Part shown: positions 1 through 64,000 of the stretch, one piece after another
Numbering within the stretch: position 1 is the first letter of the stretch
Layout of the letters: each line of letters opens with the position of its first letter
Assembly (NCBI GenBank): GCA_010909725.1
Contig: JAACMV010000019.1
Location: 558,001-622,000 of the forward strand
Direction of reading: 5' to 3'
DNA length: 64,000 nucleotides
DNA from: Picochlorum sp. 'celeri'
Taxonomy: Eukaryota; Chlorophyta; Trebouxiophyceae
The notes under the pieces: model-generated
The model's input: the letters and a program-made list of their open reading frames with translations, nothing else
The model's database searches: none
What the model was told of the DNA's origin: nothing
Made by a program: the position numbers and the translations under genes

Positions 1-980
1 CCTCATCCCAACTCAAGCTCTGCATGAACCAACAAGGGAACATCCAGGCTCCGTATCACAGGCAGCTGGCAGCCTCGATATCATCTATCGAAACCTTTCA
101 AAATCATTAATCCCGCTATGAGCATAAACGCCTTAAAATCCAAAAGCTCCTGCTCCCACAAGCCCTTTGAGCACTGAAGGATTCCCAGCATTCTCTGGAA
201 ACAAGCCCGTGCCCATGGGACACCAACCTGAACAAACGACGAATTCTTCCCAGCACCAATCCGAATCTTCTCCACTACTCTCTTCTTTGTCGTTGTCACA
301 GGATCACTATTCAAGGGCATATCAACCACCATCGTCACGCCACCAGCAGCTGCTGCTTGTGTAGCCTGATACATGGTCTCCCAGTCTGCCCTGCCAGGAT
401 CATTCATATGCACATGCACATCAATCAACCCAGGTCCAACCACATAATCTTTATAATCCAGTATATGGATAGAGGAACTCTTCTTCGATCCGACCAATCG
501 CTCCAAAATAAGAGACCTGTTCAACCCTTGCCTGCCAAGAAATGTGCCAGCAATAATCTCACCCCGAACATGAATCCCACCAGCAACCATACCATACCTC
601 CCAACAATATGCTCGGAGAATATAACATATTCTTTAGTCTCTAATAAACCACATGGTACAACCCAAGGCGCCCATGCATCATAATAACTCTTCATCAAAT
701 CAATCACACCGCCAATATACATCATCTGCACCACAGCTCCCAGGACAGCTATATGCATGACCCCAGACAACAAGTACCTCGTCACGTGCGCTTCCTCCTT
801 CATTTTCCTCAGTGCACTTCCAGCATTCTTTTTAGGACTTGGTTCGACTCGTTGATTACCCTTGGTTGCCGCATCAGAGGGTGTTGTTTGACGGTTTTTA
901 CCCTCCTTTTGTACAGTCCTGACGCTTCTCCCTCCACACGATCCACCGTGGTCTCCACCCCATTCTTCTATGCCTTTCAA
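1..980 (-). CDS. Allantoinase, 3' part cut by window edge, with frame breaks
   Basis: Hydrolyses allantoin to allantoate in purine (ureide) catabolism. The ATG at 980 opens a 299-aa frame with a basic, Ser/Thr-rich N-terminus and a hydrophobic stretch near residues 70-95, consistent with the ER-anchored plant enzyme. The amidohydrolase core follows: GLIDVHVHMNDPGRADWE carries the first metal-binding HxH, then AAAAGGVTMVVDMPLNS. After FVQVG the family sequence continues only by changing frame: LFPENAGNPSVLKGLVGAG, then KAFM, then HSGINDFER, then LPVIRSLDVPLLVHAELE. Five one-base losses or gains, mostly in homopolymers (near 70, 92, 121, 135 and 216), explain this. The family assignment is firm. 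Whether the gene is intact (sequence errors) or decaying cannot be told here. It is divergent from the broken gene that starts near 1.4 kb. Confidence 0.88.
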
Positions 981-1020
981 CTACTAACTACTACTAGTAC
1001 AATAACTAACCAAAGATAAT

Positions 1021-1440
1021 AATTGTATTGGAACGAAGCAGCCGAGGATGCTGTCCTGCTTTTCAAAACTCCCAAAATCTAATATTTGGGCGCCGGACTT
1101 CTTTGGCGACGATTCAATTCCGGAACAGACACCCTGATTTATTTGTAATCAAGCCCTTTTTTCCAATAGATGGACATCCATGACACATACAGTTTAGATT
1201 AGTAACAAAACAGTATTCTCTGTCCCCGGTTCCGCAGTAGTACAGTATATATTCGTGGATCATGGCACGAGGTGTGTTTCTTTAATTGATCGACTCTCGA
1301 ATCTCGTTTTTTTTTTTTCAGAAAATACTTCCAGACTTTCCTCTCTGTAACCAGATCTACCCTCATAACAGATATATGACTATATATATATCACAACGGT
1401 CTAATTGTAGGGTATGGTTGCCTGTCATGGCATTGAACTC
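1021..1440. other. Intergenic region between divergent genes
   Basis: Non-coding stretch between the allantoinase start and the first coding-like sequence on the plus strand. It holds a long T-run ending in CAG near 1308-1321 that could be a 3' splice site for an upstream exon of the next gene, but I see no convincing exon. No RNA gene or repeat was recognised. Confidence 0.4.
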
Positions 1441-1442
1441 TG

Positions 1443-1960
1443 GATGCAAGACTCTCCCTCTCTCTCTTCGGGGAAGACAACGTTGCTGTACTATGCAACG
1501 TACACGGCGACAGAGGATGGTATGTCAAGCCCAGTCTGATGAGTAAATATCAATATGAAAAGCGGTGTGCGTACTTGGAGGAGGCGTATGGTATTATGTG
1601 AAGGATTTTGGAGGCAGGGTGCTACTGGCAAGGGCAGAGTGGGGCTGATGTGCTGGCACTGCAGGAGTTTTCTGTCGGAAGAATCATACCTGTTTTGCAA
1701 GTCCATATGATTCATTCAAGGTGGTGAATGGGTATTTGGAAGTATGACGAAGGAGGCCTTGCAATCGTGGCAGCGAGATGTGGGCCTTGCAGCCAACTGG
1801 TATTTTTTGATTTTACAAGCAAGATGATGTATACGCAGTATATGGAGGATAAAGTGTCCCATTCCAAGGCGGCATTGGATGGAGTACGGGTTGGTATTTC
1901 GGCGAATGGTTCTATGATGCCTCATACATGGAAGGATTCTCCATTGCATGTGTAGGGATT
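1443..1960 (+). pseudogene. Broken endonuclease/exonuclease/phosphatase-like gene
   Basis: A frame from 1443 reads well as protein but meets TGA at 1599-1601, continues in the same frame to GADVLALQEF (1641-1670), and meets another TGA after 1710. LQE preceded by a hydrophobic strand is the Mg-binding glutamate motif of the EEP superfamily (DNase I, CCR4, sphingomyelinase and inositol phosphatase relatives). An EGGLAIVAA-like strand follows at 1746-1775, and a piece in another frame (PYDSFKVVNGYLEV) lies between them. I infer an EEP domain protein interrupted by stops and frame breaks, like its neighbours in the first 5 kb. The exact family, start and end are not determined. A pseudogene and a poorly sequenced real gene are equally possible. 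Confidence 0.38.
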
Positions 1961-2204
1961 TGTTGGGTTTGTAGCAGTGTGTGGTGTGCTGTTGGCCACA
2001 CGAATGAATCATCTGAAACGGTATCTGAGTACCCTTGATGCCATCAACCTCACCAAGAGGACTGTTAAGAATACCCCAAAAGTATCTGATGCTGGAAAAA
2101 ACCAAAACCAAAGAGATTGTCACGGGAATAGAACTGGACATGAGGCCTTGCTCCCATGAGGAATATAGAAACATACGCGTCCCAAGAGGGCAACAGGTGG
2201 ACCA

Positions 2205-2655
2205 GTGCCACCCAGAAAAATCAACCGCTTCTTCTTCGGCATCATCGGCGTCGCCACGCAGCCACTGATGTCAGACATGATCATCATGCTCCTGAAGATG
2301 GCATCCAGACACGGCATGGAACATATTATGGTGGGACGGCATGTCTGGAATACAATCAGAAGAGGTGTTGGAGAAAATAAAGGTGTATCTATGCCGGTAG
2401 CAAAGCAAGAGAATATGGAGCAGCTAGGATACCGATGAGTCCCAGTGCTTCTGGTGGGCCTGACGATACCCATGCATATTTTGCTCGAGGGAACAGAGCT
2501 GGGGAGTTCCCACAGGAGGATGGGAAGAAACCAGTGCCAGTAGAGAAACCGGGTGGAAATCTAGACGAAGTGGAGAATGTCGTTATGCAAGACCCTACAA
2601 CAGTCATCTTGCAGGACAAGCCTGTCAAAACCTCCACAAACCAAGCCGCTTGATG
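2205..2655 (+). other. Possible coding fragments, unidentified
   Basis: Two overlapping plus-strand frames, 2205-2438 and 2435-2653, have protein-like composition: a hydrophobic start with FFFGIIGVATQPLM, then a hydrophilic, Pro/Glu-rich tail ending KPVKTSTNQAA. They may be the 3' part of the broken gene upstream, again with a frame change near 2436. No domain was recognised, and competing minus-strand frames exist, so this is weak. From 2656 to 3169 I see no gene. Confidence 0.2.
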
Positions 2656-3169
2656 CGATAATAATAATGAACATGTGTACATGAAGATTTGTAATTGCTG
2701 TGTGATTGATTGATCAAAGACTTGATTCTTGGGCGAGAATGAAAAAACAACACTGGTGGGTATTATGCATTGCACTCTAGATGCAGATACCCACACAACA
2801 GTTACTGTCTACTAGTAGATCAGTTACTACTCATGGGTACTACCGCGTTGAGATCCTGTTCCTTGACTCTTCCCGCATCGTGTTACATTATGAAATAAAC
2901 TCAATTTTCAGGGAGGATAGATATTCCACGAATTAAAACCCTGCTTCAGATGCCTACGAGTTTGATTTCGCACTGCATCTGTCAGAATTGTTTCGAGTCC
3001 TGGCACAGTTGCTCTGATTCCTCAAAGTACGCGCTGCTCATCTGTTTTAAAACCTCGCTGTATACGGTAGTGAAACAAGCGCCCAGAAAGGGTCCATCAG
3101 CGGATTAGGAAGAACATCAGGTGAGTAGTGGTTGCAGCTAGTTCGTCTTCAACGCCAGTCACGGATACC
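2656..3169. other. Intergenic region, nothing recognised
   Basis: AT-rich non-coding sequence upstream of the TMEM14-type gene. A possible splice donor (GTGAGT) lies at 3121-3126, so a 5' non-coding exon of the next gene is possible. Confidence 0.35.
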
Positions 3170-3566
3170 ATGGGTGGTTCTCGCCATGCAGTACTTCATG
3201 ATTTCTGTATGAATATCCCATATGGGGCCTTTATGGTTACAGTAGGTCTGCTGGCTTGCGTTTTTATTCAGGTTGCAGTCAAGTTTTGGCTTGACTGCAG
3301 CGAGTGTTGGGGCATTTGAGATTGCTCTGTCATCGTTATCGTTGAAGGCATGGAAAGCAGGTGGACATAGTACACTTTTTACAGTTGCTGGGGGAGTATG
3401 CTCAAGTGTCATGGCGTATGTGTGTACCAGTTTGTGGAGGCTGGGTGCCTTCCCATGGTTGAGTGGGATTGTTGGTGTGGCCAGTGGGGCCATTAGTTTG
3501 TTTCTGTTTTACAATGTGTTGAGTGGTGGAAATCCGCCTCCGAAAAATACGGATAAAAAGGAATAA
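3170..3566 (+). CDS. TMEM14/FAX (fatty acid export) family membrane protein, one frame break
   Basis: Small four-helix membrane protein of the TMEM14 family. In plants the FAX members export fatty acids from plastids. The start is the ATG at 3170 in a strong ACCATGG context. The first frame gives DFCMNIPYGAFMVTVGLLAC, matching the DFC-IPYG first helix of FAX proteins, and runs out at 3319. The matching second half (FGLTAASVGAFEIALSSLSL, then LGAFPWLSGIVGVASGAISL) is in the next frame from about 3275 to the stop at 3564-3566. One missing base near 3272-3276 would join them and keep the helix spacing. A 36-nt intron with GTAGGT...TTGCAG is the alternative, but removing it would delete half a helix. 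TGTAA follows at 3570-3574. The plastid versus mitochondrial location is not resolved. Confidence 0.75.
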
Positions 3567-3839
3567 ATATGTAACGCTGCATGCGTGTGTGATGGTATTC
3601 TCACACAGGAGGTGATGTGCTGTGTGTTGTGGAATGATGAAATTCCATCCTCAACCAATTGCGTGGTTGGTTTTTGACCCCACCATGTTGTCCTACATGT
3701 ATATTGATGCACTATAGTCACGTATGGTACCTTTTACTTTGCTTTTTTTAACCTCTCTAGAGGTCGTATAAGCCAAAATGTGTTTTCGACCTGAATTAGT
3801 ACAGTCAAAAATTCGAATTTTCGCTCGCTGTCCCGTCTT

Positions 3840-3890
3840 GCTCACCCACAAAGGCCCTTTCCTATCGCGATAGGGCCTTTCAGGGTGAGC
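3840..3890 (+). repeat. 51-nt imperfect palindrome just upstream of the permuted tRNA
   Basis: GCTCACCC (3840-3847) pairs with GGGTGAGC (3883-3890), and AAAGGCCC (3850-3857) pairs with GGGCCTTT (3873-3880). The loop holds the perfect palindrome CCTATCGCGATAGG (3861-3874). Its right arm runs directly into the leader of the tRNA gene. Confidence 0.8.
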
Positions 3891-3913
3891 TGGTAGAGTG
3901 ATGGGTACGGAAC

Positions 3914-4008
3914 AGGGTGGGGTCGGGAGTTCGATTCTCTCCAGAAGCACGAAAAACATTCTACCTGACGCTTCTGTAGCTCAGTGGTCTTAGAGCATGC
4001 CCTTCGTA
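3914..4008 (+). tRNA. Circularly permuted tRNA-Thr (anticodon CGU)
   Basis: The 3' half lies upstream of the 5' half. The 3' half (3914-3949) has anticodon-stem strand GGGTG, variable loop GGGTC, T-stem GGGAG/CTCTC around loop TTCGATT, acceptor strand CAGAAGC and discriminator A. After a 20-nt spacer (3950-3969) comes the 5' half (3970-4008): acceptor strand GCTTCTG, TA, D-stem GCTC/GAGC around AGTGGTCTTA, anticodon stem TGCCC and loop TTCGTA. Joined at the 37/38 position, this gives a normal 75-nt cloverleaf with all seven acceptor pairs and anticodon CGU, reading ACG (Thr). Bases 4003-4011 can pair with 3903-3911, leaving a 3-nt bulge ACA (3912-3914) beside the anticodon stem, as expected for tRNA splicing endonuclease. 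The precursor would be spliced to a circle, then opened by RNase P and RNase Z. Such genes are known in red algae and prasinophytes. Confidence 0.9.
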
Positions 4009-4015
4009 CTCGAAC

Positions 4016-4023
4016 TTTTTTTT
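4016..4023 (+). terminator. RNA polymerase III terminator of the permuted tRNA gene
   Basis: Run of eight T residues starting 8 nt after the end of the tRNA 5' half. It is in the right place to end a Pol III precursor that contains both halves. Confidence 0.75.
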
Positions 4024-4233
4024 GTTTTTCTTCGCTCTCCTCTTGAACTGACAGAATGTACCGCATATAGCCGACGGCCTTCTATTTGAATTGCCATGTG
4101 CGTTGTATACATGCATGATGATGGTCAACAACACATGCACCCCATGTTGACCACTGCCACATGATAGGAAACACATGTATCATACATGGATCCATCTTGA
4201 CTATTATAAAACAACAGCGTATAATATAATATA

Positions 4234-4910
4234 ATGACGACGAAAAAGGGCACGAAGAGCGCCGCTGCCCCGAAGAAGAAAAAGGTACAAGGCTGTGCTT
4301 CTGCCCTGTCAAACCTTGGAGACCTCTCAGACCAGTGTGCAGCCACCGCCATTGATCTCAGCGGGCAGTATCCTCCCATCCAAGTGATGGATAGCATTCT
4401 CAAAGATTGTACATCGTGTGAAAAATTATCATTGTCCACGAACAATATAGATAGGATCCAGAATTTGTCTGATACCATGCCCCTCAAAATCTTGTCTGTG
4501 GGACGGAATGGTATTCGCAAGCTGGATGGAATACAGCCAGTCGCAGGAACCCTGGAACAGCTTTGGATCAGTTATAATGCTATTGAGCGGCTTGAGGGTA
4601 TTGAGTGCCTCCAAAAACTGAATGTACTGTACATGTCAAACAACAAGATTTCAGACTGGCAGGAAATTGACAGGTTGAGTTGTCTGCCCCACCTATCGGA
4701 TGTGTTGTTCATAGGTAACCCTCTCTATAAAAGGTATCAGAAGAAGAATAATTTGGCAGAGTATACTCAAGAAATGATGAAACGTCTCCCTCATCTCAAA
4801 AGCTTGATGGTACAATCCTTCAAGCAACTCTCACAGATGAGGAAGACGAGGAGGAAAACAATGGTGATGACACCACCAACCAAGGCAGTGAAGGATTAGA
4901 AGACGAATAA
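4234..4910 (+). CDS. Axonemal dynein light chain 1 (LRR protein), frame break near C-terminus
   Basis: Homolog of outer-arm dynein light chain LC1 (DNAL1), a leucine-rich-repeat protein that binds the dynein gamma heavy chain motor domain in cilia. The ATG at 4234 starts a Lys-rich N-terminus. Landmarks shared with the family are CEKLSLSTNNIDRI, LSVGRNGIRKLDGI, LEQLWISYNAIERLEGI, LNVLYMSNNKI and FIGNPL, giving about six LRR units. The plain frame ends at 4899 with a basic tail. After HLKSL (to 4806), however, the neighbouring frame gives DGTILQATLTDEEDEEEN and an acidic end, stopping at 4908-4910. DGTP plus an acidic tail is the LC1 pattern. One missing G at 4806 (CTTGGATGG read as CTTGATGG) would restore it. 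The gene implies a flagellated organism. Confidence 0.9.
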
Positions 4911-4970
4911 AGTGTGATGCATCCGTAGTGCGACATAAATGTTACCAGTCATGTATATCATTGTCAAATA

Positions 4971-5649
4971 TTATTGCGGCGGAGGCCTGAAATTTGGTCT
5001 GTATCCAGGAGGTGGTGGCATTCCTCCTGGAGGCGGTGGCATTCCCCCAGGCGGAGGAGGCATTCCACCCGGTGGTGGTGGCATTCCACCTGGCGGTGGC
5101 ATACCCGGTGGAGGTGGGCGTGCTCCTGGAGGAGGAGCTCTAGCATGCGGCATCATACTTCCTGGAGCTGGGGCCCCCACACCAGGGGCGGGACCCGCCA
5201 GCCCAGCTGGTGCCATACCTGGCGCCATCATTGGCATTCCTCTTCCAGCAGCCCTCCCCATTCCAGGGCCCGGCACAACGCCAGCTGCTTTCACGATTCG
5301 TGCCTCATCCGCTGGAGGTGGCCCTTCCACCACCATATCAATCACTTCATCCCCTCTCAGTATAATCAACCCCAGGACCCTCCTCTTCTCTCTCTCATCA
5401 TCAGGAACGCCCTTCTTTGGAGGAAGCTGCCTATATTCCTCTGCATCTCCCAACACCAAATTCATATGCTTGTCAAAAGCCATAAATCTACCAACAATCT
5501 GCCGTCCATCGTAAATCGTTACCCGCATACCTACATCATCGATAAAAAATACATCAGCATCACCATGATGTCTCTCCATGGACATACGATTATAATCACG
5601 CACGATAGTTTATATACTGCAAGAGTTTCCCAGTTTTTGAGAGCGACAT
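4971..5649 (-). CDS. Small nuclear ribonucleoprotein SmB/B'
   Basis: Core Sm protein of the U1, U2, U4 and U5 snRNPs. There are two exons: 5604-5649 (start ATG, 15 codons plus one base) and 4971-5530, with a 73-nt GT-AG intron (5531-5603). Splicing gives MSLSKTGKLLQYINY then RMRVTIYDGRQ, the normal SmB start; the unspliced frame begins with unrelated sequence. The Sm1 motif (DGRQIVGRFMAFDKHMNLVL) and Sm2 motif (VLGLIILRGDEVIDMVVEGP) are complete. The tail is the typical SmB Gly-Pro-Met-rich region with repeated PPPPGGM units up to residue 201. The stop lies about 60 nt from the convergent LC1 stop, so 3' UTRs probably overlap. Confidence 0.95.
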
Positions 5650-5907
5650 TGTTCTCCGTTGTATACAGCTCTGCTCGAACGTATGTAAATTATTTGGTAT
5701 TTAAATCCTTCTACGACGAATAAACAGAGATGAAAATACCCCAGCAGCCCCACTCGGTAGGATGGAACGACAACACGAGTACAGGGCACTCTTTACGGAC
5801 GAGTGACTGCTTCTTCGCGTGGATGACTAGTATTCTATACTACTTTATAAATTTAATGCTATGCAGATGACTCGGACGCATGCGTATTCCATACAGAAGG
5901 CATCTGC

Positions 5908-6798
5908 GTGACGACGCATTCCCTATATAGAACATTAAAAACAACAATTGGGGCATCAGAATCTCCTCATGGATGGCAAACCTTGGTCCGATGCGTAAAA
6001 CCTTTACGGTTCTTTTTTAATACACGATATCATAGTGTAGGGTTGAGTTGGTATCCAAACATGTCTGCTGCTGCCCCACAGTCTGCGGATTTATCAGAAA
6101 TTCCCACCGATGCTCTCATTAAAGAGATGCAGCGGCGTTTGGAATGTCTGAATAAACCAGAAAAGAGATTGGTGCTCATCGGGCCACCAGGGAGTGGCAA
6201 GGGTACCCAATCTCCCATGATTAAGAATGATAATTGCTTGTGTCACCTAGCAACTGGGGATATGCTTCGAGCTGCTGTTGCAAATAAAACACCGCTTGGG
6301 TTGGAGGCGAAAAAAGCAATGGATGCTGGTGCATTGGTATCGGATGATATCGTTGTGGGTTTGATAGCCGAGGCGACCAAGAAGCCAGAGTGCAGGACAG
6401 GATTTGTACTTGATGGATTCCCACGGAATGTGACCCAGGCTGAAAAGTTGAACGAGATGTTGGCAAAGAGGGGGCAGAGTATTGACAAGGTGTTGAACTT
6501 TACCGTTCCCGATGCCATCTTGGTGGAAAGGGTGACGGGGAGGTTGGTGCATCCTGCATCAGGGCGAAGCTATCATGAAAAGTTTTCCCCTCCAAAAGTT
6601 GCAGGGGTGGATGATTTGACAGGAGAACCGTTGGTGAAAAGGAAGGATGATAATGCGGAGACATTGAAGAGGCGCTTGGCAGAGTTTCATGCACAGACTG
6701 CTCCAGTGGTATCGTTTTATGGGGAAAAGGTTGTGCACATCAAGGCGGACAAGCCACAGGAAACAGTTGCTGAGCAGGTTCGCAGTGCCTTGTCCTAG
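5908..6798 (+). CDS. Adenylate kinase (long type, with lid domain)
   Basis: Interconverts ATP + AMP and 2 ADP. The 296-aa frame contains the P-loop [10 protein letters not shown], the AMP-binding ATGDMLRA and [14 protein letters not shown] segments, [16 protein letters not shown] in the lid, and the [13 protein letters not shown] region. It most resembles plant cytosolic/mitochondrial adenylate kinases, which also have an N-terminal helix like [18 protein letters not shown]. Two starts are possible: 5908, adding a basic, Ser/Thr-rich presequence that could target mitochondria or plastid, or the ATG at 6061 in a Met-Ser-Ala-Ala-rich context like plant orthologs. No intron. It is divergent from SmB, with about 260 nt between them as a shared promoter. 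Confidence 0.95.
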
Positions 6799-6919
6799 GT
6801 GTCTCAACGTTTTCCAGATTACAACAACAACGTGTGCTCGATTGTATTCGATTCAGTAGCAATAATTCAAGATTACATTAAATGTCAATGTGTGCGTGTG
6901 GAAAAACAACAATGTAGTA

Positions 6920-8732
6920 TCAAGTTGTATTAGTAGTATTCAAACATTTCATAATGTACGTCACAATCTCATTTCCGACACCGAAAATGAACTCGAGGTG
7001 ACCATACTCGAACAAATTCATCGTCACTGGCACCTGAGCTTGCCGTAAATAATACTCATGGCATGCTGCGTTTTCTGGCGGAATCAAGCCATCTGATGTA
7101 CCGCCAGCAATATCAATTGGGAGATCGGCCAAGAGGGCATATTGCCCTGCTACACTGGGCGGCACTGGTTGCCCATACACGTCCATATTCTTCTGTGGTG
7201 ACCCATAATCGTAAAAGCTAAAATCATGCCGTTTTGCCCATTGGGCAAAATGATTGGCCAAATGCAAACTCACTGCAGGCATGGCCTGAGCATTATAGTG
7301 TGGAAGCGACATTGCCTTGGTCCAATCCGACGAATCGCCACCAAAAATCCATCGAAATGCTAGAGAAAACAAATCAAAGAACACTGGCGATCTGTTGACA
7401 TCAGCCATGAGTTTGAATGTCACCCATCTCAGTGGCCATGAGGGCAGCCTCAACCCAATCCCCCGAGTCGATGACACGCGATTGAGAATATACGTCGCGA
7501 AGGGCATCAAATATTTGAACGAACGCATCAAAAATGGGATTCGTGGATGAAATCCCGCTGGGCTCAAGACCACCAACCTATCCAAACCATGGTCTTTGCC
7601 GATTGATTTCTGATGCACAGCGTACATGAGCAGACAGGCTGCTCCAAGAGAATGGCCAACCGCTTGTAAGGAATACGAACCGATTTCTTCATTCTCTTTC
7701 GCACGTTTAATATATTCAAACTGCGCTTTGAGATCAAATAGGGCTAGCTCATTCGCACTCCACCTCCAATACTCTGACTTTTTCTTCAACGCATTCCTCT
7801 GCGGAGGATTTGCACGTGTATTCCCCAACCACACATCAAACCCGTCATCATACGCAGCAAAAGCAACAGAGCCACCAGTCCCCAAACTCACCCAGCCCAA
7901 GCTCGTATCCAACACACCATGTTGAAAAAACACCACTTTTTTCGAATTCTTCCGCGGTATTCGATGCATCTGCAACACATATCCATCTTCCGTGGTCACA
8001 TAACACTCCTCCAACGGATACCCAGCTTTTAATATCGCATCTGACGCTGTAAAGTTGTACAGCCGCTTCCATTTCCGCAGCCTCCTCTTGGCAAGAGAGA
8101 CACTGTGCAGCCGATGCTCCTCTTCCAACCGAAATATCCATCGAATAAACCGCCTCACAGCCCCAAACACACGCGAGACAAACACCTCCAAGGTAAATCT
8201 AAGATCCTCTAACAACCCTCTCGACGACTGACCCTCAGTCAGAGACTGAGCTCCTCTCTTTCCAAACATCATATACCCATGGTTTGACTGAAAACGAGAG
8301 GACAGAGACCTTGGAGCCCGAGCATCATCATCATCAGACCCATACAAAAAGTTGAATGACGAGAACGATGAACTATGCCAGCTTTTCCATGCCTTTTTCC
8401 TCTGCGTCGCCTCCGTCTTGCTTTCTCTAGGCACTCCAGAGAGTATCAAACTCAACACGGCATTGCAACTCCTACTCCCAGCCTGAAACGCTTCTCGAAA
8501 GAAACTCTGCAGTACATTTGATTGACGCATGAACATCGAGGTCTCCCACGAAGAGTGTTTTTTCTCAACAAGAATGGAACATGGAAGATGGCGATTGAAT
8601 TATTCTCCGTACCTTGACAGATTCTTCAATAACTCCGACAAAAGAACCCGAGAGAAATTCTCCGATGGGTTTTGTAACAAACTGTTGCAGGAAAAAGGCA
8701 ACAGACACAAACGCCCTCGCGAACGAAGGCAT
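6920..8732 (-). CDS. Acid lipase-type triacylglycerol lipase (alpha/beta hydrolase)
   Basis: Member of the lysosomal acid/gastric lipase family. Two exons: 8613-8732 (40 codons from an ATG) and 6920-8506; the 106-nt intron has donor GTACGG and acceptor TACTGCAG and keeps the frame. The product is about 568 aa. A 160-aa N-terminal extension resembles that of plant TAG lipase-like proteins. The lipase domain follows, with GYPLEECYVTTEDGYVL, the oxyanion-hole HGVLD, GNTRAN, nucleophile Ser in GHSLGAA, and then SDGLIPPEN and YGHLEFI supplying the probable Asp and His. Its role is probably neutral lipid turnover. TTACA (TGTAA on the coding strand) lies 43 nt after the stop. Confidence 0.88.
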
Positions 8733-8985
8733 GTCCTTTCTTCTTGCTGTTCTTGTTCTTCTTGTTGTTGTTGGATTTAAACAGAATTGTCGACGCCCAT
8801 AGAGACTATATGTACGTGGGTTTATTTCCTTATATTTTAATATGAGTGACGCTGCATACGTAAAGTTCAATTTCAAATACAATAGCCTCCTCCGTGAGTC
8901 TGACAGGAGTTTATATTCAAAAAATCACACAGGAGGCCAATTTTTATAGGCATACCTGTATATATTCATATTTACACATATCTAT

Positions 8986-10357
8986 CTATGTACTGTATAA
9001 GAAAAAGGCACCAGTGAACAAGAACCCGACAACCATGGCCATGACAGACCCATAATATGGGAATGCTTGAGACAAGAATCGAGAGTACTCGTAATGCCTG
9101 AATGGTCTCACTGGGACAGTTTCTGACTCATATATCCACGAATATCCGGGTCTCTTATAGTCTATGACCCATTTGAATACGCCGTATACATCTGGAACTT
9201 TGACCTGGGCAGTAAAGGTTCCATTGCCAAGGTGTGTCAGGGTCTTTCTGATGTATGGGTCAAGCATGACAAACTCGACTTGCACATCCTTTCCATCAAA
9301 CGGTTGGCATCGAGAAGAATTGCATTCTTCAATATCAACAAAAACTTCGACATCATCTTTGATCCTGTATAATGGTGGGTTCCATGGCCCATCCACAAGT
9401 CTATGCCTAATTGCTGATGCATGCAAGACGTGTCTTTCTTGGAACACCCAGCTTAACGAGTCAATGGCGAACCCAGCGTTTCCTTTCGATGATTTAATAA
9501 GAGAGTTAGAAAGCATATCTAGAGATCCGAGAACTGCGGCGCGAGCGTTATTTCTTCCCTGCACGAGGGCAGCAAGCTTGAGGTTGTATCCACCCAAGGC
9601 AGCCTTTCCAGTGCCGGCAGCTGTGCTATCCTTCTGAGCCGAATACGCTGTTGGGGAACCATGCAACACACCCATTGTCATATAAGCTTCAGGAGATATG
9701 GAAAACCCAATGCTACGAGGACAGGTGATGTCATGCTGCTCTGTTGAAGGCGCAAATGTTCCAGACAGACTGTCATCTATAGATGTCAACACTGCCGTAT
9801 GCCCTCCCTCATCAATTTTCGCATTATATTTGAAGTGATCCACAACCGTAGATCCAGAATCTTCGATATCAGCACCTAATCGCCCGAGCAACGCCCGAGT
9901 AGATGATCCGGCAGATGGAGTCACTGCCACATACAAGTCATGACCAGCTTCAAAGAACTCCAACTGCTTCCTCGCTGTAATACCAGGACCATATTCTGCA
10001 CATAATATGAAAATGTACTATATAATATGATTCCTGTAGGCATCGGATGAAAAATCTATCCAAACACGTACTTGATTGTCCTCCTAAAACGACGAGTTTG
10101 TCAAACAGCCATGTTTCAACATCTTGCAGTTGTACCTCATCTGATGTCGCCAGTGATACAGTTACGTCATATCCTTTCCGCTTAATGGTATCCAAAAAGG
10201 TACTGTGGGTCTTTGTCGTGGCGTGATCGTCCACCAAGACGAGTACTTTTTTGTTGTCTGATCCTGCACTCGCTCCTGAAATCGGATGGATCAGTGCTGC
10301 TACCAGCAGAAGGAACAGTCCAACTATGTGAAATGGTTTATCCAGAAACATGGTCAA
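8986..10357 (-). CDS. Oligosaccharyltransferase 48 kDa subunit (OST48/WBP1)
   Basis: Non-catalytic subunit of the ER oligosaccharyltransferase that N-glycosylates nascent proteins. Two exons, 10072-10357 and 8986-9995; the 76-nt intron (donor GTACGTG, acceptor TGTGCAG) joins GGQS to KYGPGITARKQLEFFEAG in frame. It has an N-terminal signal peptide (hydrophobic FHIVGLFLLLVAALI), KKVLVLVDD, DHFKYN, a long lumenal domain, the conserved VPDVYGVFKWVIDYKRPGYS near the end, SVRP-like VPVRPFRHYEYSRF, and one C-terminal membrane helix (AMVVGFLFTGAFFLY). Length and order match the family. TGTAA on the coding strand lies 10 nt after the stop. Confidence 0.93.
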
Positions 10358-10488
10358 TCATCCACAATCCAAACGCATGAAAAAATAACAGTCACTCCCC
10401 CTTGTGGCAGCAAATATCTATCTTCTACCAATACGAGTCGATGTTTGATTGATACAACAAAAGTATTATTATTAATAATAATGGATGG

Positions 10489-13400
10489 TCAGGTTGAGAG
10501 GCGTGCCTTGGTATTCAATGCATCTCCCAAGGCAGTCACTGATTCGGTGGATTGTCTTCTCCTCGTTTTTCTAGTCTGGCCAGGCATGGGGGCATGAATG
10601 CCACCACGACTGGTGTGTGGGGACACATTTTCATCATCTTCTTCTTTGTCCTTTTCGTCTTCATCATCATCGTCGTCGTCGTCTGAGATTTCATTCATGT
10701 TTGATGTTGTTCTCGTCACCCGTGATGGCAGCCTGCGTCGCTGGCCCTGTGCCATGGAGGAAGAAGAAGAAGAAGAAGAAGGAGAAGAGTCTTCATCCAT
10801 GTCAGAGTCACATGCCTCTTCCTCCTTCTTGAATGGTTCAGGGAACCCAGTGCAGAATGCATGTACATTGTCTCTCAGTTCGTTGAGCAATGTGTCCACG
10901 TGAGAATCATCCTTGTGCTGAGCATCATCGTCATTGACAGTGGGCTTGTAGCGCTTTTGGATATTCTCCATTTCCTTGACACACGCAGGATCTGATATGA
11001 TGTCTGCTGCATGGGTGGCATATATATGAATTCTCATCACTGTTTCTCTGGTCTCATCTCCCGCATCATACATTGGTAATGCTGCTGGGGCTTTGCACAT
11101 GGCAGTCATATACTGCTTTGGTACTGACCGTGCATGGGCACATTCTATGATTTCACCCATGAGTATTTCAGCCAATGGTTCATGTCCAAACATTTCACGT
11201 TCTCCGTGACGATCCATGACTGGCATTTGGAGCAATTTTGTGGCAAATGTAATGACCTGGGGTGCAATGGCTCCAGAGGCAATTGTCTTTCTCCGAGCAG
11301 CAACATCAATGGCTGCTGCGGATCTGACTGCGGGGAGCATTGCGGTAGCCAAGTACTGCTGCGAGGTGACCGATAATGTAGCATATCGTTGGAAGAATAC
11401 GAGCAGGCTCTGTCTTGCTTTTGGTGATACACGTGTACATGCATCAAAGCAGAGCACAAACAGTTTGACAAGGATTCGGATCATGTCTCCATCTTCCAGC
11501 GCGGTATCCATCTCGTGGTGCAGGTCCGATGATTGCCTTAATTCATTCACCGAGACCAACTTGATGAGGCATTCGACGACGGCTTCGCCAATGGTAGCAT
11601 GAGCCTCTGCATCGTCAGCATCGAGCCATTCTTGGGCATAGTGAAGCATCAGGTCTACAATTGTTGGGGTCTCTTCATGGTTGTCTGCTTGAGCCATCTC
11701 TTGGATCATGAGTTGTACTGCTTTAGGACCTCGGGAGAGGCATGCATCGCCCAATGCCTGAATCATGACTGCATTCACATCTGCCTGCTCTTCACATGAG
11801 ATGAGTGCCTTGAACATGTCCTTCATAATAAGAGCGCTCGTTTCTTTTCCAGTCTCGATCAAAAAGTATAATCCAAGGCATGTGTATGCAATAACTCGAA
11901 CATGCTCATCGGGGCTCGTGGATGCAGACCAAATAACATGCTGCAAGATGTCAGACCATTGCAATGCACTTTCACTGATCTCCAGGCATTTGAGAGAGGA
12001 TAGAAATCCAGAAATGATACTTAACAAGAGAATTTGGTCCTCAGATGTCAACGAATGCATTTTTTGTGGGTCGAGTGGCATCAAATCCTTCTTGGTCAAC
12101 ACATGCTCGAGAATGTGGAAGGCAGCCTCGGTCAGGGATTCATCTGATGTATACATCTTACGTACAACCTCAAAACACGCATCGTACAGCTTTTTGTTGT
12201 ATACTCCAGACGTCAAAATTTCTCGAATCACGTCTTCGATAGCTCGTCGGCCACTGGCATCGACAAAATCAGCACATTGAGCTGCAAGAAGCAACAACTG
12301 GCAGCAGGTCTGTGGCTCATCCTTGTGAAGGCGAATGATGAATGCAAGGTCCTCGACGCAACTTGGCATGACTGCTTCAAATGCTTCAAGCCTCTCTCCA
12401 GCAGTTGCAGCTTCAACATTGGCAGTAGCTCCTCCTGATGTGGCAGCCCTAATGCCGTGGGAGGATGCCTCAGAGGACAAGTGCACACACACAACGCGCC
12501 AAAATAACGCCTCCTCAGCCGACATCAGGTTTGGATTATCCACTGTAAAATCTGTGCGAAGTCCCAACTTTTCGTTCGAGGCCAGCAGTGCAACCTGAAC
12601 AGCATCCAACCTTTCACTGGTGAACAAGGCCATGAGGACCAGCTCGGCTGCCTCCACATGTTCTCCACCATTCATTTCTCTCAACAGCGTCAACGGCTCT
12701 CCACCACAAGAGTCAAACCACGATACGACAAGGCCTTTCGCAGCATCCACAACAGATTCCACTCGATCCTGTAAACCTTTGCTCAACAGCCCCGGAACAA
12801 GAGAGGGATTGACATCAGATAACGCTGTCTTTTCTGCCAAGGTCATATACGTCGTCTTCCTCACATCATCAGATTCATCTCGCGTTCTCAACACCATAAA
12901 CTCCAGAGTATACTCACTGATCGGCAACACAGAGATGACTGCCTTTCTGACCTCCTTGCTCTTATCAGATTTCAACACCTTGAGCAAACTCTCAACAACA
13001 GGACAATCCACAAAGTCTCCGTCATCATTTGGCTGAGGAAATCGCAGCAGAGCCTTGACAGCCGCTGTTCGAACATTTGGCCTTCCATCCTCAACAAGCC
13101 TCAACATGCTCTTCTGCACAGCATCCAAAACCTCCTCTGCAACATCCGCCTCCTCTGGCATATTATTCACCAAGTTTCCAATCAATTGGCACACTCTCCA
13201 GCGCATCATCGGCTCCTTTGCATGGGACCATTCCACGAGAAACCCAATCATTACTTCCACACACTGCAGTCTATCAGTATTCGCAGCAAGCGAGGACAAG
13301 ATGCCAAAGAACTTGACCAACCTATCATGATACATATTTCTCTGCACACAAGACTCCAACGTCATTCGACACACTGCAACCATGAGATACGACATCCTAA

Positions 13401-13630
13401 CCTACCTCTGACAAGGATACAATCCATTTCAAGCAAATACACAATTGGTGCAACTCATCCTCAATATTCTCCTCCACTCTGTCCCACAGCATATTGGCAT
13501 ACCGCACTTGCCCATGCCCAAGAGACTTTTGAGCTTCATTCAGCAACACAGGAATACTTAAAATAGAAGAAGAAAAAGTTACATCGCTCTCAGATGGAGA
13601 ATCTGGCTCCTGTCTTCTTCTCGATACCAT
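10489..13630 (-). CDS. Condensin subunit CAP-G (NCAPG/YCG1)
   Basis: HEAT-repeat subunit of condensin, needed for mitotic chromosome compaction. Exon 1 (13402-13630) starts at MVSRRRQEPDSPSES. The main exon (10489-13373) gives about 960 residues. The join uses a 28-nt intron (13374-13401, GTTAGG...TTGCAG), which keeps the frame; reading through hits a stop. Family landmarks are MRWRVCQLIGNLVNNMPEEA, RPNVRTAAVKALLRFPQP, the KSKEVRKAVISVLPIS HEAT units and the central CAP-G conserved block around YTCLGLYFLIETGKE. The C-terminus is low complexity: a poly-Ser tract from a GAA/TTC-type triplet repeat near 10757-10783 and an Asp/Glu tract, followed by a basic tail likely to be regulated by phosphorylation. 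Confidence 0.9.
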
Positions 13631-14135
13631 GGTAGTTGGATCGATGACCTCAGCGTACCGAATACCGCTGATAGTAGGTTTCAGAACAAATCAGTCGTTT
13701 CTATAGTATTATTTAAGTTTATAGAATTATTTTAAACACTATTTTCAGGCCCATCTAGAGAATCTAGACCCCTTGCTGTAATGAACGTAACGGTCGCGTA
13801 TCACTTTTCATATCTCCCATCCAATATACTTTTTGATGGGACACGTATGCCAATGTATCTTCGATGCGCCAAAAGACACCATGTTGGCTTCATTGGCGTC
13901 GATTCGCAGCCATGGTGGTCTAAAAATACTTTAATAATCACCACAAAGGAATTGTGGGTGCTCTTATGAGGTATTTGTAGTGTTTCGTCACCTTCTAGGT
14001 CGCGATTTCACATAGCAGAAATTGTTCTCTGATCTATCCCCATTATACGATTTGGGTGCATGCCGATTGTACGGTTTATATCCTGAAAAGGCTCTTGTAA
14101 CGGTATTGGAAGAATCCGTGGTCAGAGTTCATACG
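13631..14135. promoter_or_regulatory. Shared upstream region of CAP-G and COG8
   Basis: About 500 nt between divergent genes, presumably holding both promoters. A 62-codon ORF at 13781-13969 has no recognisable features. The COG8 frame stays open back to 14022 but without ATG, so an upstream exon cannot be excluded. Confidence 0.4.
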
Positions 14136-15689
14136 ATGGGTCTTGATTTTGGCGTAGCAGAGGTTTCTGGTCGTGGAAAGGACGATCAGAGCAAGGAAAT
14201 GCAGGAGTATTTTGGGGAATTGTTAGAATATGACCATATCAAGATCAAGCATGAGCCAGCAAAGCTGGTGCAGGATGTGGAGGATAGGAAGAAATTGCTG
14301 GACGATTGTGTATCTAGCCATTACAATGTGTACTTGAGTGTTCATGAGAAGATGAAGTCGCTGGGTGGTGTGTTGCGAGATTGTTCTGAATGTTTGAAGA
14401 AGATTGAGGATGTTGATGTTCCGGATCTTCAAGAGCAGGCGAATGAGTTTCGGAAGAAGGCATCCCAGGAGAATTCAACCCGAGAGGCCCTTCGCCACGT
14501 GTATTCTCATCAGGGCATGTTGTTGGATATTTTAGAGATTCCTTCGTTGATGGATACGTGTGTAAGGGCTGGTAATTATGATGAAGCGTTGGAGTTGAAA
14601 TCGTTTGGGAGGAGGTTGAGGATGATCCACGGAGACATTCCTGTGGTTGTGATGCTGTCCCGGGACATTGAGGCTGTCTTGGAGGTGATGGTGGAGCAGT
14701 TGTTGGAGAAGCTGCAGTCCAGTATTCAGCTTGCCGAGTGCTTAAAGGTTGTGGGGTATCTGAAAAGGATGAATGCGTTCCCGTCGGATGCTGTGGCATT
14801 GAAGAAGGAGTTTCTTGAAAGGAGGGGGTGCTGGATTGATGCGTCTTTGAGGGAGTTGGGAGATTCGTTGCCTCCGTACGAGTACTTGAAGAAAATAACG
14901 GATATATATAGGCTGCAGATGTTTGATATTCTTATGCAGTATCGTGCTATATTTTATTCAAAGGACGGTGCAGTGTTTGATGTGAATGATCCATCGTTTT
15001 CGTGGTCATACAAGAGAATGGTGTTTTACTTGGCAGAAATGCAGACCAATCTGCCTTTAATCGAAGATGGAGGTAGTCTGGCGTCAGTTTTAGATCATTG
15101 CATGTACTGTGGAAAAGCATTAGCTCGGGTGGGGCTTGATTTTAGACCCACTGTGTTTCCAATGTTCCAAGATGCGGCGTATGCCAACTTTGAGAGGCTG
15201 GTGCAGGTGGCAGATGAGGTGTTTCAAGAGATGATTGCAACGCACAGATGGGTTTCAATTCCTTCAGTGCTGAATAGAGCGATGGAAATGAGCAAGAATC
15301 AAAAGGAGGATGGGAAGGAGGAGGAGTCAGCAAAGGTGTTGACAAAAGGCATCGAGCCACCGATTGTTTTGGTTGAGCACCCACCCTTGGCTGTGTATAC
15401 CAATGGTGTGTTGGCAGGGTTTAATGAGCTCAGACATTGTGCACCATCTGCTATAAAGGATAGGGTGGCTGAATGCCTTAGGGTATCTTTCCAAAAGTTG
15501 GCTGCAGCATTGGAAGAGAGGCGAATGATGAATGTAGATGCAGATGAGTTGGAGGTGTTCAACAAAGCTTACAGTCTTGTCGCTTCGGTACAGCTACCGT
15601 TTTTAGTGGAATGCTTCAGTACAATCTATGGCAGTCCTCGGACGCCAATCATACCTGAGACACTACTGCCTTCAGAAGCGTCATCATAG
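14136..15689 (+). CDS. Conserved oligomeric Golgi complex subunit 8 (COG8)
   Basis: Component of lobe B of the COG tether for retrograde Golgi vesicles. The first in-frame ATG is 14136; the open frame begins at 14022 with no ATG. The product is 517 aa, normal for COG8. Recognisable parts are YFGELLEYDHIKIKHEPAKL at the N-terminus, the coiled segment through SVHEKMKSLGGVLRDCSECL, and LLDILEIPSLMDTCVRAGNYDEALEL, which is the most conserved COG8 stretch. FYLAEMQTNLPLIEDGGSLASVLDHCMYCG follows in the middle, split here from its flanks. It is mainly helical. The stop is 46 nt from the convergent ABC transporter stop. Confidence 0.9.
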   Translation: MGLDFGVAEVSGRGKDDQSKEMQEYFGELLEYDHIKIKHEPAKLVQDVEDRKKLLDDCVSSHYNVYLSVHEKMKSLGGVLRDCSECLKKIEDVDVPDLQEQANEFRKKASQENSTREALRHVYSHQGMLLDILEIPSLMDTCVRAGNYDEALELKSFGRRLRMIHGDIPVVVMLSRDIEAVLEVMVEQLLEKLQSSIQLAECLKVVGYLKRMNAFPSDAVALKKEFLERRGCWIDASLRELGDSLPPYEYLKKITDIYRLQMFDILMQYRAIFYSKDGAVFDVNDPSFSWSYKRMVFYLAEMQTNLPLIEDGGSLASVLDHCMYCGKALARVGLDFRPTVFPMFQDAAYANFERLVQVADEVFQEMIATHRWVSIPSVLNRAMEMSKNQKEDGKEEESAKVLTKGIEPPIVLVEHPPLAVYTNGVLAGFNELRHCAPSAIKDRVAECLRVSFQKLAAALEERRMMNVDADELEVFNKAYSLVASVQLPFLVECFSTIYGSPRTPIIPETLLPSEASS

Positions 15690-15735
15690 ATTTTTACACA
15701 CTACTATCGTATCAAAACACTGATGTAAAATGACA

Positions 15736-18138
15736 TTATGCTAATTTAGCACTGGATGTAGAAGGAGTCATGCCAAGCAAACTGGCTGATGATTCACTTC
15801 GTGCCAATTGACGGCGAACAAGCTTTGCATATATACCTTGCCTCTCCAATAATTCCTCATGTGTACCCATCTCGACCACCGCACCTTTCTGAACCACACA
15901 TATTCGATCTGCATTTTGGATTGTCGATAACCTATGAGCGATGACCAACACCGTTCTACCCACCATGGTCCTGTCTAATGCCTCCTGCACAACATGCTCA
16001 CTGTCTGCATCCAATGCACTCGTTGCTTCATCAAGCAATAAGATTGACGGTTTCCTAACAAGCGCTCGAGCAATTGCAAGTCGCTGTTTTTGACCTCCAG
16101 AGAGCTGCACACCTCTTTCACCACACTCTGTTTCATACTGCTCTGGCAACAGACTGATGAATTCATGCGCATTGGCCAGCTTTGATGCCAGTTCAATCTC
16201 CTCATCATCAGGCACCTGCTCTTCGGGCAGCCCATCATCAGTTTCCATTCCATAAATTATATTTCGCTTTATACTTCGCGCAAACAAGACGGGTTCTTGT
16301 CCCACCAACGCAACCCTCTGCCTGAGCCACTTTTTATCATATGATCCAATATCTCTTCCATCAATCAATACAGCGCCGTTTGATGGCAAATATTGGCGTT
16401 CTAACAGCTTAACAATCGATGATTTACCACCACCAGAAGGCCCAACCAATGCGACAACCTCACCAGGGCGAATAGAGAGGGAAAAGTTTTCCAGAATGGT
16501 GATACCAGGCCTGGCAGGATAGCTAAAGGACACATTACGGAATTCAATACTCCCCACCAAATCCCTATCTGGTTTCTCTGTTCCACTCTCAATAAAAGCA
16601 GGTGGTTTGTTGATAAGTTCAATCACCTTATCAGCAGCTCCTACTGCAGCAGACAGGGCGGAAAACACATCACCTAACGACTGGAAAGATGCACTCAGAC
16701 TTTGCTGGTACAGCATAAAACTCACGAGCGATCCAGCACTCATCGCGTCATTCAACACCAACGTTCCACCATAGAAAAGGACACCAGCAATAACCGCAGC
16801 CGTCAAAAACGTATTATTGATCATATACAGGGAATATGCAAGCGCCTGCTTCACTTGAATGAAATAAAATTCCCTCAGCTTTGTTTCATACGCAGATTCC
16901 GTACTTCCCTCAGCCGCATGAGACTTGACGATAGATATGGATGATAGAGATTCATCAGCAACACTATTCGCCTCTGCCAACCGCGCCTGAACCGTCTTTG
17001 ACATTCTTCTGTAATAGGCTCCATACACCTTGCAGACAATAATCACGATTGGCACCATGACAAATGTCACCACCGACAGCCTCCATGACGACTTGAACAT
17101 GAACACGAGAACCATGGCTGCCTGCGTAATGGATCTCATCATAACATTCAAATTCAGACAAATCTGATCCGACACGGTCGTTGTATCTGCTGACAACCTT
17201 GAAGTAATATCTCCAATTCGATTCCGATCAAAAAACCCACAATCTTGTCTCAACAACGAACTAAACAGTCTCATACGAAGCCTCACATTCATCCGGGTCA
17301 TGGCATACGTAAACAATCCTCCACGTATACCAGTAAATATAGCACAGAGAAACGCCACCAGCAACAACTTGACAATAGTGTATTTGAACAATGCTCTATC
17401 CGGATCAATCGACGCATAATCTATAATTTTACCCGTATAATACGGTATCAGAGCCTGACCCAACGCCGCAAGCGATCCAGCCAGAAACGCAACCGTCAGC
17501 AAGAGCGTATCAGGCGCAGCAAAACCCAACAACCCCAATATCGTCGCATGCCGAACCTCCTCCTCTCCATCATCCTTGTGTTCCTCGCTATCAGCCACCA
17601 AAGGCTGATATAACGAAGACGCCCGTACTTCCATTGCTTTTTTCTTCGCCAGACTATCAATCGCCCGCATACACACATGCTGTTGAAACTGCGTCACCAC
17701 AAACGCCACCACCACCCCCGTGTAGATGCACACCAACCCAGAATGATATCTATCCACCGGCCACGGCTCCTCATCACTCAATATAGCTACCACCACAGCC
17801 TTTCCCAACAAAAGAATGTGATACACACTCGTCAGCACATAGATAGAGGTGCGTGGTGCCTTGAGCGCAAGTGCATCAGTCCTTGGTACTTGAAACATTC
17901 TCACCAACCTATTCAACCGATACCTCGCCCATACCATGCATAGGACCAGCACAATCGAGTATACAAGAACTGACACAGGTATATCTAATCCTGAGTTCCC
18001 AACAGAATACTCTTTCCAGAGAGATTTGAGAGTAAACCATGATGGCTTTGCTTTTGCAAGCGAAGACAGGGTCCAGTAAAACAGCCCACCCTGGAACACC
18101 AAGTGCATACAAATCGTCACGACGAGCGACGCATTCAT
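15736..18138 (-). CDS. ABCB-type half transporter (TAP/TAPL-like)
   Basis: 800-aa ABC half transporter with an extra N-terminal membrane domain (TMD0, about four helices in residues 1-155), a six-helix TMD (about 215-510) and one NBD (about 545-780). The NBD has Walker A GPSGGGKSS, Q-loop VALVGQEPVLF, signature LSGGQKQRLAIARALV, Walker B ILLLDEATSALD and H-loop AHRLST, so it should be ATPase active as a homo- or heterodimer. Architecture and order match TAP-like/ABCB9 and plant ABCB26/27 (TAP-type) proteins that move peptides or other solutes across endomembranes. Substrate and membrane are unknown. No intron. Confidence 0.9.
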   Translation of the reverse strand: MNASLVVTICMHLVFQGGLFYWTLSSLAKAKPSWFTLKSLWKEYSVGNSGLDIPVSVLVYSIVLVLCMVWARYRLNRLVRMFQVPRTDALALKAPRTSIYVLTSVYHILLLGKAVVVAILSDEEPWPVDRYHSGLVCIYTGVVVAFVVTQFQQHVCMRAIDSLAKKKAMEVRASSLYQPLVADSEEHKDDGEEEVRHATILGLLGFAAPDTLLLTVAFLAGSLAALGQALIPYYTGKIIDYASIDPDRALFKYTIVKLLLVAFLCAIFTGIRGGLFTYAMTRMNVRLRMRLFSSLLRQDCGFFDRNRIGDITSRLSADTTTVSDQICLNLNVMMRSITQAAMVLVFMFKSSWRLSVVTFVMVPIVIIVCKVYGAYYRRMSKTVQARLAEANSVADESLSSISIVKSHAAEGSTESAYETKLREFYFIQVKQALAYSLYMINNTFLTAAVIAGVLFYGGTLVLNDAMSAGSLVSFMLYQQSLSASFQSLGDVFSALSAAVGAADKVIELINKPPAFIESGTEKPDRDLVGSIEFRNVSFSYPARPGITILENFSLSIRPGEVVALVGPSGGGKSSIVKLLERQYLPSNGAVLIDGRDIGSYDKKWLRQRVALVGQEPVLFARSIKRNIIYGMETDDGLPEEQVPDDEEIELASKLANAHEFISLLPEQYETECGERGVQLSGGQKQRLAIARALVRKPSILLLDEATSALDADSEHVVQEALDRTMVGRTVLVIAHRLSTIQNADRICVVQKGAVVEMGTHEELLERQGIYAKLVRRQLARSESSASLLGMTPSTSSAKLA

Positions 18139-18357
18139 CCTTGAATATTTCTAGACCAACCAAATCCTTCTAATATCTAGTATTGCTATGAGCAATTCTC
18201 CCAGAATCTACTATGCAGAAATTCTCTATCGTTCGAAAGGCAGAAATACAAGAAAACATGCAATTACTGTATCAAACTCAGGGTTTGGCCATTTTTAACA
18301 ATACATTCTTCACATATATTATTTTATTTCATATATATATACTGGTTTATGTATGTA

Positions 18358-19590
18358 TCATCCATTGACAAGTTCAACAATCATGGCTGTGTGATTAAGT
18401 CCGCAAGACATGCTCACTGCCTTCCAGATGAGATGTCCCTGTGACTGGGACTGGGGCACCTCGAGTCCATCTGCCATCTCGATGGTAACAATCCTACGGG
18501 GAGACCATGCATCACAGTCGTCACCACCTAATTGCCCACCTCCACTGCCTCCATGATCCATGCTCATGGCAGTGCCCTGAGATCCTCCCCATCCCCAGCA
18601 GTGAGCCCACCCCCTATCATCTATGGCTGCGGAATGTTTCCAACCGGCTGCGACGGATATCGACTGAAAGTCTGGTATTGGCTGAGGGCGTAGTACTCCA
18701 TGGGGGACAGAGCTACCCAACCCCAAGCATCCCTGCTGCTCAGCACCCCACACCATGGTCTTTCCATAGTGCGTGGATGCCAGAGAATGGTACCCACCGC
18801 ACGCCAGCGATCCAACGGATTCTAATCCTTGAACTTTAATAGGAACGGACGAATCATCTCGAGTCCCAGTGCCCAGCTGCAAATGCCTCCCATTTCCAAA
18901 GGTGTATACAAACCCATCAGAGTCTATGCACGCAGAATGCATATGCCCTGCGGCTGCAGCCACAATCTTTTTCGCCTCCAAAGCTCTCACTTTTCTAGGA
19001 ATATACTCCCCCTGCGTCGATATGTACCGAAATATAGATGATGACCCAGCTGTTCCATGACCCAGCCTCCCATGTGCTCCATCTCCACACGTATACAACT
19101 CCCCTGCAGAGCTCACAAGAAGCGAATGAGCAGCCCCAGCTGCAGCATATACTATATCACTATCCTTGATGGAAGCCACCAGTCTCGGATCACATGTTGT
19201 ATGAACCTCCTGCCCCAGTCCAAGTTGACCAGACCCATTCTGCCCCCATGCCCACACACCCCCATTCCTGTCCACAGCCAACGAGTGATAATGTCCAGCT
19301 GCCACATGAACCACATCCTCTGGGATGGGGACATCGATTGGCTCTGCCACCCATGCCTCGCTTTCGCTATGACCCAGCTGTCCTTTGTCGTTGAGTCCAA
19401 AAGAGACGACAGAACCTTCTCTACTCAATGCAAGGGTATGTGCTCCTCCGCAAGCAACTTGGATGTATTCAAACCCTTCTAAAATAGGCGCAGATACCTG
19501 CTTCGGGATTTCGATGGACGTGCAGGGTGTGCCATGGCCAAGGCGACCACAATCTCCGTTGCCAAATGTGGTAAGGATTCTCTTCTTCAT
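18358..19590 (-). CDS. RCC1-repeat (beta-propeller) protein
   Basis: 410 aa, almost entirely RCC1-type repeats: units such as CGGAHTLALSREGSVVSFG, GHYHSLAVDRNGGVWAWG, GAAHSLLVSSAGELYTCG, GHMHSACIDSDGFVYTFG, GYHSLAS, and GWKHSAAIDDRGWAHCWG make about seven blades. The same fold is used by Ran GEF RCC1, UVR8 and many regulatory proteins. There is no extra domain or nuclear localisation signal, so RCC1 proper cannot be distinguished from the large family of RCC1-like proteins. A Gly-rich insertion sits in the last blades. UVR8-type tryptophan triads (GWRHT motifs) are not seen. Confidence 0.88.
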   Translation of the reverse strand: MKKRILTTFGNGDCGRLGHGTPCTSIEIPKQVSAPILEGFEYIQVACGGAHTLALSREGSVVSFGLNDKGQLGHSESEAWVAEPIDVPIPEDVVHVAAGHYHSLAVDRNGGVWAWGQNGSGQLGLGQEVHTTCDPRLVASIKDSDIVYAAAGAAHSLLVSSAGELYTCGDGAHGRLGHGTAGSSSIFRYISTQGEYIPRKVRALEAKKIVAAAAGHMHSACIDSDGFVYTFGNGRHLQLGTGTRDDSSVPIKVQGLESVGSLACGGYHSLASTHYGKTMVWGAEQQGCLGLGSSVPHGVLRPQPIPDFQSISVAAGWKHSAAIDDRGWAHCWGWGGSQGTAMSMDHGGSGGGQLGGDDCDAWSPRRIVTIEMADGLEVPQSQSQGHLIWKAVSMSCGLNHTAMIVELVNG

Positions 19591-19803
19591 ACATACAGCA
19601 TGGTACTATTGTTGTTGTTAACTTTTTTGTAAAGAATGTCTTGAAGTAATTGAAAAGGATGGGAGAGATTGATGGTTGATGATTAATCGAGCCTTGATCA
19701 CACTTTCAAGGTGGTTTTGAAATTTCTCTCAGAGATGTCTGTGAGAGGACTGCTGCTGACCATGTATTGTACAATGGTGGTCGACATATAGCCTATATGA
19801 CGA

Positions 19804-21825
19804 TTATGACGAAGCTCCAAGTTGCTCTGCTCCAACGGTGAGCAACATCTCGGCACTTCTCTGTGCCCTTCGGCAGTCGGACACTTCTTTTGCAATACGC
19901 TGCTTTTCTTCTTCAATTCTCTCTTGAGCTTCGGCATACGCCTCCATAACGTCTTCTGCATTTCGGATTCCAAAACGTTTGCCAGTGAGATCACTGAAAT
20001 CTGGAATTTGAATTCGAGAGCATGCTTCTGCTTCCTGTCGCAAGTCTTCAAGGGTGGCACTGCCTACTTTGAAGTCTTGATAGAGTTCGTTGAGGTCAGA
20101 GGCCACCTGAGCAACTTCATCCAGTTCCTTGATGCTCGAAATAGCTTCAGTAGCTTGTTTGAGTAGTCTGTCTGTGTTTCCATTGATGGACGCTTCAATT
20201 CCTACGAATGTATCAATTCCGTTGGACAAGGAATTCAGTTCGGGGATGTCAAACTCTACAGCAGCCTGGCTCAAAAGTGAGGATGCAGAGCTCAGATCGC
20301 CATCAGCAGCTGCCAAGATACCTTCACCTGTTTCGACCAGTTTTTCACCTCGTTCTTTTAATGTGTTCAGTTGATCGAAAGCTTCTCCAACTTCAAGGAC
20401 ATCGCTTGCAGATGCCAAAGCTCCCATCACCTGGCCAGTTGCATATGACTTCAGCGCTGACTTTGCAAAGCCAGTCGCAAGGCCACATGTCGTCTGGAAG
20501 GAGGTAAGCATGTCATCAATAGCTGATGATCCGGATGCAGCGCAAGCTGATTCTGCGAATGTCCTCGCAGTCTCACAGCACAGGCTCGTCAATCTATCCA
20601 ACTCGCAAAGTGGTACATCAATTCTTGAAGCCTCACACAAGGGTATCCCAGCTCTACCAACCTCACAGGTTGGTACAGCCAACTGTCCAACACTGCAAAC
20701 TTCGTCAAGTTTCAGTGTTTGGCCACATGACCAGGCGCAGCAATTGCAGTTTTTGTCCCAAGGGGTGACTGACCAGGTGCCACATTTGGAACATGAGCAA
20801 CCACTGCAAGGTATGTCAAGGTTTGCAACGGGAAAGTTGTCCTTGCAATTTTGTACTTCACGATCCACCAATTTCTTGCAGTCGTCGATGCCTGAAGCTT
20901 GTGCTTTCTTGCACTCGTCAATGCCTCTGGCAGTCTCCTTTTTGCAGAAATCAACCATGGATGCCACTGATTTCTTACAGCCATCCACTCCTTGTCTAGT
21001 CAATTCATTACAGCTTACATATTTCTGTGGCTGAGGAATGGCAGGTGGTTCTGTCGTCCTGAGAATCTCATCCACCATTGTTTCGATGGACTGCTGAAGC
21101 TCTTCCTCTACTTGCCTGATGGCTGCATCCTTTGACAACTCTTCTGGCTCTTCTGGCTCTTCTGGCTCTTCTGGCTCTTCTGGCTCTTCTGGTTCCTCTG
21201 GCTCTTCCTCAGTATCCTCCTCAGATCCAAGCGCTGGGCAACAAAGGTATCTTCCAAAGCCACTTCGGCGCCCCCTGCTGCATGAGTTCTCCACACGACA
21301 GGACCCTGTCCCTCCATTCTCAAAGCATTCGTCGGGCGTCCCATCATACACTCGACAAGACTCTTGACATGAACATTCGCCTGATTCAGACGCAAAGTCA
21401 CTTGAACCTGCTCTTTCAACAGAGGATGTTAACGTTTGCTCTTCTGGTTCCTCTGGTTCCTCCAATTCTTCTGGTTCAGCAAAGTCTTCAGTATCCTCCT
21501 CAGATCCAAGCGCTGGGCAACAAAGGTATCTTCCAAAGCCACTCCGGCGGCCCCTGCTGCATGAGTTCTCCACACGACAGGACCCTGTCCCTCCATTCTC
21601 AAAGCATTCGTCGGGCGTCCCATCATACACTCGACAAGACTCTTGGCATGAACATTCGCCTGATTCAGACGCAAAATCGTCCGGGTCTTGCATCAACCTT
21701 CGGGAAAGAGCAAGTGATCCTGCAAAGGTAGATTCCATAGAAGCCAATGCCTGGCCCCATGTCCAGACGGAAATAGCCACCAAAAGCAGAATTGTTGTAT
21801 ACTGTACTCGAACCATTGTTTTCAT
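19804..21825 (-). CDS. Secreted repetitive Cys-rich protein, lineage-specific
   Basis: 673 aa, not recognised. A signal peptide (TTILLLVAISVWTWGQALA) is followed by two near-identical 62-residue Cys-rich modules (ECSCQESCRVYDGTPDECF ... GRYLCCPALG, eight cysteines each), each followed by a Glu-Pro tract; the second tract is a run of EEP triplets. Next come short repeats spaced by CKK (residues about 285-345), a CSGCSCSKCG cluster, then a run of roughly nine-residue units ending in C (CEVGRAGIPLCEASRIDVPL). A long helical C-terminal half with few cysteines ends at residue 673. The layout suggests an extracellular or cell-surface structural protein: disulfide modules, an acidic spacer, then a coiled region. 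No intron. Confidence 0.7.
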   Translation of the reverse strand: MKTMVRVQYTTILLLVAISVWTWGQALASMESTFAGSLALSRRLMQDPDDFASESGECSCQESCRVYDGTPDECFENGGTGSCRVENSCSRGRRSGFGRYLCCPALGSEEDTEDFAEPEELEEPEEPEEQTLTSSVERAGSSDFASESGECSCQESCRVYDGTPDECFENGGTGSCRVENSCSRGRRSGFGRYLCCPALGSEEDTEEEPEEPEEPEEPEEPEEPEEPEELSKDAAIRQVEEELQQSIETMVDEILRTTEPPAIPQPQKYVSCNELTRQGVDGCKKSVASMVDFCKKETARGIDECKKAQASGIDDCKKLVDREVQNCKDNFPVANLDIPCSGCSCSKCGTWSVTPWDKNCNCCAWSCGQTLKLDEVCSVGQLAVPTCEVGRAGIPLCEASRIDVPLCELDRLTSLCCETARTFAESACAASGSSAIDDMLTSFQTTCGLATGFAKSALKSYATGQVMGALASASDVLEVGEAFDQLNTLKERGEKLVETGEGILAAADGDLSSASSLLSQAAVEFDIPELNSLSNGIDTFVGIEASINGNTDRLLKQATEAISSIKELDEVAQVASDLNELYQDFKVGSATLEDLRQEAEACSRIQIPDFSDLTGKRFGIRNAEDVMEAYAEAQERIEEEKQRIAKEVSDCRRAQRSAEMLLTVGAEQLGASS
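21139..21200 (-). repeat. Nonamer tandem repeat coding for EEP
   Basis: About seven copies of CTCTTCTGG (plus strand) inside the secreted Cys-rich gene, coding for (Glu-Glu-Pro)n. Copy number is likely to vary between strains. Confidence 0.9.
21211..21396 (-). repeat. 186-bp intragenic duplication, copy A
   Basis: Nearly identical to 21490-21675, with about three base differences, all silent by translation. It encodes one Cys-rich module of the secreted protein. Confidence 0.9.
21490..21675 (-). repeat. 186-bp intragenic duplication, copy B
   Basis: Partner of 21211-21396. The very high identity at silent sites implies a recent duplication or ongoing gene conversion. Confidence 0.9.
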
Positions 21826-22261
21826 TATTCGTGAAGAGTGTGTATGGAATGCAGTCTATTCTTGTACCCAGCAATTCTGCTCGAGACCTAACCATCTGGG
21901 GCATTTTTTCTTGGAACTTGTACAAGAATCTGCCATGAAGGTTCACAGTACATACAGTACAAGCAGCCATGAGGCATTAGGATGATGCATGCATGCACAC
22001 CACAGTTTCAACGATTTTCGGCATTATCCCTTCATCAAACTATGTTCTATCGAGTGAAAAATCGTTCAGTGGATTGATCAGATGCATATACGCAGGGCTG
22101 AATGCCTAAAAACAATGCTGTGTATGAGGAGGCCACGTTTAAATGTCTTCATGGAATGCATCAAAAAATGACAACGACGACTGGGTCCTCAACATGATCG
22201 GGGCCATACCTGCAGTGCATTATTTTTGACATATACTTCACCACAATAAACCACAGCCACC
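21826..22261. promoter_or_regulatory. Shared upstream region of the Cys-rich gene and TPR7-like gene
   Basis: Non-coding 436 nt between divergent genes, with a GCATGCATGC run near 21984. No gene seen. Confidence 0.4.
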
Positions 22262-23647
22262 ATGGATCCGTCAATGGTGAAATTAGCGCAGGACATGATG
22301 GCTGGAATGTCTCCAGAACAAATCAGACAGATGCAGGAACAAGCATCCAAGTTGAATCCATCTCAAGTACAGCAAGCTATGGACACCATGAAGAATATGA
22401 CCCCTGAACAGCGAGCGCAGGTGGAACGAATGGCCAAGGAGTCGAATCCTGACGATTTGTTGAGGCAATCTCAGGCTCACGTGTCTGCGCAGCAGACGAA
22501 TGCTGCCGAGCAATTGAAAAATGAAGGGAATGCACTGTTTAAATCTGGGCGGTATGCTGAGGCTGTGGACAAGTACCAGAGGGCTCTTGAGAATGTAGCA
22601 TCTGGTGAAGGTGGTGGCCTGGTGAAGAAGAGTTGTCACTCGAATTTGGCGAGCTGTTATTTGCATTTGGAACAATGGTCCAAGTGTGTTAGTCATTGTG
22701 ATACTGTATTGGATATTGATGGGGGGCGTAATATGAAGGCTTTGTATAGGCGAGGACAGGCCTATATTGGGCTGAAGAAGAAGAGCAATGCTGTAGCAGA
22801 CTTGGAGAGGGCTCTCGTCTTGGCGGGGCCAGAAGATGGGGTTCTCATTGAAGAAAAGCTGAGGATTGCAAAGGCATTAGACGTCCAAGTAGAAAAGACA
22901 GTGATTGAAGAAGTTGATATGGTGGAAGAGACAATCATTGAGGAAGTTGATGGTGCGGTGGAAGAAGAGACTGTAGTTGAAGCAGTTACAACAGAGACAG
23001 TACATGGTACTGAAACAACTACCGGAGCGGCATACCAGCAAAATATGTTTGTGAAAGATCCAGAGAGTATTAAAAATGCGGCAAAAATGTTACAAGATAT
23101 GGATCCCGAAACGGTGGAGCAAATGATGAAAATGTCTGGGGCACCACCTGGGATGACTGTGGACCCTGAGCAGTTGAAAATGGCAGCAAAGATGATGGAG
23201 AATATGTCTGCGGAGGATATCCAGCGCATGCAAGATATGTCACGCGCATTTGCATCTTCTACACCATCCTCTTCGAATGGTCCAACAACTCAAGGTGCTC
23301 CAACCATGCCCTCTTCGATGGATGATATGAGAAAAATGGCACAGAACCCAGAAATGCTCAAGCACATGCAGCAGATGCTGAAAGGAATGGATCCAGAGTC
23401 TCTCTGTACCATGATGAAATCAGCTGGTGTCAATGTTTCTCCAGAACAAGCGAAAAAGATGCAAGATCAGCTCTCATCTCTGAGTGATACCCAGGTGGAG
23501 CGATTAGCCAAGGTTGCCAATGTGATTGGCACTGCCGTGTCCTATTACCAACGCCTAAAAACATACATCCGTCAGAATCCTGCCATGGTATTTGCCATCA
23601 TTGTACTCATCATAGCAGTATATTTACGATACAAGGGTATAATATAG
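22262..23647 (+). CDS. OEP61/TPR7-like tail-anchored Hsp70 docking protein
   Basis: 461 aa. An N-terminal Met/Gln-rich region (MSPEQIRQMQEQA, MTPEQRAQVERM) is followed by a three-repeat TPR clamp at residues 80-190 (LKNEGNALFKSGRYAEAVDKY, SCHSNLASCYLHLEQW, ALYRRGQAYIGLKKKSNAV). The K, N, N, K and R positions of a carboxylate clamp are present, so it should bind the EEVD tail of Hsp70/Hsp90. Then come more Met-rich STI1-like helices, and at the end one membrane helix (MVFAIIVLIIAVYLRY) with a short tail. This is the plan of plant OEP61/TPR7, found in the chloroplast outer envelope and ER, which guides chaperone-bound preproteins. Its stop is only 4 nt from the convergent TPR gene stop. Confidence 0.88.
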   Translation: MDPSMVKLAQDMMAGMSPEQIRQMQEQASKLNPSQVQQAMDTMKNMTPEQRAQVERMAKESNPDDLLRQSQAHVSAQQTNAAEQLKNEGNALFKSGRYAEAVDKYQRALENVASGEGGGLVKKSCHSNLASCYLHLEQWSKCVSHCDTVLDIDGGRNMKALYRRGQAYIGLKKKSNAVADLERALVLAGPEDGVLIEEKLRIAKALDVQVEKTVIEEVDMVEETIIEEVDGAVEEETVVEAVTTETVHGTETTTGAAYQQNMFVKDPESIKNAAKMLQDMDPETVEQMMKMSGAPPGMTVDPEQLKMAAKMMENMSAEDIQRMQDMSRAFASSTPSSSNGPTTQGAPTMPSSMDDMRKMAQNPEMLKHMQQMLKGMDPESLCTMMKSAGVNVSPEQAKKMQDQLSSLSDTQVERLAKVANVIGTAVSYYQRLKTYIRQNPAMVFAIIVLIIAVYLRYKGII

Positions 23648-23651
23648 TATG

Positions 23652-24746
23652 TTACGAAATGTTGATCAATTGCTCATGCGCTGCATACAGCTTTGGAGGC
23701 CAGCGAGTGTTCTTCTTCACCTCAACTGGGTCTGCCCACAATGGATCCAACTCAACAGCCTTGGCAATCTCTTCCTCAGCCTGCCCAAACTTTCCCTGAG
23801 ACTTTAAAACAGATGCCAATGCAGCATGCGCCTCGGCATAATTTCCATACTTGCGGACAACCCCACGGAGCTGAGAGGCAGCCTTTTGATCATCTCCAGT
23901 CTGGAAAAGCAACGCTGCTGATCGCACCCTGTACCCTGCAATACCAGGAGCTAAATCCGCTGCCTGCTGCAAATGTACCGATGCATCATCATAACGCTGC
24001 AACCGCATTTCAATCAAACCTAAATCATAATATGCCGCAAACTCTTGAGGATCCAATTGAATTGCAGTCTTCAAATCCAACCTTCCCTGTTCCCATGCAT
24101 CATTCGCCTTTGACATGTTATTTGATGCCTCATACTGCACTCCGAGCTGCTCATACGCCAACCCTCTGTTCAGCAGCGGCACAGCAGCCTCTGGTGCCAA
24201 TGCAACAGCATGATTATAATCCTCCAATGCCAATCTTGTCTTGCCCATTTGCATATGCACATTCCCTAGATTACTATACCCAGATGCACTAGTAGGATCT
24301 TCTTGCTTCAAATACGTCTGAAAAAAACGCTCAGCAGCCTCGTAGTTTTTTGCCTCGGCAGCCAACAATCCAGCCTGTAAGATGTCATTCTCAACATCTT
24401 CAACTCGAACATTCTCATACGCCTGCACTCCAGGAACGTATTGAATACACGCCACGATGGCAGAGATTACAACACACTGAGCAATCAGTTCCTGGGTATC
24501 CAGAATGAAACTCTCCTCGTCGTTTCTCCTGTTCCGAGCAGCAACATACAGAACGGGGAAAGGACCACACTTGTTGCTGTTCTGGAACTCTACTCTACTC
24601 GTAGTATTATACCGTCCCTTGTGAGAGTGCCTAGCAATTTTACCAAGCTGAGAAGAATGAAAACCTCGCGATACCATTATAAAATATGTAATGAATCCCT
24701 GGGTTTTCCATACCGACGTCGACATGTGTCTTGCAATTGCAAGCAC
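23652..24746 (-). CDS. Plastid TPR protein
   Basis: 364 aa. The first 80 residues are basic and Ser-rich (organelle transit type); a second ATG at 24677 is an alternative start. A hydrophobic segment (LIAQCVVISAIVACIQYVPG) follows, and then about five TPR units (YSNLGNVHMQMGKTRLALEDY, PLLNRGLAYEQLG, AYYDLGLIEMRLQRYDDA, AHAALASVLKSQGKFGQA) up to a conserved-looking end RWPPKLYAAHEQL. The order fits plant thylakoid or lumen-facing TPR proteins used in photosystem assembly, but the exact ortholog is not certain. It is convergent with the TPR7-like gene, 4 nt between stops. Confidence 0.72.
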   Translation of the reverse strand: MLAIARHMSTSVWKTQGFITYFIMVSRGFHSSQLGKIARHSHKGRYNTTSRVEFQNSNKCGPFPVLYVAARNRRNDEESFILDTQELIAQCVVISAIVACIQYVPGVQAYENVRVEDVENDILQAGLLAAEAKNYEAAERFFQTYLKQEDPTSASGYSNLGNVHMQMGKTRLALEDYNHAVALAPEAAVPLLNRGLAYEQLGVQYEASNNMSKANDAWEQGRLDLKTAIQLDPQEFAAYYDLGLIEMRLQRYDDASVHLQQAADLAPGIAGYRVRSAALLFQTGDDQKAASQLRGVVRKYGNYAEAHAALASVLKSQGKFGQAEEEIAKAVELDPLWADPVEVKKNTRWPPKLYAAHEQLINIS

Positions 24747-24915
24747 CCACGATCGTGCGCACGCCCACGTGGGCGCAATTCAAAGATCCCAACAGCAAAC
24801 GACGACCATGTGGTCTCCGAGACATGTCCATTTTTACAAAATACTGTAGTAACATTCCTGTTCTGTATTACTAATACATCAGAATTGTATGTAAAGCAGG
24901 CTAATAGTAATAATC

Positions 24916-25974
24916 ATGGCGGATGAGAAGAATATTGCCGATTTCATCAGTATAACGAATTCAAACAGAGCGACAGCAATACGGTGTCTTTCAAAAGCAA
25001 ATGGGGATATCGAGAGTGCTATTTCAGAATTTTATAATACTGAGGGTGCTGGGACGAGCAGTGGGGCCGCAGGGGCGCCAGGAGGTTCTCGTGGAGTTGG
25101 GAATCGTCAGCGTTCTGGAGGTATTGCGAGTCTGAATGACCTGCGGGATGGTGGGGACGATAGGAACAAGGAAGGGAATGATTACTATGTGGGAGGGGAG
25201 AAGAGTGGTCAGATTGTGCAAGGAGGACCTCCTGGGGAGGGTGGTGACTTGGAAGCGCTGTTTCAAAAGGCGAGGGAAGCTGGGGCAGAGTTGGGGCGAG
25301 AGAGTGATTTGATGTCGTCTTCAGCTCAGAGAGGATTTCAGTCGTTTACGGGAAGGGGGCAGACATTGTCGGGGATACCAGTGGGGGCACCGGCGAGTGA
25401 ACAGGCAGAGGGGCCTGGAGAGGTGACAGCCACAGTTACATTTTATGCAAATGGTGTGTTTACTGTGAATGATGGGGAGCCTCGTCAGATACAGGATCCT
25501 GCGAATGCCATGTTTATGAAATCTATTATGGAGGGACAGTGTCCTCCTGAATTGATCCCAGAGGATCCACGGACTGCTATTAATATTAATTTGGTCAGGA
25601 AGCAGGAAGACTATGAGCCTCCAGCAGAGCCCAAGTATAGGGCGTTTGCAGGCACGGGACATACGCTTGCTGCCTCCAATCAAGAGGAAGAGAAAGCTCC
25701 TGCTGTTGATGTGCCGCAGGGTGCGTGGAAAGGCCCGGATGAATCAAAGCCAACAACCTCTGTTCAAATTCGGTTGGCAGATGGGAGCAGGTTGGTTGCC
25801 AAGTTCAACCTGACGCAGACGGTTGGGAACATTCGGCAGTTCTTGATGAGCACGCGTCCGGAATTAGGGAATGCGTTTAGGCTGACAACATCGTTTCCGA
25901 CGAAAGATTTGGTGGATGTCGATGAGACTATTGAGCATGCTGGATTGGCAGGTGCTGTGGTGTTTCAAAAATAA
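24916..25974 (+). CDS. p47-like CDC48 adaptor (UBA-SEP-UBX)
   Basis: 352 aa, complete. N-terminal UBA-like domain (IADFISITNSNRATAIRCL), a Gly-rich linker, the SEP domain (residues about 165-240: TVTFYANGVFTVNDGEPR, FMKSIMEGQCPPEL), and a C-terminal UBX domain (SVQIRLADGSRLVAKFNLTQ, LTTSFPTKDLVD with the FP loop that enters p97). This is p47/NSFL1C and plant PUX4-type. It recruits CDC48/p97 to ubiquitinated targets and to Golgi/ER membrane fusion. No intron. The stop lies 64 nt from the convergent EMC1 stop. Confidence 0.95.
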   Translation: MADEKNIADFISITNSNRATAIRCLSKANGDIESAISEFYNTEGAGTSSGAAGAPGGSRGVGNRQRSGGIASLNDLRDGGDDRNKEGNDYYVGGEKSGQIVQGGPPGEGGDLEALFQKAREAGAELGRESDLMSSSAQRGFQSFTGRGQTLSGIPVGAPASEQAEGPGEVTATVTFYANGVFTVNDGEPRQIQDPANAMFMKSIMEGQCPPELIPEDPRTAININLVRKQEDYEPPAEPKYRAFAGTGHTLAASNQEEEKAPAVDVPQGAWKGPDESKPTTSVQIRLADGSRLVAKFNLTQTVGNIRQFLMSTRPELGNAFRLTTSFPTKDLVDVDETIEHAGLAGAVVFQK

Positions 25975-26038
25975 CATGCATGAACGTCTTGATATAATAT
26001 AATAACATAGTATTACACTATATATAGTAAAAAGATAT

Positions 26039-28915
26039 TCATTGCCATTTTAGTTTTAATGTCCTCTTTTGTATGATTGCTCTGAGAATGGCCAAGGCTG
26101 CTGCCAAGAAGAGGACCATAAAGACGAGGAGAGCATGAGGGAAATCATCTGGAACCATGTCGAATCCTCGAGACGGTTGTAAGCGAATGAAATACGAGTC
26201 AAGGCCATGGGCAAATACTAAAGAAGATGATTCTAATATAGCTGCTGCTGCCTTTATGCTCTTCAACCTCTCTATTGTGTGGTACAGGGTGATGAATGAT
26301 GGTCCATTGACTGGGAGTTCTGGATGGAATGGAGGGAGTCGTTCATACGCCTGTTGTGGTGTGGGTTTGGTACCAGGAAGAACTTTTGGTCTTCTAGGGT
26401 CAATCATCCGTCGATCTATGGACATGATTTGACCCGATGTGGTTCCAAACAAGAGCATCTTTGCTGCTGTTCCATGAGCTGTTTGTGTGACTGATAGACA
26501 TGATGCACCATACTTTGTCCTAAAACTCTGCGATTCTATGATGAGTTCTGGCATTTCATCGTATGCGCTCACTGTATTATTTCCGTGGTGTGATGACAGG
26601 AGAAGACTGGCTGCAGTGAGATCAGCTGGCTGGGCAATATAGGTGTCAATCACGCCAATGTACCATCTTCCCTGTTCCTCATTCCAGTAATTGTACGCTG
26701 CCCAGTGTTCAGATAGAATACTTTTTATTGGTCCTGTGGCCCTCTTGTGCTCTTGTGAGTATAGAATTTTGCCGCTGATGGCATCTAGAGCGGTGGCAGT
26801 GATCTTTGAGGTAGGTGTGTCTGTCCCTGTGATCACAAGCAGCATGTTTGGGTTCACATTCTTGATGAGCACGCCTCCTCCATATATAGGTTTCGCTGCT
26901 GAATATATTGCCTCGGATTTGTCTCGAGAAGAAATGTCCAGAATCTTTACGTCATCAGTTGCTGCTGCTCGGAACTTCCATAGTACTGGAGATGGTCCAG
27001 ATGATGTCAGTCTAACTCCATAGACGCTCTTTTTATCCTGTGAAACCCCCCATTTGACCATGGACTGCGATTTGGTTTCAAAATGTTGCTTGGCCGAGGG
27101 GTCATTCATTGGCGCTATATCAATGACGTTGTCAGAGATATCAACAAGAGCAAATACATGTTGCTCTCCATGATTCTTGGCCATGGGTTCCACAGGAACA
27201 ACATTCAATGGGGAACCGTTCGATTTAATCTCTGCATAATCTTCCACAAGATGACCGCTATATGTGTCCACCAAGTATACGTGAGTACTGTCTTTTGAAA
27301 TTGCGAAAACTGCCAACACACGTTCAGCCTCAGACTCAAACCATGGATGCACTTTGAATTCAACTCCATCATTCCTTGGGAAATTCGTTTCCCACAGTAC
27401 TCTTCCATCTCCAGAATGTAAAGATGCTACTTTTCCATTGCTGCACGTGACAATAATCTGTCGTCGAAACCCATCTACATCCATTGTTGGCCGCAAGAGG
27501 TTGCTGGTGACTGCCTTGTGCTCATTGATCAACTGGATGTCCTTTGGGGTTCCCATCCCAAGCTGCGTCTTCAGAATGACCAGCTGCGCGAAAAGTCTCT
27601 TTGATAGTGATGGCTGTCGTTTTTGCCATTCTTCCTCATTTGCCGCATTTGGCTCTGGCAAGTCTGCAAACATCGAGTCAGTTGTGTATGCCAACCCATC
27701 AAATCTGCTCCATTCTAGGTGCAGGGTTGCTGCATTACTTTCCATGGACCCAGAAAGTGTCGTTCCTTCACTGAATTGAATAAACCATCGAGAGTTCTTG
27801 TGCAAACCCACCAAAGACGGCTGCATTCGTACTCCATCATAATGCCGTGGTGAGGCTTCCAGTCGCACAAGCTCAGACTGCTTCAAGTTATCAAACTGCA
27901 GCACGAATAACCCTTCACCCGATTCGACAGCAATCGCAACTTTACTCTCAACACATTCTGAAATCGGTCCTCGATGAAGCGTCGAGAAAATTGCGTCGAG
28001 CTTTTTTCCATCATGTGACACTTGGAGTACAGTTGTACCTGTGGAGGTCCTTGTAACCAGTGTCCCACCACAACCTGCTTTCACCTCTTTAATACTCCCA
28101 TCTCCAACAGGCACACAGCCTCCATTCATATTGCCAAAAGAGGCATGGCAGATCTTGGCACCATCGGCCGACAATGCTGCAAGCCCTACATCTGTCAAAA
28201 CTGCTTCTCCAATCCGCAACGCTGTTGGCAAATCCCTACTCAACTCTGTCTCAATAATCCCTCCATCTGATATCCTCACTTTGTTCAATGCCATTGTATT
28301 TTTTGTGTACAATCCAACAAGGAGACTATCGGCTTCCGAGATTTGAATTAATACCTCAAGTGCACCTGCAGTCACCTGATCATGCTCCCATTCCAATGCA
28401 CCAGTCTGTAAAGCTCTGGATTGCAATAACCCTGGCGCACCAACCACGACGCTATATCCATTTGAAGCATTCACTAGGACAGCTCGCAACGCTGAGCTCC
28501 CCGACAAGGGCCCATATATATGCTCCCACATCTGAGCTCCTTGCTCTGAGAAAACTCGCACTCGAGACGAGGAAAGCGCATTCGATGTCACTGCAACAAC
28601 CGCCATCCGGGCACAAGATATACTATGGATCTTCTCACCGTCCTCAAATACTTTCCGCCAGTATATCTGTCCATCGCGTGGATTCAAGCTAGCCAGAACA
28701 CCGTCATCAGTCATGACAGCCATGCGGCTCCCACACGCTGCAACAGCCTTATATTGCCCAATATGCTGACTAATCCAATTATATTTACCATCCTGGTCTC
28801 TGTATAATGCATTCAGAGGCCTCAGAAAGCTGAGGAGAATCAGAACTAGGCACCAAGTGTACAAGCATGGCCCAGTACACGGGCGGTAGTCGCCTTGAGG
28901 AGCAGTCCTCGACAT
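26039..28915 (-). CDS. ER membrane protein complex subunit 1 (EMC1)
   Basis: 958 aa, full length. A signal peptide (CLVLILLSFLRPLNALY) is followed by the beta-propeller start typical of EMC1 (YRDQDGKYNWISQHIGQY, VLASLNPRDGQIYWRK). After a long propeller, the C-terminal DUF1620 block appears: RRMIDPRRPKVLPGTKPTPQQ, PPFHPELPVNGPSFITLYHT, SSLVFAHGLDSYF. One membrane helix (LLVFMVLFLAAALAIL) and the short basic tail ending LKLKWQ finish it. EMC1 anchors the EMC insertase for tail-anchored and multipass proteins. TGTAA on the coding strand lies 22 nt past the stop. No frame break in 2.9 kb. Confidence 0.95.
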   Translation of the reverse strand: MSRTAPQGDYRPCTGPCLYTWCLVLILLSFLRPLNALYRDQDGKYNWISQHIGQYKAVAACGSRMAVMTDDGVLASLNPRDGQIYWRKVFEDGEKIHSISCARMAVVAVTSNALSSSRVRVFSEQGAQMWEHIYGPLSGSSALRAVLVNASNGYSVVVGAPGLLQSRALQTGALEWEHDQVTAGALEVLIQISEADSLLVGLYTKNTMALNKVRISDGGIIETELSRDLPTALRIGEAVLTDVGLAALSADGAKICHASFGNMNGGCVPVGDGSIKEVKAGCGGTLVTRTSTGTTVLQVSHDGKKLDAIFSTLHRGPISECVESKVAIAVESGEGLFVLQFDNLKQSELVRLEASPRHYDGVRMQPSLVGLHKNSRWFIQFSEGTTLSGSMESNAATLHLEWSRFDGLAYTTDSMFADLPEPNAANEEEWQKRQPSLSKRLFAQLVILKTQLGMGTPKDIQLINEHKAVTSNLLRPTMDVDGFRRQIIVTCSNGKVASLHSGDGRVLWETNFPRNDGVEFKVHPWFESEAERVLAVFAISKDSTHVYLVDTYSGHLVEDYAEIKSNGSPLNVVPVEPMAKNHGEQHVFALVDISDNVIDIAPMNDPSAKQHFETKSQSMVKWGVSQDKKSVYGVRLTSSGPSPVLWKFRAAATDDVKILDISSRDKSEAIYSAAKPIYGGGVLIKNVNPNMLLVITGTDTPTSKITATALDAISGKILYSQEHKRATGPIKSILSEHWAAYNYWNEEQGRWYIGVIDTYIAQPADLTAASLLLSSHHGNNTVSAYDEMPELIIESQSFRTKYGASCLSVTQTAHGTAAKMLLFGTTSGQIMSIDRRMIDPRRPKVLPGTKPTPQQAYERLPPFHPELPVNGPSFITLYHTIERLKSIKAAAAILESSSLVFAHGLDSYFIRLQPSRGFDMVPDDFPHALLVFMVLFLAAALAILRAIIQKRTLKLKWQ

Positions 28916-29019
28916 GAAGAATTAGAAAAATGATAGTATACGTAACTTAATGGGTCATCGCTCCGCGATGCCTCGTATATCAACGTCGATCTCGGTACAC
29001 AAAAGCCTTATTTAGGGAC

Positions 29020-30444
29020 ATGCGTTTGCACTTCCACCGCTATAGTTGTAGATATCGTCCTATACGCACCATAAATCATACTATGTTGCTACATATACAT
29101 CATTTATGCAGCCATCAAACTCCTAGAGTCGTTCGAAGCATCCGGTTTTGGCGGCAACCATTTGAACGCTTTTTCACATTTGGACTTGATTTTCCAATCC
29201 CCGCAACACCCACGGGGACAACCAATAGCAGTAATAAAAGATATACACCGGAGAGAATGAGAAGGAAGAGGATCAAGTTGGATCCAGCGACACAGTGCTG
29301 TCATGCTTTCGGAACAAAGGGTGAGCCAAGTATAGGAAATAGTTCTGCCCCGCCATCGTGGCAACCATTGGGGACTCCAAGGACAGAGCTCACGCTAGAG
29401 TTTACCATGAATATTGGTCAGTCATTCCGATGGAGAAGTATCTCTCCAGACGATCGTGAGTATGTGGGTGTACTGGGTAAGCATGTGTTGGCACTGAAAC
29501 AGTCTGATGACGAAGTTTGGTACAAAGTATTGAACAAGGATGGGGGTCAACCGGATATCGCAGAACTGATTGAAGACTACTTTAATTTAGGAAGGGTACC
29601 GTTGACGGCCCTCAGCGAGGAATGGTGTCTTGTAGATCCAATATTCAGGAAAATGTACAATGTCATACCAGGAGCACGGATGCTGAGGCAGGATCCTGTG
29701 GAATGCCTGTTTTCATTTATCTGTAGCCAAAATAACCACATCTCAAGAATTCACGGTATGGTGAATAAAATGGCGTCCATGTATGGGACAAAGTTGCATG
29801 TTGACGAGTCTGCAGAGGAGATTAGAACATACAAGGAATTGTATGGTTCAAGTGATTTTTACGCCTTTCCCTCTCTCGATGACTTGCAACGTGCGCGAGA
29901 AGACGATCTTAGAGACGCAGGTTTTGGATATCGAGCAAAATTTATCGAAGGATCTGTGCAGACGTTGCGTGATATGCCAGAGGGAGGTCGAGAATGGCTC
30001 CTACAACTGCGGAATGTGGGCTTTGATGAGGCCATTGAGGAACTATGCATCTTGCCTGGTGTGGGCCCAAAAGTCGCTGCTTGCGTTGCGCTCTTTTCCC
30101 TGGATAAGCACAGTTCCATTCCAGTCGACACGCATGTATGGCAGTTTTCTCTGAAGCATTACACGCCACATCTTCGTGGTAAGACAAACAGCCCAAAGTA
30201 CCACCCAGAGGTTCAAGAGGCGTTTGTCAAGCGGTTTGGAGAATACGCGGGATGGGCTCATAATACTCTGTTCATATCAGAGTTGGCTAGTGTGAAGAAG
30301 AAACTGAGGGAGCGAGATGCGGTGTCGTCATCATCTGATGAGGATGACTGTTGGTACACGAGTGATGAAGAAGACCTCAAGATTGAGACTCCACCCAATA
30401 AGTCGTACTCCTCAGGCAAAAGAATCAAATCAGAATCCCATTAA
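29020..30444 (+). CDS. OGG1: 8-oxoguanine DNA glycosylase OGG1
   Basis: 474 aa. Residues 1-110 are basic and could target an organelle or nucleus. The OGG N-domain follows (LGTPRTELTLEFTMNIGQSF), then RMLRQDPVECLFSFICSQNN, FGYRAKFIEGSVQTLRDM, and the helix-hairpin-helix LCILPGVGPKVAACVALFSL with the catalytic Lys. IPVDTHVWQF carries the catalytic Asp. It removes 8-oxoG opposite C and has AP lyase activity. The C-terminal 50 residues are Ser/Asp-rich and basic (SGKRIKSE) with a likely NLS. Only 38 nt separate its stop from the TOP3B start on the same strand. Confidence 0.96.
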   Translation: MRLHFHRYSCRYRPIRTINHTMLLHIHHLCSHQTPRVVRSIRFWRQPFERFFTFGLDFPIPATPTGTTNSSNKRYTPERMRRKRIKLDPATQCCHAFGTKGEPSIGNSSAPPSWQPLGTPRTELTLEFTMNIGQSFRWRSISPDDREYVGVLGKHVLALKQSDDEVWYKVLNKDGGQPDIAELIEDYFNLGRVPLTALSEEWCLVDPIFRKMYNVIPGARMLRQDPVECLFSFICSQNNHISRIHGMVNKMASMYGTKLHVDESAEEIRTYKELYGSSDFYAFPSLDDLQRAREDDLRDAGFGYRAKFIEGSVQTLRDMPEGGREWLLQLRNVGFDEAIEELCILPGVGPKVAACVALFSLDKHSSIPVDTHVWQFSLKHYTPHLRGKTNSPKYHPEVQEAFVKRFGEYAGWAHNTLFISELASVKKKLRERDAVSSSSDEDDCWYTSDEEDLKIETPPNKSYSSGKRIKSESH

Positions 30445-30482
30445 ATATTTTCAACACAATGTTATAATTACGGATCTGCATA

Positions 30483-33131
30483 ATGGGTCAATTAAAAATC
30501 CTCATGGTGGCTGAAAAGCCAAGTCTAGCGAAATCCATAGCAGAGCATTTGAGTCGCGGCAAGGTTGGTTGGGTCTGATTTCGACACAAAATAGTGATGA
30601 AGTTCAATGAAGAGTACAAATTTTGATTATGCTTGCAGTATCATAGTCGGAATACAAATCTGGATGTGCATACTTTCGAGGGTACATTCCTTGGCCAATC
30701 ATGTCTGTTCAAAATGACATCTGTGATTGGGCATGTTTTGTCGATTGACTTTCCTAAAGAGTATCAGAACTGGGAAAAGACAGATCCTGTTACGTTGTTT
30801 GATGCCCCAACAGTAAAGAATGAGGCGAATCCAAAAGCTAGAGTGTGCAAGCACTTGCAAACAGAGGCAAAAGGGATGGATGCACTCATTTTATGGTTGG
30901 ATTGCGATCGTGAGGGGGAGAATATTTGTTTTGAAGTGATTGATAATACGGCTCGATATCTCGCTCCCCCCAGTGTACCGGCTTTGAAGAAGCAAAGGAT
31001 CTTTCGAGCAAAGTTCTCAGCACTCAGTGCTCAAGAGATTCAAGGTGCCATGAAAAAGCTGGTAGAGCCAAACAAAAATGAATCATTGGCTGTCGATGCG
31101 CGCCAAGAACTAGATTTAAAGGTTGGCGTGGCATTTACTAGGTATCAGAGTAGATTTTTCCAATCAAAGTATGGAAATTTGGATTCTAGTGTCATTTCGT
31201 ATGGTCCATGTCAGACCCCGACATTGAACTTTTGTGTCGAACGCCATCAAGCCATTCAGACATTTCAGCCTGAAATGTTTTGGACGATTCATGCGCGCGT
31301 CATGTGCTCTGGACAACCCGTTGCTTTGGAATGGTCTAGAGGACGAATATTTGATGAAAAGGTGTGTGAGTTCTTCAGAAGGACTCTGTTAGAGCACCCA
31401 CATTTTAAGGTGATTGACGTTGTGGAAAAGGAGGAGAGGAAGGGAGCACCTCCAGGGCTCAATACAGTAGCGTTATTAAAGGCAGCGTCTTCTAGCCTTG
31501 GCATGGGCCCCCAGCACTGCATGCAAGTGGCGGAGAGGCTGTACACCAGTGGATTCCTATCATATCCACGAACAGAGAGTTCAGCATATCCGCCAAACTT
31601 TAACTTTAAAGAAATATTAGTAGGACAGTGTAGTAATCCTATCTGGGGAGAGTATGCGTCATCATTGCTTCAGGGAACCATCAGAACAAAAGGAGGTGTT
31701 GATGCTGGTGACCATCCTCCAATTACTCCGGTCAGAGGAGCAACAGAAGATATGCTGGGTGGAGATGCGTGGCGTCTGTACGAGTTTGTATGCAGGAGTT
31801 TTCTGGGATCATTATCGAGAGATTGTATAACCAAGAGCACCAAGATGGTTCTGAAAGCTGGGGATGAAACCTTTTCTGCACACGGAACATCAGTTGTCAG
31901 CCCGGGATTCACAACCATCATGCACTGGAAAGCCGTCTCCCCGAAAATCCTCCCACGTGTCCAAAAAGGTGACTCTGTTCCAGTGAAAGATATTGAAATG
32001 ACGTCAGGAAAAACTGGACCTCCTGACTATCTTACAGAATCAGAACTCATTGGTCTCATGGAGGAGAATGGAATCGGAACAGATGCATCAATCCCAGTCC
32101 ATATTAACAATATCTGTGAGAGAGGATTTGTATCGATCGAATCTGGTCGACGAGTTGTGCCAACCGAACTCGGCATCACCCTTGTTAGAGGCTATCAGAG
32201 CATTGACCCAGAACTTTGCAAGCCATTTGTCAGGGCTTATGTCGAGAAGCAAATAAACCTGATTGCCAAAGGTGGTGCAGAAAAAGAGGCTGTTGTGGAG
32301 CATTGTTTAGACCAGTTTCGTCAAAAGTTCTTATATTTTGTGGACCATATTACAAAGATGGATTCGCTGTTTGAGGCATCCTTCTCTCCTCTGTCATCAA
32401 CTGGCAAAGTTCTTTCGAAATGCGGAAAGTGCAATAGATACATGAAACTGATTCCGTCTCGTCCATCACGACTGTACTGTTCAACCTGTGAAGAAGTGTA
32501 TGCAATGCCGCAAGGAGGAAGTATCAAACTATACAAGGAGCTGACCTGTCCACTGGATGATTTTCAGCTGGTCTTGTTCTCTCTTGGTGGATCTGATGGA
32601 AAGAACACACCATTGTGTCCATATTGTTACAATAACCCCCCATTCGAAGATGCAGTGAAGATTGGAGATAAAGCATCCGGTGGGATGCCGTGTACAACAT
32701 GTTTTCACCCAACCTGCAGACACTCTCCAGCCAGACAAGGCCTTGCAAGCTGCCCTCAATGTGACAATGGAACCCTGGTCTTGGATCCAATCAGCGCACC
32801 CTCATGGAGAGTCGATTGTCCACTGTGTGACTTTTTAATGTACCTTCCAAAATCTCTCCATAAAGCCAAAATTGCACGAGGAGAAGTATGCGACTCGTGC
32901 GGAGCATCATTAGTTGTACTTGATTGGAAAAAAGGATCAACAGAGTCAGAGACACTTCCAACAAAGGCATGCATCATCTGTGATGAGGCTATATCGAGCC
33001 TGTGTGAGGTCAAACACGCAAAGTCATACGTAAAAAGACGAAGTGGTCGGGGACGAGGAAAAGGGCGCCGTGGACGAGGACGTGGTCGCCATCAACGCGT
33101 TGATCCGCTCTTGAGTTTCCATGCATTCTAA
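30483..33131 (+). CDS. TOP3B: DNA/RNA topoisomerase III beta
   Basis: Type IA topoisomerase. Exon 1 is 30483-30563 (27 codons, MGQLKILMVAEKPSLAKSIA with the TOPRIM start) and exon 2 is 30639-33131, with a 75-nt intron, phase 0. Product about 858 aa. Core motifs are LDCDREGENICFEV (TOPRIM acidic triad), VDARQELDLKVGVAFTR, SYGPCQTPTL, catalytic Tyr in SGFLSYPRTESSAYP, DAGDHPPITPV and MEENGIGTDASIPVHINNI. The C-terminus has several CxxC zinc ribbons and ends in an Arg-Gly-rich box (GRGRGKGRRGRGRGR), the mark of the beta form, which binds RNA and works with TDRD3-type partners. TGTAA follows at 33149-33153. Confidence 0.96.
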
Positions 33132-33228
33132 TGCAACATACATGCCACTGTAATGCTCATCAACAAGTTTACATATTCATTTCATAGTTCAACAACGCCC
33201 AAGATATATATTTTTTTACGCGAGGTGC

Positions 33229-34049
33229 TCAGTCAGCCTTGGCACTAAATAGTCGCGGAGGCGTCACCATTGGCCTCTGCTGCTGATAATACTTGCTGCT
33301 ACTATGACTGCTACTGCTGACCTCTGCTTCATCAACCACATCATTAAAGAACTCGACCAAATGCTTCTTATACGATGCCATCGACCGAATCCCCATCAAC
33401 ACCGTCCCCACCACCCCAAGCGTAAGCACAGCCATCAGGGCAGCATCCACATCCGTCTCATGCCTCGCCTTCCACGTATACTTGATCAAAACATGCTTTG
33501 GCCATACCTTGGGATCATGAAATTCCCTCATCATCTTTCCCATAACCTTTTCAGACTCATGAATACCAAATTCATGCCTATTCTTCGCATGATGCTCAAT
33601 CACACGCGCCCGAACGCGTGTCAAAGCCCCACCAGATCTAATCAACTCGACATGTATCACAGGATTCTTTGGAGCCTTGTGTCCTTTCAATCCAAGCCAC
33701 TGCGTCACAATCCTACCCCCATCAAAGCTCAGCTGAACATTATACGGTCCATTCTGCAGATTTCCATCATCAGAAGATGTACCAGGAAGAGGTAACAAGG
33801 CGTGGCCTTGAACCCCAAACTTTGGGCAGTGTGCCCCAGTCAGGTCCGTCCAGTCCGTCTTTACAGCCTGTAAAACAATATATGTGATATCAATGACTAA
33901 AAGTTGTCAAATGAGAATGGATGGTCCCATACCTTGCTCATCTGCCGTCGCATAGACATTTGAACAAAATCCCGTTGCACATAGTTCCCTAGCGATTCTT
34001 GCGCACACAGGGCTATATATACAGTCAAACACAGTATATATCTTGACAT
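33229..34049 (-). CDS. Single-pass secreted-type membrane protein, unidentified
   Basis: Two exons, 33933-34049 (39 codons, start ATG) and 33229-33867; the 65-nt intron (donor GTATGG, acceptor TTTACAG) is phase 0. Product about 251 aa. The N-terminus is a signal peptide (MSRYILCLTVYIALCAQES). The ectodomain contains GAHCPKFGVQGHALLPLPG and a region that resembles a beta-sandwich (NVQLSFDGGRIVTQWLGL). One membrane helix (AALMAVLTLGVVGTVLMGI) and a Ser/Gln-rich cytosolic tail follow. The type I plan suggests an ER/Golgi or surface protein. I do not recognise the family. Confidence 0.65.
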
Positions 34050-34284
34050 TTTACATATACAATTTCAAATACGACAAGGAAGGACTGTCCTTTTTCTCCT
34101 CCACATTGACTCTATTATGCCAACAAGAAGATCTTCACCATCCTTTTTTCCTTCTTCAATACAATATATAAACCATCTCATATACGTGATATGGTTTATA
34201 TGCCGTGTACATGTGAGAGAAAGAGAAAGAGAAACAATGACGGATGTCGTACTCATTCAAAATGATGTACAGAATTCAATCTAC

Positions 34285-35373
34285 TCAGTAGTAGCAATCA
34301 TAGAATTGGAAATCAACAGCAGGAAATAACGTTGCCCACATTCTTTGGGCAGCTTTGCTCGTATCAAGATAGGCTGTGGGTATTCCAAAAACTCTTCCGT
34401 GTCCTTCTACATCAATCAGCAGTTTCTGTGTCGAGACGCACGGAATATAAAGCTCTTGTGACAAGACTGTTGTCAGTAGTATTCCAAACACACTGCAGAA
34501 CACGAGCAAGGCAAATGATGTTGTTCCCAGTATCTTTCTATTATACAGCGTCGCAGCAAACATGATAATTGATACGACGCAGCATGCGGGAATGTAGACA
34601 AAGTACACGAGCGCATTTGCTTGGAGCGGGTACTTGAGCAGCACTCTGTTCCACCAGTCCATGGAGGATCCAAATGCATACTGCAATGGATACCCACTCA
34701 GGAGCGTGAGCGCACCGATGCCACATAAACATCCAATCTTGATACCCGTGTCAATCATTCTGTTTCTCCAAATAGCCAGGCCAAAGGAGAACAGGGTCGC
34801 CACCATGAGGCATGCCATGCCCCTGTCAACCATGGTTGGTATACCACTGAGGAGCACTGTGAATTCCGTCGGTTGACCATGAGGTTGATATATGTAACTC
34901 AACACACGCGTATAGTTGGTAGGAAGAGATTCAGCGTCGAAAAATCTCCACGCAAAGTATACTAGACAGGTCTGAAATATGGCTGAAATGCGAAACAAGG
35001 TCCTGGACCCATTCGACTTTGGTGCCTTGTTCAGCACAAAAAATGCACTCAAAGAATTGCACATGGTCAATATGAGATATATCTGTACAAGAAGAGTATC
35101 CAGAGATGAATGCCTCTCACCATTGTCGAGATGCGTCGTGAGCAGTACTCTTGGTTCTTTCCTGCCCGTCACCAGTGTCGTCAAGGTTAACAGAATACCC
35201 AGCAGGCAGCTACCGAGCCCACTAATCCCATGGGGCAGGATCATATGTGGCGTCGTCCATTTCAATTCTGAGAATTTCTTTCCTATCAAGTTCTTCTTTT
35301 TGACAACTCTTGTATCCTGCCCTGCCCCAACGTGTGTGTGGTTCTTCGGGGGTAGTGGTCCAACGCGTGCCAT
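34285..35373 (-). CDS. Polytopic membrane protein, unidentified
   Basis: 362 aa with about eight hydrophobic segments (for example LLGILLTLTTLVTG, LVQIYLILTMCNSLSAFFVL, IKIGCLCGIGALTLLSG, ALVYFVYIPACCVVSIIMFA, LLVFCSVFGILLTTVLS). The N-terminal 40 residues are basic and cytosolic by the positive-inside rule; a tail of about 50 residues follows the last helix. No motif ties it to a transporter family I can name. No intron. Confidence 0.65.
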   Translation of the reverse strand: MARVGPLPPKNHTHVGAGQDTRVVKKKNLIGKKFSELKWTTPHMILPHGISGLGSCLLGILLTLTTLVTGRKEPRVLLTTHLDNGERHSSLDTLLVQIYLILTMCNSLSAFFVLNKAPKSNGSRTLFRISAIFQTCLVYFAWRFFDAESLPTNYTRVLSYIYQPHGQPTEFTVLLSGIPTMVDRGMACLMVATLFSFGLAIWRNRMIDTGIKIGCLCGIGALTLLSGYPLQYAFGSSMDWWNRVLLKYPLQANALVYFVYIPACCVVSIIMFAATLYNRKILGTTSFALLVFCSVFGILLTTVLSQELYIPCVSTQKLLIDVEGHGRVFGIPTAYLDTSKAAQRMWATLFPAVDFQFYDCYY

Positions 35374-35803
35374 CTTCTGTCAACGTTTTCGAAAACGAGA
35401 ATTCTCGTGAAGAAGTACATCCATATATGGTTGATACAATGTATACGTCATCGGCAATGCATGAATACTTGAGAGGAGAGATCCATGTTGAGGAGTAAGA
35501 TGCATGTGTGGACAAATCATGAGCATGCATGGTATACCATGCATGCGAGTCTATGACTCTGGCCTTTCCAATCTGCGACATCTCCGACAGATGGAAGCAT
35601 TTTTCAGGGTTGATTCATCGCATCTCCCGATCAGGTCGAGAAGGATGTCTACTTCCCTAATATCGATATTAGAAAAAAAAACATCAGAAAAGAGCATGGA
35701 AGCAATCCATGTCCACATGGATTACTAGGTCCATATCCAATACCTGTATATCGAATTGATTTCAGTAGTTGTAGTTACAAATCGACGTTGTGTGCATGCA
35801 TTC
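35374..35803. promoter_or_regulatory. Shared upstream region with several palindromes
   Basis: 430 nt between divergent genes (membrane protein and TOP1). It holds a perfect 24-bp palindrome (35523-35546), a perfect 16-bp palindrome CTAATATCGATATTAG (about 35656-35671) and an inverted repeat AATCCATG/CATGGATT with a 4-nt loop (about 35703-35722). These could be binding sites for dimeric regulators or hairpin-forming DNA. Confidence 0.6.
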
Positions 35804-37873
35804 ATGAGGACTGTCATCGACAGCGACAGTGACGACGACATCCCACTGTCGCAGCTCAAATCAAATGTCGCAGCGACGCTTCAGTCTGAACAGAAACCTG
35901 CAGTGAAAAAAGAAAAAGATGACACAGGGGCTGTGAGGAATGGTGGGAGTGGGGGCGGTGGGAATCCCGTTCAACGTCCGAATGACACGGGACATGTCGC
36001 GGACAATGGAGTCGGCGTTGTGAAGAAAGAGGACGAGTCTTCGAGTGATGATAGTGATGATGATGTACCATTGTCTAAGAGGATTGCTGCGGTTGCGACG
36101 ACGATCAAGGTGAAGAAAAAGAAGAAGAAGGAAAATGGTGAAGCTCCTCCGAGGAAGAGAGCGTCTGCTGAGGGTGTGAAAAAGGAGCGTGTTGTGCAGA
36201 AGCGAGCGAAAAAGACTCAGGAGAGTACGGCAGAGATTCGATGGAAAACGTTGGAGCATCATGGTGTGTTGTTTCCCCCAGAGTATGAGCCTCATGGTGT
36301 GAAGATGTTGTATGATGGGGTCCCTGTGGACTTGACACCGGAGCAGGAAGAGGTGGCGACGTTTTTCGCGGTGATGAAGGAGACGGATTATATGAAAAAG
36401 TCTATATTTTTGGAGAACTTTTGGGAGGGGTTTAAAGGTGTGCTTGGGCCGAATCACAGGATCCAGTGTCTGGAAAAGTGTGATTTTACTCCAATCTACG
36501 ATTGGCATATGGCTGAGAGGGAGCGGAAGAAGAATCTTCCGAAAGAAGAGAAGGAGAGATTGAAAAAGGAGAAGGAAGAGAAGGAAGCTCCTTTCAAGTA
36601 TGCGTTGATTGATGGGAAGAAGGAGCCAGTTGGGAATTTCAGGGTGGAGCCACCAGGCTTGTTCCGAGGGAGAGGAGAGCATCCAAAGATGGGTAAAATT
36701 AAAAAGAGAATTTATCCACGAGATATCACTATAAATATTAGCAAAGGTGCTCCAATACCGACGCATCCATTCCCTGGTCAGGACTGGAAGGAAATCCGGC
36801 ATGATAATACAGTAACATGGTTGGCATTCTGGAAGGATCCAATCAGTCCAAAGGACTTCAAGTATGTTATGATGGCAGCAACGTCGTCGTGGAAGAGTGA
36901 GTCGGATTTGCAAAAGTATGAGAAGGCTAGAAAATTGAAGGATTATATTGATGATATACGCAGTACATATACAAAGAATTGGTCTTCTGTTGAGCGCAGA
37001 GAACGGCAGATGGCCACGGCATTGTACTTTATTGACAGATTGGCTCTTCGTGCTGGGCATGAGAAGGATGAGGATGAAGCCGAGACGGTTGGTTGCTGTA
37101 CTCTCAAGTGTGAGAACATTGAGTGCATGCCACCCTGCACTATTAGGTTTGACTTTCTGGGTAAGGATTCCATCAGATATGAGAATGCCGTTGAGGTGGA
37201 AGAGACTGTGTACAAAAATATTGAGAATTTCATCAAGGTGGATGGCGCTGGCCGGAGAAAGACTGGAAATGATCAGCTGTTTGATGAATTTGATGCTCAG
37301 GATTTGAATGTGAGGCTGAAGAGTTTGATGGATGGATTGAGCGTGAAAGTGTTCCGTACCTATAATGCATCCATTACGCTTGACACGCTTCTTTCAGACC
37401 CCAGTAAGGAAGACACCATTGATGGCAGGAAGGCAGAGTATGACAGGGCAAACAAGGAAGTTGCCATTCTGTGTAACCATCAGCGGTCTGTTCCAAAGAC
37501 TCATGGAGCTCAAATGGAACGAATGGAGGCCAAAATGGCCCATTTACAGAAGGAGATGAAGGATCTGATGAAAGATCTGAAATTGGCCAAGGCAGGAAAG
37601 CCATGTTCGAATGGGAAGATGATCAAGGAAGATGTCATCAAGGGTAGAATTGAGCGTAAACGCGCTCAAATAGTAAAGCAGGAAATCACAGCAAAAAATA
37701 AAGAAGAGTTGAAAACAGTTGCCCTTGGCACATCCAAAATCAATTATTTGGATCCGAGAATCACAGTTGCCTGGTGCAAAAGGAATGAGGTTCCCATTGA
37801 AAAAGTGTTCAACAAGAGTTTACTGAACAAGTTTTTGTGGGCCATGGACATTGAGCCTGACTTTAAGTTTTAG
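35804..37873 (+). CDS. TOP1: DNA topoisomerase I (type IB)
   Basis: 689 aa from the ATG at 35804 (MRTVIDSDSDDDIPLSQL); an upstream in-frame ATG at 35756 is less likely. The N-terminal domain is charged, with SDDDVPLSKRI-type repeats and lysine-rich NLSs. The core has WKTLEHHGVLFPPEYEPHGV, HPKMGKIKKRIYPRDITINI, TVTWLAFWKDPI, the catalytic Arg/Lys region ATALYFIDRLALRAGHEKDE, and VFRTYNASITLD. The coiled linker (KAKNKEE type) leads to the C-terminal SKINYLDPRITVAWCKRNEV with the active-site Tyr. It relaxes supercoils ahead of polymerases. No intron. TGTAA at 37908-37912. Confidence 0.96.
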   Translation: MRTVIDSDSDDDIPLSQLKSNVAATLQSEQKPAVKKEKDDTGAVRNGGSGGGGNPVQRPNDTGHVADNGVGVVKKEDESSSDDSDDDVPLSKRIAAVATTIKVKKKKKKENGEAPPRKRASAEGVKKERVVQKRAKKTQESTAEIRWKTLEHHGVLFPPEYEPHGVKMLYDGVPVDLTPEQEEVATFFAVMKETDYMKKSIFLENFWEGFKGVLGPNHRIQCLEKCDFTPIYDWHMAERERKKNLPKEEKERLKKEKEEKEAPFKYALIDGKKEPVGNFRVEPPGLFRGRGEHPKMGKIKKRIYPRDITINISKGAPIPTHPFPGQDWKEIRHDNTVTWLAFWKDPISPKDFKYVMMAATSSWKSESDLQKYEKARKLKDYIDDIRSTYTKNWSSVERRERQMATALYFIDRLALRAGHEKDEDEAETVGCCTLKCENIECMPPCTIRFDFLGKDSIRYENAVEVEETVYKNIENFIKVDGAGRRKTGNDQLFDEFDAQDLNVRLKSLMDGLSVKVFRTYNASITLDTLLSDPSKEDTIDGRKAEYDRANKEVAILCNHQRSVPKTHGAQMERMEAKMAHLQKEMKDLMKDLKLAKAGKPCSNGKMIKEDVIKGRIERKRAQIVKQEITAKNKEELKTVALGTSKINYLDPRITVAWCKRNEVPIEKVFNKSLLNKFLWAMDIEPDFKF

Positions 37874-38178
37874 CAAGAATATATCTCGTATTCATATGCT
37901 GTACTACTGTAATGTCACACATAATATCGTATCACATACTATTACTACCCGCGAGAACAGAGACACATGTTTTTGTTACCTTGATAGAGAAGGTGGCGCT
38001 GTGGCCGTACAGCCGAAACTCTCTACGCGTAGCGTAATCGCTTCGTACTGCTACTGTCGGCGACATCAATCACATCGCAAAGCATACATATACCCTCTTA
38101 TATTCCGCCTCCTCCCCTCATAATTAGATATATTTTACAACAAGATTGATAATTTCCTATCACTATTCTCCATCTACC
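37874..38178. other. Intergenic region, nothing recognised
   Basis: About 305 nt including the TOP1 poly(A) signal and a 10-bp palindrome CTACGCGTAG near 38022. No gene seen. Confidence 0.4.
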
Positions 38179-39034
38179 ATGCGCGCATATCACAATGCCC
38201 TACTTGCTGCGGCACTGGCCAACCTTGCTGCTGTTGGTTTCGGAGCCACACCTGGAAAACTCATCGCACCAGGTATCGTCGAGATCCAATTGAAAGATGG
38301 TAAACCATACAATATCACATGCCCTCCTATGTTTGAGAAGAATGTGGGAGACTTCTTTGGACCTGGCGATTATGAGGATATGGTGGCCTCCTGTATTGGT
38401 GGTGCGTTCTCACATACCCTATTGATTGGTGCAAGAGTTACTCTCTCTCTCTCTCTATGTATCTATATATATAAACCCTTTCTATGTTTTCTTCATTGCA
38501 GCTGACTTTGATACAAACAAAGGCTGTGACGCATGCCTCGCAGCATTTGTCAAGACAGCTTTCAACAAACCTAGGTTCTCTGGTAGTGATGAGGAGCGCC
38601 AATCTCAAGGGACATTCAGTGGAAACATTCCATTCGCCGTGATCCCTCAGATCAACTTCACAAATGGATGTCCTTTTGCGCAAGCATGTAAATCATCCTT
38701 GGTAAAGACGATTGATGATGATGCAAAAGAGACTGAGGACACAACAGATGATGCCTTGGGACAGGCATTTGGAGAGATGATTGACAAATGCACAGGCCCA
38801 AAACCAGGTCCGGATTATGAGAATGCATACAAACAAGTGCAACAGATTCTCCAAGCCACGAACCGTACGTCTTCTCCTGCTACTGGAGAAGAAGACATGT
38901 CTTCCACACCCTCTGCTGCATCTCCAGCACAAGAAGAAGAAGACACGTCTTCATCTCCAGTGCCAGAAGCAAGTGGGGTGCCTCTGCCTACAGCTGTATT
39001 GGCCACTGCCGTCATTGCGGTCATGATCATCTGA
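38179..39034 (+). CDS. Secreted Cys-containing protein with GPI-type tail
   Basis: Two exons, 38179-38401 and 38502-39034, with a 100-nt intron rich in CT and TA dinucleotides. Splicing gives ASCIG/ADFDTNKGCDACLAAF in frame. Product 251 aa. N-terminal signal peptide (NALLAAALANLAAVGFGA), a domain with CPP, CIG, GCDAC, GCPFAQAC and DKCTGP cysteines, then a Ser/Thr/Glu-rich linker (SSPATGEEDMSSTPSAAS). The C-terminal hydrophobic segment (LPTAVLATAVIAVMII) with no charged residues after it is the pattern of a GPI attachment signal. No known domain. Probably a surface protein of this lineage. Confidence 0.72.
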
Positions 39035-39374
39035 TGGAACGCAACGTTCTGCTTTGATTCAGACGTATGTACGATGAAGTCCTTCGTACAACCTGTAGCG
39101 CTCATCATTTCCAAATATAGATAGTTGTGGGACTTGATCAGCAGGATTGTTCCATATCACGACGTCTGCATTGACACAGATGCGATTGATCAATTCTTCA
39201 AATGCGCATTTCTTTAGAGATTTTAAGAGTATAAAAAGCATTACATCAGAGAATATATCGATTCTAGAGAAGTTTTTTCTCTGTCGCCATGCATGTGTAA
39301 ATCCTTGCCGAGGGATTTGAAACATTCTGAAAGACATCAAGATCATCACTCTAGATACATACATAAATCAACAC
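39035..39374. other. Intergenic region, nothing recognised
   Basis: 340 nt between two plus-strand genes. No convincing ORF, RNA gene or repeat seen. Confidence 0.4.
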
Positions 39375-40667
39375 ATGGGTTCAGAAGCAAATATGGTTGG
39401 AACTCGATATCAGGGAGTTCAGAAGGAGTCGGCGGGATACAAGTTGCTCAAGAGCATGGGTTGGAACGAAGGCGAGGGGCTGGGTGCGTCCAAACAGGGC
39501 ATTAAGGAGCATATACGAGTGAAGAAAAAGTTTGAAAATTGGGGTGTGGGGGCTGTTGAGTCTCATGATCGGGCACGAGATTGGTCGAATAATATGTCAG
39601 AGTTTCACAGAGTTTTGAGTTCTCTGAGTGAGATTACGTCAAAGCATGCTGGGAGTTCGTCGTCATCTTCTGAAGAAGACGATGATGATACTGTTGTTGC
39701 TTCCCCCAAAAAGAGCAAGTCCGCAGAGGGCGAGGCAAGAAAGAGTAAAAAGAAAAAGGATGGGAAGAAGAAGAAAGCTGGAAAGAAGAAGGATAAGAAA
39801 AAGGATAGCAAGAAGGAAGAAAAGAAGAAAGCCTCACATATTGGTAGATTTAAACGGCGAGAACATGCCAAAATGGTGAAAGGGTATTCGTCGAGTGATC
39901 TTGCGGCTATTCTTGGGGAGGATCCATTTTCCAAGCAGGCAGAGTTGATGGCACAGGGGGGAACTGATGCTGACGGCAACGCCAAGCAAGAAAGCTCGTC
40001 GCATGAAGAAGATATAGAAGAAGAGAAAATAGCTGTAGTCGTAGAATCAAAGTCGAACAAGGATGAGTATGTTGTTCCAGAGGACAGATGGTGGTCCAAC
40101 TACTTTGTTCGGGGACCGAGAGCAGGGAGTAAAAAAGAAAAGAGTAGCATTCGCAAAACAAAAGGATTTTCTGAACAGGATCAGGAGAATCTTTTCACGT
40201 CTGCCCATGATGGTGCCACGACTGGCCGGATTGGCCTTGGCAGGTCCTCCATGCCCAAAAAGGTTGCAGGTGTGCGATGGCAGGGCACCAAGACCCGCTT
40301 GGATGACGATTCCGATAATGAGCAAGAGGAGAATGAAAAAGAATGTTCATCGACGGATGATGACGACGATGATGTGCAGATTAAGATTGTGATGCCACCC
40401 AAAAAGAAGGTGCGACAATCAGGTGACACGTCAAACCAGGACATTGCAGGCATATTGGAGCATCTGTTGTCCCAGGAGACGAGCAAGTCTATGAAAATGA
40501 AGTCTCTGATTAAAGGTGCTGTCAAGCACTTACAAAAGGATGCCACCATCACGACGAAATCCAAACGTCTCAAAGTCCAAATCACCCAGTGTCTAGAATC
40601 ACAGCAGGGCTCGGTCTTTGCCATCAAAGGCAAAATAGTGTCTCTGTCACAGCATAATAGCCATTAA
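39375..40667 (+). CDS. G-patch protein (GPATCH4/PINX1-like)
   Basis: 430 aa. The G-patch is at the N-terminus: GYKLLKSMGWNEGEGLGASK, then QGIKEHIRVKKKFENWGVGA, followed by RARDWSNNMSEFHRVLSSL, which resembles the segment after the G-patch of GPATCH4. The middle is a Ser/Asp-rich stretch and a long Lys-rich tract (KKKKAGKKKDKKKD-like, nucleolar type). Two further acidic patches and a short conserved-looking C-terminal helix follow. G-patch proteins activate DEAH helicases. A role in rRNA processing or snoRNA modification is inferred. No intron. Confidence 0.8.
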   Translation: MGSEANMVGTRYQGVQKESAGYKLLKSMGWNEGEGLGASKQGIKEHIRVKKKFENWGVGAVESHDRARDWSNNMSEFHRVLSSLSEITSKHAGSSSSSSEEDDDDTVVASPKKSKSAEGEARKSKKKKDGKKKKAGKKKDKKKDSKKEEKKKASHIGRFKRREHAKMVKGYSSSDLAAILGEDPFSKQAELMAQGGTDADGNAKQESSSHEEDIEEEKIAVVVESKSNKDEYVVPEDRWWSNYFVRGPRAGSKKEKSSIRKTKGFSEQDQENLFTSAHDGATTGRIGLGRSSMPKKVAGVRWQGTKTRLDDDSDNEQEENEKECSSTDDDDDDVQIKIVMPPKKKVRQSGDTSNQDIAGILEHLLSQETSKSMKMKSLIKGAVKHLQKDATITTKSKRLKVQITQCLESQQGSVFAIKGKIVSLSQHNSH

Positions 40668-40702
40668 TTAAATAAAATTAATTGTTTTGTAGTAAAAGAT
40701 AG

Positions 40703-41584
40703 ATGGATTCATCCCGTCAACGTGCTGTGAGGCCTCGCAACTCCTCTTCCGGGGGAGGAGGAGCATTGTCCATCATTTCAAGACATGCGACAAAGAAACG
40801 CGTGTCTATTGGGCTCGTATGGTTATTTGGACTTTTTGCAGTATTTTTTGCACCCGCTCCTGTCAAAATTACGGATGAAAAATTGGCCAATTTTCGGCAT
40901 AGTATAGCTCAAGCTCATAAAGTGGAGGACAGGCTTGCAGCAGCAGAACGGTCCTATCTCGAGGCAGATATGAGGGCTCGTCGACACAAAGTTTGGTTTT
41001 GGAGATTTAGACCAGAGTATAGAGAGAAAGTGAAAGCTCATGATCCAGAGATACGAGATGCAAAGACTCGAGTACGTGCTCTTCAACAGGAGCGGGATGC
41101 AATGCTGAAAGAGGCCAAGTCCAATTTGGGAATCTGGTCTGACGCTGGGATAGAAGAATCTAGAAAGATGTTATGGACGTCGTTTGACTCTGGAAAAGTG
41201 TTTGCGCAAAGGCAGACATTTTGGGACAGTCTGTTTACTATTTTGAGGGCACGGGATAGAGACTGGGTGTCTCTGCTGGTAAATTTGTTGCTCACTGCGC
41301 TCGTGAATTACACTGTGGGTGGCATCATGGCAGTGGTGACGTTTATATTCTCTCTTCCATCGTTCATTTCGAGTTATGCAACAAGCTTCCCGAGTGGCCT
41401 CTTGTTTTTTGCTGTAGCATCAGTTGCAGCAGTATCGCTGATTGCAGCATACCTAGCCCTCCTGTACTTTTCAGGCGCTGCAGTCATCTACACAACAGCA
41501 TCATTTGTCAATATGCAGCAGCGTAGACTTGCGTACGAGCGACAACAACGACTTCGATATGGAGGGAGACCTCATTATGAATAA
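40703..41584 (+). CDS. Membrane protein of green-lineage type, function unknown
   Basis: 293 aa. A basic, Ser/Gly-rich N-terminus is followed by one helix (IGLVWLFGLFAVFFAPAP), then an amphipathic coiled region of about 110 residues (AERSYLEADMRARRHKVWFW, YREKVKAHDPEIRDAKTRVR). Two or three C-terminal helices (LVNLLLTALVNYTVGGIMAV, LLFFAVASVAAVSLIAAYLAL) and a basic tail end the protein. The arrangement resembles uncharacterised conserved plant/algal membrane proteins, but I cannot name one. No intron. TGTAA at about 41604. Confidence 0.65.
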   Translation: MDSSRQRAVRPRNSSSGGGGALSIISRHATKKRVSIGLVWLFGLFAVFFAPAPVKITDEKLANFRHSIAQAHKVEDRLAAAERSYLEADMRARRHKVWFWRFRPEYREKVKAHDPEIRDAKTRVRALQQERDAMLKEAKSNLGIWSDAGIEESRKMLWTSFDSGKVFAQRQTFWDSLFTILRARDRDWVSLLVNLLLTALVNYTVGGIMAVVTFIFSLPSFISSYATSFPSGLLFFAVASVAAVSLIAAYLALLYFSGAAVIYTTASFVNMQQRRLAYERQQRLRYGGRPHYE

Positions 41585-41652
41585 ATGAATGAATATATAT
41601 ACATGTAATATAAAGAAGAAGAACATGAGGGCAAAAAGAAAAAGCTCATCAT

Positions 41653-42393
41653 CTAGGCATGATCTCGTGGCATGGTGCTCTTTGCCACTGCCCCAGCACT
41701 ATCTGGGCGCGTCGTATCGGACGCCGCTCCTCGAACGCGCGCATACGGAAGGCTTCTATTCTCAGCAAGAGCTGCAACGTCGGCTGCCAGAACTTCTTTC
41801 GGTACTTTTCCAACTGCAGCAGCCTGTGGTGTTCCTGATGCATCCAAAAACACAAACTCTGGAATACCCTTGACATTATACTCTTCCATCTCCGGCGCCC
41901 ATTTACTATTATCAATATTCATCATAACAAAGTTGACTCGACCTTGGTATTCCCTCTCAGCCTCCAAAGTGGACGGCAAAAGCTCCTTACACATGTCACA
42001 CCAGTCTGCATAGAATTCCAACACGGTTGGCTTTCCATTCCCAAGTGCCTCGTCCAATGGAAGAGATCCAGCCTCCAATGCAGCAAATGAAGGACCACCT
42101 AAACCAATCTTTCCAACGATAAACAGAGCAACTCCCAAACCGACAGCGCCACCAGCCAACAAGCCCTTTGATGAAGGTGCCTCCTCTCCTCCTCCCCCAA
42201 CGGCTGGTGCAGAAGCCGTGGTCGGTTCCTCCGACACAGAGGTCTCTCCGTCGTCTGTCGCTCTACATCTGAATGGAACTCTACCACCAGGGGTCCGAGT
42301 ACCACGTGAGGATGGCGCATGGCCAACAGAAGCAGCGCTGAGACACAGTCCACACGCATGTCTCTTTTGCATCATCGTCATGGAATGAAGCAT
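41653..42393 (-). CDS. HCF164-like thylakoid thioredoxin-like protein
   Basis: 246 aa. N-terminal chloroplast transit region (Ala/Ser/Arg-rich), one membrane anchor ([20 protein letters not shown]), then a thioredoxin fold: [17 protein letters not shown] with the WCxxC redox pair, [20 protein letters not shown], and [14 protein letters not shown] with the cis-Pro. Residue order matches plant HCF164, which carries reducing equivalents across the thylakoid membrane and is needed for cytochrome b6f assembly. It lies in the same window as the FTR catalytic subunit that supplies stromal thioredoxin reduction. No intron. Confidence 0.9.
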
Positions 42394-42632
42394 GGCTACT
42401 CTCTGTGATATGAGAATTGAATATGTGTTCAGAATACCTACTGTAATTAAAAAATATAAAGCATGTGAACGAAACGCATGCGTTTCAGTAGATTTGTCGA
42501 CATTGTGATCATATTACGGAACTTTTCATTTTTTTACCCCCAGATGATTGAATGGCGGTGGCTGTGCCTTGACGGTATTCAATAACTCAATAATTATTCT
42601 TCTTATTCTGATGCTACTTCAACTTTGAATGC

Positions 42633-43631
42633 ATGATGCAATCGGTTCTCAGAGCACTATCCAAAACAGGTCTTGCTGTTCCTGAGAGAGTGGAGCAACT
42701 CTGTTTCGAGAAATGCAGATGGTTTCAGTCTATGAAAGATGTAGAATCGAGGCGATGCTATGCAACACATGGAGTATCTGACAGGAGTGAGGAGTCGAAG
42801 ACTGGTATGGTCAAGTTTTATTCATCTGTTGGCGTGAGAGAGGCACCAGCTGATGATTCTTCTGGTTCATTGTCAACAGCCCCCTGCCGTGGGTACGAAA
42901 TTACATTGGATAGGTTTACACTCAAGTCTCCAGCAAAGAAACCATTAGTGCTTCCTACGAAAGCGTTAGCGCATGGAATAGCTGCCGAATGGGACTGGCA
43001 AGGCTCGCGGATAGATCCAAACACCATGCCCCTCATGTCGTTGGCAGCAACAGCAATTGATGAGCCGCAAAGCCCCGCTGTCGTCGCGCAAAATACCGCA
43101 GGATTTTTATCTACAGATCCTGTGTTATGTCGTGTAGAAGACAGTAGAGATCCGGAGCTGTTCAAGAAGCAAGAGGATGTGATGCAACCATTTTTACAAT
43201 TGGCCCGGGAAAGACTTGGTCTTGTGCTGGAGACATCGTCCAGCATTTTCGGCGCACCTGTGTCGGAAGAAGATCTTCTCAAGGTTCAAAAATACATTAT
43301 AGGTATGCAAGTTTCATTCCAGTCCGATTGTTGATGGCTGCATTGTGACCCATGGATGAATGTTTTACTACTGTATACAGGGTTGAGTCCATGGGAGAGG
43401 AGTGCATTTGAACAACTATCATCGGCTTGCAAATCCGTGTGCATGGCTATTGGTGGCGTTGAAGGATCGTTTTCGATACAGGATCTATTGAAAGCGTCCA
43501 GAGTGGAAGAAGACCATCAGATTGAACAGTGGGGTCTTGTCGAAGGGGGGCATGATATTGATATTGCCGAAGTCCATGTACGAGTGGCAGCTCCCATGGT
43601 GTTTCTCAAATTACTCCGATCGACCCTGTAG
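42633..43631 (+). CDS. Mitochondrial F1-ATPase assembly chaperone ATP12
   Basis: Two exons, 42633-43302 and 43381-43631; the 78-nt intron (GTATGC...ATACAG) joins QKYIIG to LSPWERSAFEQL in frame. Product about 306 aa. A mitochondrial presequence covers roughly residues 1-55. The ATP12 domain shows MVKFYSSVGV, YEITLDRFTLKSPAKKPLVL, AAEWDWQGSRIDPNTMPLMS, TDPVLCRVE and, near the end, ASRVEEDHQIEQWGLVEGGH. ATP12 binds free F1-alpha subunits and prevents aggregation before hexamer assembly. It is divergent from HCF164. Confidence 0.93.
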
Positions 43632-43736
43632 GAGTCGTTAAAAATAGTTTAAAAATATTGTTGTAAGAATGAATGGGAGTACGCTAGAGAAGAGATATTA
43701 AAAAAATGGACGACATGACATGTGGAATTCCAAACC

Positions 43737-44767
43737 ATGGGTAGAATAGTTGAAATAGGGGATACCATCATTATTCATGATGACAGTAGCATTAAAAATT
43801 TGCTGTTAAATCATCCTGGGTGTATTTATACGACAATGTATGTGTGTGGTGAGAAGTTACGTGTTACTGACCTTTCAAGCCATGTGGACAGGCTTTCTCA
43901 GGTTGCAGTCTCTTCTTCCGAGGAGGATACTCTATCGCGCATCGATGATGACAATCAAAGAGATATAGTTCGTTCAAAGATACGGTTACGGATTCAAGAA
44001 GCTATCCCGCGTGGTAAGGACTGTTTTGGAGAAGTTGCTGGCTTGATGATGGTGGTGGTGATTCTTCAACAGCCACGTGATGGAGAGGACAGCGACGATT
44101 GGATGAAGATATACATGTCTCCATATGATGCATCACATGCAGTTCGACATGGTGGGACGGCGTACATTCTCGGGCCACCACGCAAAAATCCCATGATGAA
44201 GGATACAACATGGGTGGCAGACAGGAGGTACCTGGAGGAGATGGCACCTACAGATGCCATTGATGTACTCCTTTGTACAAAAGAGGGCAATGTACTAGAA
44301 GGGCTCATCACGAATCTTTTCATTGTTGTCGAAAAGGAGTCTGGGGGCATGGTTGTACAAACAGCTCCGGTGGAAGCTGGTGTGCTCCCAGGGACCATGA
44401 GGGCTCGAGTCATTGAAGCATGCAAACACGCAGGGATTCCTATCGAATACAATGTCTGTCCGAATGTCTCAGAGAGACATTTATGGAGGGAAGCATTTTT
44501 GACCAATAGGTATGACATTTCAATATATTACAACGTGTGTCGAGTTTATTTTACGTATCATGGGAAGAAACGTCAGGCAATTAAACGTATTTTTTTCTTG
44601 GAAAACGCAGCTTGAGGAAACTACAGGCGCTTGGAGAAATTGCGTGTCTGACCAACAATGTATGGGGACTTGTGCCATGGCGCCATACCTTCTCAGTGCC
44701 TGGGCCTGTATCCAGGATTATATCCACATCTCTTGATCATGTACTGAACAAATGCTCAAAATATTAA
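43737..44767 (+). CDS. PLP-dependent class IV aminotransferase (ADC lyase/D-amino-acid aminotransferase type)
   Basis: Two exons, to 44509 and 44611-44767; the 101-nt intron (GTATGA...AACGCAG) joins REAFLTN to SLRKLQALGEIA in frame. The ATG at 43737 (ACCATGG) is chosen; the frame upstream has only a GTG. Product about 310 aa. Fold-type IV features are GCIYTTMYVCGEKL at the start of the substrate loop, the probable PLP Lys in RKNPMMKDTTWVADRR, the GNVLEGLITNLFIV signature and VLPGTMRARVIEAC. Plant relatives include 4-amino-4-deoxychorismate lyase (folate) and D-amino-acid transaminases; sequence alone does not decide. The class assignment is firm and the substrate open. Confidence 0.85.
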
Positions 44768-44800
44768 TTGAATACTGTTTCGTGGAAAAAAGTGTACCTA

Positions 44801-46090
44801 CTAATCACTCAAAATGCCTTCGAGCAATGATATGATTGTTGGTGAGGCAAGCGTATCCTCTCCAGGGGTGGCACCTGATCCACCCTGTGGCTTTACGTTA
44901 CTCTTCTTCTGACGGATCGTCCCCTGTCTAAGGCTTTGTTTAAGCTGTTGTGTTAATTTTGCAGCAGCACTCGCTGCATCTGGAGAAAGATGGCTCACAT
45001 CTGAAGCTACTCGGCGCCTGGCATCTGTCCTGACTGGTGTCTTTGAAGGACTCACTCGGATGGCCAAAGGTCCCAACATGGCCCCGGTACATCTCAATGC
45101 TGCGTTCGTATATTCTTTAGAAGCGAATTCAACAAAGGCAATTTTCGTATCATGCTGGGCATCCCCCAAAAGGCGTATTTTACTCACAGGTCCACACACC
45201 ATTTGGAAAAATTGCCTCAGCACATCCCGCTCCACAGTCTTGTGAATATTCGCGACATACACCGTTCTCGCCACAGCTTCTCTCTCACGTTCAGATCGTG
45301 GCAGAAACTGGTCCTTCACCGGAATGATGGCAGTTTTGGAGGGACTCACCCGAATAGTACTTTCCCCAAGCGTACTCCCAGACAGTGACAATGCTTCCTT
45401 CGCCGCCGCAACACTGTGAAATTCGATGAAAGCGAATCGAAGCACTGTATTCGTATCACCACAAATCCTGTAATCGACAATTGGACCACAATCACTGAAA
45501 AACCGTGCAAGCTCTTGCTCTGTTACCTGATGATGAACATCTGCCACATACACAGTTCTCTTCACCTTATCAACTGCATCCACATCACCACTGCTTGGCA
45601 CTTTCTCTTTATTCTCCTTCTTATTTTTTGTTTTATTCGTTGACAACGCAACTCCCTCAGAAGCAGAGCCATGGCGCCTTCTAGGCAACACTTTTCTCTC
45701 CTTCTTCTTCTTCCCTGCCCCACCAAACGAATCCAGATGCTCAGGAGCAGGAAGCACAGGATTAAACTCGGCACTAAAGGCACTCAAATCACTACTTTTC
45801 TCTGACTCATTGCTCAGACCACCAATAGACGAGAATAACAGCCCGTCACTGCTGAGAGGAACAAACACATCTGGTCCCCCCCACAAGGATGCCATATGAG
45901 ACGCATCCTGCCCACCTTCAACCGACCCATTCACATCCTGAATAGATTGTATACCCAAATTCTTCATCTCATCCACAATCAAGTCACCCTGTGCCACACG
46001 CAACCCTCCCGGTGCCAGAGAACCACCCATGCGCATCTCCTGTGCGTCTGCCTTCTCCGTCTTATCTATCACGTCAACAATCGCAGACAT
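44801..46090 (-). CDS. CID-type RNA-binding protein (two RRMs, plant CID8-13 family)
   Basis: About 429 aa from MSAIVDVIDK (46090); an upstream in-frame ATG at 46135 would add a hydrophobic 15-residue leader and is less likely. A PAM2-like motif (AEFNPVLPAPEHL), which would bind the MLLE domain of poly(A)-binding protein, precedes a basic stretch (KKKKERKVLPRRRHG). Then come two RRMs: RTVYVADVHHQVTEQELARF with LRFAFIEFHSVAAAKEAL, and RTVYVANIHKTVERDVLRQF with IAFVEFASKEYTNAAL. Each RRM ends with the family hallmark IRVSPSKTA/P. This combination is known from plant CTC-interacting-domain proteins and is strong evidence for the green lineage. Confidence 0.92.
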   Translation of the reverse strand: MSAIVDVIDKTEKADAQEMRMGGSLAPGGLRVAQGDLIVDEMKNLGIQSIQDVNGSVEGGQDASHMASLWGGPDVFVPLSSDGLLFSSIGGLSNESEKSSDLSAFSAEFNPVLPAPEHLDSFGGAGKKKKERKVLPRRRHGSASEGVALSTNKTKNKKENKEKVPSSGDVDAVDKVKRTVYVADVHHQVTEQELARFFSDCGPIVDYRICGDTNTVLRFAFIEFHSVAAAKEALSLSGSTLGESTIRVSPSKTAIIPVKDQFLPRSEREREAVARTVYVANIHKTVERDVLRQFFQMVCGPVSKIRLLGDAQHDTKIAFVEFASKEYTNAALRCTGAMLGPLAIRVSPSKTPVRTDARRRVASDVSHLSPDAASAAAKLTQQLKQSLRQGTIRQKKSNVKPQGGSGATPGEDTLASPTIISLLEGILSD

Positions 46091-46186
46091 ATTTATTTGC
46101 TTATATATGAATAAACCTACAAAAATACACCGCAATGAGGGTAAGATGCACCCAATTATCGTAGTAGGCCCGGCGTGCCAGCAAAC

Positions 46187-46578
46187 TCAACCACGCTGGC
46201 GCAGACCACCGTCCACGGTTTCATCATTCTCCTCATACAATCGGATATAGCACCTCATACATACCTTTTGAGTATATTTTTTAGCTTCTATGAACTGCCT
46301 CCTACACCAATACCTATTCACAGAAGTGGAATTGATCCAAAGAATGGTGAAATCCTCGGGACACAACACAACACTGTAGCGCTCTCCAAAGTAGGCTACC
46401 AAGCCTCTTCGAAAGGCGTGTTGCCTTTGTTTATTAACTGAAAGAAATACAACCAATCGTTTAGGCTATGGACCCAGGGCCAGGATGCCCGAGGGTATGA
46501 ACCCCTTCCGGTGCCGTGAGATTGAGCCGATTGCCGGCTGAACTCGTACAGTCTACCAAGTCCTATCGAAGGACTCAT
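46187..46578 (-). CDS. Small uncharacterised protein, probably two exons
   Basis: The main exon 46187-46437 encodes about 83 residues with a strongly protein-like sequence (GLVAYFGERYSVVLCPEDFT, NRYWCRRQFIEAKKYTQ, KVCMRCYIRLYEENDE). A very good acceptor (TTGTATTTCTTTCAG) lies directly upstream. A frame-compatible 5' exon could be 46557-46578 (ATG at 46578, donor GTAGAC), giving MSPSIGLVNKQRQHAFRRG and a protein of about 90 aa. The exon 1 choice is inference. The family is unknown; a CxxC pair near the end might bind metal. Confidence 0.45.
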
Positions 46579-46890
46579 CCGATGGTAGATGAACTATAGC
46601 CCTATCCAAGGTCGTCTTTCATGGGATGAGATTCCACAATGATCGATGGTATCTGGATGAGGAGAGTCCCGATGGATGCATTCATTCCGTTGATACGCGC
46701 TCGCATCTCTAAAAATTTAAAAGGAAATCTGCGTATAAGATTACATTACGATTTTTGCGACAAGAGAGATCACGTCTTGTTGTATTCTAAGTAAGGGCTC
46801 CCGTGTGACTTGTTGCTCTTGTAGTCCACTCGAGTCGACAGTGAAGAACACATTCTCTTTATTATACACTTTCGCAGCAGGAATATAGTA
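46438..46890. other. Structured non-coding stretch (intron and upstream region)
   Basis: No good ORF. Several local hairpins are visible: GGGT/ACCC near 46483-46495, AGCCG/CGGCT near 46526-46540, and AGTCCT/AGGACT near 46558-46574 enclosed by CTACC/GGTAG. GGCTAT near 46465 can pair with ATAGCC near 46595, closing all of them. It may be a structured intron/leader or an unrecognised ncRNA. I could not match it to snRNA, SRP, RNase P/MRP or tRNA. Confidence 0.3.
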
Positions 46891-47337
46891 ATGATGATGT
46901 CTATGGTAGCACCAGTGACGGCTTTGCCTGTGGTCGGAGGCAGGCGAGCACAGACGAGGCGTGGTCGGTCGCTCGTCTCCGTCAGAGCCATGTCTCAGGA
47001 GACAACCTCCAAGTCCCTCGAAATTATGCGCAAGTTTTCAGAGCAGTATGCAAAGAGATCCGGCACATACTTTTGTATGGACAAGTCCGTGACGGCTGTG
47101 GTTATCAAAGGATTAGCAGAGCACAAGGATGAGTTGGGTGCCCCATTGTGTCCTTGCAGGCATTATGATGACAAGCAGGCTGAGGCTGACCAGGGATTCT
47201 GGAATTGCCCATGTGTTCCTATGAGAGAGAGAAAAGAGTGCCATTGCATGTTGTTCTTGACAGAGGATAACGATTTTAGAGGAGATGAGCAGGAGATTAC
47301 CATTGAGGAGGTTGTACAGATGACGGAAGGAATGTAA
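46891..47337 (+). CDS. Ferredoxin-thioredoxin reductase catalytic subunit
   Basis: 148 aa. The first 35 residues form a plastid transit peptide (Arg/Ser/Ala-rich, ending SVRAMS). The mature part has the 4Fe-4S/redox cysteines in the family order: the FC in SGTYFCMDKSVTAVVIKGL, LCPCRHYDDK, NCPCVPMRE and KECHCMLFL (CPC...CPC...CHC). It passes electrons from ferredoxin to stromal thioredoxins and so switches Calvin-cycle enzymes on in light. No intron. TGTAA at 47409-47413. Confidence 0.96.
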   Translation: MMMSMVAPVTALPVVGGRRAQTRRGRSLVSVRAMSQETTSKSLEIMRKFSEQYAKRSGTYFCMDKSVTAVVIKGLAEHKDELGAPLCPCRHYDDKQAEADQGFWNCPCVPMRERKECHCMLFLTEDNDFRGDEQEITIEEVVQMTEGM

Positions 47338-47425
47338 GAACATTGGATCATCTTGATGGTGAGAGGAGATTGATTTCGTTATTAGTATGTGATTGCATGA
47401 TGTATCTTTGTAATAATTATAATGG

Positions 47426-48247
47426 TTATACACTGTCCAAATAGAACAAGGCATTGTTTGCCCGAAGCAGCTGTGTTGCCCTGTTGGAACACGCCGCTAA
47501 TTCTCGATCTGCATTAAGTACAATGTCACATGCAATATCGTCGGTTGAATTCAAGATGCGTTCACAATAGGTTGCAGTTTCTGATAGTTCCCGGATTGCA
47601 TTTGTCACCATGCCATCCAGTGCTTTCCGAGTCGTCCTTTCTTCCTGTCGAATCATTTCTTGCATACGTTCTTCTGCTAGTCTTTCTACCTGTATTTCTC
47701 GGTACCCAATGCCCCACGTATCATGTACGGTGAGAGCGGTGGTGCCATACTCCACCTGAGGAATATGCAAATTCTCTCCAGGCATCCACTCCACACCTCC
47801 CATGGCCTCGTGCGATCGCACGACATATTTATATTCTACACCTGGTGACACCGACAGTAATCTATCCAGAGGCACGTGCACATGACCCGTCCACACGTGA
47901 CCATCGTTCCATTCTAGGCTGAGGGACTGCTCAGCATCCCACTGCCCCAGACCTGGCAGGTTCCCCACAACACACACTCCACTCCCAAACTCACAGCATT
48001 TATACACTCTAAACGTTATAGTCACTTGACCGTATTCTATTGAAGCAGAAGGTGCATGGACCGGTTTATCAGTCACACTCGCTCGACAAAAATGGCGCCG
48101 AGACGTCCTAGAGCTCAAAGACCTAACACCTCTATATCTTGCGAGTGAATTCTTCTTTGATGCATCAAATGTTTTTTGATAGTGACATGAATGGCAACAA
48201 AGGTGCCCACCATACGACCCAACGACAGATTGGCGGAGGTGGGTCAT
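47426..48247 (-). CDS. Plastid starch-binding (CBM20) protein with coiled tail
   Basis: 273 aa. Residues 1-65 are a basic, Ser/His-rich transit-type leader. A CBM20 domain spans about 70-180: ITFRVYKCCEFGSGVCVVGN, LPGLGQWDAEQSLSLEW, YKYVVRSHEAMGGVEWMPGE and a final aromatic strand. The last 90 residues are helical and charged (VERLAEERMQEMIRQEER). There is no catalytic domain, so it probably tethers a partner to starch, as PTST-type plant proteins do. The combination with this coil is inferred from sequence only. Confidence 0.82.
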   Translation of the reverse strand: MTHLRQSVVGSYGGHLCCHSCHYQKTFDASKKNSLARYRGVRSLSSRTSRRHFCRASVTDKPVHAPSASIEYGQVTITFRVYKCCEFGSGVCVVGNLPGLGQWDAEQSLSLEWNDGHVWTGHVHVPLDRLLSVSPGVEYKYVVRSHEAMGGVEWMPGENLHIPQVEYGTTALTVHDTWGIGYREIQVERLAEERMQEMIRQEERTTRKALDGMVTNAIRELSETATYCERILNSTDDIACDIVLNADRELAACSNRATQLLRANNALFYLDSV

Positions 48248-48687
48248 TCTGTACCTTGTGGTTTATTCGCACATGGTTGTAGTATTCGAATGCCTACCAG
48301 TGCTTTTCAAAAAATGTTTACAATTTCTCATCTGTGCAGATGAGGTACAGGCGCATGTGTCAAGAATGGCATGGAGAGACGAGAGATTTTTTTTTGAACC
48401 CTCTTTCGATGATGGCACCATTTTTGACTGGTACCCACTGGTGGGGTTTTCTCTAGAAATTGCAACGTGCGACGCCATTATCTTCTTCTTCTTGCTGTTA
48501 TTCTCATGAGTTACATAGTGTGTTCTACAATAATGGTATGATGATAGTGTGATGACAATTGTTTTCTGGAAGAAGGGGAAGATACATGCATGTATCTGTG
48601 TCAGTACTTTGATGTATACTTTTGGCTTTCGAATCATGCAATCATATAATAAATTCATAGTGAGACTAGAATCAGAATCTCACTCTA
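48248..48687. other. Intergenic region with short ambiguous ORFs
   Basis: ORFs of 83 (plus, 48258-48509) and 131 codons (minus, 48263-48658) overlap each other. The plus one ends in a hydrophobic stretch (FFFLLLFS), and its coding start could be a spliced exon after TCTGTGCAG at 48339. Neither is convincing. Confidence 0.25.
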
Positions 48688-49119
48688 TCATCCAAAAAAG
48701 TCCGAGACATCCTGAAAGACATCGCTAGTCTTCTGGGCAGCAGTTTCCAAACCATTCTTTGTCGCATTCACAGCCACTCCCACCCCCTTCTTTGTAGCAT
48801 CGACAGCCGTGTCAAGCCCACTTTTCGTAGCATCTGCAGCTGCACCTAATGCATCAGATACTTTGGACATGATTGTGTCAGATACGTGGCATTCCTGAGG
48901 TTCGCAGGACCCTGAGCATACACATGTACTGTACCAGGATGGGTCAGATACATTCAGCGGTGCGTTTCCGAGACTGATATTCTCGCATGCTTTCGGACAG
49001 ACAGCACAGACACCGTTGATGCAGATGTACTGTGGGTCTTTAAGAGCAACAGCCGTGTTGACGAGCAAGGTCGAACAGGCAAACACACAGAGTGCCACGA
49101 ACAGAGATGAACGGCCCAT
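48688..49119 (-). CDS. Secreted Cys-rich protein with LEA-like repeats
   Basis: 143 aa. Signal peptide (LFVALCVFACSTLLVNTAVA), an eight-cysteine mini-domain of about 50 residues (YICINGVCAVCPKACENIS, STCVCSGSCEPQEC), then an amphipathic region of 11-residue repeats (AADATKSGLDT, AVDATKKGVGV, AVNATKNGLET, AAQKTSDVFQD). Such Ala/Lys/Thr undecapeptides are characteristic of group 3 LEA proteins, which fold on drying. A secreted Cys module joined to LEA-like repeats is unusual. No intron. Confidence 0.72.
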   Translation of the reverse strand: MGRSSLFVALCVFACSTLLVNTAVALKDPQYICINGVCAVCPKACENISLGNAPLNVSDPSWYSTCVCSGSCEPQECHVSDTIMSKVSDALGAAADATKSGLDTAVDATKKGVGVAVNATKNGLETAAQKTSDVFQDVSDFFG

Positions 49120-49167
49120 GACGGAATATATCTACGCTGGTTACTACTACAACTGTTTGTATCTTTA

Positions 49168-49380
49168 TTGGAATGTGTTTCTGGGTTGCAGTTGGTTCAT
49201 TTGAGATTGACGCGTTTCAAGGTTTTCTTGGACAAGGCCGATGCTCTAGCCAAAGTGTGGATGGGACGAGAGACAATGGGATTGCATGACCTCATGCACG
49301 TTCGAGCTGAAGTAGTATCAGGTATCATTCCCACAGTCCCACCTTGCTTTAGATTAAATTCATACTATATTCAACTCTAA
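49168..49380 (+). other. Possible exon of an unidentified gene
   Basis: The frame containing TRFKVFLDKADALAKVWMGR and GLHDLMHVRAEVVSG is protein-like and sits between a GGGTTGCAG acceptor (about 49189) and a CAG/GTATCA donor (about 49320). It could be an upstream exon of the next gene, but no start was found. Weak. Confidence 0.22.
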
Positions 49381-49404
49381 AATTCAATCAATCAATCAAG
49401 GAAG

Positions 49405-50189
49405 ATGCCTGCTCCTGGGACAATGGCGTCAAAGACGCAGCAGAGAGCGTTTTCGGCACCTTGGCAGTCGGCCAACGCTTCAGGTGACGGAAACGGGTCT
49501 CAGAAATCGTTTCTTATGGGACAGAAATGGGCATCTCCTTTTTCCAAGATTGGTACGCAGAAGGAGGCTGAGATGGATATGCAAAAGTCGAGTCTCCAGT
49601 ACAGTCAAGGGTCACAGCAGGTGTGTGAGGTTGCGTGGCGATGCAAGCGCTTTTTGGATTCATCTGTTTCCAGTTCATATTTTGTGATATATTTCAGATT
49701 GCGAGCAAGCTGTTGCAAAATTTTCAAGTGGCACCCTACCCTTCCATGGTGTCATCTCCAGACTCACATGGTGTTGGGAGCAAACAGTCTGAGCAGTTTC
49801 AGGAAAAGCTGGATGCACTGTGTGAAAAAGTTGATAATCTTGTTAAGAAGATTGATGAGAGTGAAAAGTATTGTGCTGCACGAGCGCACGTGTCACAGCA
49901 GATTGTAATGCGTCGCTTGGAATCACAACTGGCACGGCAGATGGCAAGTCATGCATTTCTTGATGGTGTTGCAAGAAAGGTATGTCACTATATGCGTCGT
50001 AAAAGCAGGGATGCAAATGACGCATTGCCAGAAAGAAAAAAGCAGAAAAAAAATGGTACTGGTGTTGGCCGTGCCAAGGTCACATCCGTGAATTCAAAAA
50101 TGTGGGCCTCTTCAAAACACACTGCAAGTCCAAAGGAGCGAGTGATGCCATCCTCAATGGGAGAATCACGCTACTCTAACAGCGTGTAG
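49405..50189 (+). CDS. Nuclear-type coiled-coil protein, unidentified
   Basis: Two exons, 49405-49620 and 49698-50189; the 77-nt intron (GTGTGTG...ATTTCAG) joins GSQQ to IASKLLQNFQVAP in frame. Product 235 aa. The N-terminus is Ser/Gln-rich, a coiled coil covers about residues 100-150 (EQFQEKLDALCEKVDNLVKK), and a basic bipartite NLS-like stretch (RRKSRDANDALPERKKQKKN) follows before a Ser-rich tail. No recognised domain. Meiotic axis or recombination accessory proteins can look like this, but nothing proves it. Confidence 0.6.
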
Positions 50190-50214
50190 TAATGTTTTCA
50201 GTGTTTTTACAGTA

Positions 50215-50755
50215 TCACGCATGTCGCCGAAGATGATGCAGTTTATCTCTGTACAATAACAATGCAGCTTCCTTTGCTTTACTCTCAATCATCACATCTA
50301 CATGGTCTTCATACCCGTATAGATCGATAGGTCCGTATATAAAGTTAGAGTGAGAGTGAGGATGGGTCTTCCGGCGCTGTGGACATTCTGGCATTTCGCT
50401 CCAATGCACCACGGGCCTGATGCCTTCTGGCCATGTTGACATGGCAGTTTCAAACGCCTCTTTCTGTGATGTGACATGGTTCCAGGACAGAACTGATGAT
50501 GGTGAAAATCAAATGTTATCGGGATCCCTGTATTTTATGGAGAAGTAATAAATCATCTACGCTGTAACTATTAGGGACGTCATCATTTTCTACGGCAAGC
50601 CTTGCTTTCAACGAGTCGCTCAGTCTCTCATGGAATGTTTCTGCAAATCTATCCAATGTTTTCTTCTTGTTCCCATACACACCACCAACGTGAATATTAA
50701 TCTGCATACATGTATCGATGCCCACTCATTAAACATGGTCTTCCTCTCCTTGTAT

Positions 50756-50811
<56 letters not shown>

Positions 50812-51634
50812 CTCTTCCATACACACATACCTTGTTCCAATGTGAGGGTGCATATCCCATCAGGTCAAACACGCGAGACTGAACCTCTAAATCTTTAATA
50901 CTCGAATCAATAATATCTTCATTTGATGATGCTAATTTGATGAAATGTGACGGATGATTTGTAATCCTCTGATCAGCTGCCCGCGCCACCTCCCCAGCAG
51001 CACTCAATGCTGCACAAATCAATTCATACTCGGGTAGCTCTTCTAATTCATAATGACCAGCCCATGGAAATAATTTACTTGTCATCCTATACAGATGAAT
51101 ACCATGCGCGTGATTCCACGCGAGCAATTCCAGCAGATCCAAACAATTGGCCAAGGCCAATTGACTCACATGAGCCAACCCCTTTTCCTCAAATGTCTTT
51201 TTGATACAGCCCCGACTCGTATGAATCTTTTTGGTCCTCTTCAATAGAAGATTGTCACAGGTATACCCTAGCCGTAACGCGCACTGTTGCTGTACACTGG
51301 GTGCCTCTGGGTATAAAACCAAGTCTTCTTCTGACAAGTGCTGAGCACCTTGGTATCCATATACATGCTCCTCCTGTTCCTGAACAAGCACCGCTTCTTC
51401 AACAAATGATGCAAATGTTCTATTGAATGTCCTTTGACCGTGTCGTTTTGGTTGAATCGCTCCAACAGGAGGGTGTCGACCACACGCCGAGCGACCCCAC
51501 GTACTGAATCCTGAATTCCTCCGTTGCTTGTATTGATTCATGGCAAGGCAATGTCTTCTACTTGTATATAATCTATTTCTCATACAAAATTGGATACCTG
51601 AGCGTAGTACAGGATGCAATTCACGACAGCACAT
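50215..51634 (-). CDS. UV-damage endonuclease (UVDE/UvsE family), frame breaks in 3' part
   Basis: UVDE nicks DNA 5' of UV photoproducts. Exon 1 (51634 or 51541 down to 50831) carries ALRLGYTCDNLLL, LANCLDLLELLAWNHAHGIH, LYRMTSKLFPWAGHYE, RITNHPSHFIKLAS and VFDLMGYAPSHWNK. A 129-nt intron (50702-50830) contains a TA and GA microsatellite. Exon 2 from 50701 has INIHVGGVYGNKKKTLDRFA and LAVENDDVPNSYSVDDLLLL. The frame then stops, but the next frames give IPITFDFHHHQFCPG, then SQKEAFETAMSTWPEGIRPV, VHWSE and DVMIESKAKEAALLL to the stop. Two single missing bases (near 50526 and 50480) would join them. Metal ligands of the TIM barrel (H, E/ND, HHH, HWSE) are all present in pieces. Confidence 0.85.
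50759..50811. repeat. TA and GA microsatellite in UVDE intron
   Basis: About 15 TA units followed by about 10 AG units, within the first UVDE intron. Likely length-polymorphic. Confidence 0.9.
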
Positions 51635-51816
51635 TTGTTTCTTGGATTTAAAACGGGAATATTGTGGTCACATGGTCATTCGTCGAGCGGATCTTCTGTT
51701 ATATGCACTCAAAATATTACATTTATGTTGTTCATGGTAGATCTGCGCTCGCTTCTCATGATCACGTCGTGGAGGATGACTGCCATTGATGCAGACAGGA
51801 CTACAAGCAGTCCTCG

Positions 51817-52744
51817 TCATTCATACTCATCCACAATGTACCCTGATACATATCTTTCAGAAGACTCGCAAAATTTGCTCAAATCCTCTTTTTCTTCGCC
51901 CAAGACATAGATATATCCTCCCTTATTCAACCTACACCGTTTCTTCTTTGTATCATAGGTGAACGATTGACATTCCAGATCATTATTAGCATTCTCTTTA
52001 TCGACACACTTTCGGAAGCAGCTTTTGAGCGATCTGACGTTCTTTGCCACCTTTTTCAATCCTCCTCTGGATTTGAACCCTTTGAAGGCAAAACCGTTAA
52101 AACCTCCGTACCCTAAAAACTTGTAATCCTTGTATCCGGGAAACACAGCATACCCACATTTTGGTTCCTTTCCATCCATTGTTCCAACATAGTTGTCAGA
52201 AAGTGATGTGCTGGACGATAAACCGTTTTCTCCCAACGTCACTGGACAGCCCGAAGAACTGCATTCTTGAATCTTTGGCTTTCCTTGGTAGAGCAGGCAT
52301 TGCGCTCGGCCTGAAGCATAGCTGTCCTTATCCTCTTCCAACTGGATCACATGAAAGGTGGTGCAAGGTAGCCTGTAGAACTCGCACATCTCGCAGCATT
52401 TTTTCTTTGCCTCTGAAAATGAATCATAGAGGAGAGTAATTGAGTCCCATGCGTACACATTGTCCTGCCCATTCTTCCGTGGAATCACGACCCTTCCTGG
52501 CTTACCGGAGCAATCATCTGCACTGCGCATTGCGTAACGGGACTCTCAGTCGGTCGATCCACCAGGCGATTCAAAAACCCGTAATCTCTTTCGGTTTATC
52601 TCGGGAATATATCGTCACTTGTCAAAACAATAGTATGGCGTACCGAGCCCCCAGAATACAGGAAAAAAGAAGTAGAGAAACCAGTGCCGTGGCCCGCACG
52701 TGCTCGTATCCCCCACAAGTGGCTGCTATCAGGCCATGCATCAT
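51817..52744 (-). CDS. Secreted Cys-rich protein, tandem paralog 1
   Basis: Two exons: 52644-52744 encodes a signal peptide (ATALVSLLLLFSC-like hydrophobic core after MMHGLIAATCGG) and 51817-52522 the mature part; the 121-nt intron is phase 2 (donor GTACGCC). Product about 268 aa. Mature features are DDCSGKPGRVVIP, KKKCCEMCEFYRLPCTTFHV, CSSSGCPVT, GKEPKCGYAVFPGYKDYKFL, CFRKCVDKENANNDLECQSF and a final KFCESSERYVSGYIVDEYE. The CxxC...C...F-Y spacing is reminiscent of PAN/apple lectin-like modules, but I do not claim that fold. It is about two-thirds identical to the next gene and shares its intron position, so this is a tandem duplication. Confidence 0.78.
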
Positions 52745-53081
52745 TTATATAGAATTTATATAGAATGAACGCGTTTACATAAAGAAAGGAATTTTCTTTT
52801 ATTGGTACGACGTATTGACTTGAGGATTTGTTTTTCGATTCGTGTATTTCAGTCGGGTGTCACGTGTACTCCAAACGTGGGGCAGCAATTCCTGTGAGCC
52901 TTATGAGTAGGCCGATGGGTCTAGACCCATCGACAGATCTGTCACTGACTGCCTGATGCTCATGATTTGTTACACGGGCAAGAAATACTCCAATATCCTG
53001 CAAGATCTAGGTCTCGCTTCTCATAATAATGAGGTTGCGAGTGAGTGCCATTGATGCAGACAGGACTATAAGCAGTCCTGT
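52745..53081. other. Intergenic region with adjacent perfect palindromes
   Basis: 337 nt between the two tandem paralogs. It contains CGATGGGTCTAGACCCATCG (52913-52932) sharing its last G with GACAGATCTGTC (52932-52943). Sequence just upstream of 53082 resembles that before 51817 (the 3' UTRs of both copies), including the hairpin AGGACT/AGTCCT. Confidence 0.75.
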
Positions 53082-53980
53082 TCAATCATACTCATCCACA
53101 ATAAACCCTGACACATATCTGTCGGAAGACTCGCAAAATTTGCTCAAGAACTCTTCGTCTTCACCCTTGACATAGATGTATCCTCCCTTGTTCATCCTGC
53201 ATCGTTTCTTTTTCATATCATAGGTAAACGACTCGCACTCAGAGTCATCATCATTGACACATTTTTGAAAGCAGCTTTTAACAGATCGGACATTCTTTGC
53301 CACCTTGTGTAAATTCCCTCTGGATTTGAACTCTTTGTAGGCAAAACCATTATTTCCTCGATAGCCTAAAAACTCGTAATCACTGTCTGTGGGAAACACA
53401 GCATACCCACATTTGGGTTCCTTTCCATCCATTGTTCCAACATAGTTGGCGGATCTTGATGTACTTGAAGACAACCCGTTTGCTCCATTCGTCACTGGAC
53501 AGCCCGAAGAACTACATTCTTGAATCCTTGGCTTTCCTTGGTAGAGCAGGCATTGCGCTCGGCCTGAAGCATAGTTGTCTTTTTCCTCTTCCAGCTGGAT
53601 CACGTGATAGGTGGTGCAAGGAGGCCTGTACAACTCGCACATCTCGCAGCATTTTCTCTTTGCATCTGAAAATGAATCATACAGAAGCTCTGAAGACCAG
53701 GTATAGAGGATATCCTCTCCGCTCTTTTTGGGAACCACAACCCTTCCTGTTTGACCTGAGCAATCGTTTGCACTGCACAAAAGGATTACCAATCGTCGGT
53801 CGATTCGCAAAGGGCACATGATTGCCCAGAATATCGTCAGGTTTGTCAAAACCATAAATAAATTATTGATATATAAGACGATTATCAAGTGAAACAGGCG
53901 TACCCAGCACCAAAGATGGAAGAAGAAAGAAGTAAAGAAACCAGCGCTCTGACGTACGTGCCCGTTATCACGTCCTGCAT
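53082..53980 (-). CDS. Secreted Cys-rich protein, tandem paralog 2
   Basis: Two exons: 53904-53980 (MQDVITGTYVRALVSLLLSS, signal peptide) and 53082-53772; the 131-nt intron has the same donor (GTACGCC), acceptor and phase 2 as paralog 1. Product about 255 aa: NDCSGQTGRVVVPKKSGED, KRKCCEMCELYRPPCTTYHV, YASGRAQCLLYQGKP, CSSSGCPVT, KEPKCGYAVFP and KFCESSDRYVSGFIVDEYD. All mature cysteines are shared with paralog 1; differences are mainly conservative. An unspliced ATG frame from 53888 would give a hydrophobic start unlike the paralog, so the spliced model is preferred. Role unknown; secretion is well supported. Confidence 0.78.
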
Positions 53981-54081
53981 GATTGATATCGAATGAACGC
54001 GTATCTCCTGAAAGAAATTTCCTTTCCCATAAGAAGTATAAAGTAATTGGTAGTTATTCAGTGTACCTTATGGCTGTAACC

Positions 54082-54470
54082 TCAAACAATGACGCAGTTT
54101 AGTGGCATCTGCAACTGAGGGGAGGTCAGTTCCTGATGATGCGTTGGTCCGACCGGCAGTTCTCGTCCAAACGCGGATGCTGACATAATCTGGTGCGACA
54201 GTTTCTTTCCGACGACGTATACAACGACCGGATGCTCTCTCTGCATTCTTGATATTCCTAGAATATATCTGATCATCTCATACGGGAAGAATAGTGCGGC
54301 TGGAGGGATGTTGGTACAAATGTGCTTGAAATCTTTGCAGGAGAGTGGCTTGGATGGGTCGATGCTGCATGAATTCTGCTCATGAGCTGTGGCAACGGAC
54401 CTCTCAGGTTGTATCCAAGCAAAGTTCTTGTACCATATTCCGCCGAGTAGAGTGCTGCGAGTCTGTGATT
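54082..54470 (-). other. Orphan exon-like open frame
   Basis: Open for about 130 codons down to a stop at 54082-54084, with convincing protein features: RSTLLGGIWYKNFAWIQPER, PLSCKDFKHICTNIPPAALF, PYEMIRYILGISRMQRE and a C-terminus PQLQMPLNCVIV. No ATG near its beginning. ATCACAG near 54465 could be an acceptor, so this looks like the last exon of a gene whose 5' part is not identified, or a gene remnant. Family not recognised. Confidence 0.4.
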
Positions 54471-54700
54471 GACTGCCTTTTATTATTGACCATACAATGC
54501 ATAGACAACCATCTATGAGATCTTTAGAGATCCAGATCTATCATGATCAGGTTTGGTGCATTGACGACCTGATCTAGGACGGGAATAGACCAATCGTCGA
54601 GCATTAAGAATCAATTAGAATTCATTGTAGCGTTATTATTAACAACATTCGACCTCATTGAGGTACTAATACGCTGTTTGCGGTAGACCCTTATCTTTCA
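54471..54700. other. Intergenic region upstream of PGM
   Basis: Contains clustered GATC-type palindromic words (AGATCT, TCATGA, TGATCA) and the inverted repeat GATCAGGT/ACCTGATC (about 54545-54574). No gene seen. Confidence 0.4.
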
Positions 54701-56748
54701 ATGTCGAATCTGTCTACTCTTGTACCCAACAGGTCATCATCTGGTATTACACGTACAACTGCTACTGTATCAACATTAAATCAGAAGTTTGGATCGATCC
54801 ATCGCTCTAGAAGGTGCGTTTGTGGGGAATCTGCATGCTCGGGTCGTTCTACCAGGCTTGGCTCTTGGGATCATCCGAGTTGGCGTGATCCTTGGGCATA
54901 CCCATCAACCCTTACATGCGCGTTTATAGCGGAATACAATCGATTTGATGACACTTTTAACCAACAATTTCAACAATGTACTGCAGATATCAAAAGAAAT
55001 CGTTGCAACAGCGTGGTGTTTCTTCTGACCAACAACAAAGACTTGCTGGTGGTGTATTGTGTCGTGCTGCTATGGATACCTTTACTGTCAACAAGGTTGC
55101 CACCAAACCAATTGATGGGCAGAAGACTGGAACAAGCGGTCTTCGTAAGAAGACGAATGTGTTCATGTCAGAGAATTATCTGGCCAACTGGATTCAATCT
55201 CTCTTCCTGGCTCTTGGTGATGAAGCAAAGGGTCAAACAATTGGTCTGGGAGGAGATGGACGCTACTTCAATAAACAAGCTGTCCAGATTATCTTGAAGC
55301 TGGCAGCTGGAAACGGAGTAAAGAAGGTTGTGGTTGGACAGAATGGTTTCATGGCGACTCCAGCAATGTCTGCATTGATCAGGCAGCGAGGATTGTATGG
55401 AGGGCTGATCATGAGTGCATCTCACAATCCTGCTGGCCCTGATGAAGATTGGGGAATCAAGTTTAATTACTCCTCAGGAGAACCAGCTCCAGAGAAGATT
55501 ACCGATAAGATTTTTGGATTCACCCAGTCCATTTCTGAACTCATGATGGCTGATATTCCAGATATTGACTTGTCATCTGTTGGTGTGACTCGCTTTGGAG
55601 ATTTTGAGGTCGAGGTGGTGGATTATACAAAGGAATATTTTGATACCTTGAAGGAGGTCTTTGATTTTGATGCTCTGAAGAAGTTTGTGAGCAGGTCTGA
55701 TGTCAAGTTTGTTTTTGATGCTATGCATGCCATCACTGGAGCTTATGCAGAACCATTGTTTGTGGATGCTCTTGGTGCCCCTGCCGACAGCATTCGAAAC
55801 AGTGTTCCATTGGAAGATTTTGGAGGAGGCCACCCAGATCCAAATCTGACATACGCCAAGGAGTTGGTAGATATCATGTTTTCCAGTGATGCTCCAACCT
55901 TTGGAGCTGCATCCGATGGAGATGGTGACAGAAATATGATTTTGGGAAATAATTTCTTCGTTACACCTTCCGACTCTGTGGCTGTTATTGCGGCGAATGC
56001 ACAAGAGTGCATCCCATACTTTAAGAATGGATTGAAGGGTGTTGCACGATCCATGCCAACAAGTGCTGCATTGGATAATGTTGCCAATGACATGGGCATT
56101 CCATTCTACGAAACCCCAACCGGATGGAAGTTCTTCGGCAATCTCATGGATGCTGATAAATGCTCCATCTGTGGAGAGGAGAGTTTCGGAACCGGCGCGG
56201 ACCACGTACGAGAAAAGGATGGACTCTGGGCTGTTCTTGCATGGTTGTCTATTCTGGCCAAGAAGAATGAAAATGCACCTGAAGGCAGTCTGGTATCTAT
56301 TAAAGACATTGTCAACGATCATTGGAAGAAATTTGGTCGCAATTTCTACAGTAGATATGATTATGAGGGAGTTGAGAGCGAGTCTGCCAACAAAATGATG
56401 GCCCATCTCCAGCAGATTGTGGACTCGGCAAACAAGGGTGATGCCATCTGCGGATTCAAGATTGATACCGCTGATAACTTCACCTACACAGATCCAATCG
56501 ATGGATCAGTGGCAAAGAACCAGGGTATCAGATTTGTGTTCGAGGATGGATCAAGAATCATCTTTAGACTCTCAGGAACCGGATCTGCTGGTGCAACCAT
56601 TCGCATGTACATTGAGACATACACCAAGGATGCTTCAAAGTTCGAGTTGGACGCCCAGGATGCCCTCAAAGATATTATCAATGCTGCACTCGAAACATCT
56701 CGTTTGCAAGAGTTCACAGGAAGGGATAAACCAACTGTTATTACATAA
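54701..56748 (+). CDS. PGM: Phosphoglucomutase, plastid-targeted
   Basis: Interconverts glucose-1-P and glucose-6-P. Exon 1 54701-54813 and exon 2 54987-56748; a 173-nt phase-2 intron (donor GTGCGTT, acceptor TACTGCAG). The joined N-terminus ([20 protein letters not shown], then Ser/Arg-rich to [11 protein letters not shown]) is a chloroplast transit peptide with a typical V-x-R/A-A cleavage context. The enzyme has [15 protein letters not shown]-like LGGDGRYFN, the phosphoserine loop [19 protein letters not shown], metal loop [42 protein letters not shown] and [15 protein letters not shown]. Full length. Expected to serve starch synthesis. An ATG at 54976 could give a shorter form. Confidence 0.94.
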
Positions 56749-56810
56749 ATACGAGTCATTTTTTTCTATTGTCCCCTCATGTCACACGACAACATCATAT
56801 GCAACTCTTC

Positions 56811-57371
56811 TTATAAATTCTTCGTTCCTATCTTCCGTCTTCTCTTTTGAGAACTCTCCTTCTCCATAGTTTTCAAATCATCAGTCTCTAGAGGAGGAGT
56901 CTCCACCCACACCTGTCGATTAGACGGAAATGGTGTAAGATCCATCGTCATGGCTGCATCTCGAAGCCTTTGGTTTGGCAGTGCTGCGACAGCCGCATCC
57001 CGAAGCTTCACCTTGGCCATGAACTGCGCCTGCCATGCTCTATGCTGTCTCATCTTCTGCCTACTAAACTCCTTGGCCCTTGCAGCCGCATCCAACAGTT
57101 CCTCTTCAGTAAACTCCCGCTTCGTCTGTGGGGGCGAGAGCGCATCTATCAAAACCTGCATTTTCCCCTTTTTATCACTGAAATCGTCTTTACTGCTACT
57201 ACTAGAGCTACTTTTATTCGCTTTTGCTGCAAAAGATCGGGCCAGGTGCCACTCGACTGGAAGCGTTGGGACAAGACTGGTTCCTCCTTTACCTGCTTCG
57301 ATACAACGCATGCCTACCCGCATGCATTGCCTATATAATCCTTCCATCCTATAATCTATCAAAAAAATCAA
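56811..57371 (-). CDS. Probable mitochondrial protein, ribosomal-type
   Basis: About 177-186 aa (start at 57371 or the ATG at 57344). The N-terminal 55 residues look like a mitochondrial presequence (basic, ending VEWHLARSFAAKANKSSSS). The rest is helical and basic: EEELLDAAARAKEFSRQKMR, AALPNQRLRDAAMTMDLTPF, PSNRQVWVETPP and a Lys/Arg tail. The LRDAAMTMDLTPFP-like segment resembles small plant-type mitoribosomal proteins, but this is an impression, not a family match. Confidence 0.55.
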   Translation of the reverse strand: MIFLIDYRMEGLYRQCMRVGMRCIEAGKGGTSLVPTLPVEWHLARSFAAKANKSSSSSSSKDDFSDKKGKMQVLIDALSPPQTKREFTEEELLDAAARAKEFSRQKMRQHRAWQAQFMAKVKLRDAAVAALPNQRLRDAAMTMDLTPFPSNRQVWVETPPLETDDLKTMEKESSQKRRRKIGTKNL

Positions 57372-57583
57372 TGTGCGATCAAGTCAACGTCCGATGGCGG
57401 AAGAGAAAACAAATCAACCAGTTTGTGCTTGAAGGGATCTCTGCTGTTTTTATTGTTTGATTTACGGACTCTCTGCCTCTTCTAGATGGGCGATGATCAT
57501 CCACACGACGCCTTAGGCCCAATCGATACGGACATTTACATATTTAAAACACGTCAAGGTAGACAAGGCACGCATCGTCAACA

Positions 57584-58420
57584 ATGCTTGAGGAACAATC
57601 GCAACAGCTGGGCAGTTCTGTGAGACAGCCTTACAAGCCCTACAGCATCCAGGACAAGGTTGTCCTAATCACAGGGGCGTCTTCTGGCATTGGTGAAGCC
57701 TGTGCTTGGAGATTTGCAGATGCAGGATGTAAACTTATCATCCTAGCAAGACGAGCTGATCGTTTGGAAGCGTTGAAACGGGATATTCAACAAACCTATC
57801 CAACAGTCCCTGTGCACTCAATTATATTGGATGTCAGGGATACAGAACAGCTTGTCAGGCTTCCAGAGACTCTTCCAGCAGAGTTTAGAGATGTTGATAT
57901 TCTTGTGAATAATGCGGGATTGGCATTGGGTACCTATACCACGGATGAAGTGGATATTGAGGATGCAATTCAAATGATCAATACAAACATCACCTCTGTT
58001 GTTGCCTTGACCAAGGTTGTCTCTGCATCCATGAAGAAGAGAAACTCTGGGCACATTATAAATATATCATCTGTTGCTGCACATGAATCATATAAGCAAG
58101 GAGGGGTATATTGTGGGACAAAACATGCGGTGGATGCTCTTACAGTAGCTGCGAGACATGATTTTGTGGACACAGATATTAGGGTCACTGCCATCTCTCC
58201 TGGTGCTGTCAAGACAGAGTTTAGTGTTGTACGTTATAAAGGAGATGAGGATAAGGCAGATCAGGTATACGAGGGTATTCATCCATTGACAGCCGCGGAT
58301 ATCGCAGACAATGTCTTGTATGCTGCAACAAGGCCTCCTCATGTACAAGTCACAGAAATCAACGTCTTGGCAACATATCAATGCTCTGCCAAAGGACTTG
58401 CACGGGTACTGAAACAGTAA
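57584..58420 (+). CDS. Short-chain dehydrogenase/reductase (YdfG-like)
   Basis: 278 aa classical SDR. Cofactor motif GASSGIGEACAWRFADAGCK with LARRADRLE (Arg after the second strand, so NADP preferred), ILVNNAGLALGTYTTDEVD, INISSVAAHESYKQGG with catalytic Ser, and YCGTKHAVDALT with the YxxxK pair. The end VTEINVLATYQCSA resembles bacterial YdfG and yeast YMR226C, NADP-dependent 3-hydroxy acid dehydrogenases acting on serine and related acids. No intron and no clear targeting peptide. Substrate inferred only. Confidence 0.9.
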   Translation: MLEEQSQQLGSSVRQPYKPYSIQDKVVLITGASSGIGEACAWRFADAGCKLIILARRADRLEALKRDIQQTYPTVPVHSIILDVRDTEQLVRLPETLPAEFRDVDILVNNAGLALGTYTTDEVDIEDAIQMINTNITSVVALTKVVSASMKKRNSGHIINISSVAAHESYKQGGVYCGTKHAVDALTVAARHDFVDTDIRVTAISPGAVKTEFSVVRYKGDEDKADQVYEGIHPLTAADIADNVLYAATRPPHVQVTEINVLATYQCSAKGLARVLKQ

Positions 58421-58506
58421 TTAAACATATACAGAATGATTTTTTAATATCAGTTATTACATAGATAGATGCATGGAGGGCAAGAAAAAAATCATCATTG
58501 TACTCA

Positions 58507-59342
58507 TCATGCTTGTTCGCTCACTTTTGCCACCACCTCCTTGGCCACGTCAGGACTGCCGCATTTGAACAAATGCATCTCCTTCTTCTCACTTCCATCC
58601 TCCTCTTTTGATATCAAGAACATGACGACATTGGCAGGCGACTTTGGATTGATCATTGGCTTCAAGCCCTTCACCACTGGTGCATTAATCAACACCTTGC
58701 CTGATGTTGCAGCAAACACAATGTACGACACTGCCTTTTCCCCTTCACTACTTGGCTTGCTCTGTCGAAGAGAGAATATTCCTGTCCCTTTATCCTTCCA
58801 CTTCTTGGATGCTGCATCCTGCGTTAAAAGGTGTAGTTTCATGGAGTAGAGAACATCTGCTTTACTGGTGTCCACCACCAGCTCGTCCTCATCCTCATTC
58901 TGCTGCTGTTGCTCATCATCGTTATCAGCAGTACTAGGAGCTGTCGCCCCAGTACTAATTGTAGGCGGAGGAGCACCACTTGCTGCTTGAGGAGCAGTAA
59001 AATCAAAAAAGCCACTAGTCACAGGCTTCTTCTCTGGTTCTTTGCCATCAATCACATCCTTGAATTCTTTCGTAATTTCTTTAGCGTATTCTAAATAGTC
59101 TTCCACCCCATCCAGCCACAATTCCTTCGTATTCTGATCCTGCACCCATCTGCAACACAAGAAGAATCGTTGAAAAGGCGCACACAGCAGAGATCTCACT
59201 CTGATAGGACATACTTTAAAAACTGATCATTTAATGCGGTGATTTTTGCCGCAAGTTTGGCCTTTTTGTCAGCATTGCCTCCCTCTGAAGGAGTTGCAGT
59301 TGCTGCTCCTTGCTGCTGAAAAAGACCAAAACCCGTTGCCAT
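58507..59342 (-). CDS. Nup50-like nucleoporin with Ran-binding domain
   Basis: Two exons, 59215-59342 and 58507-59149; the 65-nt intron (GTATGT...TTGCAG) gives LNDQFLK/WVQDQNTKELWLDG in frame. Product about 256 aa. N-terminal FG-type start (MATGFGLFQQQG), a helix LNDQFLKWVQ...LWLDGVEDYLEYA, then TSGFFDF, a Ser/Pro/Asp linker, and a RanBP1-type domain (DVLYSMKLHLLTQDAASKKW, KGTGIFSLRQSK, SYIVFAATSGKVLINAPV, VVMFLISKEEDGSEKKEMHL). The order matches plant and algal Nup50 proteins, which help release import cargo at the nuclear basket. Confidence 0.88.
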
Positions 59343-59688
59343 GATACACTACTCCGATATCCTGCTTGTATTCTACAAATAAAACTCAACAATTATGATA
59401 TGATATGAATGTACACACGCTGTAAATCATTTCAACATGATCGCCGATGTTGACTGCCTCCCTTTTTTCTCATCATGGCCAAAAGTAGTAATAATAGTAA
59501 GGAGAGAGAGAGAGGCTCGAGTCTTCTGGAAAGCACTCTTCATGTAGAATACAACACACTGTTCAATACCATCGTCATGGTTGCATATATGCTGAACAGG
59601 AAAATAAAGCAAGATCACTCATCTTTACATTGTTGTCACATCATCATCACATATGAAGGATGAAGAAAGAAACTATACATTGTTACTA
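59343..59688. other. Intergenic region, nothing recognised
   Basis: 346 nt between the Nup50-like and FAM210-like genes. Short ORFs on both strands overlap and look random; a short GA run lies near 59500. Confidence 0.4.
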
Positions 59689-60042
59689 CTATGCGTGTGG
59701 CTTGATCATCCCTTTTCGTCTCAAAAACCTGGCTACATAGGGGGTTAGGCCGAGAGTTAAAGGCGTACGGATAGGAAACAAGGCCTTGTTACAGATGATT
59801 GCCAAGACGATGGTGGATCCTCCTCCCGACAAAGATTTATCCAGCCATCCTGGCTCCTCACCTTCTTGAGGTTCCCTCATGAGCCCCATATGAATCAGAG
59901 CGCTTCGTACATCCACCTTTTGATCCACTGCTATATAACATCCTGCTAGAAATGTGGTATAGACACCAATGTGTACCCCTAATGCTACTTTACCGTACTT
60001 TCTGAAGAGTTCCTTGACTCTGGCTGCACTGAAGAATGACAT
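59689..60042 (-). CDS. FAM210/DUF1279 family membrane protein
   Basis: 117 aa. DUF1279 hallmark at the start: VKELFRKYGKVALGVHIGVY followed by the first helix TTFLAGCYIAVDQ. After a linker, a second hydrophobic segment (STIVLAIICNKALFPIRTPL) and TPYVARFLRRKGMIKP, the conserved end of the family. Human FAM210A/B are mitochondrial inner-membrane proteins; plant members are predicted in plastid or mitochondria. No long presequence here. Function poorly known. Confidence 0.85.
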   Translation of the reverse strand: MSFFSAARVKELFRKYGKVALGVHIGVYTTFLAGCYIAVDQKVDVRSALIHMGLMREPQEGEEPGWLDKSLSGGGSTIVLAIICNKALFPIRTPLTLGLTPYVARFLRRKGMIKPHA

Positions 60043-60779
60043 GCTTTGTTGTCGCTTCGAAACGCACCCTATTCTATACTCAGGGCCATTAATTCAAACA
60101 GATATGATTTGTTTGAAAATGTAATGCGAATGGTATGATGTGGTATTCGCACAAGAGGACTGCGACAACTAGAACAAATTTCAACCATGCACAGACATGT
60201 GCGAATCCGATGGCGTTCCTCACCGTTGATAGTACGGTGAAGATCTCTTGGTTTCGATGTTTTTAAATAATAATTGGTCTGTTGAAGAGGGATCGAGGCC
60301 ATCATGGAGTACTGGCGGATGTGTTTCTGATGGAGTGATATCCCTTTGTTTTTTTAAGCGTCCTTATTCCTCACACCCAATTTGGCATGTGTCTGGCCTA
60401 TGTATCTATATCTTGTGACGATGCTCCTGTTTCGTCTATTCTTTTCCTTTCATTGGATACACACGATTGAAGGGCTGAAGAATCTCTCCTTGAAATCCAT
60501 AATACTGCCAATCCAAGGAGCAAGAAGAACATGGCCACATGGCTAGCCATGCATCCAAGGGACCCTGCTCAATCAAATCTTGACGACAGATTGCTGCCAC
60601 CGATGGTGAAACAGCGTTAGATTAATTGTTCATTCATATTAATATTCATTCAGCTTGGGTTTTTCCTGAAAAAGAAAATCATATTGATTCCAAAAACTTT
60701 GTTGTGGTCTTCAAAAGCAAAGGATCATACTACCAGTCTCAAGTCTCTCTAGGGTTACTTTTGTGCACAATTTTCCATC
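60043..60779. other. Intergenic region, 737 nt
   Basis: No reliable gene. A 78-codon minus ORF (60069-60305) starts with MMASIPLQQTNYY and includes CLCMVEICSSCRSP; it has no supporting context. A perfect 14-bp palindrome CATGGCTAGCCATG lies at 60538-60551. Confidence 0.4.
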
Positions 60780-62685
60780 ATGTCTCCCGCCAGTCGAGTT
60801 TTTCAGGCGGTACACGTTCCCAAACTCTTTTGGAGACTTTGTCTTCTTGCATCGTTACTATCATCGGGGTTTGCAGCGTACGTGACGTTGATGAATCTTA
60901 ACACTTAGACCCTAGGGTCACAGGCCTGTGGTTGCCCTAGGGCAACCATGTACACCCTACTACGAATTCACACTTGTTGTATCTTGATATCATTTTTGAT
61001 ATTCTTTGCAGTGATATTGATGTTCCAGAATCATGCAAGGACATCAGTGGAGGCCAAGAGCTTTCTCTGGTGGCAAATGCCAGTACAGTACACTGGGGGT
61101 ATTTCTTCAATGGGGTGGAGCCAAACCTTGTGGCGTCCTCGGGAGATATCATTGATATTGAAATGATCACACATCATGCTGGAGATGATTATGACAAGAT
61201 GATCAAAGGAGATCCTGGTGTTGAGGATATTTACAAGGTATGTCACAGTGTTGATGTGCCTGTCAGGAATTGGTGTTCTAACGTTCGATACTGATTCATC
61301 TGTTGTCTTATTATTTTTGAATGTAGTGGGCATCCACGGGTCAAAATGTTGACATGAGGGGCAAGTCTGGCTCTGGAGATGGTGTACATGTTATGACTGG
61401 CCCAATTTACGTCTGTGGAGCTGAACCAGGAGATGTTCTTCAAATTGACATCTTGGACTTGAAGCCACGAGCAAATCCTTCGACAGGAAAGACCTACGGT
61501 ATGTTGAATGCATAAAGTCATCTGATGTATGAGTTCTGAGAATGCTGCATGAAAAGATCAACAACTGATGCATTTTGCGTGTGACGTATGTCTCCAGGAT
61601 CAAATGCTGCTGCATGGTGGGGATATCAGTTCCGTGCGGGCTTTTTGGATGGCGATCCACGTGAAGTCATCACAATTTATGAAGTCGTTGAGGAAGACGG
61701 AGACTACTATGCGGTGCCAGACTATCAATTCAGATTTGCTGGGGGTCCAACTGGGTATCCAGGACCCACAACCCCATGTGCAACCCTGAATGGGTCCTTG
61801 CCTGAAGCGGCTCCAGGATTCGAGTTCGATTGGAGTAATCCAGATCAAATCTTCAGTGGAAATGAAATTCCATGTATCAATGGAACTCAAACATGGGAGA
61901 GGTATGACTATCCTGGACTGATTACATCCCATCCAACAGGCACTGAAGATTCATCCATCAAAGGTCTGTTCAAAGTACCGGCCAATTTCCACATTGGTAA
62001 CATTGGTTTGGCTCCAAAGTATGATTCAACTGTGGACTCGGTCCCACCTTTGGTGACTGGAGGGAATATGGACAACCGCAGAATCGGTATCGGAAGTACG
62101 CTGTTCCTTCCAGTGGAAGTAGCCGGGGCATTCCTTTCAGCTGGTGATGCACACACTGCCCAAGGAGATTCCGAACTGGATGGTACAGGTATCGAGACCA
62201 GCATCAATGGTAAATTCAAGCTGACTCTCCATAAAAAGGATGACCTTCCTGTCATTGTGGAAGAATTGAAGTATCCATTGATCGAAACAGCTGATACATG
62301 GGTGGTCCAAGGTTACACATATGCCGACTATTTGGAGGAATTGGAAGATCCTATGTCAACTATTTACGGCGAATCTTCCATTGACAAGGCGATGACGGTA
62401 GCCTACAACAACACCAGAGACTGGATGATGAACACATTGAACATGACAGAAGATCAGGCCATTACAGCCATTACTGTAGCCGTGGACTTTGCCATCACGC
62501 AGGTGGTGGATGGAAACTGGGGTGTCCATGCATCTATTCCAAAGGCTACATTTGGTTTACCAACCGTCGGAGCTACAACTCAAGTCAAGTCCACAGATGC
62601 AACGGCAGCTGCCAGTGGGGCATCAACTATATTGGCCTCTTCTGTGGCTACTGCTCTTGCCACAATTATCATGGCCTTTGTGTGA
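60780..62685 (+). CDS. Secreted acetamidase/formamidase family protein with GPI-type tail
   Basis: Four exons: 60780-60877, 61012-61237, 61327-61498 and 61598-62685, all with GT-AG introns (134, 89 and 99 nt) and continuous frame. Product about 527 aa. Exon 1 is a signal peptide (FWRLCLLASLLSSGFAA). FmdA/AmdA features are STVHWGYFFNGVEPNLVASS, DIIDIEMITHHAGDDYDKMI, GDGVHVMTGPIYVCGAEPGD, VLQIDILDLKPR, GNIGLAPKYDSTVDSVPPL, GGNMDNRRIGIGSTLFLPVE and AFLSAGDAHTAQGDSELDGTGIE split over the metal/substrate loops. The tail ATAAASGASTILASSVATAL ends hydrophobic without charge, as for GPI anchoring. Bacterial and fungal relatives are cytosolic, so secretion is notable. Confidence 0.9.
60908..60948. repeat. 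Three back-to-back perfect palindromes in an intron
   Basis: GACCCTAGGGTC (60908-60919), CACAGGCCTGTG (60919-60930) and TGGTTGCCCTAGGGCAACCA (60929-60948). Neighbours share one or two bases at each boundary. They lie inside intron 1 of the acetamidase-type gene. Confidence 0.95.
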
Positions 62686-63338
62686 TCTTTGACATTCTCA
62701 AATGATCACCAGTATGACTCTCGTCATAGATCTTGTATACTAGACGAACACTGTACCTTTGAAGAGGATTTCCCTCATCTCAACAGACCAGCTTGAAAGA
62801 AGAAGAAGAAGAATCCAATTGTGTGTATTGACCAAGGCATTCTCACATTGTATGAGTTGTACCAAACACCAAGCATGTATTGATCTTTTTTGTATGTTTC
62901 CAGATTGCCTGAAGTGGCAAAGAAACATCCATGTTGTAAACTCCATTGAAAGCAGCACAGTCGCTCGACAGACCAATTGACCGGACACTGTGTCTCATGG
63001 GCACCCATCTCGTCACATACTCGGACACAAGCCACGATCAGACCAACCTATGGCATTAAATTTAAAGAAAACTACTACATTAATACATATAGTGGGTCAG
63101 AAGAATGCCCTCTTGCTCTTCCAAGTGTGGCTGGAATGTCCAGCCACAACCACACGTGCATGTCCTGGCGACAAGGGCAAGTTGCTCCAAGCATTCTTCT
63201 AGCGATTCCATGATCCAGCCTATGAAGAATAAAACTTCTTTAGCATGGATGCGAATGCATATCCATGGACACGTGAGTTGCTCATCGGCTTTTAGTTGCC
63301 CATACAAACTACAACATAATACCACAAGAATTGATGTG
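62686..63338. other. Intergenic region with a weak minus-strand exon candidate
   Basis: About 650 nt. On the minus strand, 63080-63212 reads MESLEECLEQLALVARTCTC then GCGWTFQPHLEEQEG before a stop, protein-like but isolated. On the plus strand the PPR frame stays open back to 63105 with several ATGs. No RNA gene seen. Confidence 0.3.
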
Positions 63339-63896
63339 ATGGCGAGATCCCTGTCACAGAATGATGTCAGCGTTGATGACGATGAGAATATGACTCGAAT
63401 TCGAGCAGAGGTGACGCGGAGGATTAAGAATTTGGGAAGGCAGGGCAAGGTGAAGGATGCTATCAAAGAATTAGCAAATATGGCTCGGATGGGTGTGCAG
63501 CCAGATACGTTGTCTGCGACGGCGTTGGTGGATGCATGCGTGAAATCAAATAAAATTGAAATGGCAGAGAATGTCTTTGATGAGTTGTTCGGAGAGCTGC
63601 TGGTACCGGATGAGGTGGCATTCATGGTTCTGATACGGGGATATGGAGATGAGTACCCTCCTCGGTGGACATCCATCGCCACCATGCTGTCGACAATGGA
63701 ACATACATATGGAATAGTGCCGACCGTGTTGACATTTAATACTCTGTTAGAGGTCTGTAGTAAGACTAATGATGAAGAGAGGGGAGTGGAGATTATTGAC
63801 AGGATGCAGGATGCTGGGGTTGTGCCAAATGACATGTCCTTTGAGGCTGTCCGTCAGAGAAAGTCGTTGAGATCCATGTTAAAAAAACTCGTGTAA
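63339..63896 (+). CDS. Short PPR (pentatricopeptide repeat) protein
   Basis: 185 aa from the ATG at 63339; the frame is open from 63105, and earlier ATGs (63105, 63210) would add an N-terminus with a possible organelle leader. Helical repeats of about 35 residues are visible: VTRRIKNLGRQGKVKDAIKE, LANMARMGVQPDTLSATALV, DACVKSNKIEMAENVFDELF, VPDEVAFMVLIRGYGDEYPP, IVPTVLTFNTLLEVCSKTND, VEIIDRMQDAGVVPNDMSFE. The G(V)xPDxxT/F pattern is typical of PPRs, probably for organellar RNA. Only about four repeats, so it is short for the family. Confidence 0.82.
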   Translation: MARSLSQNDVSVDDDENMTRIRAEVTRRIKNLGRQGKVKDAIKELANMARMGVQPDTLSATALVDACVKSNKIEMAENVFDELFGELLVPDEVAFMVLIRGYGDEYPPRWTSIATMLSTMEHTYGIVPTVLTFNTLLEVCSKTNDEERGVEIIDRMQDAGVVPNDMSFEAVRQRKSLRSMLKKLV

Positions 63897-63910
63897 TTAT
63901 ATTCATATCC

Positions 63911-64000
63911 TCATGATGTTTTTCTTTGTTTCAAAGCTGCAGCCAAGTGTGCCTGTTGGTCTTCCAATGTGGTGGCAAGCTCAATTGATCCCCTCTTGTT
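63911..64000 (-). CDS. C-terminus of a minus-strand gene (cut by window end)
   Basis: Last 29 codons of an open frame entering from the right edge: GSIELATTLEDQQAHLAAAL then a short basic tail and TGA at 63911-63913. Helical, identity unknown. It is convergent with the PPR gene, 14 nt between stops. Confidence 0.5.
   Translation of the reverse strand, partial: NKRGSIELATTLEDQQAHLAAALKQRKTS

Follow-up and report, generated by a model that had tools for sequence, protein, structure and literature searches.

Results

A tRNA-Thr(CGU) gene with its halves in reversed order

We analysed a 64-kb window of the Picochlorum genome (positions 558,001−622,000 of contig C19), which carries a permuted tRNA-Thr(CGU) gene at window positions 3914−4008 (Table 1). 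The 3′ half of the tRNA is encoded first and comprises the 3′ strand of the anticodon stem, the variable loop, the T-arm, the 3′ acceptor strand and the discriminator A. It is followed, after a short spacer, by the 5′ half, which holds the 5′ acceptor strand, the D-arm, the 5′ strand of the anticodon stem and the loop with the anticodon CGU. CCA is not encoded; the A at 3949 is directly followed by CGAAA. When joined between tRNA positions 37 and 38, the two halves form a 75-nt tRNA with a standard cloverleaf, in which 21 of 21 stem pairs are present, G-U counted (acceptor 7/7, D 4/4, anticodon 5/5, T 5/5), along with U8, U33, the T-loop TTCGATT and the discriminator A. ARAGORN reads this joined 75-mer as tRNA-Thr(cgt).

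A first-pass annotation, made from the letters of the window alone, had proposed a permuted gene with the 3′ half in front, a 37/38 junction, a 20-nt spacer, a 75-nt cloverleaf, Thr(CGU) identity and a run of eight T's behind the 5′ half. The sequence, the pair counts and the ARAGORN reading support this reading of the locus, in gene type, junction and anticodon alike. The annotation also held that standard finders miss such genes, as indeed happened here: in genomic order ARAGORN reports no tRNA at 3914−4008, and no Rfam family passes its gathering cut-off anywhere in the window. Even at E values up to 10, the sole tRNA-clan match listed for positions 3800−4100 is a 6.8-bit piece of tmRNA. 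Neither ARAGORN nor RF00005 sees a linear tRNA gene in genomic order. The locus shows these properties of a type II permuted gene: 3′-before-5′ order, the junction motif, a spacer free of T4 runs with a T-stretch after the gene, and no CCA.

Table 1. Features of the tRNA-Thr(CGU) locus and neighbouring genes (window positions; R1 and R2 are the covariance models described in the text)
Feature	Position	Strand	Evidence or remarks
Strong hairpin upstream of leader	3838−3892	+	60-nt stretch 3836−3895: −34 kcal/mol, z −6.6
Leader: strand of extended anticodon helix (3902−3911) and bulge bases	3902−3913	+	10 consecutive pairs; 9 in minimum-energy fold
tRNA-Thr(CGU) 3′ half, tRNA positions 38−73	3914−3949	+	36 nt, AGGGTG...AGAAGCA; R1 71.2 bits, R2 54.3 bits (3914−4008)
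B-box-like T-loop sequence TTCGATTCT	3930−3938	+	upstream of A box, not downstream (sequence)
Spacer, acceptor 3′ end to 5′ end	3950−3969	+	20 nt, without T4 run (sequence)
tRNA-Thr(CGU) 5′ half, tRNA positions 1−37	3970−4008	+	39 nt, GCTTCTG...TTCGTA
U33, anticodon CGU (4005−4007), A37	4004−4008	+	ARAGORN: cgt at base 36 of joined 75-mer
Predicted 5′ splice point	after 4008	+	junction 37/38
Trailer bases lengthening the helix with the leader	4009−4012	+	pairing count and minimum-energy fold
T8 run, predicted RNA polymerase III terminator	4016−4023	+	sequence; 7 nt after 5′ half
LRR protein	4234−4899	+	
LSM-domain protein	4971−5603	−	proline/glycine-rich repeat tail; adjoins LRR protein
Adenylate kinase	5971−6798		82% identical to Micractinium, 74% to Auxenochlorella

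The same permuted gene is found on the homologous contig C11, where the body differs in none of the 75 positions. Since body and spacer are the same in both alleles, this locus alone gives no conservation signal. The hairpin upstream of the leader has one C fewer in the C11 allele, and its core motif is absent from the other loci that we fetched.

Covariance models of permuted tRNAs

The first-pass annotation had pointed to a permuted-tRNA covariance search as a check. We built two covariance models, R1 and R2, both describing a tRNA permuted at 37/38. The training set of R1 includes Thr(CGU) itself and a second permuted gene, Thr(AGU). R2 serves as the independent test: it was trained on 11 of this genome's linear tRNAs, none of them Thr, which were permuted in silico and given random linkers. 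In the whole 64-kb window R2 gives a single match, at 3914−4008, with an E value of 1.6e-17, which is rough because the calibration was short.

Of the permuted genes described below, the 18 class I alleles reach 46−70 bits under R2, compared with 26−31 bits for the six class II alleles (Ser, Leu); halves of linear tRNAs reach up to 26.6 bits under R1. Since the class II genes (one Ser, two Leu) thus score little or no better than linear halves under these class I models, their identification comes from the joined ARAGORN reading and the pair counts.

At least twelve permuted tRNA genes in the genome

The genome that we searched comprises 27.41 Mb in 30 contigs, and the G+C content of the window is 43−49%; the Picochlorum celeri phased diploid assembly is described as 27.43 Mb in two sets of 15 scaffolds at 46% (PMC7225527, seen in part). 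A 401-nt query spanning the locus recovered Thr(AGU), and ten more genes came from D-arm pattern searches, 60 fetched stretches (one of them the Sen34 region) and a similarity search. In total we located at least 12 permuted genes (24 alleles), all breaking at 37/38: Thr(CGU) (C19/C11), Thr(AGU) (C18/C14), Thr(UGU) (C5/C20), Arg(CCU) (C3/C23), Tyr(GUA) (C4/C30), Val(AAC) and Val(CAC) (both C5/C20), Ala(CGC) (C10/C16), Ala(UGC) (C4/C30), and the class II genes Ser(GCU) (C15/C27), Leu(AAG) (C2/C22) and Leu(CAG) (C11/C19). The first-pass annotation had treated a single gene; beyond it stand these further genes and a host that is most likely a trebouxiophyte, not a prasinophyte or a red alga.

With the halves joined, ARAGORN assigns all 24 alleles the isotype and anticodon expected; in genomic order with 60-nt flanks it finds a tRNA in none of them. 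No allele lacks a pair in its acceptor, anticodon or T stem; the D stem has 4/4 pairs in 11 alleles and 3/4 in 13. Spacers range from 14 to 58 nt. The two permuted Val genes, CAC and AAC, are convergent and 246 bp apart (117−211 on the forward and 458−548 on the reverse strand of locus L072). Downstream of permuted Leu(AAG) lies a hairpin (L052, 481−538) that weakly matches a microRNA family, at 39.1 bits against a gathering cut-off of 90.

All searches and models addressed type II permutation (37/38), so that genes with other junction types could have been missed. One pattern search gave 76 sites, of which 12 fell in known genes, 10 were retrieved and the other 54 assessed by eye; another listed 100 of its 112 sites. 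Of two further pattern searches, one had three sites fetched and the other no new ones. The permuted models found no permuted gene in 20 further fetched loci; they matched weakly twice, and each of these matches was read as one half of a linear Pro allele (L098). Rfam at gathering cut-offs also returned nothing on 20 fetched loci. A search that recovered three permuted genes gave, in addition to them, a 16.6-bit match; by reading, it covers the 3′ half of a Pro gene that is linear (L073). At L053 and L058 (C4/C30) a Leu/Ser-like D-arm, resembling a 5′ half, begins at position 401 and is followed by a T-run; there is no 3′ half in the fetched bases, and this is possibly a further disrupted tRNA gene.

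A linear Thr(CGU) gene elsewhere had been named as the finding that would speak against a functional permuted gene. We were not able to find one: a genome search with the joined 75-mer at E values up to 10 matched nothing but the two permuted alleles, each by its two halves. An RF00005 scan of the genome, in which 63 of 866 candidates were scored, gave at least 34 matches that reduce by pairing to 18 loci. None of the 26 matches that we read is a Thr tRNA, and position and score mark the remaining eight as allelic partners. Together with Ser(UGA) in L051 and Pro(CGG) in L073, both identified by reading, this makes 20 linear loci, 10 of which contain introns by our reading; for L021 Arg(CCG), L024 Leu(CAA), L025 Pro(UGG) and L051, where ARAGORN placed the intron elsewhere, the anticodon loop was read by eye. 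In this incomplete census, permuted genes make up 12 of the 32 located loci, and 22 of the 32 are permuted or, by reading, intron-bearing.

The census located no gene for Cys, Gln, His, Gly(GCC) and Ala(AGC), among others. Plant-type probes for Ala-AGC, Arg-ACG, Cys, Gln, Gly-GCC, His, Met and Ser-AGA gave no match, and the matches of the similarity search came only from stretches of this genome used as probes. In seven open reading frames of the window, taken as continuous frames with no intron modelling, 51 of 3,710 codons are ACG.

Leader pairing at the junction

The first-pass annotation had also described a helix between the leader and the anticodon region, with a 3-nt bulge beside the anticodon stem. 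The helix and the size of the bulge hold up, and two registers are found. In the register originally described, an unbroken helix of 10 pairs joins the leader to the tRNA from position 32 onward, and the bulge is 3912−3914. In the minimum-energy fold of the precursor, the helix has 9 pairs (3902−3910 with 4004−4012) and U4003 pairs with A3914 instead of A3911, which moves the 3-nt bulge to 3911−3913. This fold keeps the acceptor stem and the D stem but lacks one of the five anticodon pairs, and a shifted, non-standard hairpin takes the place of the T-arm. In the minimum-energy fold of the joined 75-mer, too, a non-standard hairpin stands there.

Such pairing recurs across the set. Scoring positions 32−35 of the 12 genes against their own leaders at the 3-nt-bulge offset, we found 38 of 48 cells paired. 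With swapped leaders the mean was 26.7 of 48, and 38 or more occurred with a frequency of 5e-5 in 20,000 leader permutations; at the other five offsets the genes' own leaders paired in 14−24 of 48 cells. Single-gene helices are often short. An unbroken helix of at least 4 pairs from position 32 is present in 4 of the 12 genes (Thr CGU, Thr AGU, Tyr and Ala UGC), and Val CAC and Ser GCU have no unbroken pairs at this offset, Ser GCU having five pairs one base further out. Over the 12 genes, the junction pairing is specific to each gene.

Allele comparison and alternative readings

In ten of the genes no allelic difference falls within the tRNA body (0 of 754 columns), whereas spacers and 60-nt flanks together carry 33 in 1,502 columns (Fisher p 2e-6, with columns within a locus not independent). 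Flanks change in six of these ten genes; the other four loci are identical throughout. The two Ala genes diverge far more between alleles (L105/L106 and L107/L118) than the other ten, mainly in the D-arm and spacer: the bodies differ in 7 of 73 and 10 of 73 columns, and the spacers and flanks in 35 of 157 and 50 of 165. All the same, D-stem pairing is 4/4 in each allele of these two genes, except for 3/4 in the Ala(CGC) allele of C16, and some of the pairs have changed on both sides. Judged from these sequences, decay would not be expected to leave D-stem pairing kept despite such changes.

These comparisons bear on the possibility that the halves at 3914−4008 are unexpressed, decayed fragments of a tandem duplication, with the real linear Thr(CGU) gene elsewhere. 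Leftovers of this kind are predicted by the duplication-and-loss model (PMC3978253, a review seen in part), and the tRNA census is incomplete, with 63 of 866 candidates scored. The leader at 3875−3912 also aligns weakly to a tRNA 5′ half, as a relic of a lost outer copy might; we rejected this candidate as not significant, since 13 of 100 shuffles align equally well. Candidate 5′-half relics at the other genes fared no better, with at least 51 of 100 shuffles reaching the score of 11 leaders and at least 29 of 100 that of all 12 trailers. Against decay speak the 21 intact pairs, the lack of a linear copy in the search with the 75-nt query, the gene-specific junction pairing, and the existence of 12 intact genes, ten with bodies unchanged between alleles while flanks changed in six. 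We consider this explanation very unlikely.

Even less probable is a Y-RNA-like non-coding RNA of the YrlA type. Bacterial YrlA RNAs contain a permuted-tRNA-like domain. YrlA (RF02553) and permuted tmRNA (RF04321) are bacterial-type families, not tRNAs, and share with the Picochlorum genes a permuted tRNA-like fold. The Rfam YrlA model matches 3894−4022 at 31.1 bits (E 4.4e-5), with a shared layout in the alignment; two of ten further loci with permuted genes score 28.6 and 26.2 bits. All three scores are far below the gathering cut-off of 69. Also against this reading, the anticodon loop is complete, with U33, the anticodon is coherent, and 12 genes serve seven amino acids. RF04321 similarly scores 29.1 bits at L080, against a gathering cut-off of 47.

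Least probable of all, to the point of being negligible, is an assembly or chance artefact: the fold energy of the bare precursor is indeed unexceptional against shuffles (z −0.78), but the same arrangement stands on homologous contig C11 and in 24 alleles at 12 loci, and R2 detects it although Thr(CGU) was not in its training set.

The locus at 3914−4008 is thus almost certainly an intact type II permuted tRNA-Thr(CGU) gene, whose transcript is predicted to be circularised and reopened into an ordinary tRNA. It is probably the sole source of the threonine tRNA with anticodon CGU.

Predicted transcription and processing

In all 12 genes (one allele of each) the 5′ half is followed within 36 nt by the start of a run of four or more T's, and a TATA-like motif lies within 60 nt upstream in 7 of the 12. 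For Thr(CGU) there is no TATA-like motif in the 120 nt upstream, and hence none within 50 bp of the 3′ half. Such a motif precedes most of the permuted genes of the red alga Cyanidioschyzon merolae and is not required; for some green-algal genes, no more than an ambiguous AT-rich region is reported. Transcription by RNA polymerase III would begin upstream of the gene, with the inverted A and B boxes not serving in the usual way, and would end at the T8 run. The mode of transcription is the weakest link of the predicted pathway.

By analogy with the pathway of C. merolae and green algae, the Sen endonuclease would then cut after 3913 and after 4008, and tRNA ligase would close a circle of 95 nt by joining 4008 to 3914. 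Removal of the 20-nt spacer by RNase P and tRNase Z would open the circle at the acceptor stem, and CCA would be added to give an ordinary tRNA-Thr(CGU). Passages of the review PMC3978253 describe how the eukaryotic splicing endonuclease recognises the hBH motif at 37/38 together with anticodon-intron pairs, how leader and trailer stand in for the intron in permuted precursors, and how circular intermediates of algal permuted tRNAs were demonstrated by RT-PCR.

The genome encodes a Sen34-like gene, whose best PDB match is named Sen34 (E 2e-18), and a Sen2-like gene, whose best match is named Sen2 (E 3e-14). The tRNA ligase profile PF09511 gave no match, and neither did its positive control. 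The Sen2-like gene occurs at seven places with one score (C9, C12, C26 at base 1564, C10, C16, C21 and C25); six fetched 3.2-kb segments (L033−L038) are 99.3−100% identical to L033, and some lie near contig ends. These copies reflect either a recent duplication or assembly overlap.

Discussion

Permuted tRNA genes are known from Cyanidioschyzon and prasinophytes, as the first-pass annotation noted and as the review PMC3978253 documents; up to 2014 the review counts 34 such genes in six algae and one archaeon. Later papers, likewise seen in part, add further nucleomorphs (PMC4494063) and, in 2025, the trebouxiophyte Auxenochlorella (PMC12633428, PMC12636532). The kind of gene described here is therefore already known; what we have not found in print is its occurrence in Picochlorum, or a genome in which all the threonine tRNAs found are permuted. 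Among the matches listed for the open-licence literature, as far as these texts were available, none reports permuted tRNA genes in Picochlorum: the Auxenochlorella paper mentions Picochlorum in other contexts, and PMC13353863 has both terms in its reference list only.

One close likeness in organisation is to C. merolae, which according to the review passages (PMC3978253) shares with Picochlorum the 3′-first halves, the type II 37/38 junction, the downstream T-stretch and the missing CCA, and has spacers of 7−74 nt compared with 14−58 nt here. Its type II permuted genes likewise include Thr(CGT), Thr(AGT) and Leu(CAG) (Soma 2007/2013, via PMC3978253). We considered common ancestry of these Thr and Leu genes and rejected it, as the sharing of 3 of 5 type II anticodons is within chance (p 0.09−0.15). 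C. merolae is a red alga with four junction types, in which 11 of 43 tRNA genes are permuted (PMC3978253), whereas Picochlorum is a green alga in which the 12 genes located are all type II, the only type sought, and Thr(UGU) is permuted too. Its 12 genes exceed the 11 of C. merolae, the top count of the 2014 table in that review.

Within the green lineage, Ostreococcus and Micromonas, like the Bigelowiella nucleomorph, have nearly all their permuted genes of type II with the hBH motif (Maruyama 2010, via PMC3978253), and Ser(GCT) is permuted in M. pusilla as in Picochlorum. These genomes carry 2−6 permuted genes each, mostly Ser, Cys, Leu and iMet, and the green-algal and nucleomorph rows of the review table contain none for Thr, Ala, Val or Tyr (PMC3978253). 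Auxenochlorella UTEX 250-A belongs, like Picochlorum, to the Trebouxiophyceae, and in the portions seen of PMC12633428 and PMC12636532 its permuted genes were found after an incomplete tRNAscan-SE set. Standard finders can miss such genes, as the 0 of 24 alleles recognised by ARAGORN in genomic order illustrates, and the annotation of Picochlorum SENEW3 relied on tRNAscan-SE (PMC11092101, seen in part).

If the located set is representative, more than a third of the nuclear tRNA genes of this alga are permuted (12 of 32) and about two-thirds are permuted or intron-bearing (22 of 32), so that most decoding, including that of every threonine codon, would depend on tRNA splicing. With Thr(CGU), Thr(AGU) and Thr(UGU) all permuted, nuclear threonine decoding would depend on the circle pathway. 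We propose, with moderate confidence, that all nuclear threonine tRNAs (AGU, CGU and UGU) are permuted, that translation of ACN codons requires circular RNA, and that 12 of the 32 located would be the most permuted tRNA set known in any genome, in a fast-growing alga suited to testing why. The persistence of permuted tRNA genes, whether through selection, quality control or drift, would thereby become testable in a compact diploid alga.
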